From: Thermus brockianus
Lineage (GTDB): Bacteria; Deinococcota; Deinococci; Deinococcales; Thermaceae
Direction: 5' to 3'
Length of the DNA stretch: 64,000 bases
Assembly (NCBI RefSeq): GCF_001880325.1
Contig: NZ_CP016312.1
Location: 620,001 to 684,000 of the forward strand
The translations under genes and the position numbers were made by a program. The notes under the pieces are model-generated. The model was not told the origin of the DNA. It made no database searches and saw only the letters and a program-made list of their open reading frames with translations. Below are positions 1 through 64,000 of this stretch, piece after piece (the first letter of the stretch is position 1; every line of letters starts with the position of its first letter).

Positions 1-313
1 GGGCCACCTGGGGCCCGAAAAGCGTGCGCAAGGCCTCCCCCACCAGGGCCACCCGCCCCGCCCCGGGCAGAAGGGGGCGAAGCCTTCCCGCCTCCGCCAC
101 CACCCGGTAGTAAAGGGCTTGGAAGGAGAGGAACTCCAAGCCCAAAAAAGCCCCCCTCTGCGCCAGGAGGCGGTAGAGGTAGGGGCGCTGGTGGGGAAGC
201 CCCACCCACCAGACCCGTTCCCGCCGCCCCAGGGCTTTTAAGGCCTCTTCCAGGGCCCAGGTGGTCTTCCCCGAAGCCGGCGGCCCCACCACGGGATAGA
301 GGCCCGGCTTCAT
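1..313 (-). CDS. P-loop ATPase, N-terminal part only (possibly AddB-like helicase/nuclease)
   Basis: Only the first ~104 residues are in the window; the gene runs off the left edge. After the ATG the product reads MKPGLYPVVGPPASGKTTW, with a Walker A loop (GPPASGKT) starting near residue 10. The following segment (aromatic/Leu-rich, FLSFQALYYRVV) resembles the N-terminus of AddB/RexB-like superfamily I helicase-nucleases, which place a P-loop at the very start and then a 'FxxL' strand. This assignment is inference from a short fragment; another P-loop ATPase is possible. It is the last visible gene of the minus-strand signalling operon (gap of 15 bases after the preceding gene), but a functional link is not shown. 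Confidence 0.55.
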   Translation of the reverse strand, partial: MKPGLYPVVGPPASGKTTWALEEALKALGRRERVWWVGLPHQRPYLYRLLAQRGAFLGLEFLSFQALYYRVVAEAGRLRPLLPGAGRVALVGEALRTLFGPQVA

Positions 314-328
314 AGGGCCTTAGTTTAC

Positions 329-724
329 TCAAGGGGAAAAGCCTTCCAAGGGCAACGGGGAAAAATCCTTTGCCAGGCGCAAAACCCCCACCACCCGCCC
401 CCGGTAGAGGATGAAACAGCGGTACTCCTTCTCCCCCACCGCCACGAAGCGGGCCAGGGTGAGTTCGCGCAGGAAGGGCAGGGGCCGCTTGCCCAAGGGG
501 CGGCCTCGAGGGGGTCCGGCGTGGGGCATGGGCCTTCCCCCCTCGAGGGCCACAAGGAGAAGGGGGCGCTCCCGGCCCAGCAGGACCAGGACCACCCCAT
601 CCTCCCGGTAGAGCGCCTGCACCTCCAGGGTCCGCACCACCTCCACGCAACGGGCAAGGGCCCGCTCCTCCCCTCCTTGGGCCCAGGCCAGGCCCAAAAG
701 GAGGAGAAGGGCGAGCCCCCGCAT
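329..724 (-). CDS. Small secreted protein of unknown function (131 aa)
   Basis: The product starts MRGLALLLLLGLAWAQG, a clear Sec signal peptide with an AWA-Q type cleavage site, leaving a mature protein of ~115 residues. I recognise no family. It has one Cys in the mature N-terminal part and one near residue 104 (YRCFILYRG), so a disulfide is possible. The ATG directly follows the stop of the upstream gene at 725, so the two are probably translationally coupled. It is the penultimate visible gene of the run that begins with a PP2C phosphatase, and may be an envelope component of that signalling unit, which is inference only. Confidence 0.7.
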   Translation of the reverse strand: MRGLALLLLLGLAWAQGGEERALARCVEVVRTLEVQALYREDGVVLVLLGRERPLLLVALEGGRPMPHAGPPRGRPLGKRPLPFLRELTLARFVAVGEKEYRCFILYRGRVVGVLRLAKDFSPLPLEGFSP

Positions 725-1279
725 CTAGAAGCCCCTTTCCGCCGAAACGAGGGCCAAAGCCGCCCGGGCCAGGAGAAAAGCCCTACCCGGCTCCTTCTCC
801 AGCCTGCCCTTGGCCTCCGCCACCAGGTCCCTCACCAAGGGGTCCTGGGCGCGGTAGTAGGCGAGCTCCTTCTCCGCCCGGTCCACGGCAAGCCTGGCCC
901 GCTCCGCCACCCGGGAGGCCATCTCCCTTCCCTTCCAGCCCCCATCCCTAGGGCCGTAGCCGTGGCGGAAGCCCATGCGGGGGGCAGGGCGGGCGGGCGC
1001 CTTCACCTGAGGCTCCCCCTGGGCCGCCCGGTAGAGGAGGAGGGCCGCCTGGGCCTCCCGGGCCGCCTTGAAGTAGGCCTTGGCCTCAAAGGCCTTCTCC
1101 GCCCTGGTCTTCACCGCCTTGGCCCAGTCCAGAAGCTTGGCCTCCCCCTGGGCGGTCTGGGCCACGGCCTGCAGCCGGGCCAAGGCCGAGGCCGCCAGGG
1201 CCGCCTGGCGGTACTCCGTCCCTTGGGCCAAGGAAAGGCCCACCACCAAAAGGAACACACCGAAAAGCGCTTTGCGCAT
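725..1279 (-). CDS. Secreted Ala-rich helical protein of unknown function
   Basis: The start chosen is the third in-frame candidate (MRKALFG...), about 8 bases after GGGAGG; in-frame GTG/ATG codons at 1288 and 1285 are alternatives. The N-terminus is a typical signal peptide ending in SLAQG. The mature part is Ala/Lys/Glu/Arg-rich with heptad-like stretches (for example residues 40-110 and 120-180), suggesting a long helical or coiled-coil fold, with a proline- and glycine-rich linker near the middle (APARPAPRMG). No known domain is recognised. It lies 14 bases after the histidine kinase gene and could be a periplasmic partner of that sensor. Confidence 0.7.
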   Translation of the reverse strand: MRKALFGVFLLVVGLSLAQGTEYRQAALAASALARLQAVAQTAQGEAKLLDWAKAVKTRAEKAFEAKAYFKAAREAQAALLLYRAAQGEPQVKAPARPAPRMGFRHGYGPRDGGWKGREMASRVAERARLAVDRAEKELAYYRAQDPLVRDLVAEAKGRLEKEPGRAFLLARAALALVSAERGF

Positions 1280-1302
1280 CCCCATCACCTCCCACCCCCA
1301 AC

Positions 1303-2604
1303 CTAGCCCCCTTGGCCAAAGCCCGCAGCGGGGGAAACCTTAAGCCAAGCCAAAGGCAGGTAAAGCCCCACCGCCGCCCCACCCCGGTTTTCCGCCCGGG
1401 CCTTTCCCCCGTGGGCCCGAGCCACCGCCGCCACCAGGGCAAGCCCGAGCCCCGTTCCCCGCCCCCCGTGGACAAAAGGCTCCAGGACCCGGGGGAGGAG
1501 GTTTTCGGGAAAGCCGGGGCCGCTGTCCACGAGCCAAAGCCAAACCCCCTCGCCCTCCTTGAGGATTTCCGCCCGCACCGGAGGTTTCCCGTGGCGGCGG
1601 GCGTTTTCCAAGACGTTCTCCACCGCCAGGGCCAGAAGCTCGGGATCGGCCAGGACCCGGGCCTCCCCCTCCACCGCCACCCCCCTTTCCCTGAGGAAGG
1701 CCCCCAGGTCCAGGGGAAGGGAGCGCAGGGGGGTGGCCTCCAGTTGGGAAAGCCTAAGGAGGCCCGAGAGGAGGCCCTCGAGGCGCCCCACCTCCCGCAA
1801 GGCCCCCTCCAGGGCCCTGGGCTCGCCCTTGCGGGCCAGGACCTCCAGGTACCCCTTTAGGGCGGCCAAGGGGTTCCGGAGCTCGTGGGAGGCGTGGCGG
1901 GCGAAGCGGCGGGCCTGGGCCTCCTTCTCGGAGAGCTCCTCAAGAAGCCCCCGCACCCGGGCGAGGAGTCCGTTGAGCGCCTCCACCACGGGCCTAAGCT
2001 CCGCCACCTGGGGGGGCGGAAGGGGCGAAAGGTCCTGGGGGGCGCGGCCCTGAAGGACCTGGGCGAGTTCCTTCAGGGGCCTCAAGGCCCAGGAAAACCC
2101 CAGGGCGGCCAAGGCGAACACCCCAAGGAGCACCCCACCCCCCCAGGTGGCGTAGAGGAGGAGAAGGCGACGCCCAAGCCCCGCCACCCCCTCCAAGGGC
2201 ACCGCCAGGCCAAACCCCCCGCCCTCCCGGGGCAGGGCCACGTAAAGCACCCCCCGCCACACCCCCTGGTAGGCCCGCCCCTCGGCGAGGGCCTGGAGGA
2301 GGGCGGGGGGCAGGGCGAAGGGGGCGAGCTCCGTGGTCTTGACCGCCTCCCCCACCACGAACCCGGTGCCGCCCCCATAGACCTGGCTCAGGCGGAAGAG
2401 CTCCGCCAATAGGGCCTCCTCGTCCCGAGGGCCTTCCTCCTTGAGGAGGAAAAGCCGGGAGAAGAGGGCCCGCCGCAGATCCTCCGTGGCCGCCCGCTCC
2501 GCCTCCCGGGCCGAGAGGAGGGCGAGGGGAAAGGCGAGGAGCAAAAGCGCCAGGAAAAGGAGGGCGAAAAGCCTCGCCCTAAGGGAGGGAAAGGCGGTAC
2601 CCAT
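1303..2604 (-). CDS. Membrane sensor histidine kinase (HAMP-HisKA-HATPase)
   Basis: This is the sensor of a two-component pair with the regulator just upstream. A membrane helix lies at residues ~11-33, then an extracytoplasmic domain of ~110 residues, a second helix at ~145-172, and a HAMP-like linker beginning ALRPLKEL. The H-box is ARHASHELRNPLAALKGYLE, with the phospho-accepting His near residue 240. The ATP-binding domain has the N box (ENVLENARRHG), G1 (DSGPGFPE) and G2 (GGRGTGLGLAL). The ATG overlaps the end of the regulator gene by 26 bases, so the two are co-translated. All catalytic boxes are intact. The ligand is unknown. Confidence 0.93.
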   Translation of the reverse strand: MGTAFPSLRARLFALLFLALLLLAFPLALLSAREAERAATEDLRRALFSRLFLLKEEGPRDEEALLAELFRLSQVYGGGTGFVVGEAVKTTELAPFALPPALLQALAEGRAYQGVWRGVLYVALPREGGGFGLAVPLEGVAGLGRRLLLLYATWGGGVLLGVFALAALGFSWALRPLKELAQVLQGRAPQDLSPLPPPQVAELRPVVEALNGLLARVRGLLEELSEKEAQARRFARHASHELRNPLAALKGYLEVLARKGEPRALEGALREVGRLEGLLSGLLRLSQLEATPLRSLPLDLGAFLRERGVAVEGEARVLADPELLALAVENVLENARRHGKPPVRAEILKEGEGVWLWLVDSGPGFPENLLPRVLEPFVHGGRGTGLGLALVAAVARAHGGKARAENRGGAAVGLYLPLAWLKVSPAAGFGQGG

Positions 2605-3223
2605 AGCCGCGGAGGGTCTGGATGGGATTAGGCTCCCCCAAAGCCTTGCGCAGGGCGGAGAGGTGGACCTCCAGGGTGGCGGGCTCCACCACCTCGCCCC
2701 AGACCTTAAGCATCAGGGCCTCCTTGGAGAGCACCTCCTCGGGGTTCTCCAGGAAGGCCTTGAGGAGGAGGAAGGCCTTGGGGGAAAGGGGAAGCCGCCT
2801 TTCGCCCCGGTAGGCCTCCATGCGCTTCGGGTAGAGGCGGAGGTCCTTGTAAGCGAGGACCTCCTCGGACCTTCGGGCCCGCCGCCCGAGGGCCTCGAGG
2901 CGGGCCAGAAGCTCCTGGAGGCTATAGGGCTTCACCAGGTAATCGTCCGCCCCCTCCCTCAAGCCCTTCACCCGCCACTCCACCGCATCCAAGGCGGTGA
3001 GCATGAGCACGGGCACCTCCGAGCGGGCGCGGATGGCCCTTAAGAGGGAAAACCCATCCCCTTCCGGCAGGAGCACGTCCAGGACCACCGCTTCCGCCCA
3101 AGGCAGGAGGGCCAAGGCCTCCTCGGGGCTTTCCGTGGCCCTCACCTCGTGCCCCTCCAGGGAAAGCCCCAGGGTGAGGGCCTCCCGCACCCCAGGGTCG
3201 TCTTCCACCACGAGGACCCTCAT
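2579..3223 (-). CDS. OmpR/PhoB-family response regulator
   Basis: The receiver domain (residues 1-115) starts MRVLVVEDDPG with the acidic pair. The phospho-acceptor Asp is in VVLDVLLPEGDG (~residue 48), the Thr switch in LMLTALDA, and the Lys in DYLVKPYS. A winged-helix DNA-binding domain follows and ends ...LRGYGYRLSLP, the usual PhoB-type terminus. The start is set at 3223 because its ATG overlaps the stop of the Ser/Thr kinase gene as ATGA; an in-frame ATG five codons upstream is possible but less likely. It is followed by its cognate-looking histidine kinase. Whether the Ser/Thr kinase also phosphorylates it is an open question raised by the gene order. Confidence 0.94.
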   Translation of the reverse strand: MRVLVVEDDPGVREALTLGLSLEGHEVRATESPEEALALLPWAEAVVLDVLLPEGDGFSLLRAIRARSEVPVLMLTALDAVEWRVKGLREGADDYLVKPYSLQELLARLEALGRRARRSEEVLAYKDLRLYPKRMEAYRGERRLPLSPKAFLLLKAFLENPEEVLSKEALMLKVWGEVVEPATLEVHLSALRKALGEPNPIQTLRGYGYRLSLP

Positions 3224-5172
3224 GCCGGGTTCCGCCATACCCCCAAGGCCCGCACGGGGGCGTAGACCTCCAAGGGCGGGAGGGCCTCCCCCGTCTTCAG
3301 GTCCAGGCGGTGGAGGCGGCTTGACCCCCTGCGGGCGGCGTAGAGGATGCCCTCCCAGGGCAGAAGCTCCACCAGGCTCCGGGCGTCCTCCCCTTCCAGG
3401 AGAGGCAGGGCCCAGGAGGCGAGGAGCGTTCCGGAGAAATCCACCACCCGCACCTTGGCCGCCTCCACGTCGTAGAGGTAAAGCCTATGGCCGTCCGCCC
3501 CCACGCCCCCAAGGAGCCTGAGCTCCTCGCTTTCCTTAGAGCGGCGGAAGGCGTAGCGGGAGAGGTAGCGCCCGTCCAGGCTTAGGCGTTGCACCTGGCG
3601 GTTGCCGTAGTCCAAGACGAAGAGGAACCCCCCCGCCGCCACCAGGGCCTTGGGGTCTTGGAAGGTGCCGCGCCCCGGCCCCTGCCCGCCGAAGCGCCCC
3701 TGGTACCGCCCTTCCAGGTCCAGGCGGCTGATGGTGGCGGTCTCGGCGTCCAGGACGTAAAGGGCCCCGTCCGCCACCGCCAAGGAGGCGGGGAAGAGGA
3801 ACTCCCCGGGCTTCATCCCATAAGGCCCCGCGGAAAGGAGAAGCTCCCCTTCCGGGGAGAAGCGGTGGAGGAGCTTGGCCCCGTGCTCAAAGACGGAAAC
3901 CCAAATCCCCCCTTGGGGGTCGGCGGCCACGGAAAGGGGCGGGGCGGAGAAGTGGCCCGGGGCGGAACCGATGCCGGAGATGAGCCGAGAGGCGGTGCCC
4001 TTCGGGTCCAAAAGGCGCACGCTTCCCTTCTTGGCCTCCACCCCAAGGAGGAGGTAGAAGGGGTGCGGCAGGCCCTTCTCCTCCTCCCAGGGCCCCTCGA
4101 GGCCCCGGATCACCTCGTCCAGGCTAGGCCGTTTGGCGGGGTCCTTCTCCAGCATCTTGAGGACCAGGTCCGAAAGGGCCTGTGGGATTTCGGGCCTGAG
4201 CTGCTTGGGCGGGGTGGGCACCTGGAAGATCTGCTGGTGGATCACCGTCTCGTACCCGCCCGTGAAGGGGGGCTGGCCCGTGAGGGCCTCGTAGAGCACG
4301 ATGCCCAGGGAGTAAATGTCCGAGCGGTGGTCCAGCTTCTGCCCCTTGGCCTGTTCCGGGCTCATGTAGACGGGGGTGCCGATGCGGGCCCCCGTGATGG
4401 TGAGCCGGGTTAGGACCTTCCCGGCGGCGATGCCGAAGTCCATGAGGCGCACGCCCCTTGGGTCCACCCCATCTCCCCTTAGGGCCCCCTTGAGGATCAT
4501 GATGTTCCCCGGCTTGATGTCCCGGTGGACGATGCCTTGGGCGTGGATGTGCTTGAGGGCGTCCGCCACCCGGGCCAGGATGGCCGTGGCCTGCCCGAGG
4601 TTTATGCGCCTTTCCTCAATGAGCTTGTCCAGGCCCTCCCCTTCCAAAAACTCCATGGCGATGAAGTGCACCCCGTCCACCTGGCCGTGGTCGTAGACCT
4701 TGACGATGTTGGGATGGTCCAGCTTGGCCAAGACCTCCGCCTCCCGGTGGAAGCGGCGCACGAAGCGGGGATCGCCCACAAAACGCTCCTGGGGCACCTT
4801 TAGGGCCACCAGGCGGCCCGCCTTTCTGTCCTTGGCCTTGTAGACCGTGGCCATGCCCCCCACGCCCACCTTCTCCAGGATCTCGTAGCGTTGGGCAAGG
4901 GCCTGGGTTTCCTCCGTGGTCTTGGGCCCCTCCCGCTTGGCCGCCTTGGCCGGGCGGCGGGCGGGCCTCCGCCTCGCTCCCAGGTAGACCCGGGGGGCCG
5001 CCCAGGCGCCCAGGGCCAGGAGGAGCCAGGGAAGGACCCCCTCCGTCCGAGCCCCCGTAGCCACGCCCGCCCCGGAAAGGAGGGCGAGGAGGAAAAGGAG
5101 GGGCCACGGGGAAAGCCGCACCGCCAACAGGACGGTGAGGAGTACCAGGAGAACGGCCAAAAGCCCCTGCAT
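3220..5172 (-). CDS. Membrane-anchored Ser/Thr protein kinase with C-terminal NHL-like propeller
   Basis: This is a Hanks-type kinase. Residues 1-70 contain two or three hydrophobic helices and a basic segment (RRRPARRPAK). The kinase domain (~95-360) has the Gly loop GVGGMATVYKAKD, the ATP-binding Lys in VALKVPQE, HRDIKPGNIM, MDFGIAAG and SPEQ. From ~375 to the end come repeated strands typical of an NHL/SMP-30-like propeller (GGFLFVLDYGNRQVQRL, GALYVLDAETATISRLDL). No membrane helix separates kinase and propeller, so both should be cytoplasmic. This differs from the usual kinase-TM-sensor order. The start follows the phosphatase stop as TGATG. It likely works with the PP2C enzyme upstream. 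Confidence 0.93.
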   Translation of the reverse strand: MQGLLAVLLVLLTVLLAVRLSPWPLLFLLALLSGAGVATGARTEGVLPWLLLALGAWAAPRVYLGARRRPARRPAKAAKREGPKTTEETQALAQRYEILEKVGVGGMATVYKAKDRKAGRLVALKVPQERFVGDPRFVRRFHREAEVLAKLDHPNIVKVYDHGQVDGVHFIAMEFLEGEGLDKLIEERRINLGQATAILARVADALKHIHAQGIVHRDIKPGNIMILKGALRGDGVDPRGVRLMDFGIAAGKVLTRLTITGARIGTPVYMSPEQAKGQKLDHRSDIYSLGIVLYEALTGQPPFTGGYETVIHQQIFQVPTPPKQLRPEIPQALSDLVLKMLEKDPAKRPSLDEVIRGLEGPWEEEKGLPHPFYLLLGVEAKKGSVRLLDPKGTASRLISGIGSAPGHFSAPPLSVAADPQGGIWVSVFEHGAKLLHRFSPEGELLLSAGPYGMKPGEFLFPASLAVADGALYVLDAETATISRLDLEGRYQGRFGGQGPGRGTFQDPKALVAAGGFLFVLDYGNRQVQRLSLDGRYLSRYAFRRSKESEELRLLGGVGADGHRLYLYDVEAAKVRVVDFSGTLLASWALPLLEGEDARSLVELLPWEGILYAARRGSSRLHRLDLKTGEALPPLEVYAPVRALGVWRNPA

Positions 5173-5936
5173 CACTCCACCCGTAGGGCCACGGCGGTGA
5201 CGTTATCGTCCCCGCCCCGGCGAAGCGCCTCGGCCAAGAGGGCCTCGAGGCTCCTTTGCAAATCCTTGCCCAAAGTCCACTCCTCCTCAGGCACCAGCCC
5301 ATAAAGCCCGTCCGTGGCCAGCAAAATCCCTTCCCCGGGGGCCAGGCGCACGGGGATCACGTCAAAGCGGGCCTCGGGCAAACCTAGGGCGCGGGTGAGG
5401 ACGTGGCGGTAGGGGTGGCGCTCGGCCTCCGTGGGCGTAAGCACCCCTTCCCGAAGCCTCTCCGCCACCCAGGAGTGGTCCTCCGTGAGGCGCTTAAGCC
5501 CCCCTAGCCCCAGGAGGTAGGCCCGGGAGTCGCCGATGTGCCCCACCACCCCCTCCTTGAGCCAGTCGGCGTAGAGGAAGGCGGTGAGGGTGGTGCCCAT
5601 TCCCTTCCTTCCCGGCTTTTCCGCCTCCTTCTCCACCCGTTTTTGGGCCAGGGTAAAGGCCTTCTCCATGACCTTGGAAAGCCCCACCGCCGGCCGGCCC
5701 GTGGAGAGGTGCTCGGCGTAGGCCCGCACCGCCTCGGACAGGGCCTCAATGGCCACCTTGCTCGCCCACTCCCCGGCCTCCAGCCCCCCCATCCCGTCCG
5801 CCACCGCCAAGAGCAGGAGGTTGCCTTGGGGTACCTCCAGCCTAAGGACCCGGTGGAAGTCCTCGTTGTTCTGGCGGCGGCCCACGTGGGAAACGGCGGC
5901 CACGCTAAACCGGGGAGCCAGGCGCATCGGTCTCAT
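5172..5936 (-). CDS. PP2C-family Ser/Thr phosphatase
   Basis: The whole protein is a bacterial PP2C (Stp1/PrpC type) domain. Metal-binding motifs are visible: GRRQNNEDF near the N-terminus, VADGMGGLEAGE (~residue 45), GHIGDSRAYLL (~145) and the final GGDDNVTAV. It is expected to dephosphorylate Ser/Thr residues set by the kinase encoded immediately downstream (TGATG coupling). It is the first gene of the operon. A -10 box (TATACA, 5937-5942) abuts the first ATG, so a leaderless transcript would more naturally start at the second ATG (5927, MRLAPRFSV), where homology to the family also begins. Confidence 0.95.
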   Translation of the reverse strand: MRPMRLAPRFSVAAVSHVGRRQNNEDFHRVLRLEVPQGNLLLLAVADGMGGLEAGEWASKVAIEALSEAVRAYAEHLSTGRPAVGLSKVMEKAFTLAQKRVEKEAEKPGRKGMGTTLTAFLYADWLKEGVVGHIGDSRAYLLGLGGLKRLTEDHSWVAERLREGVLTPTEAERHPYRHVLTRALGLPEARFDVIPVRLAPGEGILLATDGLYGLVPEEEWTLGKDLQRSLEALLAEALRRGGDDNVTAVALRVE

Positions 5937-5952
5937 TGTATAGGATGGAAAC
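5937..5952. promoter_or_regulatory. Divergent overlapping -10 elements between PP2C and the 571-aa gene
   Basis: The 16-base gap contains TATACA on the minus strand (5937-5942) and TAGGAT on the plus strand (5941-5946), sharing bases. The plus box ends 6 bases before the GTG at 5953, the leaderless spacing seen elsewhere in the window. No convincing -35 hexamer is visible for either direction. Confidence 0.5.
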
Positions 5953-7668
5953 GTGGAGCACCTGGCCGACCTGGTGGACCTCTACGAGTACCGGGTGGAG
6001 GACCTGGTGGCGGGCCGCACCCCCAAGGGGGGCAAGAAGGCCCTCTTGGCCCTCCGCGCCTTCCTGGCCCAGACCCGCCTCCCCGGCCCCCTAGCCAAGC
6101 GCTTCCGCCAGGCAGACGCCCGATTCCGGGCCCTAAGGCAGCGCCTCGAGCCTCCCCCACCCCCTCCCGAACTCCCCACCCTGGTCCCGGAAGAGCCCGA
6201 AGCCCTTTCCCCCCCCGACACCGCCCCCGCCCAAAAGGCCCTGGCCCAAAAGGTGTGGCGGCTATGGGCGGAACGGGAAGCCAAGGCCCGGGCCAAGGAC
6301 CTCCTCTCGGGCAGGCGGGAGGAGCTCAGGCTCATCCACGCCTTCTTGCAAAACTACCTGGACTACCGGGAAAAGGAGGGTTTCAAACGGGACTTCAACC
6401 TCTCCCGCTTCACCCCCACCCACCCCATCCCTTCCCTCTCGGAAAGCCTCCTGGACCTGGAGGACCCCAAGGTGGCGGAGGCCCTTCTCCTGGAGTTTTT
6501 GGACACCACCCTCCGCATCCCCGAGGACCTCCCCTTGCCCCCCGAGGAGACGAAGGCCTACGTCCGGCGCTTCCTGAACCGCATCCTGGAGTGGGAAGAG
6601 GCCTACGGCCTTCCCCCCAAGCGGGACCTCCTCGCCCTACGGCGGGCCCTGGAGGAGGCCCGGCGCCTGGGCGCTCATCCCCAGGAGATCGCCCAGCTGG
6701 AGGAGCGCCTAAAAAAGGAGGCCCAGGAGGAAAGGCGGCGGGAACTCCTTTTGGAGGAGGAAAAGCGCCGCTTCCAGGTGGCCTCCGAAAAGGTCCTCGC
6801 CCTCCTCAACCTGCTCCCTACCCCCCAAGGGGAAACCCCCTGGCCCAAGGTGCCCGAGCCCGGGGGCGGGGAGGAAAGCCTCCGCACCCTTCCCCTTGCC
6901 CCAGGCCGGGTCCCCTTGGGGCCCCTGGTCCTTACCCTAAGCCAGGTGGAGGGCGTCTGGCACCTCGGCCTAGGGGGAGAGGACCACGTCCTGGAAGAGA
7001 CCTTGGTGATCCCTTGGGAGGACCTCGAGGTCTGGGCGGTGCGGGAAGGCAACCTCCTGCACCTCCGCTTGGAAGCGCGAAGCGGCCTTAGGCTCTACGA
7101 GCTTTTAGCCGAAGGCCGCCTCCTCGCCCTCCTCCTGTCCCCTAAGGAGGACTACGCCTACCTGCGCCTCCTCCGGGCCCTCTCCGCCAAGCTTAAAGGG
7201 GAGTTCCAACCCCAGGGCTTCGGGAAAGAGCTTGCGGAAAAGTTCCGCCAAGCCCCCGAGGAAAACCTACAAGACTTCGCCCGCAAGCTTTTAGAGCTAA
7301 CCCTAAGGCGCTTGGGCCCCACCGACCCTTACCCCCCCCTCGCCCAGGTGGGCGAGGCCTTGGCATTGCCCCGGGAGGCCCAAACCCTGGCGGAAGCGCT
7401 AAAGGAGTACCTGGGCCGCCGCCCCCCCACCCGAGAGACCCTGGGCGGGGAGGTCCACCTGGTCTCCTTAACCCCCGAACCCTTGAGCCTAAAGGTGGGG
7501 CAAAGCGTCCTCTCCCTCCGCCTGCGGGAAGACGCCCTTTACGTGGGCCAGGCGGGGGAGGTCCCCCGAAGGCTCAAGGACCTTCTGGTCTACCGCCTGC
7601 CGGAGGACGTTCTGGTGCTGGCCCGGGAAGGCAGGCGCCTGGCCTACTTGGTGGCGCCTAACCCCTAA
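5953..7668 (+). CDS. Conserved-looking protein of unknown function (571 aa) divergent from the kinase operon
   Basis: I do not recognise a family. The protein has no signal peptide or membrane helix, so it should be cytoplasmic. Residues ~60-100 include a Pro-rich linker (EPPPPPPELP). Residues ~215-275 are strongly charged and coiled-coil-like (EERLKKEAQEERRRELLLEEEKRRF). The C-terminal ~70 residues are beta-rich (LKVGQSVLSLRLREDALYVG). The GTG start is set by the TAGGAT box six bases upstream. It shares a divergent promoter region with the PP2C/Ser-Thr kinase operon, which makes it a candidate substrate or effector of that pathway (inference). Confidence 0.8.
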   Translation: MEHLADLVDLYEYRVEDLVAGRTPKGGKKALLALRAFLAQTRLPGPLAKRFRQADARFRALRQRLEPPPPPPELPTLVPEEPEALSPPDTAPAQKALAQKVWRLWAEREAKARAKDLLSGRREELRLIHAFLQNYLDYREKEGFKRDFNLSRFTPTHPIPSLSESLLDLEDPKVAEALLLEFLDTTLRIPEDLPLPPEETKAYVRRFLNRILEWEEAYGLPPKRDLLALRRALEEARRLGAHPQEIAQLEERLKKEAQEERRRELLLEEEKRRFQVASEKVLALLNLLPTPQGETPWPKVPEPGGGEESLRTLPLAPGRVPLGPLVLTLSQVEGVWHLGLGGEDHVLEETLVIPWEDLEVWAVREGNLLHLRLEARSGLRLYELLAEGRLLALLLSPKEDYAYLRLLRALSAKLKGEFQPQGFGKELAEKFRQAPEENLQDFARKLLELTLRRLGPTDPYPPLAQVGEALALPREAQTLAEALKEYLGRRPPTRETLGGEVHLVSLTPEPLSLKVGQSVLSLRLREDALYVGQAGEVPRRLKDLLVYRLPEDVLVLAREGRRLAYLVAPNP

Positions 7669-7685
7669 GGGCCCCACTTCCCTGG

Positions 7686-7691
7686 TATAAT
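7686..7691 (+). promoter_or_regulatory. Extended -10 promoter (TGGTATAAT) for the MFS gene
   Basis: TGGTATAAT matches an extended -10 (TGN before TATAAT). No good -35 is seen. A short leader with GGGAAGGGGG precedes the ATG at 7710, so this transcript is leadered and has a ribosome-binding site. Confidence 0.55.
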
Positions 7692-7709
7692 CCCCGGGAA
7701 GGGGGTTTT

Positions 7710-8915
7710 ATGAAAGTCCTCCGGCACAAAGCCTTTGCCCGGCTCATCCTGGCCTATCTGGTCTCCCAAGCGGGAAGCAAGATTCACCGGGTGGCCCTTC
7801 TCGTCCTCATCTACCTCCTCACGGAAAACGCCCTGTGGGTTTCCTTGACCCTAGGGGTGCAACTCCTCGGCACCGTGGTCTTCTCCCCCCTCCTTTCCGC
7901 CTGGGCCGACACCCAAGACCGCAAGCGCCTCCTCGTCGGGTCCGACCTCCTGAGGGCCCCCCTGGTGGCCCTCATCCCCCTTCTCGGGGCCAAAAGCCTG
8001 CCCTTTTTGCTCCTTCTGGTCTTCCTCATAGAGCTCCTCCGCGACCTCCACGACCCCATCCAAAACGCCGTGGTCCCCGACCTGGTGCCCCAGGAGGAGG
8101 TGGACGAGGCCAATAGCCTCATCCTCCTCGCAGACCGCCTTTCCGAGGTTCTCTTCGTGGGGGCGGCCGGGGTCTTGGTGGCGGCGGTGGGGCCCGCCTA
8201 CGCCTTTTACCTGGACGCCGCCACCTACTTGGCCTCGGGGTTCCTCCTCCTCGGGCTTCCCCCTTTGCGGCCGGAAAGGGTGTCCAAGGCGGGCTTCTTC
8301 GCCCGGGTGAAGGAGGGGCTAGGCCACCTCTGGCAAACCCCTCCCATCCGCCGGGCCGTGGGCACCCTCTTCGCCGCCGCCGCCTTCGGCTCGGTGGAAA
8401 CCGCCCTCGGGGTGGTGCTGGCCCTCAAGTGGCTAAAGGTGGGCTCTGCGGGCTTTGGCTTCATGGAGGCGGCCATGGCCCTGGGGGCCATCCTGGGGGG
8501 GCTTGCCCTGCCCAGGCTCCTCCATAGGGTGCCTCGGGAAAGGCTTTTCCTCCTCGCCCTTCTCCTCTTCGGCCTCTTTGAGGCCTCCGTGGGGCTTTTC
8601 CCCGTCTTCGCCTGGGTCTTGGTGGCCTTCTTCGTGGGAGGGTTCCTCAACATGGCCTTCATCGTCCCCGCCCGCTCCATCCTGCAACTCAACACCCCGC
8701 AGGAGATGCGGGGGCGGATCTTCGCCGCCTTCGGCGCCGTGATGAACGCCGCCGTCCTCCTGGGCACCATGCTGGGCGGGGCCCTGGAAGGCCCCATAGG
8801 CGCCCCCACCGTCTTCCTCCTGGCCGGGCTCGGCGTCTCCCTCGCCGCCGCCTACACCCTCCTCACCGGGGGCATCCCCGCCCCCCAGGACACGCGCAAG
8901 ACCCTAGAGGCGTAG
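7710..8915 (+). CDS. MFS transporter (12 TM)
   Basis: This is a major facilitator superfamily carrier of 401 residues with about twelve hydrophobic helices spread over the whole length. The loop between helices 2 and 3 contains [12 protein letters not shown], the family's cytoplasmic G/D-x-x-D-R-(R/K) signature. A related motif ([14 protein letters not shown]) lies in the C-terminal half. It most resembles the MFS_3/EntS-like efflux group, also represented by the gene at 25589-26785. The substrate cannot be told. It is followed closely by the RNase HI gene, with the stop codon overlapping that gene's putative -10. Confidence 0.88.
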
Positions 8916-8925
8916 GCTTAGGGGC

Positions 8926-9414
8926 GTGAAGCGGGTGGCGCTTTTCACCGACGGGGCCTCCTTGGGCAACCCGGGGCCCGGGGGGTGGGCAGCCCTCCTC
9001 CGTTATGGGCGCCGGGAAAGGCTCCTTTCGGGAGGGGAGCCCTGCACCACCAACAACCGCATGGAGCTTAAGGCGGCGGTGGAGGGCCTTTTGGCGCTCA
9101 AGGAGCCCTGCGAGGTGGACCTCTACACGGATAGCCAGTACCTAGAGCGCGCCTTCGCCCAAGGCTGGCTGGAAAGGTGGCAAAAAAACGGCTGGCGGAG
9201 GGCGGAAGGGGGCCCGGTGAAAAACCAGGACCTCTGGCAGGCCCTCCTGAAGGCGATGGCCCCCCACCGGGTGCGCTTCCACTGGGTGAAGGGCCACGCC
9301 GGCCACCCGGAAAACGAGCGGGTGGACCGGGAGGCCCGGCGCCGGGCGGAGGAGGAAAGGCAAAAGGGCCTCCCCTGCCCCCCGCCACAGGAGGGCACGC
9401 TTTTTTCCTCCTAG
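8926..9414 (+). CDS. rnhA: Ribonuclease HI
   Basis: It cleaves the RNA strand of RNA-DNA hybrids in replication and R-loop removal. The catalytic carboxylates are all visible: Asp in [12 protein letters not shown] (near residue 8), Glu in NNRMELKA (~47), Asp in LYTDSQYLE (~69) and Asp in ENERVDREA (~130), with the loop His in KGHAGHPEN. The basic handle region ([13 protein letters not shown]) is present. The length of 162 fits type 1 RNase H. The start is GTG, with TAGGCT seven bases upstream (8913-8918), so a leaderless transcript is possible beside readthrough from the MFS gene. Confidence 0.96.
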
Positions 9415-9426
9415 GCGAAAAAGCGT

Positions 9427-9432
9427 TATACT
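9427..9432 (+). promoter_or_regulatory. -10 box (TATACT) of a leaderless promoter for the carboxylase operon
   Basis: TATACT ends six bases before the ATG at 9439 and no Shine-Dalgarno sequence is present. TTTCCT at 9404-9409, with a 17-base spacer, is at best a weak -35. Confidence 0.55.
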
Positions 9433-9438
9433 CAGGCC

Positions 9439-11100
9439 ATGCTGGAAACCGCCCTCCGCCCCGAGGACCGGGAAAACCCCACCTTCAAGGCCAACAAGGA
9501 CGCCTGGGTGGCCCTGGTGCGGGACTTTAGGGAAAGCCTGGAGAAGGTGCGTCAAGGCGGGGGCCCAAGGGCCATGGAGCGGCAGCACCAAAAGGGCCGC
9601 CTCACCGCCCGGGAGCGCATCCAAAGGCTCATAGACCCGGGCACGGAGTTCTACGAGCTCATGGCCTTCGCCGGCTACGGCATGTACGAGGAATGGGGCG
9701 GGGCGCCGGCGGGCGGGGTCATCACCGGCCTCGGCCGCATCGGGGGCCGGGACTGGATGATCATCGCCAACGACGCCACGGTGAAGGCGGGGGCCTTCTT
9801 CCCCATCACCGCCAAGAAGGTGATCCGGGCCCAGACCATCGCCCTGGAAAACCGCATCCCCACGGTCTACTTGGTGGACTCCGCCGGGGTCTTCCTGCCC
9901 CTCCAGGACGAGGTCTTCCCCGACCAGGACGATTTCGGCCGCATCTTTTACCTAAACGCCCGGATGTCCGCCTTAGGCATCCCGCAGATCAGCGCCATCA
10001 TGGGCAACTGCGTGGCCGGGGGAGCCTACCTCCCGGTGATGACCGACGTCCTCATCATGACGGAGGGGAGCGGCCTCTACCTGGCGGGCCCCGCCCTGGT
10101 GAAGGCGGCCATCGGGCAGGAGGTTTCCTCGGAGGAGCTTGGGGGAGCGAGGATGCACGCGGAGGTCTCGGGCACCGTGGACTTCTACGAGCCCACGGAC
10201 GAGGCCGCCTTGGAACGCATCCGGGAGCTCGCCGCCCTCTACCCGCCCCCCCGGCTCGCCCCCTGGGCCGAGGGGCGGAAGGAGCCCAAGGAGCCCCTCT
10301 ACCCCATAGAGGACCTCTACGGCCTCATCTCCCCCGACGGCTCCAGGCCCTACGACCTCCGGGAGGTCATCGCCCGGATCGTGGACGGCTCGGAGTTTTT
10401 GGAGTACAAGGCGTCCTATGGGGAAACCCTGGTCACGGGTTTCGCCCGCATCGGCGGTTTCCCCGTGGGGATTGTGGGGAACCAGCGCCTCATCTTGAAG
10501 AAGAAGGGGCGGATTGAGGTGGGCGGGGTCATCTACCCCGAGGCGGCGGACAAGGCGGCGCGGTTTATCCTCGAGGTCAACCAGATGGGCATCCCCCTCC
10601 TCTTCCTCCAGGACGTGGCGGGCTTCATGGTGGGCAAGGAGGCGGAGCAGGCGGGGATCATCCGCCGGGGCGCCAAGCTCGTCAACGCCGTCTCCAACTC
10701 CGTGGTGCCCAAGATCACCCTAATCCTCGGGGGCTCTTTCGGGGCGGGAAACTACGCCCTGGCGGGGAAGGCCTACGCCCCCCGCTTCCTCTTCGCCTGG
10801 CCCAGCGCCAAGTACGCCGTGATGGGCGGGGCCCAGGCGGCCAAGACCCTTTTGGAACTGGAGGTGGAAAAGCTCAAGCGCCAAGGCCAAGAACCCTCGG
10901 ATGAGGAGCTCAAAGCGCTTTACGAGCGCATCAAGGGGCGCTACGAGGAGACCCTAGACCCCCGGTACGCCGCCGCCCGGCTTTGGGTGGACGGGATCCT
11001 CTTCCCCCACGAGACGCGGAAGTGGCTCATCAAGGCCCTCGAGGCCTGCGCCCTGAACCCGGAAAGGGAGCCCTTGAGGGTCGGGGTCTTCCAGGTATGA
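9439..11100 (+). CDS. Acyl-CoA carboxylase carboxyltransferase (beta) subunit, likely methylcrotonyl-CoA carboxylase
   Basis: It transfers carboxyl from biotin to an acyl-CoA. The 553 residues comprise two crotonase-fold halves. The N half has VYLVDSAGVFLPLQDEVFPD and IMGNCVAGGAYLPVM; the C half has LLFLQDVAGFMVGKEAEQAG and GGSFGAGNYALAGKAY. The pattern SAGxxLPxQxEvFpD is typical of methylcrotonyl-CoA carboxylase beta rather than propionyl-CoA carboxylase. The next gene, HMG-CoA lyase, supports a role in leucine catabolism (methylcrotonyl-CoA to methylglutaconyl-CoA to HMG-CoA to acetoacetate). The biotin carboxylase/BCCP alpha subunit and the hydratase are not in this window, so they must be encoded elsewhere. 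Confidence 0.92.
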   Translation: MLETALRPEDRENPTFKANKDAWVALVRDFRESLEKVRQGGGPRAMERQHQKGRLTARERIQRLIDPGTEFYELMAFAGYGMYEEWGGAPAGGVITGLGRIGGRDWMIIANDATVKAGAFFPITAKKVIRAQTIALENRIPTVYLVDSAGVFLPLQDEVFPDQDDFGRIFYLNARMSALGIPQISAIMGNCVAGGAYLPVMTDVLIMTEGSGLYLAGPALVKAAIGQEVSSEELGGARMHAEVSGTVDFYEPTDEAALERIRELAALYPPPRLAPWAEGRKEPKEPLYPIEDLYGLISPDGSRPYDLREVIARIVDGSEFLEYKASYGETLVTGFARIGGFPVGIVGNQRLILKKKGRIEVGGVIYPEAADKAARFILEVNQMGIPLLFLQDVAGFMVGKEAEQAGIIRRGAKLVNAVSNSVVPKITLILGGSFGAGNYALAGKAYAPRFLFAWPSAKYAVMGGAQAAKTLLELEVEKLKRQGQEPSDEELKALYERIKGRYEETLDPRYAAARLWVDGILFPHETRKWLIKALEACALNPEREPLRVGVFQV

Positions 11101-11107
11101 GGCGGCC

Positions 11108-11965
11108 ATGGAGAGGGCGCGCTGGGTGGAATGCCCAAGGGATGCCTGGCAGGGCTTTTCCCGCTTCATCCCCACCGAGGAGAAGGTGGCCTTCCTGAAG
11201 AAGCTTTTGGAGGCGGGCTTCTCCCACCTGGACCTCACCAGCTTCGTCTCCCCCAAGTGGGTGCCCCAGATGCAAGACGCCGAGGCGGTGCTTCGGGCGC
11301 TCCCTCCCCCCGAGGGGCGCACCTACCTGGCCATCGTGGCCAACGAGAAAGGCCTGGAAAGGGCCCTAGGGGCGGAAAACCTCACCCACGTGGGCTACCC
11401 CTTCTCCCTCTCGGAAACCTTCCAGCGCACGAACACGAACCGCTCCATCGCCGAGTCCTGGCCCCTGGTGGCGGAAATGGTTAGGCAGGTGGAGGGCAGG
11501 CTTGGCCTGGTGGTCTACCTCTCCATGGCCTTCGGCAACCCCTATGGGGACCCCTGGAGCGTGGAGGGGGTCCTCGAGGCCATCGCCCGGCTCCGGGACC
11601 TGGGCGTAAAGGAGATCGCCCTGGCGGACACCTACGGGGTGGCGGACGCCGAGCGGGTCTTCGCCGTGCTGAGCCGGGCCGTGGAGCGCTTTGGCCCCGA
11701 AGGGCTTGGGGCCCACCTCCACGCCCGGCCCGAGGGGGTTTTGGCCAAGGTGGAGGCGGTGTTGCGGGCGGGCGTCTTCTGGCTGGAAGGGGCCCTGGCG
11801 GGGGTAGGGGGGTGCCCCTTCGCTGGGGACGAGCTCGTGGGCAACCTGCCCACGGAAAGGGTCCTGCCCTTCCTGGAAGAAAAGGGCTTGGCCACGGGGG
11901 TAGACCTAAGCCGCCTCCCTCTCCTGGCGGAGGAGGCGGCCAGGCTTAGGCTCCTTTACGCCTGA
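11108..11965 (+). CDS. Hydroxymethylglutaryl-CoA lyase
   Basis: It cleaves HMG-CoA to acetyl-CoA and acetoacetate, the last step of leucine breakdown. The family features seen are the N-terminal ECPRDAWQ (the Arg-Asp of the usual RDGLQ), HLDLTSFVSPKWVPQM, and the catalytic Cys loop GVGGCPFAGDELVGNLPTE near residue 240. The HMGL-type TIM barrel metal ligands (Asp in RD, His-x-His in AHLHARPEG) are present. It starts seven bases after the carboxylase stop, so the genes are one operon. The length of 285 is normal. Its stop overlaps the convergent oxidoreductase by 10 bases. Confidence 0.93.
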   Translation: MERARWVECPRDAWQGFSRFIPTEEKVAFLKKLLEAGFSHLDLTSFVSPKWVPQMQDAEAVLRALPPPEGRTYLAIVANEKGLERALGAENLTHVGYPFSLSETFQRTNTNRSIAESWPLVAEMVRQVEGRLGLVVYLSMAFGNPYGDPWSVEGVLEAIARLRDLGVKEIALADTYGVADAERVFAVLSRAVERFGPEGLGAHLHARPEGVLAKVEAVLRAGVFWLEGALAGVGGCPFAGDELVGNLPTERVLPFLEEKGLATGVDLSRLPLLAEEAARLRLLYA

Positions 11966-12912
11966 AAGACCAAAACCACCTTGCCCCGCCCGTGGCCCGA
12001 GTCCATACGGGCATGGGCCCTGCGCAGGTTCTCCAGGCTAAAGGGCAGGACCTCGGCCAAAAGGGGCTTGGCCTGGCCTCGCTCAAAAAGGGGACGCATC
12101 TCCTCCAACCGCCTGCGCTCCCGGGTGAGGAAAACCCCGTAGAGGGTTTGGTTTTTGGTGTACAGGCCAGCAAGGTTCCCTTGGGGGGGGAGGATGGTGG
12201 CGATGCGGCCAAACGGGCGCACCACAGGAATAACCCGCTCCACCAGGTTTTCCCCCGCCGTCTCAAAGGCAGCGTCCACACCGAAGCCTTCCGTAGCCCG
12301 CAACACCTCCTCCTGCCAAGGGCCCCGGTAGTCCAGGGCAAGGTCCGCCCCGAGTTCCTTCAGCACAGGAAGGTTTTCCTGGCCTGCCGTGGCGATAACG
12401 AAGGCCCCAGCCGCCTTGGCAAACTGCACTGCAAAGGAGCCCACGCCCCCTGCACCACCCATGACGAGCACCGCTTCCCCAGGACGGACCGCCAAACGGC
12501 GCACCACCGCCTCCCAAGCCGTCCCTCCGGCCAAGGGAATGGCCGCGGCCTCAGCAAAGGAGAGGTTCCTGGGCTTCCTCGCCACAAGGCTAGCCGGCAC
12601 CCGGGTGAACTCCGCATACGTTCCATGGGGGTTGCCGAAAATCTCCGGGGTGTAGTAAACCTCATCCCCCTCTTGGAGGTCCTTCACTCCAGGGCCCACC
12701 TTGGCCACCACCCCCGCGGCATCGTAACCCAGCACGAAAGGGGGCTCCACCCCAGCCCAACGCCCTGCGGCCCGGATTTTGGCATCCACCGGGTTAACAG
12801 CCACGGCGAGGTTCCTCACCAGGACCTCCCCGGGTCCCGGCTCGGGCACAGGGAGGTCCCTCTCCTCCAACCTGTCCAAGCCACCAAAGCCCGTGAGCAC
12901 CACGGCACGCAT
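11956..12912 (-). CDS. Zinc-less MDR oxidoreductase (quinone oxidoreductase type)
   Basis: This is a medium-chain dehydrogenase/reductase of 318 residues. The N-terminal GroES-like domain has VNPVDAKIRAAG and VLGYDAAGVVAKVGPGV. The Rossmann domain has VLVMGGAGGVGSFAVQFAKAAG for NADPH. There are no structural-zinc cysteines and no catalytic Cys-His-Glu set, which points to the quinone/enone reductase group rather than alcohol dehydrogenases. GGAGGTGG precedes the ATG. The codon choice is slightly less G/C-rich than in neighbours. The substrate is unknown. Confidence 0.9.
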   Translation of the reverse strand: MRAVVLTGFGGLDRLEERDLPVPEPGPGEVLVRNLAVAVNPVDAKIRAAGRWAGVEPPFVLGYDAAGVVAKVGPGVKDLQEGDEVYYTPEIFGNPHGTYAEFTRVPASLVARKPRNLSFAEAAAIPLAGGTAWEAVVRRLAVRPGEAVLVMGGAGGVGSFAVQFAKAAGAFVIATAGQENLPVLKELGADLALDYRGPWQEEVLRATEGFGVDAAFETAGENLVERVIPVVRPFGRIATILPPQGNLAGLYTKNQTLYGVFLTRERRRLEEMRPLFERGQAKPLLAEVLPFSLENLRRAHARMDSGHGRGKVVLVFQA

Positions 12913-12972
12913 AGGCCACCTCCAGGCATCACCCTAATCGGGAATCTGGCCCCTTTTTTGTGAAGAAGGTTG

Positions 12973-13368
12973 CTAAGCCGCTTTCTGGAGGTAGATACCT
13001 GGGTCGGCAGGGTTCGCAATGGCCACCACCCGCTTGACGAGCTCCTCGGGAGGCAGGTCCAACAGGGCCGTCATCTCCCCCGGGGAGACCACGGCCTCGT
13101 AGAACCTCCTCGCCCCTCCCTTCAGGAGGAGGGCCACAAGCTCCGCCAAGGCCTCCTTCCCCCCGGGGAAGGCGGGGCCGAAGGCGTCGGGGGTGAGGAG
13201 GTCCTTCCTCCCCCCGTGGATGAGGAGGGCGTAGCGGGCCTGGTCCCTTCGGTCCTGCCAGTCGGTGATGAGGTAGACCTTGGCCTCGGGGAGGCGAACC
13301 CCCCGTAGGGCCTCCTCCAGGGCTTTTAGGGTAAGCTTGGGCGCCGCGCGCAGACCAACCCGTTCCAT
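12973..13368 (-). CDS. Protein of unknown function (131 aa)
   Basis: I do not recognise the family. The protein is soluble, with no signal peptide. The first 50 residues have an alternating alpha/beta pattern (KVYLITDWQDRRDQARYALLIHGG) and the C-terminal half is helical, with FYEAVVSPGEMTALLDLPPEEL. It lies between the DinB-like gene (37 bases upstream) and the oxidoreductase (60 bases downstream) on the same strand, so it may be co-transcribed with them. Confidence 0.65.
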   Translation of the reverse strand: MERVGLRAAPKLTLKALEEALRGVRLPEAKVYLITDWQDRRDQARYALLIHGGRKDLLTPDAFGPAFPGGKEALAELVALLLKGGARRFYEAVVSPGEMTALLDLPPEELVKRVVAIANPADPGIYLQKAA

Positions 13369-13405
13369 GCCCCCATCTTACGCCCAAGCCCAGGGGGCAA
13401 ACGCC

Positions 13406-13894
13406 CTAGAGGAGCTTCCGGGCGTAGATGACCTGGCCGGCGTGGTGCTGGGCGTGCTCCACCAGGTGGTGGAGGACGTGGGCCCTGGGGGCCCGCACCC
13501 CCAGGTGGCCCACGGCGACCTCCTCGGCCAAGGCCTCCTCCTTCACCCCCTTGAGGCCGGCAAGGAGCCCCTCCCAGGCCTCCCGGAAACGGGCCACCAC
13601 CGCCTCCTTGGGCTCCGCCTCCCCCTGGAGCTCCCACTCCCGGCCCCGCTTGGCCCATTCGGGGAGGGGAAGGCCCAGGGCGTAGGCGCCCAGGCGCAAG
13701 GAACTTCCGGTGATGTGGCGCACCAGGCCGCCGATGGGGTTGGCCCCCTCCTTGGGCCGCCACCAGAAGGCCTCTTCGGATAGGTCAAAGGCCCACTTCT
13801 CCAGGTGGAGGGCGACCTCCTCCAAACCCCTAATCCAGGCGGACACAGCCGGGGAAACCCCGGGCACCAAAGGCTCCAAAAAGGGTGCGGGCAT
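13406..13894 (-). CDS. DinB-family protein (putative metal-dependent enzyme)
   Basis: DinB/DUF664-type proteins are four-helix bundles that bind a divalent metal through three histidines; known members include thiol transferases. Candidate ligands are the His in GLVRHITGSS (~residue 57), and the pair in VLHHLVEHAQHHAGQ (~140-155), the family's hallmark C-terminal motif. The length of 162 fits. The start ATG is six bases after a minus-strand TAAACT box (13901-13906), so it is probably leaderless. The substrate is unknown; bacillithiol or damage-related roles known in the family cannot be inferred here. Confidence 0.85.
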   Translation of the reverse strand: MPAPFLEPLVPGVSPAVSAWIRGLEEVALHLEKWAFDLSEEAFWWRPKEGANPIGGLVRHITGSSLRLGAYALGLPLPEWAKRGREWELQGEAEPKEAVVARFREAWEGLLAGLKGVKEEALAEEVAVGHLGVRAPRAHVLHHLVEHAQHHAGQVIYARKLL

Positions 13895-13900
13895 GGTCCC

Positions 13901-13918
13901 AGTTTACCCGGCTAGACT
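13901..13918. promoter_or_regulatory. Divergent leaderless promoters (dinB-like / small Zn-ribbon gene)
   Basis: TAAACT on the minus strand (13901-13906) lies six bases before the start at 13894. TAGACT on the plus strand (13913-13918) lies seven bases before the ATG at 13926. Each -35 region would lie near the opposite -10. Confidence 0.5.
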
Positions 13919-13925
13919 GAGGGCG

Positions 13926-14123
13926 ATGGAGCTTTTCGCCCTCTTGGGGCTCCTCCTCTTGGCCTACCTCCTATGGCCCAGGCGGCCCGCCCGCTGCCCC
14001 AGGTGCGGCCTGCCTCGAGGCCTGGCGGAGGAGGTGCGCCGGTATAGGCGCTTCTGCCCCCACGTGGCCTTCCGCGCCTGCCCCTTTGACCCCCGGAAGG
14101 GGACCTACCGCTTGCGGCGATGA
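13926..14123 (+). CDS. Small membrane-anchored Cys4 zinc-ribbon-like protein (65 aa)
   Basis: The product begins MELFALLGLLLLAYLLWP, a single membrane helix, followed by a basic stretch and a cysteine cluster (RCPRCGLP ... RFCPHVAFRACPFD) that could form a zinc ribbon (C-x2-C and C-x6-C). It fits no family I can name. Its stop overlaps the start of the next gene as ATGA, so the two cysteine-rich proteins are translationally coupled. The start is supported by a TAGACT box seven bases upstream. It is easily missed because of its size. Confidence 0.72.
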   Translation: MELFALLGLLLLAYLLWPRRPARCPRCGLPRGLAEEVRRYRRFCPHVAFRACPFDPRKGTYRLRR

Positions 14124-14731
14124 CCCCTGAGGAAGCCTGGCGCGCCCTGGACCTGGACCTCGCCGACTACCTGGCGAAAAAGGGCCAGAAGCCCTCCTGC
14201 CGGGCGGGGTGCTTCGCCTGTTGCTTCGGGCTCGTCACCCTTTCCCGCCTCGAGGGGGAAGCCCTCCTCCCCCACCTCACGGGGGCGCAACGGGGCCGGA
14301 TCCTGCAGGAGGGCCCGGGGCGCCTCGCCCTCCTCTCCCAGGGAAAAGACGAGGCGGACTTCCCAAGCCGCTTCTTCCGAAGCCGCACCCCCTGCCCCTT
14401 CCTGGAGGAAGGGCTTTGCGGGGTCTATCCCTATAGGCCCCTTGCCTGCCGGGGCCTCCTCACCGCGGGCGACCCCGCCCTCTGCGCCCCCGAAGCCATA
14501 GCCCCCAAGGGGCATTTCCTGCCCGTCCCCTGGCGCATGGCCCACCGCAAAATGGAGGCCCTTTGGGAGGAGGAGGAAAGGCGCTACGGCTTCGTGGTGA
14601 TCGGGGAGATGGTAAGCCTCCTTTACCTCCTCCTCCAAGGCCTACCCCCATGCCGCCAAGAGGCGGAAGCCCTTTTGGCGGCCTGGGGCGTCCTGGGGGG
14701 GCGGTGGGGGTTTCAGCTCATTCCCCTTTAG
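14120..14731 (+). CDS. YkgJ-type Cys-cluster (zinc/iron-chelating) protein
   Basis: This family (CxxxxC-C-C, UPF0153/YkgJ) carries a conserved cysteine cluster thought to bind Zn or an Fe-S centre. Here the N-terminal set is SCRAGCFACCFGLV (~residues 30-43), and the later set PCPFLEEGLCGVYPYRPLACRG (~90-112) matches the family's C-x-F-L-...-G-x-C-x-I/V-Y-x-x-R-P-x-x-C-R signature. The rest is helical. It is coupled to the 65-residue membrane zinc-ribbon protein upstream, suggesting the two act together. The molecular function of the family is not established. Confidence 0.85.
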   Translation: MTPEEAWRALDLDLADYLAKKGQKPSCRAGCFACCFGLVTLSRLEGEALLPHLTGAQRGRILQEGPGRLALLSQGKDEADFPSRFFRSRTPCPFLEEGLCGVYPYRPLACRGLLTAGDPALCAPEAIAPKGHFLPVPWRMAHRKMEALWEEEERRYGFVVIGEMVSLLYLLLQGLPPCRQEAEALLAAWGVLGGRWGFQLIPL

Positions 14732-14737
14732 CCCACC

Positions 14738-16654
14738 TCAGTACACTTGCTCCCGCTGCCCATAACTGAAAACCGCCACCCCCGTCACCTGGTCCTGCCC
14801 CGTGGTGGGGAAGAAAGGTGGGGCCACCCCTTGCAGGAAGCGGCGGTCATAGGTGAAGGACCGGCCGTATCCTGTGGAGTTCTGCCCAGTTTGGCCGTTG
14901 AAAGTCCCAAAAGCCCCGTAGTACTTCTCAATGATGCCCCCAATCAGGTAAACGCTACCCTTTTCCGGGATGTTGTTGTAGTTCTCCACCGTCACCACGC
15001 CGCCAGCACTCATCAGGGAGCCGTGGATGTGCAAATCCCTGGGCGCATTTTCGTCTATGACCACATCGCCATCTTGGCTGTAGACACCCAACACATTCCT
15101 GACGTTGAGGTTATCGCAGGTGGCTGGGGTTACCGTACCATCCGGGTTCCGGGTGGGCACCCCGGAACACGGGGGCGTTTCGTATTTAAGATCCCCGGTG
15201 ATCTGGATGGTGTCCGTGGCCGCCACGGTGATCTGGGCAAACTCGGCAAGGGCAGGGCCTGCGGTATTGGGATCGTTGGCGTTGGTTCGCGGGGGTCCTT
15301 GGAGCCCTCGGATTTCCCTATCGCTAAAGATAACCCCGTTGAAGTAAACGTCGCTTCCGTTGCGCTGCACGGCCTGCCACGAGGTGGTGGTGCCCTGGGT
15401 AACCTCCTGGTAAAGCTTCCGGTCCTCCCCGTAGCGGTACTTCTCCGTCTTGGTCTGGCTGCAGTTGTTGTTTTGGCAGTAGGTTACGGTAATGTACTGG
15501 TACTTGGTCACCCCCACGGGGAGGGAAAGGCTGCAGGGCACCTCGAGGCCCGTGGTCTCATTCACACACACCCGCCTAAGCTCCAAGCGGGTAACGGTGC
15601 GTTGGAAGTACAGGCCTGCGCTTTGCGCTGCACTCCTTTGATCTTGGTTGTTCTGGGGCAGAGGGATAAAGGAAGCGTTCCAGTCCACCCCCGCGGCGAA
15701 CTGGGGAGCATGGGTACCATATGTGTTCCTGTAGGAAGGAGCGTTAGCCGAAGGTTGCATGTTGCTGGCGAGCACAAGGTTGCCTCCGTTAACGCCATAG
15801 AAATAAGCCCCGGGCCTGGTTTGACCACTACAGCTGGTATTCCCCAGTCTCGTACACCCTGCGCTCGTCACCTCCCCCCCAAACCAAGGTTGCCGGTAAA
15901 AACGGAAATGGCTATTGGTGTGCACAGGCCCGTCAAAGAGGGTTCGGTCCGTAAACCAAACATCCGTCCCATTGGGAAGGGTATGGATATGGGTAAAGAG
16001 CGCCCACCTGGAAAAGCTGGCCCGCCCCACCACAAAGCGGTACTCTCCCTGAAGGACAATGTTGCGGCGGTAAGGCCCAAAACCTGCCTCAGCCACCATG
16101 ACGAAGGGAAGGGCATACGTCTGGGAGGCCCCGCTTGTGGCCGTCCGCGGGGCTCCTTCTACAAAACGGCCGTTGGGAAGGCGTGTGTTGGGCGGAAGGT
16201 TTTGCCCACACGCCGTTGCGGTGAAATGAACCCTAAGTGTCACCGTGGCGTTTAGGCCGGAAGGGGAAAGGTTCCGCAGCGTCCCCCCTGGGCAGAGGTA
16301 GCTATCCACTTGGGCTTGAAGCTGCGAAGCCACCCCCGCCAGTGCCTGGGCTACAGCCACGGGATCGGGCTGGGAGCCCGTTTGACAGTTGCTACTTCCC
16401 CCATAGGCCCAACAGTCCGTGGTGCTGGCGGTACCCCGCACAATGGCACTCAGGCGGTCCCGAGCCGTGGTGCTCAAGAACGTGCCCCCCGTGTTCGCCG
16501 CACCGCGGGCCAACATCAGGGTCTGGACGATGGCTTGGTCCTGACCACTATGGCGGATCTCGCCCAAGGTGCGCAGGAAAAGCAGGGTTCCTATGCCTGA
16601 AACCACGAGAACCGTGGCCAGAGCGATGACCAAAGCAATGCCCCTTTGCTGCAT
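14738..16654 (-). CDS. comZ: ComZ-like large minor pilin (PilX/GspK position), DNA uptake
   Basis: The start at 16654 is chosen because GGGGGAGGGAGT lies just upstream and the product then begins MQQRGIALVIALATVLVV, a type IV prepilin leader cut after Gly5. The mature protein lacks Glu at position +5, as expected of tip-located GspK/PilX-type minor pilins. The 638 residues are far longer than normal pilins and include a large beta-rich region with many Asn/Gly/Ser residues and Cys pairs (~200-560). In Thermus thermophilus, ComZ is required for natural transformation and has been reported to bind DNA at the pilus tip. It is the last gene of the pilA1-pilA2-pilA3-comZ operon. Confidence 0.88.
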   Translation of the reverse strand: MQQRGIALVIALATVLVVSGIGTLLFLRTLGEIRHSGQDQAIVQTLMLARGAANTGGTFLSTTARDRLSAIVRGTASTTDCWAYGGSSNCQTGSQPDPVAVAQALAGVASQLQAQVDSYLCPGGTLRNLSPSGLNATVTLRVHFTATACGQNLPPNTRLPNGRFVEGAPRTATSGASQTYALPFVMVAEAGFGPYRRNIVLQGEYRFVVGRASFSRWALFTHIHTLPNGTDVWFTDRTLFDGPVHTNSHFRFYRQPWFGGEVTSAGCTRLGNTSCSGQTRPGAYFYGVNGGNLVLASNMQPSANAPSYRNTYGTHAPQFAAGVDWNASFIPLPQNNQDQRSAAQSAGLYFQRTVTRLELRRVCVNETTGLEVPCSLSLPVGVTKYQYITVTYCQNNNCSQTKTEKYRYGEDRKLYQEVTQGTTTSWQAVQRNGSDVYFNGVIFSDREIRGLQGPPRTNANDPNTAGPALAEFAQITVAATDTIQITGDLKYETPPCSGVPTRNPDGTVTPATCDNLNVRNVLGVYSQDGDVVIDENAPRDLHIHGSLMSAGGVVTVENYNNIPEKGSVYLIGGIIEKYYGAFGTFNGQTGQNSTGYGRSFTYDRRFLQGVAPPFFPTTGQDQVTGVAVFSYGQREQVY

Positions 16655-16665
16655 ACTCCCTCCCC

Positions 16666-17562
16666 CTATCGGCAAGGCACGATGCGCCGCACCTGGTACT
16701 GGGTGTTGGAGGAAAGCTCTACCTGGCTCGTGTACACCCGGTCCACAGAGCGGCCGCGGGAAAACACCTCAGCACCCAACACCAAGGACAGGCGCCTTAA
16801 GGTGTACGTTTTGTTGTTTTGCGTAACTTGGAACGGCGGTGTACCCGTAGGGTTGGCATAGCTGTAGCCTCCGGGGTTCACCAGAACATCCCCCTGTCCT
16901 GCCTCGTAAACATAGCGGATCGCAAAGCGGCTTAGGCTAAAGGCCACGGGGATCTCACCCCCGGAACCATCCCGATAGACAAGCTCCTTGGTGTTGGGGT
17001 TGTATCTAAACCCGAGGGTGCGTACCCGGAAAAGAAGCGTGTTGGGCGTATAGTCAATGGTGTTGCCGCAACCAGCATGGACTACGTGCCAACGGTTAGG
17101 CTGTCCACCCACGGCGTTCACCCGGGTGACCGGAAGGATAACGCCATCCCCATTGGCGTTAACCATAAGGACATAGTCCCCGGCCGAGATCCCTATGTCA
17201 GAAGCCTGGCTTGCCAAAACCAGTATCTTGGCCTCGGCAGCCTGCTTGAAGCTACTGTTGCTCCCACTATCATGGGGTAGGACCGGATACCCTGCTCCCC
17301 CATCAATGAGGGCAAAGGAGATACTCCCTTCACCAGAGGGATAGGGGGTGGAGGCCAGACCGCCAAAGACTGCGCTGCGCAGGTCCTGGGTAAACACCTC
17401 AACGATCCGCCTAAGCTTGGCTTGGGCACTTGCTGCGGCGTCCACATCCGAACGAAAGCCCATGAACTGGACCATCCCGCCGTAAGCGATGGCCATCACC
17501 GTGGCCAGGATGGCCAGGGCAACGAGTAGTTCCAAAAGCGTGAAGCCTGTTCTCTTCCACAT
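16666..17562 (-). CDS. pilA3: Minor pseudopilin PilA3 (PilW/GspJ-like)
   Basis: The prepilin leader is MWKRTG with cleavage before FTLLELLVALAILATV; Glu5 is present in the mature protein. The 298-residue length fits a PilW/GspJ-type minor pilin. It probably forms part of the priming complex at the pilus tip with PilA1, PilA2 and ComZ, processed by the prepilin peptidase and assembled in the inner membrane. It starts 12 bases after pilA2 and ends 11 bases before comZ. The name follows order and type in the T. thermophilus cluster. Confidence 0.86.
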   Translation of the reverse strand: MWKRTGFTLLELLVALAILATVMAIAYGGMVQFMGFRSDVDAAASAQAKLRRIVEVFTQDLRSAVFGGLASTPYPSGEGSISFALIDGGAGYPVLPHDSGSNSSFKQAAEAKILVLASQASDIGISAGDYVLMVNANGDGVILPVTRVNAVGGQPNRWHVVHAGCGNTIDYTPNTLLFRVRTLGFRYNPNTKELVYRDGSGGEIPVAFSLSRFAIRYVYEAGQGDVLVNPGGYSYANPTGTPPFQVTQNNKTYTLRRLSLVLGAEVFSRGRSVDRVYTSQVELSSNTQYQVRRIVPCR

Positions 17563-17574
17563 GGCTTCCTCCCG

Positions 17575-18054
17575 TCAGTTGATGCCCTCCAAAGGAGGGG
17601 GCGCGGAACCGGAGCCCGAAGGTGGCGCGGAGAAGGTGCGGGCTTCCGTGCAGTGTTCCTGTCCGGCCTGGCGCCAACACACCTGGATACGGTACTCGTT
17701 CACGCTTACCCCGAGGTTGTTCGCCCAACTGGGGCTTCCCGCATTGCGGATCTCCGCTCGGTAGAGGTCTGGGTTGGCGAAACGGGCTTCCTGGGGAAGG
17801 TCGGGGAAGTTTTGTCGAAGCTCCCCATACCCGTACACGATAGACGTGGAACCAGAGAGGAGGAAGGAATCCCCTCCCACAATCCTCCGGCCCAGATAGT
17901 TGAGGATTTGCACCGCCTGGGTACGGGCACCGGAAACGGAGGTTTGCCTCAGGCTAGATACCAGGACGGCGTTAAAGGCCAACAAGACCAAGGCCAAGAT
18001 GGAAAGAGCGATAAGCACTTCCAACAAGGTGAGTCCCTGAGCGCTTCTTCTCAT
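17575..18054 (-). CDS. pilA2: Minor pseudopilin PilA2 (PilV/GspI-like)
   Basis: The N-terminus MRRSAQG-LTLLEVLIALSILALVLLAF is a class III (prepilin) signal, cleaved after Gly7, with Glu5 present. At 159 residues it is the size of a GspI/PilV pseudopilin. Two cysteines near the C-terminal third (VCWRQAGQEHC) may form a short disulfide loop. The ATG overlaps the pilA1 stop (ATGA-type, 4 bases), so the genes are translationally coupled. Confidence 0.86.
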   Translation of the reverse strand: MRRSAQGLTLLEVLIALSILALVLLAFNAVLVSSLRQTSVSGARTQAVQILNYLGRRIVGGDSFLLSGSTSIVYGYGELRQNFPDLPQEARFANPDLYRAEIRNAGSPSWANNLGVSVNEYRIQVCWRQAGQEHCTEARTFSAPPSGSGSAPPPLEGIN

Positions 18055-18488
18055 GGCACCCTCTTCGCCTCCCCGATAAGAGAGATGGTGTACGTATACG
18101 TCTTCCCGTTGACCGTGGCGGTAAACGTGAGGGGTTGGGTAAGGGGTTGCCCTTGGGGATCCTGCACCTTACCCGGGGGGGTGAACCGGACGATGGACCC
18201 ATTCCCCAGGGACAGGACTACCCCCTGAGGTATGTCCCAAGTGCGCAACACCGTAGAACCCTGCTTCAACTCCAATCGGCTCCCGTTGCGCTCTAGGGTA
18301 AGGTTCACCCCTCGGCTTGCTGCCTCAGTAGCCCCCTGCCAGAAGACGTTCTGGAGCGTGCTAAGGAAAGCTGCATGCTCCTGGCCTAAAAGGGTCCTTC
18401 GCCCATTTAAGGCTCCCATGGCCAAAACCACCGCTAAAACGGCAAGGAGCACGAGTAGCTCCACCAAACTGAGTCCTCTAGCGCGCAC
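18051..18488 (-). CDS. pilA1: Minor pseudopilin PilA1 (GspH/FimT-like)
   Basis: The product starts at a GTG preceded by GGAGGGAGGTAGGG and reads MRARG-LSLVELLVLLAVLAVVLAM; the prepilin cleavage site and Glu5 are present. The 145-residue length and the beta-rich C-terminal part (LTFTATVNGKTYTYTISL) fit the GspH/FimT group. It is the first gene of the minor-pilin operon. No obvious promoter with consensus spacing was found in the ~90 bases between it and the tRNA terminator. Confidence 0.86.
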   Translation of the reverse strand: MRARGLSLVELLVLLAVLAVVLAMGALNGRRTLLGQEHAAFLSTLQNVFWQGATEAASRGVNLTLERNGSRLELKQGSTVLRTWDIPQGVVLSLGNGSIVRFTPPGKVQDPQGQPLTQPLTFTATVNGKTYTYTISLIGEAKRVP

Positions 18489-18554
18489 CCCTACCTCCCT
18501 CCACGCATCTTAGGTCCAGAGGTGCCAGGGCCGTATCCCCCAAATGGGGGATAG

Positions 18555-18576
18555 AAAAAGGCGGCCAAAGGCCGCC
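18555..18576 (-). terminator. Intrinsic terminator of tRNA-Ser
   Basis: On the minus strand GGCGGCC-TTT-GGCCGCC is followed by TTTTT. It begins only two bases after the encoded CCA end of the tRNA, so tRNA 3' trimming and termination are closely linked. Confidence 0.85.
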
Positions 18577-18578
18577 TT

Positions 18579-18670
18579 TGGCGGAGGGGGCGGGATTCGA
18601 ACCCGCGAGGCCCCTTGGGGGGCCTACCGGTTTTCGAGACCGGCCCGTTCAACCGCTCCGGCACCCCTCC
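18579..18670 (-). tRNA. tRNA-Ser (anticodon CGA), CCA encoded
   Basis: The minus strand folds as a class II tRNA. The acceptor pairs GGAGGGG with CCCCTCC, the discriminator base is G, and CCA is encoded at 18579-18581. The anticodon stem is CCGGT/ACCGG with loop CTCGAAA, giving CGA (reads UCG). A long variable arm (GGCCCC...GGGGCC) identifies serine, and the T arm contains GGTTCGAAT. The 5' 22 bases are shared with the end of the tilS-tadA coding sequence on the same strand. Confidence 0.96.
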
Positions 18671-20184
18671 CTGAGCCGGGCGAAGAAATCCCTTAAGAGC
18701 TTAGCACATTCCCCTTCCCGCACACCACCCAAGACCTTCCCCCGAAGGCCAAACCGGGTGAGGGCCCCCTCCTTCAGGTTCTCCGCCCCGTAGACCACCT
18801 CCACCCCCGCCTGGTTGAGGGCATGCTGGCACATAAGGCAGGGCTCGAGGGTCACGTACATCCGCCCCCCCCGGGCCTCCTTGCCCGCTTGCCGGAGGAG
18901 GAGCATCTCGGCGTGGGCCGTGGGGTCCCCCTCCGCCTCCACCCGGTTGTGGGCCCGGTAAAGCCTCTCCCCCACCACCAGGACCGCCCCTACAGGCACC
19001 TCCCCCTGGGCCAGGGCCTCCTTGGCCTCCGCCAGGGCCAGGCCCATTTGGCGCTCCTCCTCCCCCAGGGGGTAGAGGCCCAGGACCTCCACCACCCGCT
19101 TCCCCTCCGCCCGCACGGGCCAAAGGCCCTTGAGCTCCTTGGGCACCCCCTTTTCCGCCAGGAAGTCCCGTAGGCGCTTCCTCCCGTAGGGCATCTCCAG
19201 GTAGTCCCCGGGCTCGGGGGGGCGGAAGCCCGGGGGCAGGGGAAGCTTGGGCGAAGGGGGGATGAGGAAAAGCGTCCCCCCTTTGCGGCGGGCGAGGAAG
19301 CCCTCCGGCAGGGTGGCGGGCTTACCCGTCAAGGCCCCTTCCAAGAGGGCGATGAGCCGGGCCTCCGGGCGGAGGGAGAGGCCTTCTAGCACCTGGCGGA
19401 GCACCCGGCGGCGCAGGGCAGGGGGAGCGTGGAGCAGGGGGGCTACCCGGTAGGCGGGGACGAAAAAGCGGGGGTCGGGGAGGAGACGGGCTTTGGCCTC
19501 CTTTTCCAGCGTGGCGTCCTCCGCCTCCTGGGCCCGGGCGAAGCGGTCCAGGGCCTCCCGGGCCCGGGGAAAGCGCTCCAGAAGAAGGGGGAAAACCCTA
19601 AGGCGCAGGTAGTTCCGGTCCCAGCTGGGGTCTTGGTTGGTGGGGTCCTCCCGCCAGACCTCCCCCAAGGACCTCAGGTAGTCCCGGAGGGCCTCCCGGG
19701 GGAAGGGAAGGAGGGGCCGCACCACCAGGCCCTCCTTTTCCCGGATGCCAAGCCCCCGGGCCGTGCCCTGGAGGAGCTTGAGGAGGACGGTCTCCGCCTG
19801 GTCGTCCAGGGTGTGGGCGGTGAGGATGGCCTTGGCCCCCACCTTCTTGGCCACCCGGTGGAGGAAGGTGTAGCGCACCTCCCGGGCCAAAGCCTCCAGG
19901 TTCTCCCCCCGCTCCTGAGCGATCCTTCCCACCTCCACCCGCTCGGCGAAGAAGGGAAAGCCAAGCCTTTCCGCTAGGGCGTGGACGAAGGCCAGGTCCT
20001 CGGCGCTATCAGGCCTCAAGGCGTGGTCCAGGTGGGCCACCACCCCCTTCCGCCCCAGGCGGTGGACCAGGTGGGCGAGGGCCACGGAGTCCCCGCCCCC
20101 AGAGACCGCCAGGACCAAGGGGTCTTCCGGGGCCAGGGCCTTTAGGCGTTCAAGGAAGAGGGCCTCGAGGGGAAGGAGCCACAA
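18649..20184 (-). CDS. tilS: Fused tRNA(Ile)-lysidine synthase / tRNA-adenosine deaminase (TilS-TadA)
   Basis: Residues ~1-370 are TilS: the PP-loop SGGGDSVALAH (~28-38), the following HLDHALRPDS and TAHTLDDQAETVLLKL, and a C-terminal TilS_C domain (KRLRDFLAEKGVPKELKGLW). It makes lysidine at C34 of tRNA-Ile(CAU). Residues ~375-511 are a complete TadA-type deaminase with the zinc motifs DPTAHAEMLLL and LEPCLMCQHAL, making inosine at A34 of tRNA-Arg(ACG). One polypeptide therefore carries both wobble-base modifications of position 34. The start is TTG inside the upstream gene (35-base overlap). The stop lies inside the tRNA-Ser gene. Confidence 0.94.
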   Translation of the reverse strand: MWLLPLEALFLERLKALAPEDPLVLAVSGGGDSVALAHLVHRLGRKGVVAHLDHALRPDSAEDLAFVHALAERLGFPFFAERVEVGRIAQERGENLEALAREVRYTFLHRVAKKVGAKAILTAHTLDDQAETVLLKLLQGTARGLGIREKEGLVVRPLLPFPREALRDYLRSLGEVWREDPTNQDPSWDRNYLRLRVFPLLLERFPRAREALDRFARAQEAEDATLEKEAKARLLPDPRFFVPAYRVAPLLHAPPALRRRVLRQVLEGLSLRPEARLIALLEGALTGKPATLPEGFLARRKGGTLFLIPPSPKLPLPPGFRPPEPGDYLEMPYGRKRLRDFLAEKGVPKELKGLWPVRAEGKRVVEVLGLYPLGEEERQMGLALAEAKEALAQGEVPVGAVLVVGERLYRAHNRVEAEGDPTAHAEMLLLRQAGKEARGGRMYVTLEPCLMCQHALNQAGVEVVYGAENLKEGALTRFGLRGKVLGGVREGECAKLLRDFFARLREGCRSG

Positions 20185-20569
20185 GCCTCGCCACCTCCGC
20201 CTTTAACGCAGGTAGGCAGCACCTGCCCCGGGGGTTGCGCAGGTCGCAGGCGCACCGCTTGGCCCGCACCCCCGCTTCCACCTCCGCCACCGGGTCCCGC
20301 CCGGCCAGGAGGGCTTCCCGGATGGCCTCCCGGGTCCAGTCAAAGCAGTAGCACACCAGGGAAGCCCCCTTCTCGTACACGGGAAAGCGCACCTCCTCCC
20401 GGGTGTACACCCCGTCCGCCCCGAAGTAGACCACCGGGCAGGCCGGGTCCTGGCAGAGGTAGTGCCCCACGCCCGGGTCCAGACGGGCCAAAGCCCTTCC
20501 CGTGAGGAAGTTCTTCACCGCCCTAAGGGGCACGGGAAGCCCCTCTTGAGCGTTTTGCGGGCAGCGCAT
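20150..20569 (-). CDS. CopZ-like metallochaperone / putative [2Fe-2S] protein (139 aa)
   Basis: The protein is cysteine-rich: CQDPACPVVYF (~40-50), LVCYCFDWT (~72-80) and KRCACDLRNPRGRCCLP (~108-124). This layout matches the N-terminal domain of the archaeal-type CopZ/BFD-like proteins, in which one group of cysteines binds zinc and another a [2Fe-2S] cluster. There is no separate C-terminal CxxC copper (HMA) domain here, so copper delivery is uncertain. It is upstream of and overlaps tilS-tadA, and is divergent from the CDGSH gene. A TATAGT box six bases before the ATG suggests a leaderless transcript. Confidence 0.78.
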   Translation of the reverse strand: MRCPQNAQEGLPVPLRAVKNFLTGRALARLDPGVGHYLCQDPACPVVYFGADGVYTREEVRFPVYEKGASLVCYCFDWTREAIREALLAGRDPVAEVEAGVRAKRCACDLRNPRGRCCLPALKAEVARLVAPSPRGPLP

Positions 20570-20575
20570 ACCCCC

Positions 20576-20592
20576 ACTATACGGGGTATCCT
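20576..20592. promoter_or_regulatory. Divergent leaderless promoters (CopZ-like / CDGSH)
   Basis: In a 29-base gap, TATAGT on the minus strand (20576-20581) and TATCCT on the plus strand (20587-20592) each end exactly six bases before their ATG codons. Only five bases separate the two boxes, so both promoters cannot easily be occupied at once. Confidence 0.55.
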
Positions 20593-20598
20593 GAGGCC

Positions 20599-20814
20599 AT
20601 GCGCCTCCGTTTTCGGGAAAACGGGCCCCTGGTCCTGGACCTGCCCGAGGGAACCCCCTTCCGCTTCAACGGGGAGGAAAGAAGGCTAGAAAGGGCCAAG
20701 CTCGCCCTTTGCCGCTGCGGCCACTCCGCGAACAAGCCCTTCTGCGACGGCACCCACAAGGCGGTGGGCTTCCAGGCGGAAGCCGGGGAGCTGGAGGTTC
20801 AAGAGGTTCAGTAG
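20599..20814 (+). CDS. CDGSH (mitoNEET-type) iron-sulfur protein
   Basis: This 71-residue protein contains CRCGHSANKPFCDGTH, the CDGSH signature with the three Cys and one His that hold a redox-active, pH-labile [2Fe-2S] cluster. It corresponds in size and motif to the Thermus thermophilus mitoNEET-like protein (TthNEET). There is no membrane anchor, so it is cytosolic. Its exact role is not settled in bacteria; electron or cluster transfer is likely. The last 7 bases overlap the convergent radical SAM gene. Confidence 0.94.
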   Translation: MRLRFRENGPLVLDLPEGTPFRFNGEERRLERAKLALCRCGHSANKPFCDGTHKAVGFQAEAGELEVQEVQ

Positions 20815-21881
20815 AGGAACTCCCGGATATCGTACCGACTCGCCCTGAGGCCCAGGCGCCGGACGGCCTCCGCCCAGGCCCTAAGCTCCCCCTCCACGTC
20901 GGGAAGGGGCTCCAAGCCCAAGGCGGCGTAGGGGGTACCGGGATTTTCCTGGAATGGAGAGAGGTAAACGATATCCTCCCGGTCCAGGGGAAGCTCGGCG
21001 AGGAGGGCGAGGCTTTCCCGGAAATGGGCCTCGGCGAAGGGCTTCCCCCCCGCCCCCACCATGAGGATCACCCCCACGCCCAGGCCCGCCCGCTTCAGGG
21101 CCCCCACCAAGGCCAAGGCCTCCCGGGGGTGGCCCGGCTTCCGGAGGAGGGCGAGGAGGGGGGCGTGGCCCGTTTCCAGGCCCAGGTAGACCCGCCGCAG
21201 GCCCAGGGCGCGAAGCCGCCTCCACCAGGAGGCGGGCCTCCTGAGGCCGGTGAAGAGGTCCAAAAAGCCCAGGACGGGCTCCCCGGGAAAGGCCTCCCCC
21301 ACCGCCTCCAGGAGGGGGAGGAGGGGTTCGGCCAGGGCCAGGGCGTTGCCGTCCGCCAGGAAGACCCCCCGGCGCAAAAGCCGCCCCCGGCCCAAAAGGG
21401 CCAGCACCCGCTCCACGTGCTCCCGGAAGGCCTCAGGGCTACGCTTTTGGAAGGGGCGGTCCTGGTAAAAGGAGCAAAAAGCGCAACGGTTCCAGCTACA
21501 CCCCGTGGTGGCCTGGAGGACCACGCTGAGGTAGGCGTCCGGGGGCAGGATGGAGACCGGCCAGGCGTAGGCCCGGCGGTAGGGGGTGGGGTCCAGGAGC
21601 CCCTCGGGGGTCCAGGCCAGGACCTCGGCCCGGCGCCCGGGGTCTTGGAGGTGGGCCGCCGCCAGCTCCAGGACCTCCCGGTAGACGACTAGGGCCTCCT
21701 CCTCGGCCAGGCGTCTCCGCCTCCTCTCCCCATCCCGGAAGCGCAGGTGGAGGCTTCCGTCCAGGGCGCGCTTGAAGGTAAGGCCCTGGCGGAAGTAGTG
21801 GTAGGGCCGGCCCTCCCGGTCAAAGGAGACCACCCTGTCCCCCAGGGCGAGGAGGGTGGCCTCGGGGCGCAGGAGCTCCAC
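20808..21881 (-). CDS. Radical SAM protein of unknown substrate
   Basis: The cluster motif is TGCSWNRCAFCSFYQ near residue 117, giving C-x4-C-x2-C, followed by a TIM-barrel-like region with GGKPFAEAHF and LETGHAPLL. The motif CSWNxCxFC is seen in a subgroup of HemN/Elp3-like radical SAM proteins. No extra Fe-S motif at the C-terminus is visible, and no substrate is suggested by its neighbours. The GTG start lies six bases after TAACCT on the minus strand (21888-21893), so it is probably leaderless. Confidence 0.86.
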   Translation of the reverse strand: MELLRPEATLLALGDRVVSFDREGRPYHYFRQGLTFKRALDGSLHLRFRDGERRRRRLAEEEALVVYREVLELAAAHLQDPGRRAEVLAWTPEGLLDPTPYRRAYAWPVSILPPDAYLSVVLQATTGCSWNRCAFCSFYQDRPFQKRSPEAFREHVERVLALLGRGRLLRRGVFLADGNALALAEPLLPLLEAVGEAFPGEPVLGFLDLFTGLRRPASWWRRLRALGLRRVYLGLETGHAPLLALLRKPGHPREALALVGALKRAGLGVGVILMVGAGGKPFAEAHFRESLALLAELPLDREDIVYLSPFQENPGTPYAALGLEPLPDVEGELRAWAEAVRRLGLRASRYDIREFLY

Positions 21882-21887
21882 GCCCTC

Positions 21888-21931
21888 AGGTTACCCTGGG
21901 GGCTTAAGCCCTGGCAGGAGGCCTTTAGAAT
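21888..21931. promoter_or_regulatory. Divergent leaderless promoters (radical SAM / phosphotransferase)
   Basis: TAACCT on the minus strand (21888-21893) is six bases before GTG 21881. TAGAAT on the plus strand (21926-21931) is seven bases before GTG 21939. Confidence 0.45.
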
Positions 21932-21938
21932 AGGCCCT

Positions 21939-22780
21939 GTGGCGCTTCCGGCCCTGAAGGGCCTCCTCTCCCCCCAAGCCCTGGCCCGCCTCACCCCCTG
22001 GGCGGCTTTGAGGCCCGGGTCTACACCGACGGGGAGCGGGTCTACAAGGTCTACCAGGCCCCCGAGGCCCACCTGGCGGCCCTCGAGGCCCGCCGCATGG
22101 CCCGGGCGGGCCTCGGAAGCTTCGTCCTGGGGGTGGCGGAGGTGGAGGGCCAAGGGGTCCTCATCACCCGCCGCTTTCCCGGCAGGCCCTTCTCCCCCGA
22201 GGCCTTCACCCCCAGGACCCTGGCTGCCCTCTCCCACCTCTTCCTCACCCTCCACCGCCTGCCCGAGCCCGGGTACGTGGGGCGGGAAGAGCTCCTGGCC
22301 CGGCTGGAGCGCTTCGCGGAAAGCCTCTTTGACCTGCCCGAGGCCCTGGCCCTCATCAGGGCCCTCAAGCGGGAGGTGGACCTGGCCGCCGGGGCCGAGC
22401 GGCGCTTCTGCCACCGGGACGCCTGGGCGGGCAACCTCCTGGTGAAGGAAGGAGGCCAGGAGGGCCCGGAGGTGATGCTGGTGGACTGGGTCCGCTCGGG
22501 AGGGGACGACCCGGCCCGGGACCTGGCCCTCCTGAAGACGGGGAGCCTGGACCTCCTGGGGGAAGCCCCGGCCCGGGAGGCCCTCTTCCGCTTAGCCCGC
22601 CTCTACCCCCTGGAGGTGCGGGCGCGCCTGGCCTTCTACGTCCCCCTCACCTACCTCCATGACCTCCACTGGTTCCGCACCAAGCACCCGGAGGGCTTCC
22701 AGGAGGCCCTTCGGGAAAAGCTCCCCCGGGCGGAAAGCTTCCTCAGGGACTGCCTTCCCCGAAGGGGGCAGGCATGTTAG
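21939..22780 (+). pseudogene. APH-family phosphotransferase, interrupted by a one-base frameshift
   Basis: The coding sequence begins at GTG 21939 (VALPALKGLLSPQALARLTP), seven bases after a TAGAAT box, but the frame breaks at the C5 run 21994-21998. One extra C would join it to GGFEARVYTDGERVYKVY and the rest of the protein, giving ~280 residues. The C part has the Brenner motif CHRDAWAGNLLV (His-x-Asp...Asn) and the metal-binding VDWVRSGGDDPARDLA, so it is an aminoglycoside-phosphotransferase/choline-kinase-like fold. Because both halves are undamaged, a sequence error or a very recent mutation is likely. The substrate is unknown. It is followed by upp. Confidence 0.8.
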
Positions 22781-22790
22781 GCTCTGGAGG

Positions 22791-23417
22791 ATGAGGATCA
22801 CCCTGGTGGACCACCCCTTGGTCCAGCACAAGCTGGCCCACCTGCGGGACAAGCGCACCGGCCCCAAGGACTTCCGGGAGCTCGCCGAGGAGCTTTCCCT
22901 CCTCATGGCCTACGAGGCCATGCGGGACCTGGAGCTCACCGAGGCCACCGTGGAAACCCCCGTGGCTAGCGCCCGGGTCAAGGTCCTCTCCGGCAAGAAG
23001 CTCGCCCTGGTGGCCATCCTCCGGGCGGGGCTCGTCATGGTGGAGGGCATCCTCAAGCTCGTGCCCCACGCCCGGGTGGGGCACATTGGGCTCTACCGCG
23101 ACCCCGAGTCCCTCAAGCCCGTGCAGTACTACGCCAAGCTCCCCCCGGACATCGCCGAGCGCCGGGTCTTCCTCCTGGACCCCATGCTGGCCACCGGGGG
23201 AAGCGCCAGCCATGCCCTTTCCCTGTTGAAGGAACGGGGGGCCAGCGGCATCAAGCTCATGTGCATCATCGCCGCCCCCGAGGGGCTGGAGCGCATCGCC
23301 AAGGACCACCCCGACACCGAGGTGGTGGTGGCGGCCATTGACGAGCGCCTCAACGACCACGGCTACATCGTCCCGGGCCTGGGGGACGCCGGGGACCGCA
23401 TCTACGGGACGAAATGA
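22791..23417 (+). CDS. upp: Uracil phosphoribosyltransferase
   Basis: It salvages uracil to UMP using PRPP. The chosen ATG gives 208 residues, the family's normal length, and begins [20 protein letters not shown], the standard N-terminus (an in-frame upstream extension overlapping the previous gene is rejected). The PRPP loop is [16 protein letters not shown] (~130-145). The uracil-binding C-terminal loop is [17 protein letters not shown]. Its stop overlaps the next gene's ATG (ATGA). TAGGCT lies seven bases upstream of the ATG, beside an adjacent GGAGG that is too close for normal initiation. Confidence 0.97.
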
Positions 23418-24499
23418 CCGAGCTCCTCCGCCGCATCGGCATCGCCGAGCCCTCGGGCACGGGCTGGCTCACCGTGGTCTTCGCCTTCCTGCTGGCCCTC
23501 TTCTTCACCTGGCGCTTCATCCCCCAGGTGCGCCGCTTTGCCCTCAAGGTGGGCTGGGCCGACCAGCCCAACGAAAGGCGGCTCAACCGCGAGCCCCTGC
23601 CCAACGCCGGGGGGCTGGCCGTCTACGCCGGCGTGGTCCTGGCCCTGGTGGCCGCGGCCTTCCTAAGGCCCATCCTGGTGGAACAGGTCCTCATCCAGGT
23701 GCTGGCCATCCTCCTCGGGGGGGCCTGGCTGGTCCTGGTGGGCTTCATTGACGACCAGTTCGGCCTGCCGCCCCTCTTCCGCCTCTTCGTGCAGACCCTG
23801 GCCGCCCTCCTCCTCATGGCCGTGGGGGTGCGTTTTGAGGCCGCCTTCGGCACCCCCCTGGACCCGGCCCTGGGCCTCTTCCTCACCTGGCTCTGGGTGG
23901 TGGGCATCACCAACGCCCTGAACCTCATGGACGGCCTGGATGGCCTGGCAGGGGGCATTGCCTTCATCAGCGCCATGAGCCTCCTCTTCGTGAGCGCCCA
24001 GTTCCCCTACTGGGCCGCGGGCACCCTGGTCCTGGCCGCCCTGGGGGGGGCGGCCCTGGGGTTTTTGCGGCACAACCTGCATCCCAGCCGCATCATCCTG
24101 GGGGATGCCGGGGCCTACTTCCTGGGCTACACCCTGGCGGCCACCGCCCTTTTGGGCAACCTCAAGCTCACCACCTTCCTGGGCCTCCTGCCCCCGGCCC
24201 TCTTCCTCCTCCTGCCCATCCTGGACACCACCCAGGTGGTGGTGCGCCGCCTCCTCAAGGGGCAAAACCCCCTGGCCACCCCCGGAAAGGACCACCTCCA
24301 CCACCGCCTCCTGGCCCGGGGGCTCTCCCAGCGGCGGGTGGCCTTCGTCCTCTGGGGGGTGGCCCTCCTTTTCAACCTGCTGGCCATGGTCTACCTGGGA
24401 ATGCCTAAAGAAGCCATCCTGGCAAGCCTTCTGGCCACCGTGGCCGGCCTGAGCTGGGTGACCTACCGCCGGCTACGCGCCCTTTGGAGGGGGGAATGA
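23414..24499 (+). CDS. WecA/TagO-type polyprenyl-phosphate GlcNAc-1-phosphate transferase
   Basis: It transfers a sugar-1-phosphate from a UDP-sugar to a lipid carrier at the inner membrane, starting surface glycan synthesis. The family marks of the MraY/WecA group are visible: [15 protein letters not shown] (Asp-Asp), [33 protein letters not shown], and the [10 protein letters not shown] cytoplasmic loop that marks the WecA/TagO branch rather than MraY. About ten to eleven membrane helices span the 361 residues. The next gene, UDP-GlcNAc 2-epimerase, overlaps by ATGA and would provide ManNAc, together resembling early steps of secondary cell-wall polymer synthesis. Confidence 0.92.
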
Positions 24500-25614
24500 A
24501 GCGGGTCGTCCTGGCCTTCGGTACCCGGCCCGAGGCCACCAAGATGGCCCCGGTCTACCTGGCCCTCAAGGACCTACCCCACCTCAAGCCCCTGGTCCTC
24601 CTCACCGGCCAGCACCGGGAGCAGCTTAGACAGGCCCTTTCCCTTTTCGGCATCCAGGAGGACCGCAATCTGGATGTAATGCAAGAACGCCAGGCCCTCC
24701 CCGACCTGGCCGCCCGCATCCTGCCCCAGGCGGCCCGGGCCCTGGAGGAGATGCGGGCGGACTACGTGCTGGTCCACGGGGACACCCTCACCACCTTCGC
24801 CGTGGCCTGGGCCGCCTTCCTGGTGGGCCTGCCCGTGGGCCACGTGGAGGCGGGCCTGAGGAGCGGCAACCTCAAGGAGCCCTTCCCCGAGGAGGCCAAC
24901 CGCCGCCTCACCGATGTGCTCACCGACCTGGACTTCGCCCCCACCCCCCTGGCCAAGGCCAACCTCCTCAGGGAGGGCAAAGGGGAGGAGGGCATCCTGG
25001 TCACGGGGCAGACGGGGGTGGACGCCGTGCTCCTGGCCGCCCGCCTAGGCCGCCTCCCCCAGGGGCTCCCCCCGGGGCCCTACGTGACCGTCACCATGCA
25101 CCGGCGGGAGAACTGGCCCCTTCTTCCAGAGCTGGCCCGGGCCCTCAAACGGGTGGCCGAGGCCTTCCCCGAGCTCACCTTCGTCTACCCCGTGCACCTG
25201 AACCCCGTGGTGCGGGAGGCGGTCTTCCCCGTGCTGAAGGGGGTGAGGAACTTCGTCCTCCTGGACCCCCTGGAGTACGGCCCCATGGCCGCCCTCATGC
25301 GGGAAAGCCTCCTCCTGGTCACCGACTCCGGGGGGCTACAGGAGGAGGGGGCCGCCCTGGGGGTGCCGGTGGTGGTGTTGCGCAACGTGACCGAAAGGCC
25401 TGAGGGGCTGGAGGCGGGCATCCTCAAGCTGGCGGGCACCGAGCCCGAAGGGGTCTACCGCACGGTGAAGGGCCTCCTGGAAGACCCCCAGGCCCTGGCC
25501 CGCATGCGGGCCGCCCCCAACCCCTACGGGGACGGCAAGGCCGGGCAAAGGGTGGCCCAGGGGGTGGCCTGGCGGCTCGGCCTTGGGCCTAGGCCGGCGG
25601 ACTGGCGCCCTTAG
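24496..25614 (+). CDS. wecB: UDP-N-acetylglucosamine 2-epimerase (non-hydrolysing)
   Basis: It interconverts UDP-GlcNAc and UDP-ManNAc. The start is the ATG overlapping the previous stop, so the protein reads [20 protein letters not shown], the classic family start. Further motifs are [53 protein letters not shown], and [28 protein letters not shown]. The length of 372 is normal. It supplies UDP-ManNAc for cell-surface polysaccharide, with the WecA-like transferase upstream. The 3' end overlaps the convergent MFS gene by 26 bases. Confidence 0.95.
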
Positions 25615-26785
25615 GCCAGGGCCGGAGCTGGTAAAGGCCCACCAGGAACACCCCCCCGCCCAAGGCTAAGGCGGCCAGCCGCCCCCCCAGAAGCTCAAAG
25701 AGAAGCCCCGTGAGGTAGGCCCCCAGGGGGCCGGTGCCCAGCATGACCAGGCTGTAGACCGCCATGACCCGGCCCCTAAGGCGGTCGGGCACGGAGAGCT
25801 GCACCAGGGTATTGGCGTTGATGAGGACGGAGATCATGCCAAACCCCCCCAGGGCGAGGAAGAGGGGCACCCAGGAGGCCTGGGGCAGGAAAAGCCCCAG
25901 GTGGGCCAGGGCCAGGGCGAAGACCCCCAGGAGAAGGCGGCCTGGCCTGGGCCTTCCCGTGAAGGCCATGACCAAGGCGGCCCCCAAGGCCCCCACCCCC
26001 ACGCTGGAGACCAGGAAGCCGTAGCCCGTAGCGGAAAGCCCCAGGACCAGGCGGGCGTAGGCGGGCACCAGGGTCTGGAAGTTCATGCCCAGGAGGCTGG
26101 CAAAGAGCACAAGCCCCACCACCCTTCGCACCAGGGGGTTTTCCAGGACAAAGCGCACCCCCTCCAGGGCCTCCCGGAGGAAGCGGCCGTCCCCCTCCCC
26201 GGCCGCGGGGCCCGGGGGTACGCCCCGGAGGACCAAAAGGAGGGGGAGAAAGGACAGGGCGTTGGCCAGATAGGCCATGCCCACGCCAAAACCTGCGATG
26301 AGGAGACCGGCCAAGGCTGGTCCTAAGAGGCGGCTTAGATTGAAGCCGAAGGAGTTGAGGGCGATGGCCCCCGGGTAGCGTTCCCGGCCCGCCAACTCCA
26401 CGGTGAAGCTCTGGCGTACGGGCAGGTCCATGGCGTTCAGGGCCCCGTAGAGGAAGGCGAAGAGGAGCACGTGGCCGTAGCGCACCCAGCCGGTGAGGAT
26501 GAGAAGGGCCATGAGGAAGGCCAGAAGCATCATGCCCCCCTGGGTGAGGAGGAGGAGGTGGCGCTTGGGGTAGCGGTCCGCCAGGACCCCGGCGGGGAGG
26601 GAGAAGAGCAAGGAGGGCAAAAACTGCAGGGCCACCACCAGGCCGAGCCGTTCCGCACTTCCCGTGAGGAGGAGGACCAGCCAACCCTGGGCCGCCGCCT
26701 GCATCCAGGTGCCCATCTGGGAGGTGAAGAGGGCCAACCAGTAGGTGCGGTAGCGGGTGTCCCGGAGAAGGGCGAGGGCCAGCAC
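25589..26785 (-). CDS. MFS exporter (EntS/MFS_3-like)
   Basis: The 398 residues have about twelve membrane helices. The helix 2-3 loop has [13 protein letters not shown], the MFS motif A variant, and a related [11 protein letters not shown] lies in the C half. It resembles the EntS-type efflux proteins more than sugar or nitrate porters. The GTG start is six bases after TAGGAT (minus strand, 26792-26797); TTGATA at 26817-26822 provides a -35 with 19-base spacing. A TetR-like operator (26802-26815) fills this spacer, so expression is probably induced when a repressor is displaced by a small hydrophobic ligand. Confidence 0.88.
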
Positions 26786-26791
26786 CCCCCT

Positions 26792-26822
26792 ATCCTACCC
26801 CTGACTGACCGGTCATTATCAA
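26792..26822 (-). promoter_or_regulatory. Promoter with embedded TetR-like operator for the MFS exporter
   Basis: On the minus strand, -35 TTGATA (26817-26822) and -10 TAGGAT (26792-26797) are 19 bases apart. Between them, plus-strand TGACTGACCGGTCA (26802-26815) contains the perfect 10-base palindrome TGACCGGTCA. A 14-base site differing at one position overlaps the tmrB start at 59677-59690. Confidence 0.65.
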
Positions 26823-26845
26823 GCCGAGGCCCTGGGGAAGGGGCC

Positions 26846-26851
26846 TATACT
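26846..26851 (+). promoter_or_regulatory. -10 box (TATACT) of the M50 protease gene
   Basis: TATACT ends five bases before the ATG at 26857 and no Shine-Dalgarno is present, so the transcript is probably leaderless. The operator at 26802-26815 lies about 30 bases further upstream. Confidence 0.55.
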
Positions 26852-26856
26852 GAGGC

Positions 26857-27948
26857 ATGTTCGGCCGTGGGTTTCCCCTTTTCCGCCTCCTGGGGATCCC
26901 CATCCACCTGGACCCCTCCTTCCTCCTGGTCCTCCCCCTGCTGGCCTTCCTCATCGGTAGCAACCTGCCCCTTTACCTGGAGCTCTTCGGCCTACCCCAG
27001 GACCCTGGGCTTCTGATGGGTCCTTGGCCCTTCCTCCTGGGCCTTCTGGCCGCCTTGGGGCTTTTCCTCTCCGTGCTCCTGCACGAGCTAGGGCACGCCC
27101 TGACCGCCCGGCGCTACGGGGTGGAGACCCGGCGCATCACCCTATGGCTTCTGGGGGGCATGGCCCAGATGGAACGGCTCCCCAAGGAGCCCCGGAGGGA
27201 ACTGGCCGTGGCCCTGGCAGGGCCTCTGGTGAGCTTCGCCCTGGCCCTCCTCTTCCGCCTGGGCCGGGTGGAGGCGGGGGCCTTGGGCTTCCTCACCCAC
27301 TACCTGGCCCTGGTGAACCTCATGCTGGGCCTTTTCAACCTCCTCCCCGCCCTGCCCCTGGACGGGGGTCGGGTCTACCGGGCCCTCCTGGCCCTGCGCA
27401 AGCCCTACCTGCAGGCCACCCGCCAGGCGGCCGCCCTAAGCCAGGCGGTGGCCCTGGCCCTGGGGCTCTTTGGCCTGGTGGTCTTCAACCCCTTCCTGAT
27501 CCTCATCGCCTTCTTCGTGTACATGGCCTCGAGGGCCGAGGCTGAGTCCACCCTCCTGGCCCAGGCCCTGGAAGGCCTCAAGGTGCGTGACCTGATGACC
27601 CAAGACCCCCTCACCGTTCCCCCCGAGCTGAGCGTCCGGGAGGTACTGGGGCTGGCGCTAGCCCACCGGGTCTCGGGCTTCCCCGTGGTGGAGGGGGAAA
27701 GGGTTTTGGGAGTGGTGGGGCTGGAAGGGCTGGACGGGGCCGACCCCCAAGCCCCCGTGGGCCGCTACCTCCAACCCCCCCTGGTCCTCTCCCCCGAGGA
27801 GGAAGCCCTTACCGCCTTGGAGCGGATGGCGGAAAGAAACTACACCCGGGCCCTGGTGGTGGAAGGGGGGCGCCTCCTGGGCATCCTCAGCAAGACGGAT
27901 CTCCTGAGGGCCTTCCAGGTAAGGCTTCTCGGCCTCTCCCGGCCTTGA
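26857..27948 (+). CDS. Site-2-type M50 metalloprotease with CBS pair
   Basis: This is an intramembrane zinc protease of the SpoIVFB/S2P group that carries CBS domains. The HExxH motif is in LLHELGHALTARRYG (~residue 73), and the third ligand in NLLPALPLDGGRVYRALL (~157-172). Four to six membrane helices lie in residues 1-230. From ~245, two CBS repeats follow (VRDLMTQDPLTVPPELSVRE and the C-terminal TALERMAERNYTRALVVEGG), which usually sense adenine nucleotides. It may cleave a membrane-bound anti-sigma factor or similar substrate, but none is encoded nearby. The TRAP operon promoter overlaps its stop codon. Confidence 0.92.
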   Translation: MFGRGFPLFRLLGIPIHLDPSFLLVLPLLAFLIGSNLPLYLELFGLPQDPGLLMGPWPFLLGLLAALGLFLSVLLHELGHALTARRYGVETRRITLWLLGGMAQMERLPKEPRRELAVALAGPLVSFALALLFRLGRVEAGALGFLTHYLALVNLMLGLFNLLPALPLDGGRVYRALLALRKPYLQATRQAAALSQAVALALGLFGLVVFNPFLILIAFFVYMASRAEAESTLLAQALEGLKVRDLMTQDPLTVPPELSVREVLGLALAHRVSGFPVVEGERVLGVVGLEGLDGADPQAPVGRYLQPPLVLSPEEEALTALERMAERNYTRALVVEGGRLLGILSKTDLLRAFQVRLLGLSRP

Positions 27949-27973
27949 CAGACCTACGGGGGTGGGGTAGGTT
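27945..27973 (+). promoter_or_regulatory. Promoter of the TAXI-TRAP operon
   Basis: TTGACA (27945-27950) and TAGGTT (27968-27973) are separated by 17 bases. The -35 includes the stop codon of the M50 gene. A leader of ~25-30 bases with GGGAGGTGG precedes the ATG. Confidence 0.65.
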
Positions 27974-28002
27974 AGGGGCGCAAAAGTATACGGGAGGTGG
28001 CC

Positions 28003-28986
28003 ATGAAGAAAGCCTTTATACTCATCGGTCTTGCGCTTCTGGGCCTGGCCCTGGCCCAGAAGCCCAGGGTGGTCATCGGCACCGGGAGCACCGGCGGCGT
28101 CTTCTTCTACTACGGCACCGCCATGGCCGACATCCTCAACAAGGCCGGGGTGGTGGAGGCCCAGCCGGTGCAGACCGGGGGGTCTTACGACAACCTGCAA
28201 CTCCTGCGCGACCGCACGGGGGGCGGCACCTACTACTGCGCCCTCACCACCACGGACTCCGCCTACGTGGCCTATACCGGGGAGGAGCCCCGCTTCAAGG
28301 ATCGGCCCGCCAAGGCCCAGCGGGTCCTCTTCTACATGTACCCCTCCTTCATCCACATCGTGACCACGGAGAAGGCGGGCATCAAGGTGGTGCAGGACCT
28401 GAAGGGCAAGCGGGTCTCCACTGGCCAGCCCGGTTCCAGCACGGAGAACCTGGCCCTTCTGGTCCTCCAGGGGGCAGGGGTGAAGGTGGAGAGCTTCGCC
28501 AAGCGGGAGCGCCTGCCCGTGGCCGAGGGGGCCAAGGCCCTGGCCGAAGGCACCCTGGACGCCTTCTTCTGGGTGGGGGGCGTGCCCACCAGCTCCATCG
28601 TGGAGCTCTCCCAGACCCTGGCCCGCAAGGGGGACCGGGTGTACCTCGTCCCCGTGGACCCCAAGAGCACCACCGCCCAGGTGGTCATGAAGCGCTTCCC
28701 CGGGCTGGTGGACACCTACACCGTGCCCAAGAGCGTCTACAACACCCGCACGGATGTGCCGGGTCTGGCCACGGGCAACGTGGTGGTCTGCCCCGAAAGC
28801 CTCCCCGCCGAGGCCGGCTACGCCATGGTCAAGGCGGTCTTTGAGAACCTGGACACCCTGCGCACCGCCGTGGCCGCGGCCAAGGACACCAGCCTCGAGG
28901 CCACCGCCAAGCTCTACGGCAAGCTCCCCATCCCCTTCCACCCGGGGGCCGAGCGCTACCTGAAGGAGAAGGGCCTCATCAAGTAG
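28003..28986 (+). CDS. TAXI-family TRAP transporter substrate-binding protein (first copy)
   Basis: This is the periplasmic ligand-binding subunit of a tripartite ATP-independent transporter. The ATG at 28003 follows GGGAGGTGG; a GTG two codons earlier is less likely. The signal peptide MKKAFILIGLALLGLALAQ is followed by the TAXI hallmark VIGTGSTGGVFFYYG. The C-terminal part is VCPESLPAEAGYAMVKAVFENL. A Thermus thermophilus TAXI protein was crystallised with glutamate/glutamine bound, so an acidic amino acid is a reasonable ligand guess here. A hairpin follows the gene, before the permease. Confidence 0.93.
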   Translation: MKKAFILIGLALLGLALAQKPRVVIGTGSTGGVFFYYGTAMADILNKAGVVEAQPVQTGGSYDNLQLLRDRTGGGTYYCALTTTDSAYVAYTGEEPRFKDRPAKAQRVLFYMYPSFIHIVTTEKAGIKVVQDLKGKRVSTGQPGSSTENLALLVLQGAGVKVESFAKRERLPVAEGAKALAEGTLDAFFWVGGVPTSSIVELSQTLARKGDRVYLVPVDPKSTTAQVVMKRFPGLVDTYTVPKSVYNTRTDVPGLATGNVVVCPESLPAEAGYAMVKAVFENLDTLRTAVAAAKDTSLEATAKLYGKLPIPFHPGAERYLKEKGLIK

Positions 28987-28996
28987 TCCCAAGCCG

Positions 28997-29036
28997 CGCC
29001 CGGGTGCCCTGGGCCTCCCCAGGCCCCGGGCGTTTT
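28997..29036 (+). terminator. Intercistronic hairpin/attenuator between TRAP binding protein and permease
   Basis: CGCCCGGG (28997-29004) pairs with CCCGGGCG (29025-29032) and is followed by TTTT; the loop itself contains a second short stem (CCTGGG/CCCAGG). Because the permease has its own GGAGGCAAGG site directly after it and no promoter is visible, it probably reduces rather than stops downstream transcription, or protects the 3' end of the binding-protein mRNA. Confidence 0.65.
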
Positions 29037-29047
29037 CGGAGGCAAGG

Positions 29048-31162
29048 ATGGAACTGGAACGCCCCACAACCCCTGAAACCCCCTTGGCCCGGCTCACCCG
29101 CTGGGTGCTGATCCTGGGGGCCCTCTACAGCCTCTACCTGGTCCTCCACCCCTTCACCCCCCTGGCCAGGGCGGAGATCCCCATCCTGGACATCGTCCAG
29201 CTACAGCGGAGCACCCACGTGCTCTTCCTCCTCTTAGGAGGGTACCTGGTCTCCTTCTACCTGCCCAGGAAGCGCACCCTGGGCGCCTGGATCTACGCGC
29301 TTTTCACCCTGGTCCCCCTCTACAACTTCCTCTTCCCCAGCGTGCCCGGGGTCAGCCTCCCCTGGGAGGCCAAGGCGGTGGGCCTCCTCTACTGGGGGGT
29401 GGCGGTCCTGCCGGCCCTTCTGCCCGGCCTGAAGCGCCCCGCCGACCTCCTGGCGGTCCTCCTGGCCCTCTTCCCTACCCTGTACCAGCTCCGCTACTTT
29501 GAGGAGCTGGTCTACCGGGCGGTGCTGCCCCAGCCCTGGGACATGGCCATGTCCTTCGGCCTCATCATGCTGGTCCTGGGGCTGGTGTACCGGCTTCTGG
29601 GCCCGGTGATGCCGGTCCTGGTCCTCTTCTTCTTCAGCTACAACCTCTACGCTAACCTCTTCCCCGGGGCCTTCAAGGGAAGCCCCCAGGGGATTGACCT
29701 CCTCCTGGGCAAGACCTTCAACGAGACGGAGGCCGGCATCTACGGCCTCATCACCGGGGTTTCCGCCAAGTACCTGGTCTACTTCACCCTGCTTTCCGGG
29801 ATGATCGGGGCCCTAGGCCTGGGCAGGGTGGTGGCCAACTACGCCCTGGCCCTGGTGGGCAAACACCCCGCCACCCCGGGCCGGGTCACCGGGGTGGCCA
29901 GCGTCTTCATGGGCATGTTCTCGGGCAGCGGGGCCGCGGACACCCAGTTCGTGGCCGCCCTCACCAAGCCCCTCTACGAGCGGGCAGGGTACGAGCGTCT
30001 CATCGCCGCCGGCCTGGTGGCCACCGCCGGCACCATCGCCCTCATCACCCCCCCGGTCCTGGGCTCCATCGCCTTCATCATGGTGGAGATCCTCCAGATC
30101 CCCCTCCTGAAGGTGATCGTCATGACCATCGGCCCCGCCCTCCTCTACCTCACCACCGTCCTGGCCTTCAACGAGTTCTACGCCCGGAAGGCAGGGCTGA
30201 AGGCCGTGGCCCCGGAGCTGGGCATGAGCCGGAGGCGCTACCTCCTGCGCTACGGCTTCATCTTCCTCCCCATCCTCCTCATCGTGGCCATGCTCTACCT
30301 GGGGTACGAGGTGCGCACGGCCGCCAGCCTGGCCCTGGTCCTCTTCATCGTCCTCACCTACCTGGACCCCACCTTAAGGCCTAGGGGGGTTGGGCCGGTC
30401 CTCGAGGGGCTGGCCGAGGGCTTCCGCACCCTCCTGCCCATCGGCACAGCGGTGACCGCCGCCAACCTCATCTTCGCCATGATGGTCATCTCCGGCCTGC
30501 CCTCCAAGTTCAGCCAGCTCCTGCAGCAGGTCTCCGGGGAGAGCCTCCTCCTGGCCACCCTCATCACCGCCGTCTTCAGCCTGGTCCTGGGGATGGGAGT
30601 GCCGCCCACGGCCACCTACGTGCTCACCTCGGCCCTCACCGCCCCGGCCATCATCGCCTTGGCCAAGGAAAACGGCATCCCCGAGTCCGCCGCCATCTTC
30701 GCCACCCACATGTTCCTCTTCTACTACGCGGTCCTGGCGGACGTGACCCCGCCGGTAGCCCTTTCCGCCTACGCCGCCAGCAGCGTCTTCGGCACCAACC
30801 CCCTCCAGACCGGGGTGTACGCCGCCCGGGTGGCCCTGTCCAAGTACCTGGTGGGCTTCTTCTTCCTCCTCTCCTACTCGGGTACCGCCTTGCTCATCGT
30901 CCCCGTCCTGGAGAACTCCCCGCCGGCCGAGGCCTGGGCGATGATCCTGGAGCGCTTCCTCTCCGTGGCCGCGGGCATCATCTACCTCTCGGCCTCCGGG
31001 GCCGGGTACACCCGCAGGCCCCTAAGGCGCTGGGAGGCCTGGACCCTGGGCCTTCTGGCGGTGATGCTCTTTGTCCCCTACGGTCCCCTGAACCTCCTGG
31101 CTTTCCTCCTCGGCCTCCCCTTCTTCTTCAAGGGCTTGACGCCGGCGGGAAAGGGGGCTTAG
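29048..31162 (+). CDS. TRAP transporter fused 4TM/12TM permease
   Basis: This is the membrane component in which the small (DctQ-like) and large (DctM-like) subunits form one polypeptide of 704 residues, the usual form for TAXI systems. The N-terminal ~190 residues have about five helices; the DctM-like part starts near residue 190. Signature segments include FMGMFSGSGAADTQFVAALTKP, a conserved motif of the 12TM subunit, and VLGMGVPPTATYVLTSAL. It uses an ion gradient to import substrate delivered by the binding proteins on either side. RBS GGAGGCAAGG is present. Confidence 0.94.
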   Translation: MELERPTTPETPLARLTRWVLILGALYSLYLVLHPFTPLARAEIPILDIVQLQRSTHVLFLLLGGYLVSFYLPRKRTLGAWIYALFTLVPLYNFLFPSVPGVSLPWEAKAVGLLYWGVAVLPALLPGLKRPADLLAVLLALFPTLYQLRYFEELVYRAVLPQPWDMAMSFGLIMLVLGLVYRLLGPVMPVLVLFFFSYNLYANLFPGAFKGSPQGIDLLLGKTFNETEAGIYGLITGVSAKYLVYFTLLSGMIGALGLGRVVANYALALVGKHPATPGRVTGVASVFMGMFSGSGAADTQFVAALTKPLYERAGYERLIAAGLVATAGTIALITPPVLGSIAFIMVEILQIPLLKVIVMTIGPALLYLTTVLAFNEFYARKAGLKAVAPELGMSRRRYLLRYGFIFLPILLIVAMLYLGYEVRTAASLALVLFIVLTYLDPTLRPRGVGPVLEGLAEGFRTLLPIGTAVTAANLIFAMMVISGLPSKFSQLLQQVSGESLLLATLITAVFSLVLGMGVPPTATYVLTSALTAPAIIALAKENGIPESAAIFATHMFLFYYAVLADVTPPVALSAYAASSVFGTNPLQTGVYAARVALSKYLVGFFFLLSYSGTALLIVPVLENSPPAEAWAMILERFLSVAAGIIYLSASGAGYTRRPLRRWEAWTLGLLAVMLFVPYGPLNLLAFLLGLPFFFKGLTPAGKGA

Positions 31163-31186
31163 GGTAGGAGCGAAAGGAGAAAGGCT

Positions 31187-32164
31187 ATGAGAGGCGTGTT
31201 GCTTGCCCTTTTGGCCCTGTTGGGTATGGCTGCGGCCCAGAAGCCCCGGGTGGTCATCGCCACCGGGGGGGTGGGAGGGGTGTACTTCTACTACGGCACC
31301 ACCCTGGCCGAGGTCTGGAACAAGGCCGGGGTGGCCGAGGCCCAGGCCATCCAGACCGCGGCCTCCATCGACAACCTCCTCCTCCTGGAAACCCGCACCG
31401 GCGGCGGGACCTTCTACTGCGGCACCGTGCTCCCCGACTCCGCCTACCTGGCCTTCACCGGGCAACACGAGCGCTTCCGGGAAAGGCCTGCCAAGAGCGC
31501 CCGCATCCTCTTCGCCATGTACCCCAACTTCCTGCACATCGTGGCCCGGGAGGGGTCGGGAATCCGGGTGGTGCAGGACCTGAAGGGCAAGCGGGTCTCC
31601 ACCGGGGCCCCGGGCTCGGGCACCGAGGTGGAGGCCCTCCTGGTGCTCCAGGCGGCGGGGCTTTCCCCCAAGGACTTCGCCAAGCAGGAGCGCCTGGGGG
31701 CCCAGGAGAGCGCCAACGCCCTGGCGGAGGGCAACATTGACGCCTTCTTCTGGTCCGGGGGGCTACCCACCGGGGCCATCACCGAGCTCTCCGCCGCCCT
31801 GGCCCGGAAGGGGCAACGCATCTACCTGGTGCCCCTGGACCCCAAGAGCACCGTGGTCCAGACCTTCCAGCGGCGCTTCCCCGGCCTGGCCGGGCCCGGG
31901 GTAATCCCCAAGGCCACCTACGGGGCCCGCACCGACACCCCCACCCTGGCCTTCTGGAACCTCTTCGTCTGCCCCGAGAGCCTGCCCGCTGAGGCCGCCT
32001 ACGCCCTCACCAAGGCCACCTTTGAAAACCTGGCCACCCTGCGCCAGGCGGTGGCCGCCGCCCGGGACACCAGCCTGGAAAATGCGGTGCGCTTCGTGGG
32101 GGGCACCATCCCCTACCACGAGGGGGCCTTGCGCTACTTCCGCGAGGTGGGGGCGCTCCGCTAG
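31187..32164 (+). CDS. TAXI-family TRAP substrate-binding protein (second copy)
   Basis: This is a clear paralogue of the protein at 28003-28986. It has the signal peptide MRGVLLALLALLGMAAAQKP, then VVIATGGVGGVYFYYG, DLKGKRVSTGAPGSGTEVEALLVLQ, and the matching VCPESLPAEAAYALTKATFENL. Differences lie around ligand-contacting loops (for example TGGSYDN in the first copy against TAASIDN here), so it may broaden or change ligand range. It lies 24 bases after the permease with GAAAGGAGAAAGG as RBS. Confidence 0.93.
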   Translation: MRGVLLALLALLGMAAAQKPRVVIATGGVGGVYFYYGTTLAEVWNKAGVAEAQAIQTAASIDNLLLLETRTGGGTFYCGTVLPDSAYLAFTGQHERFRERPAKSARILFAMYPNFLHIVAREGSGIRVVQDLKGKRVSTGAPGSGTEVEALLVLQAAGLSPKDFAKQERLGAQESANALAEGNIDAFFWSGGLPTGAITELSAALARKGQRIYLVPLDPKSTVVQTFQRRFPGLAGPGVIPKATYGARTDTPTLAFWNLFVCPESLPAEAAYALTKATFENLATLRQAVAAARDTSLENAVRFVGGTIPYHEGALRYFREVGALR

Positions 32165-32176
32165 GGCCAGCCGCCC

Positions 32177-32629
32177 TTGAGCCCAGGACGCGGCAAGCCA
32201 GCAGACGGGCCTCCGGCCCAAGGAAGCCCACCCGCCAGGGGGGTGGGTGGGCTCCTCCTGGTCTTGGGGCTTGGCCTCCTCCTCGCCCTGGTGCGGGTGG
32301 TGGAGGTGGAGGAAGAAGGGAAGAAGACCTACCTCCTCCTCACCCCCTGGGACAGCGGGCGGGTGGAGTTTATGAACTCGGTAACGGGGAGGCCGGTCCT
32401 CCTGGAGTTCCGCCTCGTTCGCGGGTTCCAGGGCTTCAAGGCCTACACCGACCCGGAGACGGAGGCCTACTACACGGGCGGGGAGTACGCCTGGAACCAG
32501 GCCCTGGCTCAGGAAAGGCGGCGGGAGCTCCGCTACTGCTCCCAGGTGGGGCTGGCCCTACGGCTGGGCGGCACCTGGTTCCCGGTGGAAGGGGGGTGCC
32601 TCAGGGTCCGCCTCCTGTGGCCCCCCTAG
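32177..32629 (+). CDS. DUF1850 protein associated with TAXI-TRAP transport
   Basis: DUF1850 proteins are commonly encoded next to TAXI-TRAP genes; their role is unknown. The open frame starts at TTG 32177, but GTG 32243 (VGGLLLVLGLGLLLALVRVV) gives a product that begins with its membrane helix and may be the true start. After the helix come EEEGKKTYLLLTPW, VEFMNSVTGRPVLLEFRL, and TGGEYAWNQALAQ, typical of the family. The stop codon shares CTAG with the stop of the convergent HtrA gene. Confidence 0.82.
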   Translation: MSPGRGKPADGPPAQGSPPARGVGGLLLVLGLGLLLALVRVVEVEEEGKKTYLLLTPWDSGRVEFMNSVTGRPVLLEFRLVRGFQGFKAYTDPETEAYYTGGEYAWNQALAQERRRELRYCSQVGLALRLGGTWFPVEGGCLRVRLLWPP

Positions 32630-33840
32630 CGGAGGACCTGGGGGACCACCTTCAGGGTGAGGGTGCGGCCCTGGCGCCAGACCTCGAGGACCACCGCCTC
32701 ATTGGGCTTCTTGGCGTAGAGGACCTGGCGTAGCTGGGCGATGGAGGTGAGGGCCACCCCATCCGCCTTGAGGAGCACATCCCCGTCCACCCCCACCTGG
32801 AGGGTCTCCCCGCTGGCCAGCTGGACGTAGGCGAAGCGGGTGGGGGGGCGGAGGCCAGCCCGCTCGGCGGGGCTATTTCGCTCCACCTCCTGCACCATGA
32901 GGCCGCTTGCGGGCAGGTTGTACTGCTGGCGTAGCCTCTCCGGGTACACGGAGAGGGGGATGAGGGCAACCCCAAGCCGGGGCCGGGAGCGGATGATGGC
33001 CTCAGCGGTGAGGGTCTTGCCCGCCCTAAGCTCCGGCAGGTACTGCTTCACCAGGTTGATGGGCAGGGCGAAGCCCACCCCGGCGAACTGGGCCGCCCCC
33101 ATCTGGCCCGTGGGGGTGAAGATGGCGGTGTTGATGCCGATCACCTCCCCCCGGGAGTTGAGGAGGGGCCCACCGGAGTTGCCAGGGTTGATGGCGGCAT
33201 CCGTCTGGATCACCTGGGGCACCAGGCCGGAGTCATCCCCGATGGCCCCGGGGTTCTCGCGGATGGCGGAGACAATCCCCTGAGTCACGGTGAACTCCAG
33301 GCCAAAGGGGTTACCCATGGCGATGGCCTTCTGCCCCACGCGGATGCGGTCCGAGTCCCCTAGGACCAGAGGCACCAGCTTCTCCCGAGGGGCGTCCACC
33401 CGCAGGAGGGCTAGGTCCAGGGGCGGGGCTGCCCCCACCAGGCGGGCGGTGTACTCCTTAGGGTCGTTGTGGAACTTCACCGTGATGCGGCTTGCCCCCT
33501 CCACCACGTGGTAGTTGGTGAGGATGTAGCCCTCCTTGTCAATGACGAACCCTGAGCCCGTGCCCTCCTGGGGAGGCAGGAAGGGGGCAAAGAACTCAAA
33601 CCCCGGGGGAAGCTGCACGTTCTGGGGGCGGGCCACCACCCCTACGTACACCACTCCGTCCCCGTAGCGCTCCACGATTTCCACGGTGTTGCGCTCGTAC
33701 TCCAGAAGCCCGGCCTCGGCAGGGGCCGCCTGGGAAGCCTGGGGACGCTGGGTCTGCCCGTTCCCAAGCCCCCACCAGAGCACCGCCCCGGCCATGAGGG
33801 AGAGCACCAGAAAACCCACGAAAGAACGCCCGAGGTTCAT
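32626..33840 (-). CDS. HtrA/DegP-type S1C serine protease with PDZ domain
   Basis: This is an envelope quality-control protease. An N-terminal membrane anchor or uncleaved signal (residues ~7-25) is followed by a trypsin-like domain with the catalytic triad His in LTNYHVVEGA (~112), Asp in LDLALLRVD (~142) and Ser in NPGNSGGPLLN (~220). One PDZ domain fills ~290-400 (VEVERNSPAERAGL-like segment and AQLRQVLYAKKPNEAVVLEV). The 404-residue length and single PDZ are typical of DegS/HtrA-like anchored forms. AGGAGG precedes the ATG. A near-palindrome lies 20 bases upstream at 33860-33881. Confidence 0.94.
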   Translation of the reverse strand: MNLGRSFVGFLVLSLMAGAVLWWGLGNGQTQRPQASQAAPAEAGLLEYERNTVEIVERYGDGVVYVGVVARPQNVQLPPGFEFFAPFLPPQEGTGSGFVIDKEGYILTNYHVVEGASRITVKFHNDPKEYTARLVGAAPPLDLALLRVDAPREKLVPLVLGDSDRIRVGQKAIAMGNPFGLEFTVTQGIVSAIRENPGAIGDDSGLVPQVIQTDAAINPGNSGGPLLNSRGEVIGINTAIFTPTGQMGAAQFAGVGFALPINLVKQYLPELRAGKTLTAEAIIRSRPRLGVALIPLSVYPERLRQQYNLPASGLMVQEVERNSPAERAGLRPPTRFAYVQLASGETLQVGVDGDVLLKADGVALTSIAQLRQVLYAKKPNEAVVLEVWRQGRTLTLKVVPQVLR

Positions 33841-33886
33841 GCGCCACCTCCTGGCCTTACCCTAAGCCCCGGGGGTTAGGGGGCGA

Positions 33887-34744
33887 TTAGACGAAGACCA
33901 CGGTCTTGTTGCCGTGGACGATCACCCGGTCCTCCAGGTGCCAGCGCACCGCCCGGGCCAGGACCGTGCGTTCCAACTCCTGGCCGATCCGCCGCAGGTC
34001 CTCCACGGAGTGGCGGTGGGAGACCCGGGCCACGTCCTGCTCAATGATGGGGCCGGCGTCCAGCTCCTCGGTCACGTAGTGGGCCGTGGCCCCGATGAGC
34101 TTCACCCCCCGCTCGTGGGCCTGGCGGTAGGGATTGGCCCCGGCGAAGGCGGGGAGGAAGGAGTGGTGGATGTTGAGGATGCGCATGGGGTAGCGGGCCA
34201 CGAAGGCCGGGGAGAGGATCTGCATGTAGCGGGCCAGGATCACCACCTCCACCCCCGCGGCCTCGAGGAGGTCAAGGATGCGCTCCTCGGCCTCCTCCTT
34301 GCGTCCCGGCTCCACGGGTACGTGGTGGTAGGTCACCCCGAAGCGCTCCACCTCCTCCCGGTGGTGGGGGTGGTTGGAGACCACCAGGCGCAGGTCCATG
34401 GGCAACTCTCCCACCCGATAGCGCCAAAGGAGTTCCAGCAGGGCATGGGCCGGCCGGGAGACCAGGATGGCCGCCCGCTTGGGCTCCGAGGCGTAGGCCA
34501 GGCGCCAGGCCATGGCGAAGCGCTCGGCCACCACCTCCTGGAAGGCCCGCTCCAGGGCGGGGCGGGAGAGGTCCAGGTGCGGGGTGGTGAAGGCCACCCG
34601 CATGAAGAAGGTCCCCCCTTCGGGATCGGTGGAGTGCTGCTGCAAATCCGTGATGTTGGCCCCATGGGCGTAGAGGAAGCCCGAGACCGCGGCCACGATG
34701 CCGGGGCGGTCCGGGCAGGTGATGAGGAGCCGCGCCTCGTCCAT
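33887..34744 (-). CDS. purU: Formyltetrahydrofolate deformylase
   Basis: It hydrolyses 10-formyl-THF to formate and THF, balancing one-carbon units for purine synthesis. The start ATG at 34744 gives MDEARLLITCPDRPGIVAAV; the longer frame upstream would overlap the divergent gene and is rejected. An N-terminal ACT domain (~1-85) is followed by the formyltransferase fold with LNIHHSFLPAFAGANPYRQA and GATAHYVTEELDAGPIIEQD, which contain the catalytic Asn/His/Asp set. The length of 285 is normal. It is leaderless: TATAGT lies seven bases before the ATG. Confidence 0.96.
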   Translation of the reverse strand: MDEARLLITCPDRPGIVAAVSGFLYAHGANITDLQQHSTDPEGGTFFMRVAFTTPHLDLSRPALERAFQEVVAERFAMAWRLAYASEPKRAAILVSRPAHALLELLWRYRVGELPMDLRLVVSNHPHHREEVERFGVTYHHVPVEPGRKEEAEERILDLLEAAGVEVVILARYMQILSPAFVARYPMRILNIHHSFLPAFAGANPYRQAHERGVKLIGATAHYVTEELDAGPIIEQDVARVSHRHSVEDLRRIGQELERTVLARAVRWHLEDRVIVHGNKTVVFV

Positions 34745-34750
34745 GGGGGC

Positions 34751-34757
34751 TACTATA
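34751..34757. promoter_or_regulatory. Fully overlapping divergent -10 elements (purU / RraA-like)
   Basis: The 18 bases between the two ATGs contain TACTATA: TACTAT on plus (34751-34756, six bases before ATG 34763) and TATAGT on minus (34752-34757, seven bases before ATG 34744). Five bases are shared, so only one direction can melt at a time. No -35 is evident. Confidence 0.6.
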
Positions 34758-34762
34758 TACCC

Positions 34763-35257
34763 ATGGCATGGCGCACCACGGACCTTTCCGATGCCCATCC
34801 TGAGGCAGAGGCCCTACCCATGGTCTTCCGGGACTTCGGCGGCAAAACCCACTTTTTCGGCCGGGTCCGGACCCTAAAGGTCTTTGAGGACAACGCCCTG
34901 GTGCGAAGGGTGCTGGAGGAGGGAGGCCAGGGCCAGGTCCTCTTCGTGGACGGGGGAGGTTCCCTGCGCACCGCCCTTTTGGGAGGGAACCTGGCCCGGC
35001 TGGCCTGGGAGCGGGGCTGGGCGGGCGTGGTGGTCCACGGGGCGGTGCGGGATGCGGTGGAGCTGAAGGAGGTGCCCATCGGCGTCCGCGCCCTGGCCGC
35101 CACCCCCAAAAAAAGCGCCAAGGAGGGGAAGGGGGAGGTGGATGTGCCCCTCAGCCTCCTTGGGGTGAGGGTTCTTCCGGGGAGCTTTCTCGTGGCCGAT
35201 GAGGACGGGATTCTCCTCCTGCCCGGGCCCCCGAGCGGCGGCCAAAGCGGCGGATGA
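34763..35257 (+). CDS. RraA-like protein (RNase regulator / HMG aldolase fold)
   Basis: This fold covers the RNase E inhibitor RraA and 4-hydroxy-4-methyl-2-oxoglutarate aldolases. The start ATG (MAWRTTDLSDAHPEAE) is fixed by the TACTAT box six bases upstream. The core has FFGRVRTLKVFEDNALVR, VLFVDGGGSLRTALLGGNLARL, and GWAGVVVHGAVRDAVELK. The Arg-Asp in GAVRD is the pair conserved in the aldolase branch, so enzyme activity is possible. The product is 164 residues. The last ~107 bases overlap the convergent mutL gene, giving a Gly/Ser/Pro-rich tail (LLPGPPSGGQSGG) of doubtful function. Confidence 0.87.
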   Translation: MAWRTTDLSDAHPEAEALPMVFRDFGGKTHFFGRVRTLKVFEDNALVRRVLEEGGQGQVLFVDGGGSLRTALLGGNLARLAWERGWAGVVVHGAVRDAVELKEVPIGVRALAATPKKSAKEGKGEVDVPLSLLGVRVLPGSFLVADEDGILLLPGPPSGGQSGG

Positions 35258-36785
35258 GGTCCTCCTCCCTAAGGGCCAGGAGCACCGGCCGGCCGTGGGG
35301 GCAGACCCAAGGGGTCTCGCAGGCCAGGAGGGCGTCCAGAAGGGCCTGGCCCTCGGCCCGGCCCAGGGGGTGACCGGCCTTCAGGGCGGGCAGGCAGCTC
35401 AGGCGGGCCAGGAGGTCCTTGAGGCTCCTCCCCTCCCCCCTTAGGGCCTCGCGGAAGACCTCGGGCAGGAGCAGGGGGTAGGGGTGGAGAAAGGGGGGGG
35501 CGGCCAGGAGCCGCACCCGCCCCGGGCCGAAGGGCTCGTAGGCGAAGAGGGGGGCTGGGTGCCCCTCCTCTAAGAGGGCTTCCTCCTCGGGGGCGAGCTC
35601 CACCAGGACCGGGCGGGGCAGGGGGCGTAGCCCCTCTTCCCCAAGCCTCCGCTGGAACTCCTCAAAGATCACCCGCTCGTGGGCCGCGTGCTGGTCCACC
35701 ACGTAGAGGGTGTCCCCCGCCTCGGCCAGGAGGTAGCTCTCCCGGAACTGGCCCAGGTAGCGTAGCCGGGGGAGGCCCGAGGGCGTGGGGGGCAGGAGGG
35801 GCAGGAGGGGCTTGGGCTCCGGCAGGGCCCGGGCCAGGCTGTGGCGCTGGAAGGTCTCCCGCAGGGCCTCCTCCAGGAAGGCCTCTACCCCTTCCGCCAC
35901 GGCCACCTCCTCCTTGCGGGCGTCCAGGCGCAGGCGGAAGGCCTCTGGGGGAAGGGTAAGGTTGACCACCCCGAGGGGGAAGTGCCCCTCGGGGAGAAGC
36001 TCGCGGTAGGCCCGGCGCAGGGCCCTAAGGAGCCCCTCGGGCCAGGCCACGGGGCGGCCATTCACCGCCAGGAAGAGGAGGTCGGGCCGGGTGCGGGAGG
36101 CCTGGGGGCCGGAAAGGAGGCCTAGTAGGTGCATCTCCCCTTGGTGGGCCTCGAGGGGAATAAGCCTCTGGGCCAGGACCCGGCCAAAGGCCAGCCGGGC
36201 CGCTTCCTTGAGGCCCGAACCCGGGAAAAGGAGCCGGGCCTCCCCCTCCACGAAGAGGGCCAGGGAGAGGTGGGGGTGGTGGAGGAGGTAGCGCCTGAGG
36301 AGCTCCTGCACCCCCCGGGCCTCCCGCGCCGGGTCCCGCCCCTCTCCCCGGAAGAGGCCCAGGACCTCCACCCGGGTGCCCGGGGGGGCTGGCACCTCCT
36401 GGAGGGCCACCTCCTCCCTCGAGGCCAGGAGGAGCCCGCCCCCCACCTGCCCCCGGGGGCGGGAGCGGAGGCGCAGGTGGGCCGCCTGCCTAAGGGCATA
36501 AAGGGCCTGGCCGCGGAAGCCCAGGGTGGCGATGCGCTCAGGGGTCTCCAGCTTGCTGGTGGCGTAGGGCTCCACGGCCAGGGGAAGCTCGGCCAGGGGG
36601 ATGCCCGCTCCGTCGTCCTCCACCACCAGCCGCTCCAGGCCCCCACCCCAAAGCTCCACCCGCACCCTCTTGGCCCCCGCGTCCAGGGCGTTTTCCAAAA
36701 GCTCCCGCACCGCGTCCTTTACGGAAAGGAGCACCTCCCCCCGGGCCAGAAGGCCCCGGAGGGACTCGGGCAGGGGCCGGATCAT
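35151..36785 (-). CDS. mutL: DNA mismatch repair protein MutL
   Basis: The N-terminal GHKL ATPase has the catalytic Glu in VRELLENALDAGA, the Mg loop VEDDGAGIP, and ATLGFRGQALYALRQ. The C-terminal domain contains DQHAAHERVIFEE, matching the DQHA(x)2E(x)4E metal-binding motif of endonuclease-active MutL, as expected in bacteria without MutH. A second motif is PWVCPHGRPVLLAL. The normal core ends near RRFGR; the last ~30 residues (Arg/Ser/Pro/Glu-rich) come from the part that overlaps the convergent RraA-like gene. It lies 52 bases downstream of mutS in the same direction. Confidence 0.95.
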   Translation of the reverse strand: MIRPLPESLRGLLARGEVLLSVKDAVRELLENALDAGAKRVRVELWGGGLERLVVEDDGAGIPLAELPLAVEPYATSKLETPERIATLGFRGQALYALRQAAHLRLRSRPRGQVGGGLLLASREEVALQEVPAPPGTRVEVLGLFRGEGRDPAREARGVQELLRRYLLHHPHLSLALFVEGEARLLFPGSGLKEAARLAFGRVLAQRLIPLEAHQGEMHLLGLLSGPQASRTRPDLLFLAVNGRPVAWPEGLLRALRRAYRELLPEGHFPLGVVNLTLPPEAFRLRLDARKEEVAVAEGVEAFLEEALRETFQRHSLARALPEPKPLLPLLPPTPSGLPRLRYLGQFRESYLLAEAGDTLYVVDQHAAHERVIFEEFQRRLGEEGLRPLPRPVLVELAPEEEALLEEGHPAPLFAYEPFGPGRVRLLAAPPFLHPYPLLLPEVFREALRGEGRSLKDLLARLSCLPALKAGHPLGRAEGQALLDALLACETPWVCPHGRPVLLALREEDLIRRFGRRSGARAGGESRPHRPRESSPEEPSPQGG

Positions 36786-36837
36786 GGAGCCCCCACCCGG
36801 GCCAGCGGGGAAGCAGGCCCGCGGCGCGGCCAGACCC

Positions 36838-39273
36838 TCACCCCTTCATGGTACCCAAGGGGGTCCCCAGGACCAAGGCCCTGAGCTCGTGGAGGAGGCG
36901 GAGGGCCTCCAGAGGGGTGAGGCGGTCGGGGTCCAAGGCCAGGAGCCTCTGCAAAACCGCCTCCCCCGGCCCCTCTCGCCGGGCGGCCATGGCCCTGAGG
37001 AGGTGCTGGGCCCGCTCCACCACCTCCTTGGGCAGGCCGGCCATCCGGGCCACCTCCACCCCGTAGCTCTTGGAGGCAGGGCCCGGCAGGACCTGGTGGT
37101 AGAAGGTAAGCCCCCCCTCCTCCTCCTTGGCGGCCACGTGCAGGTTCCTAAGCCGGGGTAGGGGCAAGGCGGTGAGCTCAAAGTAGTGGGTGGCAAAAAG
37201 GGCGTAGCAACCCCGCTCGTGCAGGGCCTCAGCCACGGCGGTGGCGATGGCCACCCCATCCAGGCTGGAGGTGCCCCGCCCCACCTCGTCCAGGAGGACC
37301 AGGCTCCGCTCCGTGGCCTCCTTGAGGATGAGGGCCACCTCCTCCATCTCCACCATGAAGGTGCTCCGCCCCCCGGCCAGGTCGTCGGAGGCGCCGATGC
37401 GGGTGAGGATGCGGTCAAAAAGGGGAAGCTCCGCCTCCTCCGCGGGAACGAAGCTCCCCATCTGGGCCAGCAGGGCGATGAGGGCGGTCTGGCGCAAAAA
37501 GGTGCTCTTCCCCGCCATGTTGGGCCCCGTGACCAGGATGAGCTCCCCGGCCATCTCCAGGTCGTTGGGGACGAAGACCGTGCGGCGTTCCACCACCGGG
37601 TGGCGCCCGGCGCGGATGCGAAGGCGCTCTCCGAAGCGGGGCCTGGTGTACCCGTGGCGCACGGCCACCTCGGCCAAGGCGGCGAAGACGTCCAGCTCGG
37701 CCAGCACCCGGGCCGCCTCCCTGAGGGCCTCGGCCTCCTTCTTGGCCTTCTCCCGCACCTCCAGGAAGACCTCCTCCTCCCGGCGGCGGATCTGGGCCTC
37801 GAGGCGGTAGAGCTCCCGTTCCCGCTCCTTGATCTCCGGCAGGGTGTAGCGCTGCCGGTCCTTGAGGGTCTGCACCGCCTTGTACTCCGGGGGGACCCGG
37901 TCGTAATAGGGCCGGGTCACCTCCAGGTGGTAGCCGAAGACGGCGTTGTAGCCCACCTTCAGGGTGGGGATGCCGGTGCGCTCCCGCTCCCTTTCCTCCA
38001 GGGCCAGGAAGTAGGCCACCCCCTCCCGGTGGGCCTGGCGCAGGGCGTCCAGGTGGGGGTCGTACCCCTCCCGGATGAGCCCCCCCTCGGAGAGCTTCAG
38101 GGGGGGGTCGTCCACCAGGGCAGCCCGGAGCTCCGCCAGGAGGAAGGAGAGCTCGGGAAGCCCCACCTCCTCCCCCAGGAGGGCCTTGAGCTCGGGCAGG
38201 ATCTCCAGGCTGCGGCGCAGGGCAGCCAAATCCCTAGGCCCCGCCCGCCCCAGCTCCAGCCGGGTGGCGAGCCGCTCCAGGTCGGCCAGGCGGAAGAGGA
38301 GGCGCCGCACCCCTTCCCGAAGGGTGCCCTCCCGCACGAAGGCCTCCACCCGGTCAAGCCGGGCCTCCAGGGGCCCCCGGTCCAGGAGGGGATGGCGGAG
38401 CCAGGCCTGCAGGAGCCTGCGGCCCGGGGCGGTGCGGGTCTCGTCCAGGACGCCGAAGAGGGTGTCCTGCCCCCGCAGGGGTTCAAAGACCTCCAAAGCC
38501 CGCAGGGTGGCCTCGGGCAGGCGCATGAAGGCCCCGGGGTCGTAGAAGCGGAAAGGCCTGGGGACAAAACTTCCCCCCTGCGTCCGGGCGGCATAGCGGA
38601 GAAGCGCCCCCTGGGCCCGGCGCAAGGCCAGGGGGCCTTCCCCTTCCGGGTCAAAGGGGGCCTCGGAGAGCATCACCGGGAAGCGCTTGCGGAACTCCTC
38701 CAGGAAGGCCTCGTTCTCCCGCAGCTCGGGGGCCAGGAGGACCTCGGCGGGCCGGTGGCGGAAAAGCTCGTCGTAAAGAGCACTCTTGCTCTGCAAGAGC
38801 GTTCCCTTGAACTCCCCGGTGGACACATCCAGGAAGGCCACGCCAAAGCCGTCCCCCGTGGCCACCGCCGCCAGGTAGTTGGCCTCCTTGGGGAGAAGGG
38901 TCTCCTGGACCAGGGTGCCCGGGGTGAGGAGCTGGGTCACCTCCCGGCGCACCAGGCCCTCGGCCTCCTCCGCCGGCTCCACCTGGTCGGCCACCGCCAG
39001 GCGGAAGCCCATCTTGAGGAGGCGCTCCGCGTAGCCGTCAAAGGCCCGGATGGGGATGCCCGCCATGGGGGTGGTGAAGTCCTTGCTGGACTTGTGGGTG
39101 AGGGCCAGGCCCAGGGCGCGGGCCAGGCGCTCGGCGTCCTCGCCAAAGCACTCGTAGAAGTCCCCCACCTGGAAGAGGAGGAGGTACTCGGGGTAGCGGT
39201 CCCGGAGCTCCACGTACTGCTGCAGGAGGGGAGGGAGGGGACCCGGGCCTTCGCCCTTGAGCATGTCCTCCAT
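36838..39273 (-). CDS. mutS: DNA mismatch recognition ATPase MutS
   Basis: It recognises mismatches and short loops, then recruits MutL. The start at 39273 (MEDMLKGEGPGPLPPLLQQY) follows GGGGAGGCG and gives 811 residues, the length I recall for Thermus aquaticus MutS. The mismatch-reading Phe-x-Glu is in GDFYECFGED (~residue 39). The ATPase has Walker A GPNMAGKST, STFMVEMEEVALILKEAT, Walker B LVLLDEVGRGTSS, and the ATHYFELT His loop. The clamp and lever regions contain the usual Arg/Glu-rich helices. A longer in-frame start at 39288 is possible but has no support. Confidence 0.97.
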   Translation of the reverse strand: MEDMLKGEGPGPLPPLLQQYVELRDRYPEYLLLFQVGDFYECFGEDAERLARALGLALTHKSSKDFTTPMAGIPIRAFDGYAERLLKMGFRLAVADQVEPAEEAEGLVRREVTQLLTPGTLVQETLLPKEANYLAAVATGDGFGVAFLDVSTGEFKGTLLQSKSALYDELFRHRPAEVLLAPELRENEAFLEEFRKRFPVMLSEAPFDPEGEGPLALRRAQGALLRYAARTQGGSFVPRPFRFYDPGAFMRLPEATLRALEVFEPLRGQDTLFGVLDETRTAPGRRLLQAWLRHPLLDRGPLEARLDRVEAFVREGTLREGVRRLLFRLADLERLATRLELGRAGPRDLAALRRSLEILPELKALLGEEVGLPELSFLLAELRAALVDDPPLKLSEGGLIREGYDPHLDALRQAHREGVAYFLALEERERERTGIPTLKVGYNAVFGYHLEVTRPYYDRVPPEYKAVQTLKDRQRYTLPEIKERERELYRLEAQIRRREEEVFLEVREKAKKEAEALREAARVLAELDVFAALAEVAVRHGYTRPRFGERLRIRAGRHPVVERRTVFVPNDLEMAGELILVTGPNMAGKSTFLRQTALIALLAQMGSFVPAEEAELPLFDRILTRIGASDDLAGGRSTFMVEMEEVALILKEATERSLVLLDEVGRGTSSLDGVAIATAVAEALHERGCYALFATHYFELTALPLPRLRNLHVAAKEEEGGLTFYHQVLPGPASKSYGVEVARMAGLPKEVVERAQHLLRAMAARREGPGEAVLQRLLALDPDRLTPLEALRLLHELRALVLGTPLGTMKG

Positions 39274-39350
39274 GATACGCCTCCCCATACCCCCCTGTAG
39301 ACTCCTTGACCTTTCCCTTAGCTATGGGCTTCAGGAGGGCAAACCCTCAC

Positions 39351-39380
39351 TTGACAGGGGTAAGGTGTGCCGCCTAGATT
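39351..39380 (+). promoter_or_regulatory. Promoter of the sulfite oxidase operon
   Basis: TTGACA (39351-39356) and TAGATT (39375-39380) with an 18-base spacer. Transcription should begin near 39387, leaving a ~50-base leader. Confidence 0.65.
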
Positions 39381-39386
39381 GGGGGC

Positions 39387-39436
39387 AACCGGAAAGCGGG
39401 GACAAAAGTCCCCCCGGCTCGCACGGGAGGCAAGGT
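39387..39436 (+). other. Structured 5' leader of the sulfite oxidase mRNA
   Basis: The leader contains CCGG...GGGGAC-AAAA-GTCCCC...CCGG, a hairpin with a perfect six-pair inner stem, an AAAA loop and an outer CCGG/CCGG pair around an asymmetric AAAGC bulge. It ends just before GGGAGGCAAGG and the ATG. I cannot match it to a known riboswitch class. It may regulate translation or simply stabilise the mRNA. Confidence 0.45.
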
Positions 39437-40660
39437 ATGGAAAAGGTGAACCGGCGCACCACCTTGAAGCTCATGGGCCTGGGCGCGGCGGTGCTGGCCG
39501 CGGGGGGACGAGGGCTGGCCCAGCAGGCCCCCACGGCGGACCAGCTGGTAAAGGGCAAAAACGCCAAGCTGATCGTGCTCTCCCAACGCCCCATCGTCCT
39601 GGAGACCCCCTACGACCTCCTGGCCGCCAACCCCGAGCGCACCCCCAAAGAGCTCCTCTACATCCGCAACAACGTGGACCTGCCCGGGTACAACACCGTG
39701 GAGGGGGCGAACCTGGAGGGCTGGAAGATCCAGGTGGGGGGCCTGGTGGACAAGCCCTTTACCTTTGAGGCCAAGGAGCTCCTGACCCTCCCCCAGCACG
39801 AGGTCACCATGGTCCTGCAGTGCTCGGGGAACGGGCGCACCCTCTACCAGCCCCGCCCTTCGGGCAACCCCTGGAAGCGGGGTGGGGTGGGCAACGTCAC
39901 CTTCCGCGGCGTGCGCCTCAAGGACCTCCTGGCCGCCAAGGGGGTGAAGCTGGGGGAGAAGGCCTTGCACATCACCGCCCACGCCAGCCGCCAGGGGAAC
40001 GCCCCCGAGTTCGTGCGCTCCGTGCCCATCCACGCCCTGGAAAACGCCCTGCTAGCCCTCTCCATGAACGGGGAGCCCCTGCCCGCGGTGCACGGGGGGC
40101 CGGTGCGGCTGGTCTTCCCCGGGTACTTCGGGGTGAACAACGTGAAGTGGGTGGAGAAGATTGAGTTCACCGAGGGGGAGAACACCACCGCCGAGCAGAT
40201 GCCCCGCTACCGGGTGCCCACCATCCCCAACACCAGCCTCCCCTTCCTCCCCCAGGAGCCGGGCAAGACCTACCCCTACAACTTCGCCAACTCCCGCTCC
40301 AACTGGCTGGTAACCCTCAACAGCTTCATCTTCGCCCCCCTCGAGGGCCAGACCGTCCGGGGCCCCTACGTGCGGGTGGAGGGGGTGGCCTTCAACGACG
40401 GCATCGCCCCCATCGTGAGCGTGGAGGTGTCCACCAACGGCGGCCGCACCTGGCACCAGGCCGAACTGGAGCGCAAGGAGAAGACCTTCGGCTGGGTGCG
40501 CTGGCGGGCCACGGTCTACCTGCGGCCCGGGGCCCACGAGGTCATGGCCCGGGCCTGGGACGCCTTGGGCCGTAGCCAGCCCCTGGACGGCAACATCGCC
40601 TGGAACGAGCGGGGCTACGAGTACAGCGGCGTGATGCGGGTGAACTTCACCGTGGCCTGA
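39437..40660 (+). CDS. Molybdenum-dependent sulfite oxidase (SorA/YedY-like family)
   Basis: It is predicted to oxidise sulfite to sulfate outside the inner membrane. The start at 39437 follows GGGAGGCAAGG and gives a Tat signal, NRRTTLKLMGLGAAVLAAGG, so the protein would be exported folded with its Mo cofactor. The Moco domain contains the Cys ligand in VLQCSGNGRTLYQ (~residue 135) and HASRQGNAPEFVRSVP. A C-terminal Mo-co dimerisation domain follows (VSVEVSTNGGRTWHQAELE). The next gene, a di-haem cytochrome c, is the obvious electron acceptor. The 407-residue length fits bacterial SorA/SorT enzymes. Confidence 0.93.
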   Translation: MEKVNRRTTLKLMGLGAAVLAAGGRGLAQQAPTADQLVKGKNAKLIVLSQRPIVLETPYDLLAANPERTPKELLYIRNNVDLPGYNTVEGANLEGWKIQVGGLVDKPFTFEAKELLTLPQHEVTMVLQCSGNGRTLYQPRPSGNPWKRGGVGNVTFRGVRLKDLLAAKGVKLGEKALHITAHASRQGNAPEFVRSVPIHALENALLALSMNGEPLPAVHGGPVRLVFPGYFGVNNVKWVEKIEFTEGENTTAEQMPRYRVPTIPNTSLPFLPQEPGKTYPYNFANSRSNWLVTLNSFIFAPLEGQTVRGPYVRVEGVAFNDGIAPIVSVEVSTNGGRTWHQAELERKEKTFGWVRWRATVYLRPGAHEVMARAWDALGRSQPLDGNIAWNERGYEYSGVMRVNFTVA

Positions 40661-40671
40661 GGCTTGCGGTT

Positions 40672-40720
40672 GCCCCCGGGGGTTTCCCCGGGGGCTTTGT
40701 GGGCCGCCCCATGGCGGCCC
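40672..40720 (+). terminator. Tandem hairpins between sulfite oxidase and cytochrome c genes
   Basis: Hairpin 1 pairs GCCCCCGGGG (40672-40681) with CCCCGGGGGC (40686-40695) over GTTT and is followed by TTTGT. Hairpin 2 (40701-40720) is GGGCCGCC-CCAT-GGCGGCCC. No promoter with a -35 is visible before the cytochrome gene, so partial termination or mRNA protection is more likely than a full stop. Confidence 0.6.
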
Positions 40721-40746
40721 CAAGAAGAGGGAGGTAGTCTTTACCC

Positions 40747-41442
40747 ATGAGGAAAACCCTGGTTCTTTTGGGCGCCTTGGCCCTGGGGCTTGGCGGGTAC
40801 TGGGCCTTGAGCCAGTACACCCTCCCCGAGGGCCCGGGCAAGGAGCTGGTCCTGGCCAAGTGCCAGGCCTGCCACGACATCGGCTTCGTGGCCCGGGAGC
40901 GGCTCTCCCGGGAGCGCTGGGACGCCATCATGACCGAGATGGTCTCCCGCGGCCTCCAGGTCACCCCCGAGGAACGGGGGGCCATCCTGGACTACCTGGC
41001 CCTCTACCTGGGCACCCAGCCGCCGCCCGCCCCGGCCCCGGTGGCGGCCGCCCCCGCCTCCAAGACGGGGGCCCAGGTCTACGCCAACTGCCTGGGCTGC
41101 CACGGCCCCCAGGGCGAGGGCAACCCCCCCATCTTCCCGCCCTTGAAGGGCCACACGGAAAAGCTCCTAAAGGCCCAGGGAGGCCGGGACTACCTCCTCC
41201 TGGCCGTGCTCTATGGGGTCCAGGGAACCCTGAAGATTGAGGGGCAGGAGTATAGCGGCATCATGCCGGGGTTTGCCTGGCTCTCCGACGAGGACCTGGC
41301 CCTGGTGCTGAACCACCTGGCCGCCTGGGGCGCCCCCCAGGGCTTCAAGGCCTACGCCCCCGAGGAGGTCAAGGCCGCCCGGGCCAAACCCCTCACCCCC
41401 GAGGAGGTCCTCAAGCTCCGCCAGGGGCTCAAGCTGCCATGA
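40747..41442 (+). CDS. Di-haem cytochrome c, likely electron acceptor of sulfite oxidase
   Basis: The N-terminus (MRKTLVLLGALALGLGGYWAL) is a membrane anchor or signal peptide. The first haem site is KCQACHDIG (~residue 40) in a small helical domain. A Pro/Ala linker (PPPAPAPVAAAPAS, ~97-110) leads to a second, class I c-type domain with NCLGCHGPQGEG (~116) and the axial Met in GIMPGFAWLSDEDLA. The arrangement suggests electrons pass from the Mo enzyme to these haems and on to the respiratory chain. Its stop overlaps the start of the MOSC gene (ATGA). Confidence 0.92.
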   Translation: MRKTLVLLGALALGLGGYWALSQYTLPEGPGKELVLAKCQACHDIGFVARERLSRERWDAIMTEMVSRGLQVTPEERGAILDYLALYLGTQPPPAPAPVAAAPASKTGAQVYANCLGCHGPQGEGNPPIFPPLKGHTEKLLKAQGGRDYLLLAVLYGVQGTLKIEGQEYSGIMPGFAWLSDEDLALVLNHLAAWGAPQGFKAYAPEEVKAARAKPLTPEEVLKLRQGLKLP

Positions 41443-41882
41443 CGGGCCGGGTGGTCTCCCTGCACCTGGGCACCACCCCGGGGCTTCCCAAGCCCCCGGT
41501 GGAGGCCCTGGAGCTGGTGGCCGGGTTTGGCGCCAGGGGGGACCGGCACGCGGGCAAGGACCCCGACCGGGCGGTTTTGGTGGCGGGGCTTTCCGCCTAC
41601 GAGAAGGCCCTTGGCGCCGGGATTACCCTGCCCTATGGCGCCCTGGGGGAAAACCTCCTCCTGGACCTGGACCCCCACGGGCTACCCCCAAAGGCCCGGC
41701 TCCAGGTGGGGGAGGCCCTTCTGGAGCTGGCCCAGGTCTGCACCGTGTGCCAGAGCCTCTCCCAGTTTGACCTCCGCCTGCCCAAGCTCCTCTTTGGCGG
41801 CCGTGGGCTCTATGCCCGGGTGCTGGTGGGGGGCTTGGTGCGGGTGGGAGACCCGGTGCAGGTTCTGACCCCTGCAGGATAA
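41439..41882 (+). CDS. MOSC-domain protein
   Basis: MOSC domains are found in Moco sulfurases and mARC enzymes and bind or handle Mo cofactor sulfur. The 147 residues cover one such domain, with FGARGDRHAGKDPDR near the N-terminus, YGALGENLLLDLD, and the Cys-containing AQVCTVCQSL (~residue 100) at the place of the conserved cysteine. It is translationally coupled to the cytochrome c gene, so it likely helps mature or maintain the sulfite oxidase cofactor (inference). Confidence 0.87.
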   Translation: MTGRVVSLHLGTTPGLPKPPVEALELVAGFGARGDRHAGKDPDRAVLVAGLSAYEKALGAGITLPYGALGENLLLDLDPHGLPPKARLQVGEALLELAQVCTVCQSLSQFDLRLPKLLFGGRGLYARVLVGGLVRVGDPVQVLTPAG

Positions 41883-41892
41883 GGGGACGGAA

Positions 41893-41922
41893 AGACCCCC
41901 CGGGGCTGGCCCCGGGGGGTCT
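41893..41922. terminator. Hairpin between convergent MOSC and 5'-nucleotidase genes
   Basis: AGACCCCCCGGGG (41893-41905) pairs perfectly with CCCCGGGGGGTCT (41910-41922) over CTGG. It lies between converging genes and could work in both directions, though no T-run follows it on either strand. Confidence 0.7.
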
Positions 41923-41933
41923 GGCCTTGGGGC

Positions 41934-43586
41934 CTAAGCCCCCACCAGGCCCCCGTAGGCCCAGTAAGCGGGCTTTTCCCCACGGGGCTCGTTCAGCACC
42001 TCAATCCGCCCCTCCAGCCCTGCCTCCACCACCCTGAGCTCCCGGAGGTAGTCCATGAAGCTTTCGGCGTCGCTGAAGCCGGTGTCCACCCTATAGCCCT
42101 GGGCCTCCTTGAGCACGGTGAAGCCATCGCCCCCGGCGGCGATGAAGTTGTTGACCACCACCCGGTAGGTGGCCTCGAGGTCCAGGGGACGGAAGCCCTG
42201 GGGCGTCTTCACCTCCACCCGCACCACCCGGTCCCCCGCCGGCCGGGAAAGGTCAAAGGCGTAGCGCAGGCCGGCCACCTGGAGGAAGCGGCCCGCGGTC
42301 TGCTCCCACTGGGAGACCCCGTTCTCCAGGGCGGCCTTGATCTCCTTACCCTTCAGGTCCATGACCACCAGGGTGTTGCCGAAAGGCAGGACCTCGTAGA
42401 CCTTACCCACGGTGATGGGCCCCTTGGGGATGGAGGCGCGGATGCCCCCGCCGTTTTGCAGGGCAATCTGCACCCCGGCGTTTTTGGTCTTCCAGAGCAT
42501 GCCGTCGGCGATCAGGTTGCCCAGGTTGCTCTCCCGCCGCCGCACGATGGCCCGCTCGCCCACCAGGTCCACCCGGGCCTCGGCGATCACCTGGCCCATG
42601 AGGGCCATCACCGGCTGGGCGTAGGCCATGAGGGCCTCCTTGGCGAAGAAGTCCTCGGGGGCCACCTGGGGGATCATGAGGAAGGGCTCCCCCTTGTAGG
42701 CCACCACCTCCCCCTTGGGGCCGAAGGTGACCTCGAGGACCCCCACCACCTTGCCCCACTCCCAGGCCTGCACCACCAGGACGTCCTTGCCCTCGGGGTT
42801 CTTCACCACCGTGGGGTAGGGACCCGCCGGGGTGAGCTCCCGGTGGGGGAAGCTTCCCAGGAGGGTGTGGGAGTGGCCGCCCACGATCACCTGGGCCCCC
42901 ACCAGCCGCCGGGCCAGCTTCAGGTCCTCCCCGTAGCCCAGGTGGGAGAGGACCACGATCTTGTTCACCCCCTGCTTAAGCAGCTCAAAGACCGCCTTCT
43001 GGGCGCTTTCGTAGGGGTCCAGGAAGTCCACCGTGGGCCCGGGGTTGGCAATCTCCCGGGTGTCCGGGGTGGTGAGGCCGATCACCCCCACCTTCTCCCC
43101 CCCCACGCTCAGGACGGCATAGGGGGCGATCAGCCCCTTGAGCCTTGGCTCCCGCTCCACCCCCACGTTGGCGGAGACCACCTTGAACTTGGTCCCCCGC
43201 AAAAACTCGGCCAGGGGGCCAGGGCCCAGGTCAAACTCGTGGTTGCCCAGGGCCATCACCCGGTAGAGCATGCGGTGCATGAAGTAGCGGTCGGCCAGCC
43301 CCCGGTACTGGTTGAAGTACAGGGTGCCCTGGAAGACGTCCCCCGCGTCCAGGAGGAGGAGGTTGCGCCGCTGGGCCCGGAGGCGGTCCAGGAAGGCCAC
43401 CCGCTGGGCCACACCCCCCACCTTGACCCGCTGCCCGGAGAGGGTGAGCTCCATGGGCTCCAGGTGAGCGTGGGTGTCGTTGGTGTGCACCAGGGTCAGG
43501 GTGAAGGCCCCCTGGGCCCGCCCCAGGCCAAGCCCCAAAGCCCCCAGGGCCGCTCCCGCTTTCAATAGGTTGCGCCGTTTTACCAT
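41934..43586 (-). CDS. 5'-nucleotidase / 2',3'-cyclic phosphodiesterase family (UshA-like)
   Basis: This is an exported dimetal phosphoesterase. The start at 43586 (MVKRRNLLKAGAALGALGLG) follows GGAGGGG and gives a twin-arginine-like signal. The metallophosphatase domain has VHTNDTHAHLEP, LLDAGDVFQG, ALGNHEFDLG, SHLGYGED and GGHSHTLLG. The C-terminal nucleotidase domain (~350-540) has ESNLGNLIADGML, QNGGGIRASIPKGPITVG and NFIAAGGDGFTV. A structural-genomics 5'-nucleotidase from T. thermophilus is known from this family. The related SoxB group is less likely because the NHEFD and GGHSH context is that of nucleotidases. Confidence 0.92.
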   Translation of the reverse strand: MVKRRNLLKAGAALGALGLGLGRAQGAFTLTLVHTNDTHAHLEPMELTLSGQRVKVGGVAQRVAFLDRLRAQRRNLLLLDAGDVFQGTLYFNQYRGLADRYFMHRMLYRVMALGNHEFDLGPGPLAEFLRGTKFKVVSANVGVEREPRLKGLIAPYAVLSVGGEKVGVIGLTTPDTREIANPGPTVDFLDPYESAQKAVFELLKQGVNKIVVLSHLGYGEDLKLARRLVGAQVIVGGHSHTLLGSFPHRELTPAGPYPTVVKNPEGKDVLVVQAWEWGKVVGVLEVTFGPKGEVVAYKGEPFLMIPQVAPEDFFAKEALMAYAQPVMALMGQVIAEARVDLVGERAIVRRRESNLGNLIADGMLWKTKNAGVQIALQNGGGIRASIPKGPITVGKVYEVLPFGNTLVVMDLKGKEIKAALENGVSQWEQTAGRFLQVAGLRYAFDLSRPAGDRVVRVEVKTPQGFRPLDLEATYRVVVNNFIAAGGDGFTVLKEAQGYRVDTGFSDAESFMDYLRELRVVEAGLEGRIEVLNEPRGEKPAYWAYGGLVGA

Positions 43587-43688
43587 AAGCCCCTCCACCG
43601 ACCAGTCTATTCGCCCCTGGGTCAGGAAAGGGTCAAGAGGGACCCGGCCGGGCGTCCGGGATTTTTGGCACGCCCGTTCAGCAAAGAC

Positions 43689-43718
43689 TTGACATCATGC
43701 AGATTTATGCCGTACACT
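43689..43718 (+). promoter_or_regulatory. Promoter of glnA
   Basis: TTGACA (43689-43694) and TACACT (43713-43718) are 18 bases apart. The leader is ~55 bases and carries AAAGGAGG six bases before the ATG. Confidence 0.7.
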
Positions 43719-43723
43719 CTGCA
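43698..43723. promoter_or_regulatory. Inverted repeat over the glnA promoter (candidate operator)
   Basis: TGCAGA (43698-43703) and TCTGCA (43718-43723) are perfect inverted half-sites with a 14-base gap, 20 bases centre to centre, so both lie on the same DNA face. They cover the spacer and the -10, as a repressor site would. It does not match the TGTNA-type GlnR consensus. Confidence 0.45.
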
Positions 43724-43780
43724 CAACCTGCCCGGGTTGTTGGCGAAAAACCCTGGGCAAGGCGGCAAAGGAGGCGGAAG

Positions 43781-45121
43781 ATGGGGTACACCAAGGCAGA
43801 GATCCTCAAGGCGCTGAAAGAGGAAAAGGTCACTTTCCTGCGGTTGCAGATCACCGACATCCTCGGGGTGGTGAAGAACGTGGAGGTGCCGGCCTCCCAG
43901 TTTGAGAAGGCCCTGGACGGGGAGATCATGTTTGACGGCTCCTCCATTGAGGGCTTCACCCGCATTGAGGAGTCGGACATGCTCCTCAAGCCCGACTACA
44001 ACACCTTCGTCATCCTGCCCGACCTGGTGGAGGACCCCACGCGGGGGCGGGTGGCCCGGCTCATCTGCGACGTCACCTACCCCGATGGCCGTCCCTTTGA
44101 GGGGGACCCCCGGTACGTGCTGAAGCGCCAGGTGGAGCGCCTGCAGAAGCTGGGGTTTGACAACATGTACGCCGGCCCCGAGCCCGAGTTCTTCCTCTTC
44201 CTGCGCACCCCCGAGGGCCTGCCCACGGTGGAGACCCACGACAAGGCGGGCTACTTTGACCTGGCCCCGGTGGACAAGGGGGAGGAGGCCCGGCGGGACA
44301 TGGTGAACGCCCTGGTGGCCATGGGCTTTGAGATTGAGGCCTCCCACCACGAGGTGGCCCCCGGGCAGCACGAGATTGACTTCAAGTACGCCGATGCCCT
44401 CACCACCGCGGACAACATCGCCACCTTCAAGTGGGTGGTGAAGCGGGTGGCCCTGAACCATGGCCTCCACGCCACCTTCCTGCCCAAGCCCATCCGCGGC
44501 ATCAACGGCAGCGGCATGCACACCCACCTCTCCCTCTTCAAGGACGGGCAGAACGCCTTCTTTGACCCCAACGCCGAGTACCAGCTCTCCAAGACCGCCC
44601 TCCACTTCATCGCCGGGCTCCTGGAGCATGCCGAGGGCATGGTGGCCATCACCAACCCCCTGGTGAACTCCTACAAGCGCCTCACCCCGGGGTACGAGGC
44701 CCCCACCAACATCGCCTGGTCCGCCTCCAACCGCTCCGCCATGATCCGCATCCCCGCCCGCCGGGGGGTGGGCACCCGGGCGGAGCTCAGGATGCCCGAC
44801 CCCTCCTCCAACCCCTACCTGGCCCTGGCGGTCATGGCCGCCGCCGCCATTGACGGCATTGAGCGGAAGCTCCTGCCGCCCCCGCCCATCCAGCGCAACA
44901 TCTACCAGATGAGCGTGCGCGACCGCCGCAAGCACAAGATCCGCGAGCTCCCCGGTACCCTGCGGGAGGCCCTCGAGGCCCTGAGGAAGGACCCTGTGAT
45001 CCGCGAAGCCCTGGGGGAGCATGTCTACACCCACTTCCTCCAGGCCAAGCAGATGGAGTGGGACGACTACCGGGTCACGGTCCACCAGTGGGAGCTGGAC
45101 CAGTACCTGGCCACGTACTAG
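43781..45121 (+). CDS. glnA: Glutamine synthetase type I
   Basis: It makes glutamine from glutamate, ammonia and ATP. The ATG at 43781 after AAAGGAGGCGGAAG gives 446 residues, standard for a GSI-alpha enzyme; the longer upstream frame crosses the promoter and is rejected. Motifs are FDGSSIEGF (~residue 47), the metal-binding [29 protein letters not shown], and [13 protein letters not shown]. The C-terminal part ([20 protein letters not shown]) is that of GSI-alpha, without the adenylylation Tyr loop of GSI-beta, so control is probably by transcription and feedback. A terminator follows. Confidence 0.97.
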
Positions 45122-45130
45122 ACCCCTTGC

Positions 45131-45163
45131 CCCCCACCCGGCCCCCGTACCGGGTGGGGGTTT
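45131..45163 (+). terminator. Intrinsic terminator of glnA
   Basis: CCCCCACCCGG (45131-45141) pairs perfectly with CCGGGTGGGGG (45150-45160), followed by TTTCT. Confidence 0.85.
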
Positions 45164-45167
45164 CTGC

Positions 45168-45191
45168 ATGCCTGACCCGTGGGTCAGGCAT
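45168..45191. promoter_or_regulatory. 24-base perfect palindrome upstream of the liv operon (candidate operator)
   Basis: ATGCCTGACCC (45168-45178) and its exact inverse GGGTCAGGCAT (45181-45191) flank GT. It ends 18 bases before the -35 of the liv promoter and lies after the glnA terminator, so it is a better operator candidate than a second terminator (no T-run). The core TGACCCGTGGGTCA fits, as I remember it, the TGACCCNNKGGTCA site described for the T. thermophilus TetR-family repressor SbtR. Confidence 0.6.
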
Positions 45192-45209
45192 AAACTTTCC
45201 GTGGGGGCA

Positions 45210-45239
45210 TTGACAAAGCCCGCTACCCCCCCGTAGAAT
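45210..45239 (+). promoter_or_regulatory. Promoter of the liv operon
   Basis: TTGACA (45210-45215) and TAGAAT (45234-45239), spacer 18. A leader of ~35 bases with AAGGAGGTG precedes the ATG at 45280. Confidence 0.75.
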
Positions 45240-45279
45240 AGGGCCGCAACGCGAACGCGTGCCTTTCAAGGAGGTGCCT

Positions 45280-46452
45280 ATGAGGAAAATCGGGCTTCTG
45301 GTAGCAGGTGTAGCCGCCTTGGGCATGGCGTTGGGCCAGGCCAACGTCATCAAGATCGCCACCCAGTCCCCCCTCTCTGGCCCCCAGGCCGCCCTGGGGG
45401 AGCAGATCAAGCTGGGGGCGGAGCTGGCGGTGGAGGAGGCCAAGGCCAAGTTCAAGGCCCTGGGCTTTGACCTGGTCCTGGTACCCTACGACGACCAGGC
45501 CAACCCCGACGTGGGCGTGGCCAATGCCAACCGCATCATCAACGACCCCGACATCCTGGGCGTGGTGGGCCACCTGAACTCCGGCGTGGCCATCCCCTCC
45601 AGCGAGGTCTACGCCCGGGTGGGCCTGGTCATGGTCTCCCCGGCCAACACCAACCCCCGGGTCACCGACCGCCGGCTTCCCAACGTGAACCGCATCTGCG
45701 GGCGGGATGACGTGCAGGGGCCGGTGGGGGCGGAGTACGCCTTCAACAACCTGAAGGTGAAGAACGTCTTCGTCATCCACGACAAGACCGCCTACGGCCA
45801 GGGGCTGGCCGAGGAGTTCAGGAAGCGCCTCGAGGCCCTGGGCGGCAAAGCGGTGGCCTTCGTGGGCACTGAGGAGCAGTCCAATTTCGTGCCCATCATC
45901 AACCAGATCCGCGGCGCCCGTCCCACCCCTGAGCTCATCTACTTCGGGGGCATCTACAGCCAGATTGGGCCCTTCCTGAAGCAGCTCCGGGAGCGGGGCC
46001 TCAAGACCCGGCTCATGGGCGGCGACGGCCTGGACTCCAGCGAGTTCCTGCGCCTGGCGGGTGCGCAAAACGCTGCCGGCACCTACTACACCACCGTGGC
46101 CGGCCCCGTCTCCGCCTTCCCCAAGGCCAAGGCGGTGGCGGAGCGCTTCAAGCAGAAGTTCGGCAAGGACATGGAGGGCTTCGGCATCTACGCCTACGAC
46201 TCCGCCAACGTGATCCTCACCGCCCTCGAGGCCGCCATCAAGGCCGCCGGGGGCAAGAAGCCCACCCGGGAGCAGGTGGCCCAGGAGGTGCGCAAGGTCA
46301 AGATGGAGGGCCTCACCGGGGCCATTGAGTTTGACGACAAGGGCGACAACAAGAAGGCCAAGTACTTCGTCATGCAGGTGGCCAGCACCGGCAACTGGGC
46401 CGACAACAAGCTGATCCGCACCATTGAGATGGCGGCCCCCGGCGCCAGGTAA
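45280..46452 (+). CDS. livJ: Branched-chain amino acid ABC transporter binding protein
   Basis: This is the periplasmic leucine/isoleucine/valine-type binding protein (Peripla_BP_6). The start at 45280 follows AAGGAGGTG; an in-frame upstream GTG is rejected. The signal peptide is MRKIGLLVAGVAALGMALGQ. The mature N-terminus, IKIATQSPLSGPQAALGEQIKLGAELAVEEAKAKF, is the family signature, followed by VVGHLNSGVAIPSSEVYARVGLVMVSP. It is the first gene of livJHMGF and is separated from the permease by a 30-base perfect palindrome. The 390-residue length is normal. Confidence 0.95.
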   Translation: MRKIGLLVAGVAALGMALGQANVIKIATQSPLSGPQAALGEQIKLGAELAVEEAKAKFKALGFDLVLVPYDDQANPDVGVANANRIINDPDILGVVGHLNSGVAIPSSEVYARVGLVMVSPANTNPRVTDRRLPNVNRICGRDDVQGPVGAEYAFNNLKVKNVFVIHDKTAYGQGLAEEFRKRLEALGGKAVAFVGTEEQSNFVPIINQIRGARPTPELIYFGGIYSQIGPFLKQLRERGLKTRLMGGDGLDSSEFLRLAGAQNAAGTYYTTVAGPVSAFPKAKAVAERFKQKFGKDMEGFGIYAYDSANVILTALEAAIKAAGGKKPTREQVAQEVRKVKMEGLTGAIEFDDKGDNKKAKYFVMQVASTGNWADNKLIRTIEMAAPGAR

Positions 46453-46467
46453 ACTCTGCCCAAGCCT

Positions 46468-46497
46468 CAAGGGGGTGGCCTCGAGGCCACCCCCTTG
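46468..46497 (+). terminator. 30-base palindromic hairpin between livJ and livH
   Basis: CAAGGGGGTGGCC (46468-46480) pairs perfectly with GGCCACCCCCTTG (46485-46497) around TCGA. There is no T-run. The permease RBS (AAAGGAGG) lies just downstream. A role in holding livJ mRNA stable against 3' decay, or partial termination, is likely. Confidence 0.65.
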
Positions 46498-46517
46498 GCC
46501 CGGAGAAAGGAGGCGTT

Positions 46518-47486
46518 TTGCTAGAACAGATTCTGGCTCTACTCCCCCAGGTCATCTTTGACGGCTTTGTGCTGGGGTTCGTCTACGCCATGGTGGCTCT
46601 GGGATACACCATGGTGTACGGCGTACTGGAGCTCATAAACTTTGCCCACTCCGAGATCTTCATGATCGGAGCCGTGGTGGGGGTGGAGGTCTTCCGCTAC
46701 CTGGCCCCCCACGTGGGGAATGGCTTCCTCCTGCTCCTTTTGGCCCTCCTCCTGGGCGGGGCCATCGCCGGGCTCACCGCCATCCTGGTGGAGCGTTTCG
46801 CCTACCGCCCCCTGCGCAAGCGGGGCACCACCAACCGCCTGGTGCCCCTCATCACCGCCATCGGGGTCTCCTTCATCCTGCAGGACCTGGTGCGGCTCAT
46901 TGAGGGGCTCTGGCACAACGAGTTCTTCCTGCGCATGCGCACGGTGGAGGACCTGGAGGGCTCGGTGAGCCTCTTCGGGGGGGCCATCTTCGCCCAGACC
47001 AAATCCTTCGTCCTCATGGGGGTCTCCATCCTCATGCTCCTGGGCCTCACCTACCTGGTGAACCGCACCAAGCTGGGGGTGGCCATCCGCGCCGTGGCCC
47101 AGGACCTCTCCACTGCCAGCCTCATGGGCATTGACCCCGACCGCATCATCTCCCGCACCTTCCTCATCGGGGGCTCCTTGGGCGGGGTGGCGGGGGTGCT
47201 CTTTGCCCTGCAGTACACCACCATCACCCCCTACGTGGGCTTCCTGCCCGGCCTCAAGGCCTTCACCGCCGCGGTCCTGGGGGGCATCGGCAACATTCCC
47301 GGGGCCATGCTGGGCGGGCTGGTGCTGGGCCAGCTGGAAAACTTCTTCGGCACCTACCTGCCCATCCTCACAAACGGCAACTTCGGCACCGAGTACAAGG
47401 ACGTGGTGGCCTTCCTCATCCTGATCCTCATCCTCCTCCTGCGGCCCCAAGGCCTCCTGGGACAGGTGGTCAAGGAGAAGGTATGA
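46518..47486 (+). CDS. livH: Branched-chain amino acid ABC permease LivH
   Basis: This is one of two membrane subunits. It starts at TTG 46518, seven bases after AAAGGAGG, reading MLEQILALLPQVIFDGFVLGFVYAMVALGYTMVYGVLELINFAHSE-like family sequence. Conserved LivH features include the region LINFAHSEIFMIGA and GIDPDRIISRTFLIGGSLGGVAGVLF, where the (A/G)-x-x-G coupling loop lies. About eight membrane helices occupy 322 residues. Its stop overlaps the livM start. Confidence 0.94.
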   Translation: MLEQILALLPQVIFDGFVLGFVYAMVALGYTMVYGVLELINFAHSEIFMIGAVVGVEVFRYLAPHVGNGFLLLLLALLLGGAIAGLTAILVERFAYRPLRKRGTTNRLVPLITAIGVSFILQDLVRLIEGLWHNEFFLRMRTVEDLEGSVSLFGGAIFAQTKSFVLMGVSILMLLGLTYLVNRTKLGVAIRAVAQDLSTASLMGIDPDRIISRTFLIGGSLGGVAGVLFALQYTTITPYVGFLPGLKAFTAAVLGGIGNIPGAMLGGLVLGQLENFFGTYLPILTNGNFGTEYKDVVAFLILILILLLRPQGLLGQVVKEKV

Positions 47487-48807
47487 GCGCCCTTTCCCTC
47501 CTCCTCAGCCTGGCCTACCTGGGCCTGGCCTTCCTGGCCCCTGGGGCCCTAGCCAACCTGTTCGGCCTGGGGGCCCTGGCGGCGGCGGCCTTTTTGCGCC
47601 TCTCCCCCAACCTCAGGACCCTGAACCTGGCCCTCCTCACCCTGGCCTTCACCGTGGGCCTGGTGCGCTCAGGGAACACCCTGGGCCTCATCGGCCTGGT
47701 GGGCATCCTGGTGGCCCTCACCACCCTGCCCCGGGTCCCCACCTGGATCCGAGCGGCCCTGGGCCTGGCCATCCTCCTCATCAGCGTGCCCCTGGCGGGC
47801 TTCGCCAACACCTTCGTCTTTGAGCTGGGCATCCAGATCGGCATCTACGCGGCCATGGCCCTGGGGCTCAACGTGGTGGTGGGCATGGCGGGGCTTCTGG
47901 ACCTGGGCTATGCCGCCTTCTTCGCCGTGGGGGCCTACACCTGGGCCATCTTCGGCTCCGAGCAGGCAAGAAACTTCCTGGCGGGGAACTTCCCTTTGCC
48001 CGGGGAGTACATGTACCTCTTCATGCTCATCGCCATCGTCACCACCGCCCTCACCGGCCTCCTCATCGGCCTGCCCGCCCTAAGGCTCCGGGGGGACTAC
48101 CTGGCCATCGTCACCCTGGGCCTGGGGGAGGTGGTGCGCATCCTGGCCAACAACCTGGACCACCCCATCAACTTCACCAACGGCCCCCAGGGCATCACCC
48201 CCATCCAGCGCCCGCCCATTGACTGGTTCCGCGAGCTGATGGCCGCCATGGGGGTGCGCCTGGACCAGACCACGGACTACCAGCTCTTCTTCTACCTCCT
48301 GGTCCTCCTCATGATCGGTCTGGTGGTGCTGGTGAACGTGAACCTGGCCAACTCCCGCTTCGGCCGGGCCTGGGTGGCCATCCGCGAGGACGAGATCGCC
48401 GCCCGTTCCATGGGCATCCCCCTCCTGCCCACCAAGCTCCTGGCCTTCATGACCGGGGCGGCCTTTTCCGGGGTCATGGGGGTGATCTTCGCCGCCCAGC
48501 GCACCTTCGTCTCCCCCGAGTCCTTCACCCTTTTGGCCTCCATCACCATCCTGGGCATGGTGATCCTGGGCGGGATGGGGTCCATCCCCGGGGCCATCCT
48601 GGGGGCGGCCGCCCTCACCATCCTCAACCTGGACGTGCTCAAGACCTTCAGCGAGTTCGTGCGCACCAGCCTGCCCCAGATCCCGAGCCAGGTGGACCCC
48701 GCCAAGTACGAGCGCCTGGTCTTCGGCCTTATCCTGGTGCTGATGATGATCTTCCGCCCGGAGGGGCTCATCCCCGAGAAGCGGCACAAGGCGGAGATGG
48801 AGGAAGC

Positions 48808-48811
<4 letters not shown>
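47483..48811 (+). CDS. livM: Branched-chain amino acid ABC permease LivM
   Basis: This is the second membrane subunit, 442 residues and ~10-11 helices. The N-terminal ~110 residues are an extra set of short hydrophobic helices before the conserved LivM core, which begins around IYAAMALGLNVVVGMAGLLDLGYAAFFAVGAY. The coupling region is FGRAWVAIREDEIAARSMGI. The length is at the long end of the family. It overlaps livH upstream and livG downstream by 4 bases each. Confidence 0.94.
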
Positions 48812-49583
<772 letters not shown>

Positions 49584-49587
<4 letters not shown>

Positions 49588-50297
49588 GCCTCCTGGAACT
49601 CCGGGGCGTCCACACCTACTACGGCCACATCCACGCCCTGAAGGGGGTCTCCCTGAAGGTGGAGGAAGGGGAGATCGTCACCCTGATTGGCTCCAACGGG
49701 GCGGGCAAGAGCACCACCTTGCGCACCATCAGCGGCCTGGTGAAGCCGCGGCAGGGGGAGGTGCTCTTCCAGGGCCGGCCCATCCACCGCCTCCCTGCCC
49801 ACCAGATCGTGGCCCTGGGGGTGGGGCACGTGCCCGAGGGGCGGCGGATCTTCCCCCGGCTCACCGTGGAGGAGAACCTGGAGATCGGGGCCTACCTGGA
49901 GACGGACCGCAAGGTGGTTCAGGAGCGGAAGGACCAGGTCTTCGCCCTCTTCCCCCGGCTCTACGAGCGGCGGGGCCAGAAGGGAGGCACCCTCTCCGGC
50001 GGGGAGCAACAGATGCTGGCCATCGGCCGGGCCCTCATGCAAAACCCCCGGATCCTCCTCATGGACGAGCCTTCCATGGGCCTGGCCCCGGTGCTGGTGG
50101 ACTTCATCTTTGAAACCATCCAGAAGCTGAACCAGGAGGGCAAGACCATCCTCTTGGTGGAGCAAAACGCCCGGCTGGCCCTGCAGATCGCCCACCGGGG
50201 CTACGTGCTGGCCACGGGGGAGATCACCCTCTTTGGGCCTGCCCGGGAGCTGGCGCAAAACCCCGAGGTGCAGAAGGCCTACCTGGGGGAAGGCTGA
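49584..50297 (+). CDS. livF: Branched-chain amino acid ABC ATPase LivF
   Basis: The second ATPase has Walker A GSNGAGKSTTLR, the LivF-typical VGHVPEGRRIFPRLTVEENL, signature GGTLSGGEQQMLAIGRALM, Walker B ILLMDEPSMGLAPV, and the LVEQNARLAL loop. 237 residues, normal. It is the last gene of the operon; the hairpin at 50313-50334 lies downstream. Confidence 0.96.
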
Positions 50298-50311
50298 GCC
50301 CATACCCCGGC

Positions 50312-50341
50312 TTGCGCCCCCGGAAGGGGGCGCATTATACT
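50312..50341 (+). promoter_or_regulatory. Hairpin overlapping the promoter of the peptide-ABC operon
   Basis: TTGCGC (50312-50317) and TATACT (50336-50341), spacer 18, form a promoter. The same bases fold as TGCGCCCCC-GGAA-GGGGGCGCA (50313-50334), a perfect 9-pair hairpin followed by TTATACTT that could end liv transcription. Terminator and promoter therefore share DNA. AAAGGAGCG precedes the ATG at 50382. Confidence 0.6.
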
Positions 50342-50381
50342 TGGCCTGAATTACAAGGGTGGTCCCCAGAAAGGAGCGAGT

Positions 50382-51890
50382 ATGAGAAAGCTGTTCCTGG
50401 CCCTCGGTTTACTGGCCCTGGCGGGTGCCTGGGCCCAGCAACGCCTGGTGGTGGCCCAAGGCACCGACCCCATCACCCTGGACGCCCCCCTGGCCCAGGA
50501 CTCCCCTTCGGCCACAGTGGTAACCCACATCAGCGAAACCCTCTTTGAACTCACCCCCGAGGGGCGGATCGTCCCCCTCCTGGCCGAGGGGCATAGCTTT
50601 TCCGACGGGGGCAAGACCCTCACCATCCGCCTCAAGCGGGGCATCACCTTCCACGACGGCACCCCCTTCAACGCCGAGGCGGTGAAGTTCAACCTGGAGC
50701 GCTTCGTCTCCCGGGAGCTGGCCAGCCCCTTCGCCTTCCTGCTCTCCGAGCTGGAGCGGGTGGAGGTGGTGGACAGCCACACGGTGCGGCTACGCCTCAA
50801 GAACCCCTTTGCCCCGGTGCTGGCCCACCTGACCCACAGCTCCACTGCCATGCAGAGCCCCACGGCCATCCAGCGCTTCGGGGCCCAGTACCGGGACAAC
50901 CCCGTGGGCACCGGTCCCTACCGCTTCCAGGCCTGGCAGAAAGGGCAGTTCGTGGACCTGGTGCGCAATGAGAACTACTGGGGCGAAAAACCCGCCATCC
51001 CCCAGGTGCGCTTCATCCCCGTACCCGAGGGGACCACGCGGGTGGCCCTGGTGGAGACGGGACAGGCCCACGTGGCGGTGCGCATCCCGCCCCAGGACAT
51101 CCCCCGGCTCCAGGCCAACCGGGCCATTGAGGTGGTGCGCACCCCCAGCCTGCGCACCATCTACATCTACTTCAACACCCAGCGCCCCCCCTTCAACGAC
51201 GTGCGGGTGCGGCAGGCCCTGAACCACGCGGTGAACCGGGAGGAGATCCTGCAGTTCGTCCTGGGAGGGATTGGCCGTATCTCCGATGCCCCCATCGCCC
51301 CCAGCATCTTTGGCTATGCCAGCATCGGCCGCTACGAGTACAACCCCCAGCGGGCCCAGGAGCTGTTGCGCCAGGCAGGGGTGAGCACCCCCCTGCGCAT
51401 CACCCTGCACTGCCCCACGGGCCGCTACTTCCAGGACATCCAGGTGTGTGAGGCCATCCAGGGCCAGCTGCGGCGGGTAGGGGTGGAGGCCACCATCCAG
51501 ACCATGGAATGGGGGGCCTACCTGCAGGAGACCCAGCGGCCCCTGAAGGAAAACCGGATCCAGATGGCCATGCTGGGCTGGGGCACGGTGACGGGGGATG
51601 CGGACTACGGCCTCTACCCCCTCTTCCACTCCAGCCAGTGGGCCCCGGGCTTTAACCGGGCCTTCTACAAGAACGCCGAGGTGGACAAGCTGCTGGCCCA
51701 GGCCCGCATCTCCACCCTGCCCCAGGGCAGACAGCAGCTCTACCGCGAGGCCATGACCCGCATCTTCCGGGATGCCCCTTGGCTCTTCCTCCACTCCGAG
51801 GTGCAGGTGACCGCCATCCGCCAGGAGGTCCAGGGCTTCATCGTCCACCCCACGGAGCGCTACCTGGCCTACAAGGCCCGCTTCCGCTAG
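50382..51890 (+). CDS. Peptide/nickel-type ABC transporter binding protein (family 5)
   Basis: This is an SBP_bac_5 protein of 502 residues. The signal peptide is MRKLFLALGLLALAGAWAQ. The fold's marks are LFELTPEGRIVPLLAEGHSF, LTIRLKRGITFHDGTPFNAEAVKFNLERF, and FNTQRPPFNDVRVRQALNHAVNREEI. It is a DppA/OppA/GsiB relative; the ligand (peptide, glutathione, opine or sugar) cannot be told. It is followed by a hairpin and two permease genes but no ATPase genes. Confidence 0.92.
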   Translation: MRKLFLALGLLALAGAWAQQRLVVAQGTDPITLDAPLAQDSPSATVVTHISETLFELTPEGRIVPLLAEGHSFSDGGKTLTIRLKRGITFHDGTPFNAEAVKFNLERFVSRELASPFAFLLSELERVEVVDSHTVRLRLKNPFAPVLAHLTHSSTAMQSPTAIQRFGAQYRDNPVGTGPYRFQAWQKGQFVDLVRNENYWGEKPAIPQVRFIPVPEGTTRVALVETGQAHVAVRIPPQDIPRLQANRAIEVVRTPSLRTIYIYFNTQRPPFNDVRVRQALNHAVNREEILQFVLGGIGRISDAPIAPSIFGYASIGRYEYNPQRAQELLRQAGVSTPLRITLHCPTGRYFQDIQVCEAIQGQLRRVGVEATIQTMEWGAYLQETQRPLKENRIQMAMLGWGTVTGDADYGLYPLFHSSQWAPGFNRAFYKNAEVDKLLAQARISTLPQGRQQLYREAMTRIFRDAPWLFLHSEVQVTAIRQEVQGFIVHPTERYLAYKARFR

Positions 51891-51906
51891 GAGGCCCCAT
51901 TGCCCC

Positions 51907-51937
51907 TACCCCGTGGGGGGGTACCCCCCACGGGGTA
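51907..51937 (+). terminator. 14-pair hairpin between binding-protein and permease genes
   Basis: TACCCCGTGGGGGG (51907-51920) pairs perfectly with CCCCCCACGGGGTA (51924-51937) over GTA. No T-run follows; the permease RBS (GGAGGAAC) is 7 bases later. The probable role is mRNA stabilisation or partial termination. Confidence 0.65.
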
Positions 51938-51951
51938 AGGTGCGGAGGAAC

Positions 51952-52872
51952 ATGTTCACCTACGCTCTTCGCCGCCTGCTGATCGCCGTGCCCACCCTGT
52001 TCGGGGTGGTGCTCCTGGTCTTCCTCATGGTGCGCCTGGCCCCGGGGGACCCGGCGGTGCTCCTGGCGGGGGAGTTCGCCACGCCGGAGACCCTCGAGGC
52101 CATCCGGGCCCGCTACGGCCTGGACAAGTCCCTCCCCGAGCAGTTTGCCATCTATCTGGGAGCCCTCCTACAGGGCGACCTGGGCGAGTCGGCCCGGAGC
52201 CGCCGCCCCGTGCTCCTGGAGCTAAGGACCTACTTCCCCAACACCGTGGAGCTGGCCAGCGCCGCCATCCTGGTGGCCCTCCTCTCGGGCATCCCCCTGG
52301 GCATCCTGGCCGCCCTGCGCCCGGGAAGCGGGCTGGACCTTTTCGTGATGGTCCTGGCCCTCCTGGGGGTCTCCATGCCCGTCTTCTGGTTTGGGCTTTT
52401 GGCCATCCTCATCTTCTCCGTGGAGCTGGGCTGGTTCCCCGTGGCCGGCAAGGGCACCCTGGCCCACCTGGTCCTGCCCGCCATCACCCTGGGGGTGAAC
52501 GCCACCGCCCTCCTGGCCCGCATGACCCGGGGCACCCTCCTGGAGGTGCTCTCCCAGGACTACATCCGCACCGCCCGGGCCAAGGGCCTGGCGGAGCGGG
52601 TGGTCATCTTCAAGCATGCCCTCAGAAACGCCCTCATCCCCGTGGTCACGGTGGCGGGCCTGGAGTTCGGTAGCCTCCTGGCAGGGGCAGTCATCACCGA
52701 GACCATCTTCGCCTGGCCGGGCATCGGCCAGCTCCTGGTGGGCTCCATCCTGGCCAGGGACTACCCCGTGGTCCAAGGGGCCGTGCTCCTGGTGGCCGTC
52801 AGCTTCATCCTGGTCAACCTGCTGGTGGACCTCCTCTACGCCTGGATTGACCCGAGGGTGCGCTATGACTAG
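51952..52872 (+). CDS. Peptide-type ABC permease, DppB-like
   Basis: The start is the ATG after GCGGAGGAAC, giving MFTYALRRLLIAVPTLFGVVLLVFLMVRLAPGDP, the canonical DppB/OppB N-terminus. About six membrane helices. The EAA coupling loop is DYIRTARAKGLAERVVIFKHALRNALIP (~residues 200-228). The 306-residue length is normal. It overlaps the next permease by 8 bases. Confidence 0.94.
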   Translation: MFTYALRRLLIAVPTLFGVVLLVFLMVRLAPGDPAVLLAGEFATPETLEAIRARYGLDKSLPEQFAIYLGALLQGDLGESARSRRPVLLELRTYFPNTVELASAAILVALLSGIPLGILAALRPGSGLDLFVMVLALLGVSMPVFWFGLLAILIFSVELGWFPVAGKGTLAHLVLPAITLGVNATALLARMTRGTLLEVLSQDYIRTARAKGLAERVVIFKHALRNALIPVVTVAGLEFGSLLAGAVITETIFAWPGIGQLLVGSILARDYPVVQGAVLLVAVSFILVNLLVDLLYAWIDPRVRYD

Positions 52873-53884
52873 ACCCCTGCGCCGCTTCCTGAGAAACCGC
52901 CTGGCCCAGGCGGGCCTGGTCCTGCTGGGGCTCTACCTCCTCGGGGGCGTGCTCGCCCCCCTCCTCGCCCCCTACTCCCCCTACACCCAGGACCTGCGGG
53001 CGGCCTACGTGCCCCCCCTGGCCGGGGTGAGCCTGCGGGGACCAGAGGGGCAGATAGGCCTCTTCGTGAGCCCGGTCTTCCGGCATCCCCTGGAGGGGGT
53101 CCAGGTCCGCTGGGAGGAGAAGTACCCCGTGCGGCTTTGGGTGCGGGGGGAGGAGTGGCGCTGGTTTGGCCTTACGGGCAACCTCCACCTCTTCGGGGTG
53201 GAGGGCCCGGTGCGCCTCTACCTCCTGGGCACGGACGAGCAGGGCCGGGACCTCTTCTCCCGCATCCTCTACGGCATCCCCGTCTCCCTCACCATCGGGC
53301 TGGTGGCCGTGGGCATCGGGCTTCTCCTGGGAGCCCCTCTGGGAGCCCTCTCCGCCTACTTCGGGGGGCGGATAGATCTCCTGGTCCAGCGCCTGGTGGA
53401 CGTGATGCTGGCCTTTCCCGGCATCCTCTTGGCCATCGTCCTGGTGGCCATCCTGGGCACGGGGCTGGGGAATGCCATGATCGCCGTGGGCATCGCCGCC
53501 ATCCCCATCTACGCCCGGCTGGTGCGGGGCGTGGTCCTCTCCCTGAAGGCCCTGGACTACGTGGAGGCCGCCCGTGCCCTGGGAGCAAGCCACGCCCGCA
53601 TCCTCCTCCGCCACCTCCTCCCCAACGCCCTGGGGCCCATCCTGATCCAAACCAGCCTGCAGATGGCCATCGCCATCCTCTTCGCCGCCGGCCTGGGCTT
53701 CCTGGGCCTGGGGGCCAGACCCCCGGAGCCCGAGTGGGGGCTGATGCTGGCCCGGGGACGGGAGTACCTGGCGGTGGCCCCGCACGTGGCCACGTTCCCG
53801 GGGCTGGCCATCGTGGGCTTGGTCCTGGCCTTCAACCTCCTGGGCGACGCCCTGCGGGACGCCCTGGACCCCAGGAGCCGCTAG
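52865..53884 (+). CDS. Peptide-type ABC permease, DppC-like, with an extra N-terminal domain
   Basis: The ATG at 52865 overlaps the DppB stop, and the product starts MTRPLRRFLRNRLAQAGLVLLG. The core has GTDEQGRDLFSRILYGIPVSL and the EAA loop YVEAARALGASHARILLRHLLPN. Between the first membrane helix and the core there is a region of ~75 residues (~48-122; for example GQIGLFVSPVFRHPLEGVQV and WFGLTGNLHLFGVEGPVRL) absent from standard DppC and predicted to lie outside the membrane. 339 residues instead of the usual ~290-300. Confidence 0.92.
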   Translation: MTRPLRRFLRNRLAQAGLVLLGLYLLGGVLAPLLAPYSPYTQDLRAAYVPPLAGVSLRGPEGQIGLFVSPVFRHPLEGVQVRWEEKYPVRLWVRGEEWRWFGLTGNLHLFGVEGPVRLYLLGTDEQGRDLFSRILYGIPVSLTIGLVAVGIGLLLGAPLGALSAYFGGRIDLLVQRLVDVMLAFPGILLAIVLVAILGTGLGNAMIAVGIAAIPIYARLVRGVVLSLKALDYVEAARALGASHARILLRHLLPNALGPILIQTSLQMAIAILFAAGLGFLGLGARPPEPEWGLMLARGREYLAVAPHVATFPGLAIVGLVLAFNLLGDALRDALDPRSR

Positions 53885-53946
53885 CCCGCCCTCCTACCCC
53901 CGGCCAAGGCTTAAAAAAGGCTCAACACCCCCATCCCCTAGAGGGG

Positions 53947-53952
53947 TATCAT
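53947..53952 (+). promoter_or_regulatory. -10 box (TATCAT) of the PrcB-like lipoprotein gene
   Basis: TATCAT ends six bases before the ATG at 53959; a leaderless transcript is expected. The preceding CCCCTAGAGGGG is a short imperfect inverted repeat. Confidence 0.45.
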
Positions 53953-53958
53953 GGAACC

Positions 53959-55011
53959 ATGAGAAAAGCCCTGTACGCCACCCTCCTCCTGGTGCCCCTC
54001 CTCTCCGCCTGCGAGGTGCTGGAAGGCTCGGGCTACCGGGTGGCCGAGGCCCAGCTCCTCTTCCCCGAGGCCACGGAGCGCTGGACCTACTTCTACGGGG
54101 AGCCCCGGGAGGTGAAGCTGGGGCCCAAGGTCCTGCGGCTGGAAAAGGGCACCGGGGAGAACCTCTGGGCCGTCCCCGGGGCCCTTTGGGTGGAGGGAAG
54201 CCCGGTCCTCAGGGAGGTGGGGCCCGCCCTGAGGCCGGCGGCCGAGGCGGTGAGGGGGTTCTCGGGGAACCTGGTGGAGGTGCGAACCCAGGCCAACCTG
54301 CGGGCCACCTGGCTCTATGACGGCGTGGGCTGGGTCCGCCTCACGGCCGCCATGCGGGAAGGGGAAAAGCGGGCCCTGGTGCAGCCCGCCAACTACCTGA
54401 CCCCGGACCTCTACGCCTTTACCGGCCCCGAGACCCAGGTCCTCCTGCGGGAAATCCTGGCCCGGCGGGGCGGGCGGCAGGTGGTGGTCTTTGAGCTCAG
54501 CGAGCCCGTCCTCAGGCCCCTCACCCTAGACCCCACCCCCGACGGCTACCGGGTGGGCGCCCTCCTGGTCCAGTACGGGCTTAGAGTGGAGCTGGTGACC
54601 CCGCCCACGCCTCCCTACCAGATCCTGGACCGCGGCGCCAACGCCGCTTATCAGGAGACCGAGCCCCGGGCCTTCCTGGCCAACAACCCCACCCGCTTCG
54701 CCGAGGTCTGGAACCTGGCGGTGGGCAACCGCATCCCCCGTCCCCCTGCCCCCAGCGTGGACTTCCGCACCCGGAGCGTGGCCGCCTTCTTCTGGGGCCT
54801 GAAGCCCACGGGGGGGTACGCCATGGAGGTGGTGGGGGTCACCTACGGCGGGGAGGTGGCGCGGGTGATCCTGAACCTGCAAAGCCCCAGGCCAGGGGCC
54901 ATCGTCACCCAGGCCCTCACCAGCCCCTACGTGATCCTGGAGCTGGAGCGGGTGCGGCGGGTGGTCTTCGCCGACCCCGCGGGCAAGGTGCTGGCGGAGG
55001 CTAGGGAGTAA
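53959..55011 (+). CDS. Lipoprotein with PrcB-like C-terminal domain
   Basis: The signal peptide MRKALYATLLLVPLLSAC ends in a lipobox (LSAC), so Cys18 would be lipidated. The middle is unassigned beta-rich sequence. The C-terminal ~75 residues (DFRTRSVAAFFWGLKPTGGY and onward) match the PrcB_C type domain, named after a protease-complex subunit in spirochaetes and common in Deinococcus-Thermus lipoproteins. The stop is followed 6 bases later by the convergent folC region in its proper frame. The function is unknown. Confidence 0.84.
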   Translation: MRKALYATLLLVPLLSACEVLEGSGYRVAEAQLLFPEATERWTYFYGEPREVKLGPKVLRLEKGTGENLWAVPGALWVEGSPVLREVGPALRPAAEAVRGFSGNLVEVRTQANLRATWLYDGVGWVRLTAAMREGEKRALVQPANYLTPDLYAFTGPETQVLLREILARRGGRQVVVFELSEPVLRPLTLDPTPDGYRVGALLVQYGLRVELVTPPTPPYQILDRGANAAYQETEPRAFLANNPTRFAEVWNLAVGNRIPRPPAPSVDFRTRSVAAFFWGLKPTGGYAMEVVGVTYGGEVARVILNLQSPRPGAIVTQALTSPYVILELERVRRVVFADPAGKVLAEARE

Positions 55012-56151
55012 GGCGGCCCCGCAGGGCCCCCACCAGGTACAAGGACCCCGTGGCCAAGATAGGAAGCCCATCCTTCCTGGCGGCCTCCACCGCGTCCAGG
55101 AGGGCTTCCCAGGGCTCCTCAAAGAAGGGCTTCCCCAGCTCGGGGCCCAAAGCGCCCTCCCCAGCCCGGGTGTAGCGGACGCTTCGGGCCTGGGGCAGGA
55201 GGTGGGCCAGCACCCCCGGACGTCCTTCCGGGGAAAGGCCCCAAAGACCAGGTGGTAGGCGGGGAGCTCCTGGGCTAAGGCCGCCGCCGCAGGGGGGTTG
55301 TGGGCCCCGTCCAGGTAGACCTCCACCCCTTCCAGCAAGAAGCGCTCCAAGCGCCCAGGGTGGCGGGCCTCCCTGAGCCCCCGGGCGATGACCTCTTCCG
55401 CAAAGCCCAGAAGGCGCAGGGCGGCCGCCGCCAGGCGGGCGTTTTCCTCCTGGAAGCGGCCCTTAAGCCCGGGAGGCACCGGGAGGGCAAAGAGGGAGTC
55501 TTCGGGGTCCAGGGGATAAAGGGGTGCCCCCCTGGCCTCGGCCACCTGCCGGGCCACCTCGAGGCCCACCCCCCTGGCCCCGGTGACCACCGGCACCCCG
55601 GGGCGAAAGGCCCCGGCCTTGTCCTGGGCCACCGCCTGGAGGCTTCCCCCCAGGGCCTCCAGGTGGTCCTCCCCCACGTTGGTGAGCACGGTGAGGGTCA
55701 CGTGGGCCAGGGCGTTGGTGGCGTCCTTCTCCCCTCCCACCCCCGCCTCCACCGCGGCCAGGGCCACCCCTGCCTTCCGGAAGTGGTGGAAGGCCAAGGC
55801 GGTGGCCAGGTCAAAGAAGCCGGGGGGCTCGGGCCAGGCCTCCTCCCGGGCCCAGGCGGCGAAGGCCACCACCTCCTCCTCGGGGATGAGGCCCAGGTGG
55901 GTGCGGATGCGCTCGCGAAAGTCCTGGAGGTGGGGGCTGGTGTAGGCGCCAAAGGGGACGCCTGCCGCCCGGAAGGCCGCTTCCAGGTAGGCCACCACGC
56001 TCCCCTTGCCGTTGGTGCCCAGGACGTGCACCGCCCGGAAGGCCCCTTCGGGGTGGCCCAGGCGCTCCAGCAAGGCGCGCACCCGCCCCGTGCCCCGCTC
56101 CCCCTGGCGGCGCCGGGCGTAGAGCCATTCCAAGGCCTCCCGGTAGGTCAT
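55001..56151 (-). pseudogene. folC: Folylpolyglutamate/dihydrofolate synthase, frameshifted near the C-terminus
   Basis: The N part is intact: the P-loop VLGTNGKGSVVAYLEAAF (~residue 43), TSPHLQDFRERI, VEAGVGGEKDATNAL, and LDGAHNPPAAAALAQELP near 285. After LVFGAFPRKDV the reading frame breaks at the G5 run (plus strand 55213-55217). One extra G would continue as RGVLAHLLPQARSVRYTRAG and end at 55001 with GSLYLVGALRGRL, the normal FolC C-terminus (~383 residues). Without it, translation runs on through antisense of the lipoprotein gene. FolC is usually essential, so an error in the sequence is likely. It overlaps tmrA upstream. Confidence 0.87.
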
Positions 56152-57953
56152 GGCTCCGCGTACTGCAGGCGGTAGAGGGTGGCGTAGTACCCTCCCCGCT
56201 CCAGGAGGGCCTCGTGCGTCCCCTCCTCCACCAGCCGCCCCTTGCGGAAGACCAGGATGCGGTCCACCCGGCGGATGGTGGAGAGCCGGTGGGCGATGAT
56301 CAGGGAGGTGCGTCCCTCCATGGCCTTGTAGAGGGCCTCCTGCAGGCGCTTTTCCGTTTCGGAGTCCACGTTGGCCGTGGCCTCGTCCAGGATGAGGAGG
56401 ATGTCGGGGCTGGCCAGCAGGGCCCGCACCAGGGCCAGGAGCTGCTTCTCCCCCGTGGAAAGCCCCGCCCCCCGCTCCCCCACCCGGGTGTGGTAGCCCT
56501 GGGGCAGGCGGAGGATGGCCTCGTGCACGCCCAGGAAGCGGGCCACCTCCACCACCCGCTCCTCGGGGATGCTCTCGTCAAAGAGGCGCAGGTTGTCCAG
56601 GATGGTGCCGGAGAAGAGGAAGGGGTCCTGGAGCACGATGCCCACGTGCCGCCTGAGCTCCTCCTGGCGGTAGTTGCGCACGTCCTCCCCGTCTATGCGC
56701 ACCTCGCCCCGCTGGGGGTCGTAAAAGCGGGCGATAAGGCTCACCACGCTGGTCTTCCCCGCCCCCGTGGCCCCCACCAGGGCCACCTTCTCCCCGGGGG
56801 CGATGCGGAAGGAAACCCCCCGCAGGACCCAGTCCTTCTCCGTGGGCTCCACCCCCTTGGGGGTGTAGGCCAGCCACACGTCCTTGAAGACCACCTCCCC
56901 CCGGAAGCGTTGGACGGGCTTGGGGGAGGTGGGGTCCTTGAGCTCCTCCTCGGCGTCCAGCACGCCGAAGATGCGCTCGGCGCTGGCCATGGCCCCCTGG
57001 AAGAGGTTGAACTTGTCGGAGAGGTCCTGCAGGGGCTGGAAGAGCTGGCGGGTGTAGTCCACGAAGGCCACCAGAAGCCCCAAGGAGGCCACCCCCCGCA
57101 CCACCTCTCCCCCGCCGTAGAAGAGGAGGCCCGCCACGGCCAGGTCCCCCAGAAAGCCCACCACGGGGAAGAAGAGGGCGAACCAGCGCACGATCTCCAC
57201 CCAGGCGCGCAGGAGGTCCTGGGCCAGCCGGTCAAAGCGGGCCTCCCGGTCCTTCTCCCGGACGAAAAGCTGGATGGTCTCCACCCCGGAAAGGTTCTCC
57301 TGCAGGGCGGCGTTCACCCGGGCAAGCCTCAGGCGCATCTCCCGGTAGGCCAGGCGCATCCCGTTGCGCACCCAGGCGGTGACCCAAAGGAGCACGGGCA
57401 CCACCAGGAGGACCACCAGGGTGAGCTTGGGGCTTAGGGCGAACATGAAGGCCAGGAGGCCAAAGAGGGTGAAGAGGTCGGCGATGACCCCCACCAGCCC
57501 CCCGGTGATGAACTGGTTGATGGCGTCCACATCGGAGGTGACCCGGGTCATGAGGCGGCCCACGGGGTTTTTGTCGTAGAAGCCCGGGTGGAGGCGCATG
57601 AGCTTGGCGAAGAGGGCACTCCTTAGGTCAAAGAGCACCCGCTGCCCCACCCACTGGATGAGGTAGGTCTGGCCGTAGGTGGCGGCAAAGTTGAGCCCCC
57701 GCACCAGCAAAAAGCCCAGGCTCACCCAGAGGAGGAGGGAAAAGCGTTCCTCCAGGGGCTTGGCCTCCTTGGGCACCAGGGCCCCGTCAATGGCCCACTT
57801 GAAGAAGAGGGGGGTGGCGGCCGCGGTCAGGGTGGTGAGGAGGAGGAAGAGGAGGGCCAGGCCCACCTGCAGGCGGTAGGGCTTCACGTACTGCAGGATG
57901 CGGGCGAAGAGCACCCGGTCAAAGGCCTTGCTGTAGGCGTCCTCGTGGGTCAT
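56148..57953 (-). CDS. tmrA: Heterodimeric ABC exporter subunit TmrA (canonical ATP site)
   Basis: This is a type IV ABC half-transporter of 601 residues. Six membrane helices lie in ~1-320, with an extra N-terminal segment (MTHEDAYSKAFDRVLFARIL). The NBD has Walker A GATGAGKTS, a changed signature GLSTGEKQLLALVRAL, Walker B ILLILDEATANVD with the catalytic Glu, and the switch IAHRLST. Paired with TmrB, its Walker motifs form the working ATP site together with TmrB's LSGGQ. T. thermophilus TmrAB is a multidrug/peptide exporter related to human TAP. Its ATG overlaps the restored tmrB stop (ATGA). Confidence 0.94.
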   Translation of the reverse strand: MTHEDAYSKAFDRVLFARILQYVKPYRLQVGLALLFLLLTTLTAAATPLFFKWAIDGALVPKEAKPLEERFSLLLWVSLGFLLVRGLNFAATYGQTYLIQWVGQRVLFDLRSALFAKLMRLHPGFYDKNPVGRLMTRVTSDVDAINQFITGGLVGVIADLFTLFGLLAFMFALSPKLTLVVLLVVPVLLWVTAWVRNGMRLAYREMRLRLARVNAALQENLSGVETIQLFVREKDREARFDRLAQDLLRAWVEIVRWFALFFPVVGFLGDLAVAGLLFYGGGEVVRGVASLGLLVAFVDYTRQLFQPLQDLSDKFNLFQGAMASAERIFGVLDAEEELKDPTSPKPVQRFRGEVVFKDVWLAYTPKGVEPTEKDWVLRGVSFRIAPGEKVALVGATGAGKTSVVSLIARFYDPQRGEVRIDGEDVRNYRQEELRRHVGIVLQDPFLFSGTILDNLRLFDESIPEERVVEVARFLGVHEAILRLPQGYHTRVGERGAGLSTGEKQLLALVRALLASPDILLILDEATANVDSETEKRLQEALYKAMEGRTSLIIAHRLSTIRRVDRILVFRKGRLVEEGTHEALLERGGYYATLYRLQYAEP

Positions 57954-59691
57954 CCCTCCACCTCGCTTTCCATGCGCTGGATGCGGTCCAGCTCGGCGTA
58001 GAGGCCGCCCGCCTCCAGGAGGCTCTCATGGGTGCCCTCCTCCACGATCCTCCCCCCTCCAGGACGATGATCCAGTCCGCATGGCGCAGGGTGGCGGTGC
58101 GGTGGGAGATGAGGAAGGTGGTCTGGCGGCCCAGCACCGTCTTCAGGCCCTGGAGAATCCTGGCCTCGGTCTCGGTGTCCACCGCGCTTAGGGCATCGTC
58201 CAGGATGAGGACCTTGGGGCGCTTGGCCAGGGCCCGGGCCAGGGCCACCCGCTGCCTTTGCCCCCCGGAAAGGGTCACCCCCCTTTCCCCCAGGACGGTC
58301 TCGTAGCCCTTGGGGAAGGCCAGGATTTCCTCGTGGACCCCGGCCAGCTGGGCGGCCCAGGCCACCCGCTCGGGGTCTTGGGCCTCGAGGCCAAAGGCCA
58401 TGTTCTCCATCAGGGTCTCGCTGAAGAGGAAGGGCTCCTGGGGGGCCATCCCCACGGCCCGGCGCAGGACGGCCAGGGGAATCCGCTTCACCTCGTACCC
58501 CCCCACGTAGACCCGCCCCTCCGTGGGGTCCAGAAGCCGGGGCACCAGGGCGGCCAGGAGGCTCTTCCCCGCCCCGGTGCGCCCAGTGATGCCCAGGGTC
58601 ATGCCCTCGGGCACGGTGAGGGTGATGTCCTTGAGGAGCCAGCGCCCCCCCAGCTGGAGGCCCACCCCCTCAAAGCGCACCTCCCCGGAAAGGTCCTCCA
58701 GGCGGAGGGGCAGGGGGTCTTCATCGCGGATGGCGGGCTCCTGGTCCAAAAGCTCCAAAAGGCGCCTCAGGCTGGTGAGGCCCCGCTGGTACATGGCCAT
58801 CACCCAGCCCAGGCCCAGGATGGGCCAGGTGAGCTGGGCCAGGTAGGCGTTGAACTGCACCAGCTCCCCCACGGAAAGCTCCCCCCGCACCACCATCCCC
58901 CCGCCGGCCCAGAGGACGGTGAGGAAGGCAAAGCCCATGAGGAAGCCCAGAAGGGCCTGCATGGGGCCTTCCACCTTGACCAGGGCCAGGCTCTTGGCCA
59001 TGTAGGCCCGGTTGAGGTCCTGGAAGCGGGTGAGCATCCGCCCCTCCAGGGCGTACCCCTTCACCACCCGGATGCCGCTGAAGGCCTCCTGGGCCAGGGT
59101 GCTGATGGCGTCAAAGGCCTCCTGGGCCTCGCGGTAGCGGCGGTCTATCAGCCGGAGGAGGTAGAACATGACCCCGGCGATGGCCGGGAGGATCAGGGTG
59201 AGGTAGAAGGCCAGGCGGGCATCCACGGCGTACATGGAGGCGAAGGCCAGGAGGACCAGGAAGGAAAGCCGGCTTCCCATCATGATGCCCGGCCCCACCA
59301 TCTCCCGCACCGCGGAGAGGTCGGTGTTCAGGCGGTTCATCAGGTCCCCCACCCGGGTCTTCTGGTGGAAGGAGCGGTCCAGGCGGAGGAGGTGGTGGAA
59401 GAGGTCCCTGCGCAGGTCATACTCCACCTGCCGGCTGGCCACCACCGCCAGGCGGCGCATGAAGTAGGAGAGGAGGGCACTTACCCCAGCGGAGAGGAGG
59501 AGGAACAGGGCATAGCGCCCATAGGGACCCCCGTGCCCGATGGCGTCCACCGCCAGGCGCAGAAAGTAGGGACCGAGGACGAAGAAGAAGATGGAAAGAA
59601 GCCCAAGCCCTACCCCCAAGGCGTAGCGGAAGCGGTAGGGGTACAGGTAGGGCAAAAGGCGGCGCAAGGGGGGAACTGACCGACCGGTCAT
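57950..59691 (-). CDS. tmrB: Heterodimeric ABC exporter subunit TmrB (degenerate ATP site), C-terminus frameshifted
   Basis: Six membrane helices are followed by an NBD with Walker A GRTGAGKSL, canonical signature VTLSGGQRQRVALARAL, and Walker B VLILDDALSAVD, in which Asp replaces the catalytic Glu, the TmrB hallmark. In the given sequence the frame breaks after ADWIIVLEGG at a G6 run (58052-58057 on plus). One more G restores RIVEEGTHESLLEAGGLYAE and ends at 57950, overlapping the tmrA ATG, giving 580 residues. Without it the tail is nonsense ending at 57919. A TetR-like operator overlaps the start codon. Confidence 0.9.
59677..59690. promoter_or_regulatory. TetR-like operator overlapping the tmrB start
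   Basis: TGACCGACCGGTCA has inverted arms TGACC/GGTCA and contains the palindrome GACCGGTC. It overlaps the ATG of tmrB and differs in one base from the operator at 26802-26815. Confidence 0.6.
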
Positions 59692-59698
59692 GCCCTTG

Positions 59699-59704
59699 AG
59701 TCTA
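59699..59704 (-). promoter_or_regulatory. -10 box (TAGACT) of the leaderless tmrBA promoter
   Basis: TAGACT on the minus strand ends seven bases before the ATG at 59691. No clear -35 is seen in the G-rich region upstream. Confidence 0.5.
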
Positions 59705-59739
59705 CCGCAAAACCCCCTCCCCTTTGGGGGGTGGAGCCC

Positions 59740-60570
59740 CTATAGGGCCGCCATCTCCGCCCTGAGGGCCTTTAGGCTTTCCGTCCAGTCCTCCCCCAGG
59801 GTGAGGAGGCGGTGGGGCTTGGTCAGCCGCCGGGCCGCCCGCCGCAGGAGGCCCGGGATGGGGGGACAGGCGTAGGAAACCACCAGGAGGAGGCCTTTCA
59901 CCCGGCCCAGGCGGTGGAGGTAGTGGACCATGCCCACAAGCTCCTTGTCCGTGGGTAGATCCATGGGGAGGAGCTTATCCCCCTCTTCCCGAAGCTTTTC
60001 CGGGGGCAGGTCGGGGAAGAAGGGAAGGAGGTCCACCTTGCGCAGGGCCTCCTCCACCGTCTCCCGGAAGGCCTCGTCCTCCAGGAGGTAGGGCTGGGCC
60101 ACCACCCCCACGCTCCCCGGGGGAGACTTGAAGGGAGGAGGGGGCTTAAGGAGGCTTTTGACCCGGTCCAGGGCCCGGCCCACCAGCATGGGGTTTTGCG
60201 TGAGGATCTGCCCCACCTCCCCGGCCCGCCCCAAGACCCTATCCGAAAGCTCCGCCGGCACCTTGAGCACCGGGGGAAGCCCGGGGAAGTAGCGGAGGAG
60301 GGCGGCCTCCAGGTCCAAAAGCCAAGGGCACTGCCCCCCGCCCTTCTCCGACTCCACCCCAGCCTGGAGGTCGGGGAGGAGGAGGTAGTCCACCTTGCCC
60401 TTCAGGGCCTCCACCTGGGCGAGAAGCCCCTGGACCGGGAGGCAGTAGGGCTGGCGGAGGTCGGGGGCCGCCTCGGCCCGCACCACCTCCACGCCCAACG
60501 CCTCCAAGTACGCCTCCCAGAAGCCCAGGTACCGCCGGGAGAGGAAGCCTTTGAGGACGCCCACGCGCAT
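59740..60570 (-). CDS. DUF2229 / acyl-CoA dehydratase activase-related protein
   Basis: The 276-residue protein starts MRVGVLKGFLSRRYLGFWEAYLEALGVEVV and has YCLPVQGLLAQVEALKGKVDYLLLPDL near residue 45, which matches the DUF2229 part of 2-hydroxyacyl-CoA dehydratase activases. The ATPase half normally fused to it (BcrA/HgdC-like) is absent. Conserved Cys residues (YCLPVQG, QCPWL, YACPPIPG) could hold an Fe-S cluster. TAGGAT seven bases upstream of the ATG may give it its own promoter inside the end of the M20 gene. The function is unknown. Confidence 0.75.
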   Translation of the reverse strand: MRVGVLKGFLSRRYLGFWEAYLEALGVEVVRAEAAPDLRQPYCLPVQGLLAQVEALKGKVDYLLLPDLQAGVESEKGGGQCPWLLDLEAALLRYFPGLPPVLKVPAELSDRVLGRAGEVGQILTQNPMLVGRALDRVKSLLKPPPPFKSPPGSVGVVAQPYLLEDEAFRETVEEALRKVDLLPFFPDLPPEKLREEGDKLLPMDLPTDKELVGMVHYLHRLGRVKGLLLVVSYACPPIPGLLRRAARRLTKPHRLLTLGEDWTESLKALRAEMAAL

Positions 60571-60575
60571 ACGCC

Positions 60576-61561
60576 CTATCCTACGCCAAGGCGCTCAAGA
60601 AAGGCGAGAAGCACCGTGCGGCCCTCCCAGAGGCTTTGGGGGAGGACCCACTCTTCCTGCGTGTGCGCCCCTCCTCCCCGGTAAACGCCCAGGGCCAGGG
60701 CGGGGATACCCCGTTCAATGGCGGCGCTGGCATCGGTGGAGCCAGGCTGGAAAAGGGGCTTTTCCCCAACGGCGGCCAAGGCCGCCTCCGCCGCCTGGAG
60801 AAGCCCAGAAGTGGCCGTGGTTCCCGCAGGCCTACGGCCGAGCTCCTCCCAAGAAAGCGCCACCCGGTGGCGCCTGGCCACGTCCGCCACCAGGTCCAAG
60901 GCCTTTTCCACCCGGTCTTCCAGGAGAAGGGGGTCGGGGGAGCGCACCTCCAAAAGAGCCTCGGCTTCCTCGGGGATGGCGTTCACCGCCTCGCCCCCTT
61001 TAAGGCCGCTTACGTTCAGGCTGGCCTCGAGGCCCGCCACCAAAGGGGGAAGCCCCGCCAAGGCCTCCGCCAGGGCGAAGACCGGGTTAGGGTTTCCCCG
61101 GTCCCCCCAGGCGTGGCCCCCGGGGCCGCGCAGCCGAAGCCGCAGGCGCACCGAGCCCAGGGCGCGGTCCACCACCCCGGGCAAATAGCCGTCCACCGCC
61201 ACCACCACCTGGGGCCTCAAGGCCTCCACCAGGGCACGGGCCCCCTTGAGGTTCCCAAGCCCCTCCTCCCCCACGGTGAAGCCCCGCACCACCCCGGGCA
61301 AGGGGGTAGGGAGAGGAGGACGGCCACGCCCGCCGAGTTGTCCCCCACCCCAGGGCCATAAAGCCGCTCCCCCACCCGTTTGGGGGAAACCGGGGTCAAA
61401 ACGGTGTCCAGGTGGGCGAGAAGGAGGACCCTCCCCTCCCCCGCCCACACGTTCCCCACCCCGTCCCGCTGCGCCCCGGGGAGGTGGCGGGCCACATAGG
61501 CCCCCCGCGCCTCCTCCCCCACCAAGGGGGCAAGCTCCAAGAGGTGGCGCACCGGGTCCAC
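60576..61561 (-). pseudogene. M20-family metallopeptidase, frameshifted
   Basis: The N part (from GTG 61561) reads MDPVRHLLELAPLVGEEARG and has the metal ligands LLAHLDTVLTP (His-x-Asp) and GPGVGDNSAGVA. The frame then breaks at the 5-base run 61302-61306. One more base joins it to LPGVVRGFTVGEEGLGNLKGA, which carries the catalytic Glu pair. The rest contains the lid domain, RSPDPLL and the final metal His in GGGAHTQEEWV. The restored length is ~328 residues. Both parts are otherwise intact, so an error or very recent event is likely. The start overlaps the stop of the NarL-type regulator gene (TAGTG). Confidence 0.83.
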
Positions 61562-62214
61562 TACTCTTCGGGCTCGGGCTGGGCGAGCCCCTCGCGGATG
61601 GCGTAAAGGGCCGCCTGGGTGCGGTTGTTCAGGTGGAGCTTCTGGAAGATCTCGGAAAGGCGGTTGCGCACCGTTTTCTCGGAAAGGCCGAGCTCGGCGG
61701 CGATCTCCAGGTTGGTGTAGCCCTGGGCCACCAGCTTGAGGATCTGCACCTCCCGCTCGGAAAGCTCGGCGTGCAAGGGGGCCTGGGCCTCCTTTTTGGC
61801 CCGGAAGTCCTGGATGATACGCCCGGCAAGCTCCGCATCCAAAAGCACCTCGCCGGCGTGCACCCGGCGGATGGCCTCAATGAGCTCCTGCGCGTCCGTG
61901 TCCTTTAGCAGGTAGCCCCGGGCCCCCGCCTTCACCGCCTCAAACACGTAGGCGTCCTGGCGGTACATGGTGAGGATGATGACCTTGGCCTCGGGCCACT
62001 CCTTGAGGATGGCCTGGGTGGCCTGGACCCCATCCAGGCCCGGCATCTGGATGTCCATGAGGATCACGTCCGGCTTGGCCTCGAGGGCATGCCGCATGGC
62101 CTCCCAGCCATCCTTGGCCTCCCCCACCACCCGGAAGTCCCCCTCCGCCTCCAAGAGGCTCTTGAGCCCTTGGCGGAAGAGGGCGTGGTCGTCCGCTAGC
62201 AGTACCCGGATCAC
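61561..62214 (-). CDS. NarL/FixJ-family response regulator (no kinase adjacent)
   Basis: The receiver (residues 1-120) begins [22 protein letters not shown]. The phospho-acceptor is in [13 protein letters not shown] (~54), with the Lys in [12 protein letters not shown]. The LuxR-type helix-turn-helix is [20 protein letters not shown] followed by [17 protein letters not shown]. The GTG start lies six bases after TAAGAT on the minus strand, so the transcript is probably leaderless. No histidine kinase is encoded nearby; the downstream M20 gene overlaps by one base. Confidence 0.95.
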
Positions 62215-62220
62215 CCCTTC

Positions 62221-62247
62221 ATCTTATCCCGGGCCTTCTGCTAGGGT
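62221..62247. promoter_or_regulatory. Divergent leaderless promoters (NarL regulator / uracil methyltransferase)
   Basis: TAAGAT on minus (62221-62226) ends six bases before the GTG at 62214. TAGGGT on plus (62242-62247) ends six bases before the ATG at 62254. Confidence 0.5.
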
Positions 62248-62253
62248 AAGGGG

Positions 62254-63474
62254 ATGCAGGCACGGATAGAAAAGCTCGTCCCGGGAGGGTACGGCCTCGC
62301 CCGCACGGAGGAAGGGGCCATCCTGGTCAAGGGGGCCCTGCCGGGGGAGGTGGTGCGGGGGGTACCCGTGCGGCGAAAGGGAACCCTCTTTCTGGAAGAG
62401 GTGGAAATCCTAGAGCCCCACCCCCAGCGTTACCCCCATCCCCTTCCCCCCTCCGCCGACCTCCCCCTGGCCTACGAGGCCCAGCTCCCCCTCAAGGAGG
62501 CCCTGGTAGGGGACGCCTTGGCGCGCATCGCCAAGCTGGAAGCCTCCCTCCTGCCCATCCGCCCTTCGCCCAGGCCCTTGGGCTACCGCACCGCCGCCCA
62601 GTACGCCCGCTACCCCTTGGGGGGCCTCGCCTACCGCCTTCCCGAAAGCCACGCCCTCTACCCCTTGGAGGAGGACCCCCTCCTGGCCGAGCCCTTGGCC
62701 TCCGCCTTCGCCCTCTTAAAGACCTGGCCCCTTCCCGTGGAGGAGGTGGCCCTTAGGGGTAGCCTCTTGGAGGGGAGGGTGCTCCTAGGCCTCATCGGGG
62801 GGAGCCTCGAGGCCCTAAAGCGCCCCGCCAAGGCCCTGGTGAAGGAGGGCTTCGCCGGGGTGGTCTGGGCAGAACCTTCCGCCAAGGGGCGCTTTCGCGG
62901 CCGGGTCACGCCCCTCCACGGGGAGAGAACCCTTCTAGAGCGCTTTGGCCCCCTCACCGCCACGGTGAGCGTGGAAAGCTTCAGCCAGGTGAACCCCTTG
63001 GCGGCCGGGGAACTCTTCGCCGAAGCCGCCGGGCTCGCCTCAGGGGGGGAAAGGGCCTTGGAGCTCTACGCCGGAAGCGGCCTCCTCTCCCTCCTCCTCG
63101 CCCCCCGCTACCGGGAGGTGGTGGCGGTGGAGGTGAGCAAAGAAGCGGTGCGCCGGGGCGAGGCGGACCGGAGGCGGCTTGGGGTGGAAAACCTCCGCTT
63201 CCACCGGGGGGATGTCCGGGAAGCCCTTCGGTTTGGGCGGTTTGACCTGGTGGCGGTGGACCCACCCCGGGCCGGGCTCGCCCCGGAGGTGCGGGCCTAC
63301 CTCCTGGAAAGCCGGCCCCAAGAGATCCTCTACATCGCCTGCGACCCCGCCACCTGGGCCCGGGACGTGGGGGAGTTGGTGCGGGGGGGATACCGCCTGG
63401 CCTTCGTGCGGCCCTACGATTTCTTCCCCTTCACCCACCACGTGGAGGTCCTCTCCCTCCTCCGGCTAGGGTAG
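62254..63474 (+). CDS. TrmA/RlmD-family uracil-C5 RNA methyltransferase (Fe-S cysteines absent)
   Basis: This is a SAM-dependent methyltransferase for m5U in rRNA or tRNA. A TRAM domain (residues 1-52, [20 protein letters not shown]) precedes the catalytic domain with [14 protein letters not shown], the SAM loop [15 protein letters not shown] (~270), [12 protein letters not shown], and the nucleophilic Cys in [12 protein letters not shown] (~368). Where RlmC/D proteins have C-x5-CGGC before YEAQL, this protein has [19 protein letters not shown], so the [4Fe-4S] cluster is missing. The target U cannot be assigned from sequence alone. Confidence 0.9.
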
Positions 63475-64000
63475 GGGAAGCCCCCGGAAAAAGGGGGCCG
63501 GGTCCACGGGCACCCCTTGGAGGCGCACCTCCAGGTGCAGGTGAGGCCCGGTGGAAAGCCCCGTGCTCCCGAGGAGCCCCAAAACCTCCCCCGCCCGCAC
63601 CCTTGCCCCTTCCCGCACCCTTCGTTCCGACAAGTGCCAATACCCGGTGCAAAGCCCCATCCCGTGGGCCAGGACCACGGCCTCGCCCCGCACCCGAAGC
63701 CTCTGGGAGAGCACCACCACCCCCTCCGCCACCGCCCGCACCGGGGTGCCCAAAGGAGCGGCGAGGTCCAGGCCCTCGTGGTAGGAAGCGAAGCGGTTCC
63801 CGTAACGCCGCCGGGTGCCGAAGGGGCTCGTGACCCTGGCCCCTTCCACGGGGGCAAGAAACGCCTTGGCAAGAAGGGGCCCTTCCTTGGGGCAGGCGGC
63901 CACCACCCGCTTTCGCTCCGCCTTCGCCTCCGGGTCCTGGAGGAGGGCCTCGAGGCTTGGGCTCAAGGCCAGGGCCTCCTGGCCATACTGCCCCGGGGCG
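63466..64000 (-). CDS. M23-family (LytM) peptidase, C-terminal part
   Basis: The frame stays open to the right edge, so the N-terminus is outside the window; the visible ~177 residues include a helical stretch and the full LytM domain. Zinc ligands are the His and Asp in [10 protein letters not shown] (~residue 73 of the visible part) and the HxH in GPHLHLEV, with the structural SPFGTRRR before and YWHL between. It probably trims peptidoglycan cross-links or regulates an amidase. A start at TTG 63966 is possible but sequence upstream is also coding-like. Confidence 0.88.

Follow-up and report, generated by a model that had tools for sequence, protein, structure and literature searches.

The tilS-tadA fusion gene of Thermus ends inside a tRNA-Ser(CGA) gene and appears to harbor a promoter for this tRNA

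The gene tilS-tadA, which codes for a fusion of tRNA-Ile lysidine synthetase and tRNA adenosine-34 deaminase, ends inside the gene for tRNA-Ser(CGA) that follows on the same strand. The two genes share 22 of the 92 nt of the tRNA. Based on sequence comparison, we consider it quite likely that one stretch of DNA serves three functions: it would code for the C-terminal helix of TadA, act as a sigma-A promoter, and specify tRNA-Ser(CGA), with tilS-tadA using a TGA in the D arm as its stop codon. The tRNA would be produced mainly from the embedded promoter. The features of this locus in the window (the whole 64-kb stretch of DNA that was analysed) are compiled in Table 1, together with a second case, lnt, from elsewhere in the genome.

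Table 1. Features of the tilS-tadA/tRNA-Ser(CGA) locus (positions in the window) and the lnt gene
Feature	Position	Strand	Description or basis
Intrinsic terminator	18555..18576	-	GGCGGCC-TTT-GGCCGCC-TTTTT; common to the tilS-tadA mRNA and the tRNA transcript
tRNA-Ser(CGA) gene	18579..18670	-	CCA encoded at 18581-18579; Rfam, ARAGORN
Overlap of tilS-tadA and tRNA-Ser(CGA)	18649..18670	-	tRNA nt 1-22; sequence, orthologue comparison
tilS-tadA fusion CDS	18649..20184	-	ORF of 511 aa
Predicted start region of the tRNA transcript	18689..18692	-	about 7 nt after the -10; derived from the -10 position
Predicted extended -10	18698..18706	-	TGC TAAGCT in TadA codons TGT GCT AAG CTC; conservation, codon constraint
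Weak -35-like hexamer	18722..18727	-	TGGTGT, spaced 18 nt from the -10; overlaps partly with a GGT codon that is conserved and uncommon
lnt (apolipoprotein N-acyltransferase)	L137:734-1993; G000:C1 about 1702133-1703392	-	TIGR00546, 204.6 bits

The TilS N-terminal domain (TIGR02432, 158.6 bits, cut-off 93.6) and the deaminase domain (PF00383, 77.6 bits, cut-off 25) are encoded together in a single ORF, which thus codes for a fusion protein; the TadA equivalog model NF008113 scored below its cut-off (83 vs. 150). The start codon, TTG, is uncertain, and alignments of orthologues begin at residues 2-9. The annotated 5' end of tilS shares 35 nt with a gene for a CopZ-like zinc/2Fe-2S binding protein (20150-20569), which suggests either that the operon is closely packed or that tilS starts later than annotated. 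On the other side of the tRNA (14738-18488) is a run of minus-strand genes with pilin-like N-terminal methylation motifs. This motif was matched by Pfam in a 159-aa ORF (17575-18054), and the N-termini of the neighbours look similar. These genes are probably a type IV pilus minor pilin cluster.

Rfam matched the tRNA at 18670-18582 (56.6 bits), and ARAGORN called it at 18671-18579 with anticodon CGA. Judged from the 7-bp acceptor stem, the 5' end called by ARAGORN is one base too long. The 3' end of tilS-tadA reads CTC AGG GAG GGG TGC CGG AGC GGT TGA (protein end ...LREGCRSG*). The shared part consists of the last base of AGG, the six codons GAG GGG TGC CGG AGC GGT, and the stop codon (18651-18649, minus strand), which corresponds to nt 20-22 of the tRNA. 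A reading made from the sequence alone had proposed that the last seven residues and the stop are encoded by the first 22 bases of the tRNA. The coordinates of the ORF and of the Rfam match confirm this overlap (18670-18649); six residues and the stop lie wholly inside, and the seventh codon, AGG, contributes only its last base. With its stop inside a downstream tRNA on the same strand, tilS-tadA forms an overlap of the selB/selC type.

The sequence-only reading had proposed a comparison with other Thermus genomes, and the overlap proved to be present there too. The fusion gene was found in 26 of 27 genomes, with a short fragment in the incomplete genome G020, and in each of the 26, tRNA-Ser(CGA) directly adjoins tadA or overlaps it. 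Every intact tilS-tadA gene (25 of 25 species) ends inside the tRNA, and 24 of these 25 terminate with EGCRSG* at nt 20-22. The remaining one, at locus L025, enters in a different reading frame and has its stop deeper in the tRNA (nt 45-47). Genome G016 (87% complete) has a tilS-tadA frame that is broken upstream, with the overlap sequence intact. With 24 orthologues sharing one stop position in the tRNA and only the 25th ending elsewhere in it (nt 45-47), the overlap appears far from accidental and is not a chance open frame.

The fusion gene itself is widespread across the order, and overlapping as well as non-overlapping loci were encountered (33 vs. 26). Beyond Thermus, three other genera of the order have the overlap as well (G071 from f1g5, G050 from f1g2, and six genomes from f4g14). 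The gap between tadA and the tRNA is 3-11 nt in f4g13 and f4g12, and 21-327 nt in f1g3, f1g4, G049, and G109. We refer to f1g4 as Meiothermus-like, which is a presumed identity; for these genomes and for G035, the stop positions were set using the TadA helix as anchor. When overlap and gap are placed on the TilS-TadA tree, at least three changes are required. The overlap is kept in relatives and absent in some lineages of the order. Because other genera lack the tail encoded by the tRNA and L025 has a different one, the enzyme can apparently do without it, and conservation of the tail would follow from that of the tRNA.

A promoter-like element was identified inside tadA, where an extended -10 of the form TGnTAnnnT is positioned 36 nt ahead of the tRNA. 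The corresponding 9-mer, TGCTAAGCT (18706-18698), is single-copy in the window, and the identical sequence is the -10 upstream of tRNA-Cys in the same genome. The hexamer at a spacing of 18 nt matches TTGACA at only two of six positions; TGGACG is found at -35 spacing in G050 and in f4g12-f4g14. At all overlapping loci, the motif TGCTA[AG][AG]CT is accommodated in TadA codons (TGT/AGT) GCT ARR CTN, 32-42 nt before the tRNA. In the form TGCTAnnnT it is found inside the coding sequence at each of the 33 overlapping loci, and also at 7 loci where 3-11 nt separate tadA from the tRNA. In 14 Meiothermus-like genomes (gaps of 38-327 nt), the motif (TGCTAAAGT or TGCTAGAGT) is carried by the spacer instead of the coding sequence, in many of them with GTGACT 17 nt upstream; TadA codons at the homologous positions are free to vary in these genomes (e.g., TCG GCC AAG CTG). 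A promoter read from the locus sequence of f1g3, TTGACG-17-TAAAGT, spans the stop codon. At locus L068 (G049, f1g2), tadA retains the extended -10 at a distance of 110 nt from the tRNA, and a second one is located in a spacer; the sister genome G050 has the overlap. This locus looks like an intermediate stage of promoter relocation.

Codon usage was examined in the amino-acid-conserved columns of the Thermus alignment, with codons considered uncommon when they account for <20% of synonymous use, and considered kept when found in ≥90% of the species. Only 3 of 372 conserved columns of tilS-tadA have a kept uncommon codon: one (GGT) falls in the -35 region, one (GCT) in the -10, and one (GGT) in the tRNA. 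The end of tadA is thus constrained beyond its protein sequence. A promoter score of at least 9 is reached within 90 nt by 26 of the 35 leading tRNAs of the genome, compared to 0.2-0.4% of random 90-mers. The score is 7 for tRNA-Ser(CGA), which is matched by 2.4% of random 90-mers. A simple scan (9-of-12 rule) returned no promoter at the locus, with a rule that excludes an extended -10 combined with a weak -35. The case for an embedded promoter is therefore built on conservation and relocation, not on score, and the relocation represents few independent events, with 2-3 independent pairs that cannot give significance. These data indicate that a dedicated tRNA-Ser(CGA) promoter is hidden inside tadA, so that the tRNA could be made independently of tilS-tadA transcripts.

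All 47 tRNAs of the genome were screened for same-strand ORFs, with hits judged by eye. Besides tilS-tadA, the only recognisable gene that runs into a tRNA is lnt. In 26 of 26 Thermus genomes it ends with ...PGWRN(R/W)*, and the TAG corresponds to nt 20-22 of tRNA-Leu(CAA). Equally in 26 of 26, the last lnt codons contain a promoter sequence, TTGAC[CG]-17-TATCCT (TTGACC-17-TATCCT at L137). The codon test identified kept uncommon codons in 4 of 316 conserved columns: TTG (-35), CTT, CTT (-10), and CCG (tRNA). The lnt/tRNA-Leu(CAA) overlap was also detected in G071. Gaps of 12-99 nt occur in the other f1 genomes examined that have this linkage, and several f1g4 genomes have a TATAGT-like -10 at the lnt stop codon. 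For f4, the genomes examined had no tRNA-Leu(CAA) after lnt within the fetched stretch. Other long open frames entering tRNAs were mostly antisense or off-frame as judged by eye and were set aside. A ychF-like GTPase gene (L138:596-1762) enters tRNA-Gln(TTG) after an apparent frame change in a G run near the C-terminus (position ~1600). As it reaches the tRNA only through this frame shift (a sequencing error or a real mutation), it was rejected as a third overlap gene.

Scanning between the tilS-tadA ORF and tRNA-Ser(CGA) revealed no terminator, and full-length tilS-tadA mRNAs should therefore include the tRNA. RNase P cleavage would then strip the stop codon from the mRNA. The intrinsic terminator starts only 2 nt past the CCA. 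Its extended stem (18557-18579) includes A 18579, the final base of the CCA, and the tRNA thus seems to be functionally overlapped at both ends, by tadA on one side and by the terminator stem on the other. Genes for RNase P RNA and for tmRNA were found in the genome. RNA folding of leader plus tRNA at 37°C did not return the cloverleaf, from which nothing can be concluded for a modified tRNA at about 70°C. The sequence-only reading had concluded that each RNA yields either an intact mRNA end or a mature tRNA. The layout of terminators and the predicted loss of the stop agree with this for the long transcript; a coupling of tRNA output to tilS-tadA transcription is not supported, given the promoter-like element in all overlapping loci. 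The same reading would have been contradicted by a dedicated tRNA promoter together with tilS-tadA transcription that ends upstream. Comparative evidence points to the former, and no sign of the latter was seen.

We envisage that a short transcript, running from the embedded promoter to the terminator just behind the tRNA, would be the main source of tRNA-Ser(CGA). A long transcript would start upstream of tilS-tadA and continue through the tRNA to the common terminator. If ribosomes finish at the D-arm stop before the tRNA folds on this transcript, translation would terminate normally. Alternatively, RNase P may cut first (18671/18670), releasing the tRNA and a tilS-tadA mRNA devoid of a stop codon, which tmRNA would clear. 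This cost is presumably tolerated because little of the enzyme is required and its last residues are dispensable. Promoter activity, the start site, the order of cleavage, and any regulatory effect are what we infer; the supply of tRNA-Ser(CGA) would then be largely independent of tilS-tadA.

It is unlikely that the locus reflects neutral compaction only, with the spacer deleted, the stop moved into the D arm, no selection for a promoter in tadA, and the tRNA made by read-through. Stops are readily supplied by tRNAs: when read in frame from nt 2, 35 of 47 tRNAs have a stop within their first 25 nt, compared to 9 and 12 in the other frames (examples are TAG at nt 8-10 and TAG or TGA in the D-loop). 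An ORF that loses its spacer in this frame thus meets a stop immediately, and such overlaps can arise without regulation. Moreover, the genome is small and compact, and the frame shift of L025 would simply be tolerated. However, compaction predicts neither that kept uncommon codons are confined to promoter positions nor that the motif is relocated in Meiothermus-like genomes. Its compaction part is compatible with the three-function explanation. We regard it as highly improbable that the conserved GCT/TTA/CTA codons at the tadA end serve translation, as slow codons or through mRNA structure, rather than transcription. They are uncommon in the gene set examined (2-7% for TTA/CTA and GCT), but in Meiothermus-like genomes they are released just where the motif turns up in the untranslated spacer. 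Hardly credible is an annotation artefact, with the true TadA end upstream and a frame that is open into the tRNA by chance. A dispensable tail would fit this, but none of the 25 intact Thermus genes has an in-frame stop ahead of the tRNA, and TadA homology (C-terminal helix LL..FFARLR) reaches within a few codons of it.

RNase P has a more active role in two further explanations. It might be a post-transcriptional brake on both TilS-TadA and Lnt, generating nonstop mRNA that is passed to tmRNA, with transcriptional interference added by the embedded promoter, and this expression-limiting device would be a general one selected throughout Thermus. If so, enzyme output would drop when tRNA processing capacity is high. 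We consider this quite unlikely. Distinctly improbable, in our view, is the regulatory link drawn by the sequence-only reading, in which the shared transcript and RNase P make tilS-tadA mRNA and tRNA alternatives and thereby couple a modifying enzyme to tRNA processing. Full-length transcripts must include the tRNA, the overlap is maintained throughout Thermus, tmRNA is available for nonstop mRNA, and an equivalent proposal exists for selB/selC (PMC8124441). Yet a promoter signature is embedded in tadA, lnt/tRNA-Leu has the same architecture with no tRNA-modification link, and related genera without the overlap still keep the gene order. The known substrates are tRNA-Ile CAU for TilS and tRNA-Arg ACG for TadA. 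tRNA-Ser is not a known substrate of either and, judged from gene identities and these substrates, tRNA-Ser(CGA) is not a functional partner of TilS-TadA. This, together with the lnt case, argues against a dedicated enzyme-substrate feedback.

As precedents, selB ORFs that span tRNA-Sec or terminate within it have been described (Mukai 2021; PMC8124441) for Alphaproteobacteria, Dyella/Luteibacter, and Nitrospirae. In Dyella/Luteibacter, the selB stop is inside the tRNA at nt 46-48, and close relatives have lost the selB/selC overlap (PMC8124441). The mRNA-or-tRNA logic, with processing that would lead to nonstop mRNA and reduced protein output, has been proposed for selB/selC as a hypothesis only (PMC8124441). 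As in Thermus tilS-tadA, a protein gene runs into a downstream tRNA on the same strand, relatives lack the overlap, and a nonstop consequence is proposed. However, in selB/selC the encoded protein and the tRNA are functional partners, whereas in Thermus the tRNA is unrelated to the known substrates of the enzymes. Also, tRNA-Sec is often wholly nested in the ORF (the commonest form), whereas only 22 nt are shared in tilS-tadA. The putative promoter embedded in the upstream gene, the genus-wide occurrence, and the presence at two unrelated loci further distinguish the Thermus overlaps. They belong to the selB/selC kind.

Mitochondrial mRNA-tRNA overlaps are also known; one example cited in PMC8124441 is the tRNA-Lys within cox1 of Armadillidium. 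As far as they are described there, coding and tRNA bases are common and processing makes the products alternatives, as in Thermus; unlike the bacterial case, they occur in highly compacted mitochondrial genomes. Ordinary same-strand gene overlaps and internal promoters of bacteria resemble the Thermus loci in having a short 3' overlap and a promoter in the upstream coding sequence. The difference is that the downstream gene in Thermus specifies a structured RNA that is cut by RNase P, which would cost the mRNA its stop. We know of no separate tRNA promoter described for mitochondrial mRNA-tRNA overlaps. Open-access titles and abstracts revealed no start-site map for Thermus, no tilS-tadA/tRNA overlap, and no tRNA promoter inside a coding sequence; PMC8124441 was the sole relevant paper, and an earlier report may exist elsewhere.

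The Thermus loci represent an apparently clean natural case of DNA under protein, promoter, and structured RNA constraint, at two unrelated loci and with close relatives in which the functions are separated. They open the testable question of what becomes of an mRNA that loses its stop codon through maturation of a tRNA. On the practical side, annotation pipelines that forbid overlap between coding sequences and tRNAs may mis-trim tilS-tadA and lnt. In Thermus, a tRNA promoter may be silenced when tadA or lnt is recoded with synonymous codons or given a C-terminal tag.

A side observation concerns RNase P itself. In addition to the normal RNase P RNA (G000:C1:1929316-1929687, 272 bits), the genome has a second, diverged class A copy at L174 (G000:C1:1942013-1942360, minus strand; 114.9 bits, cut-off 100), about 13 kb away and on the opposite strand. 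Second matches above the cut-off were obtained for 6 of 27 Thermus genomes (G000, G010, G011, G022, G023, and G024). The diverged copy is possibly a duplicated or decaying gene.
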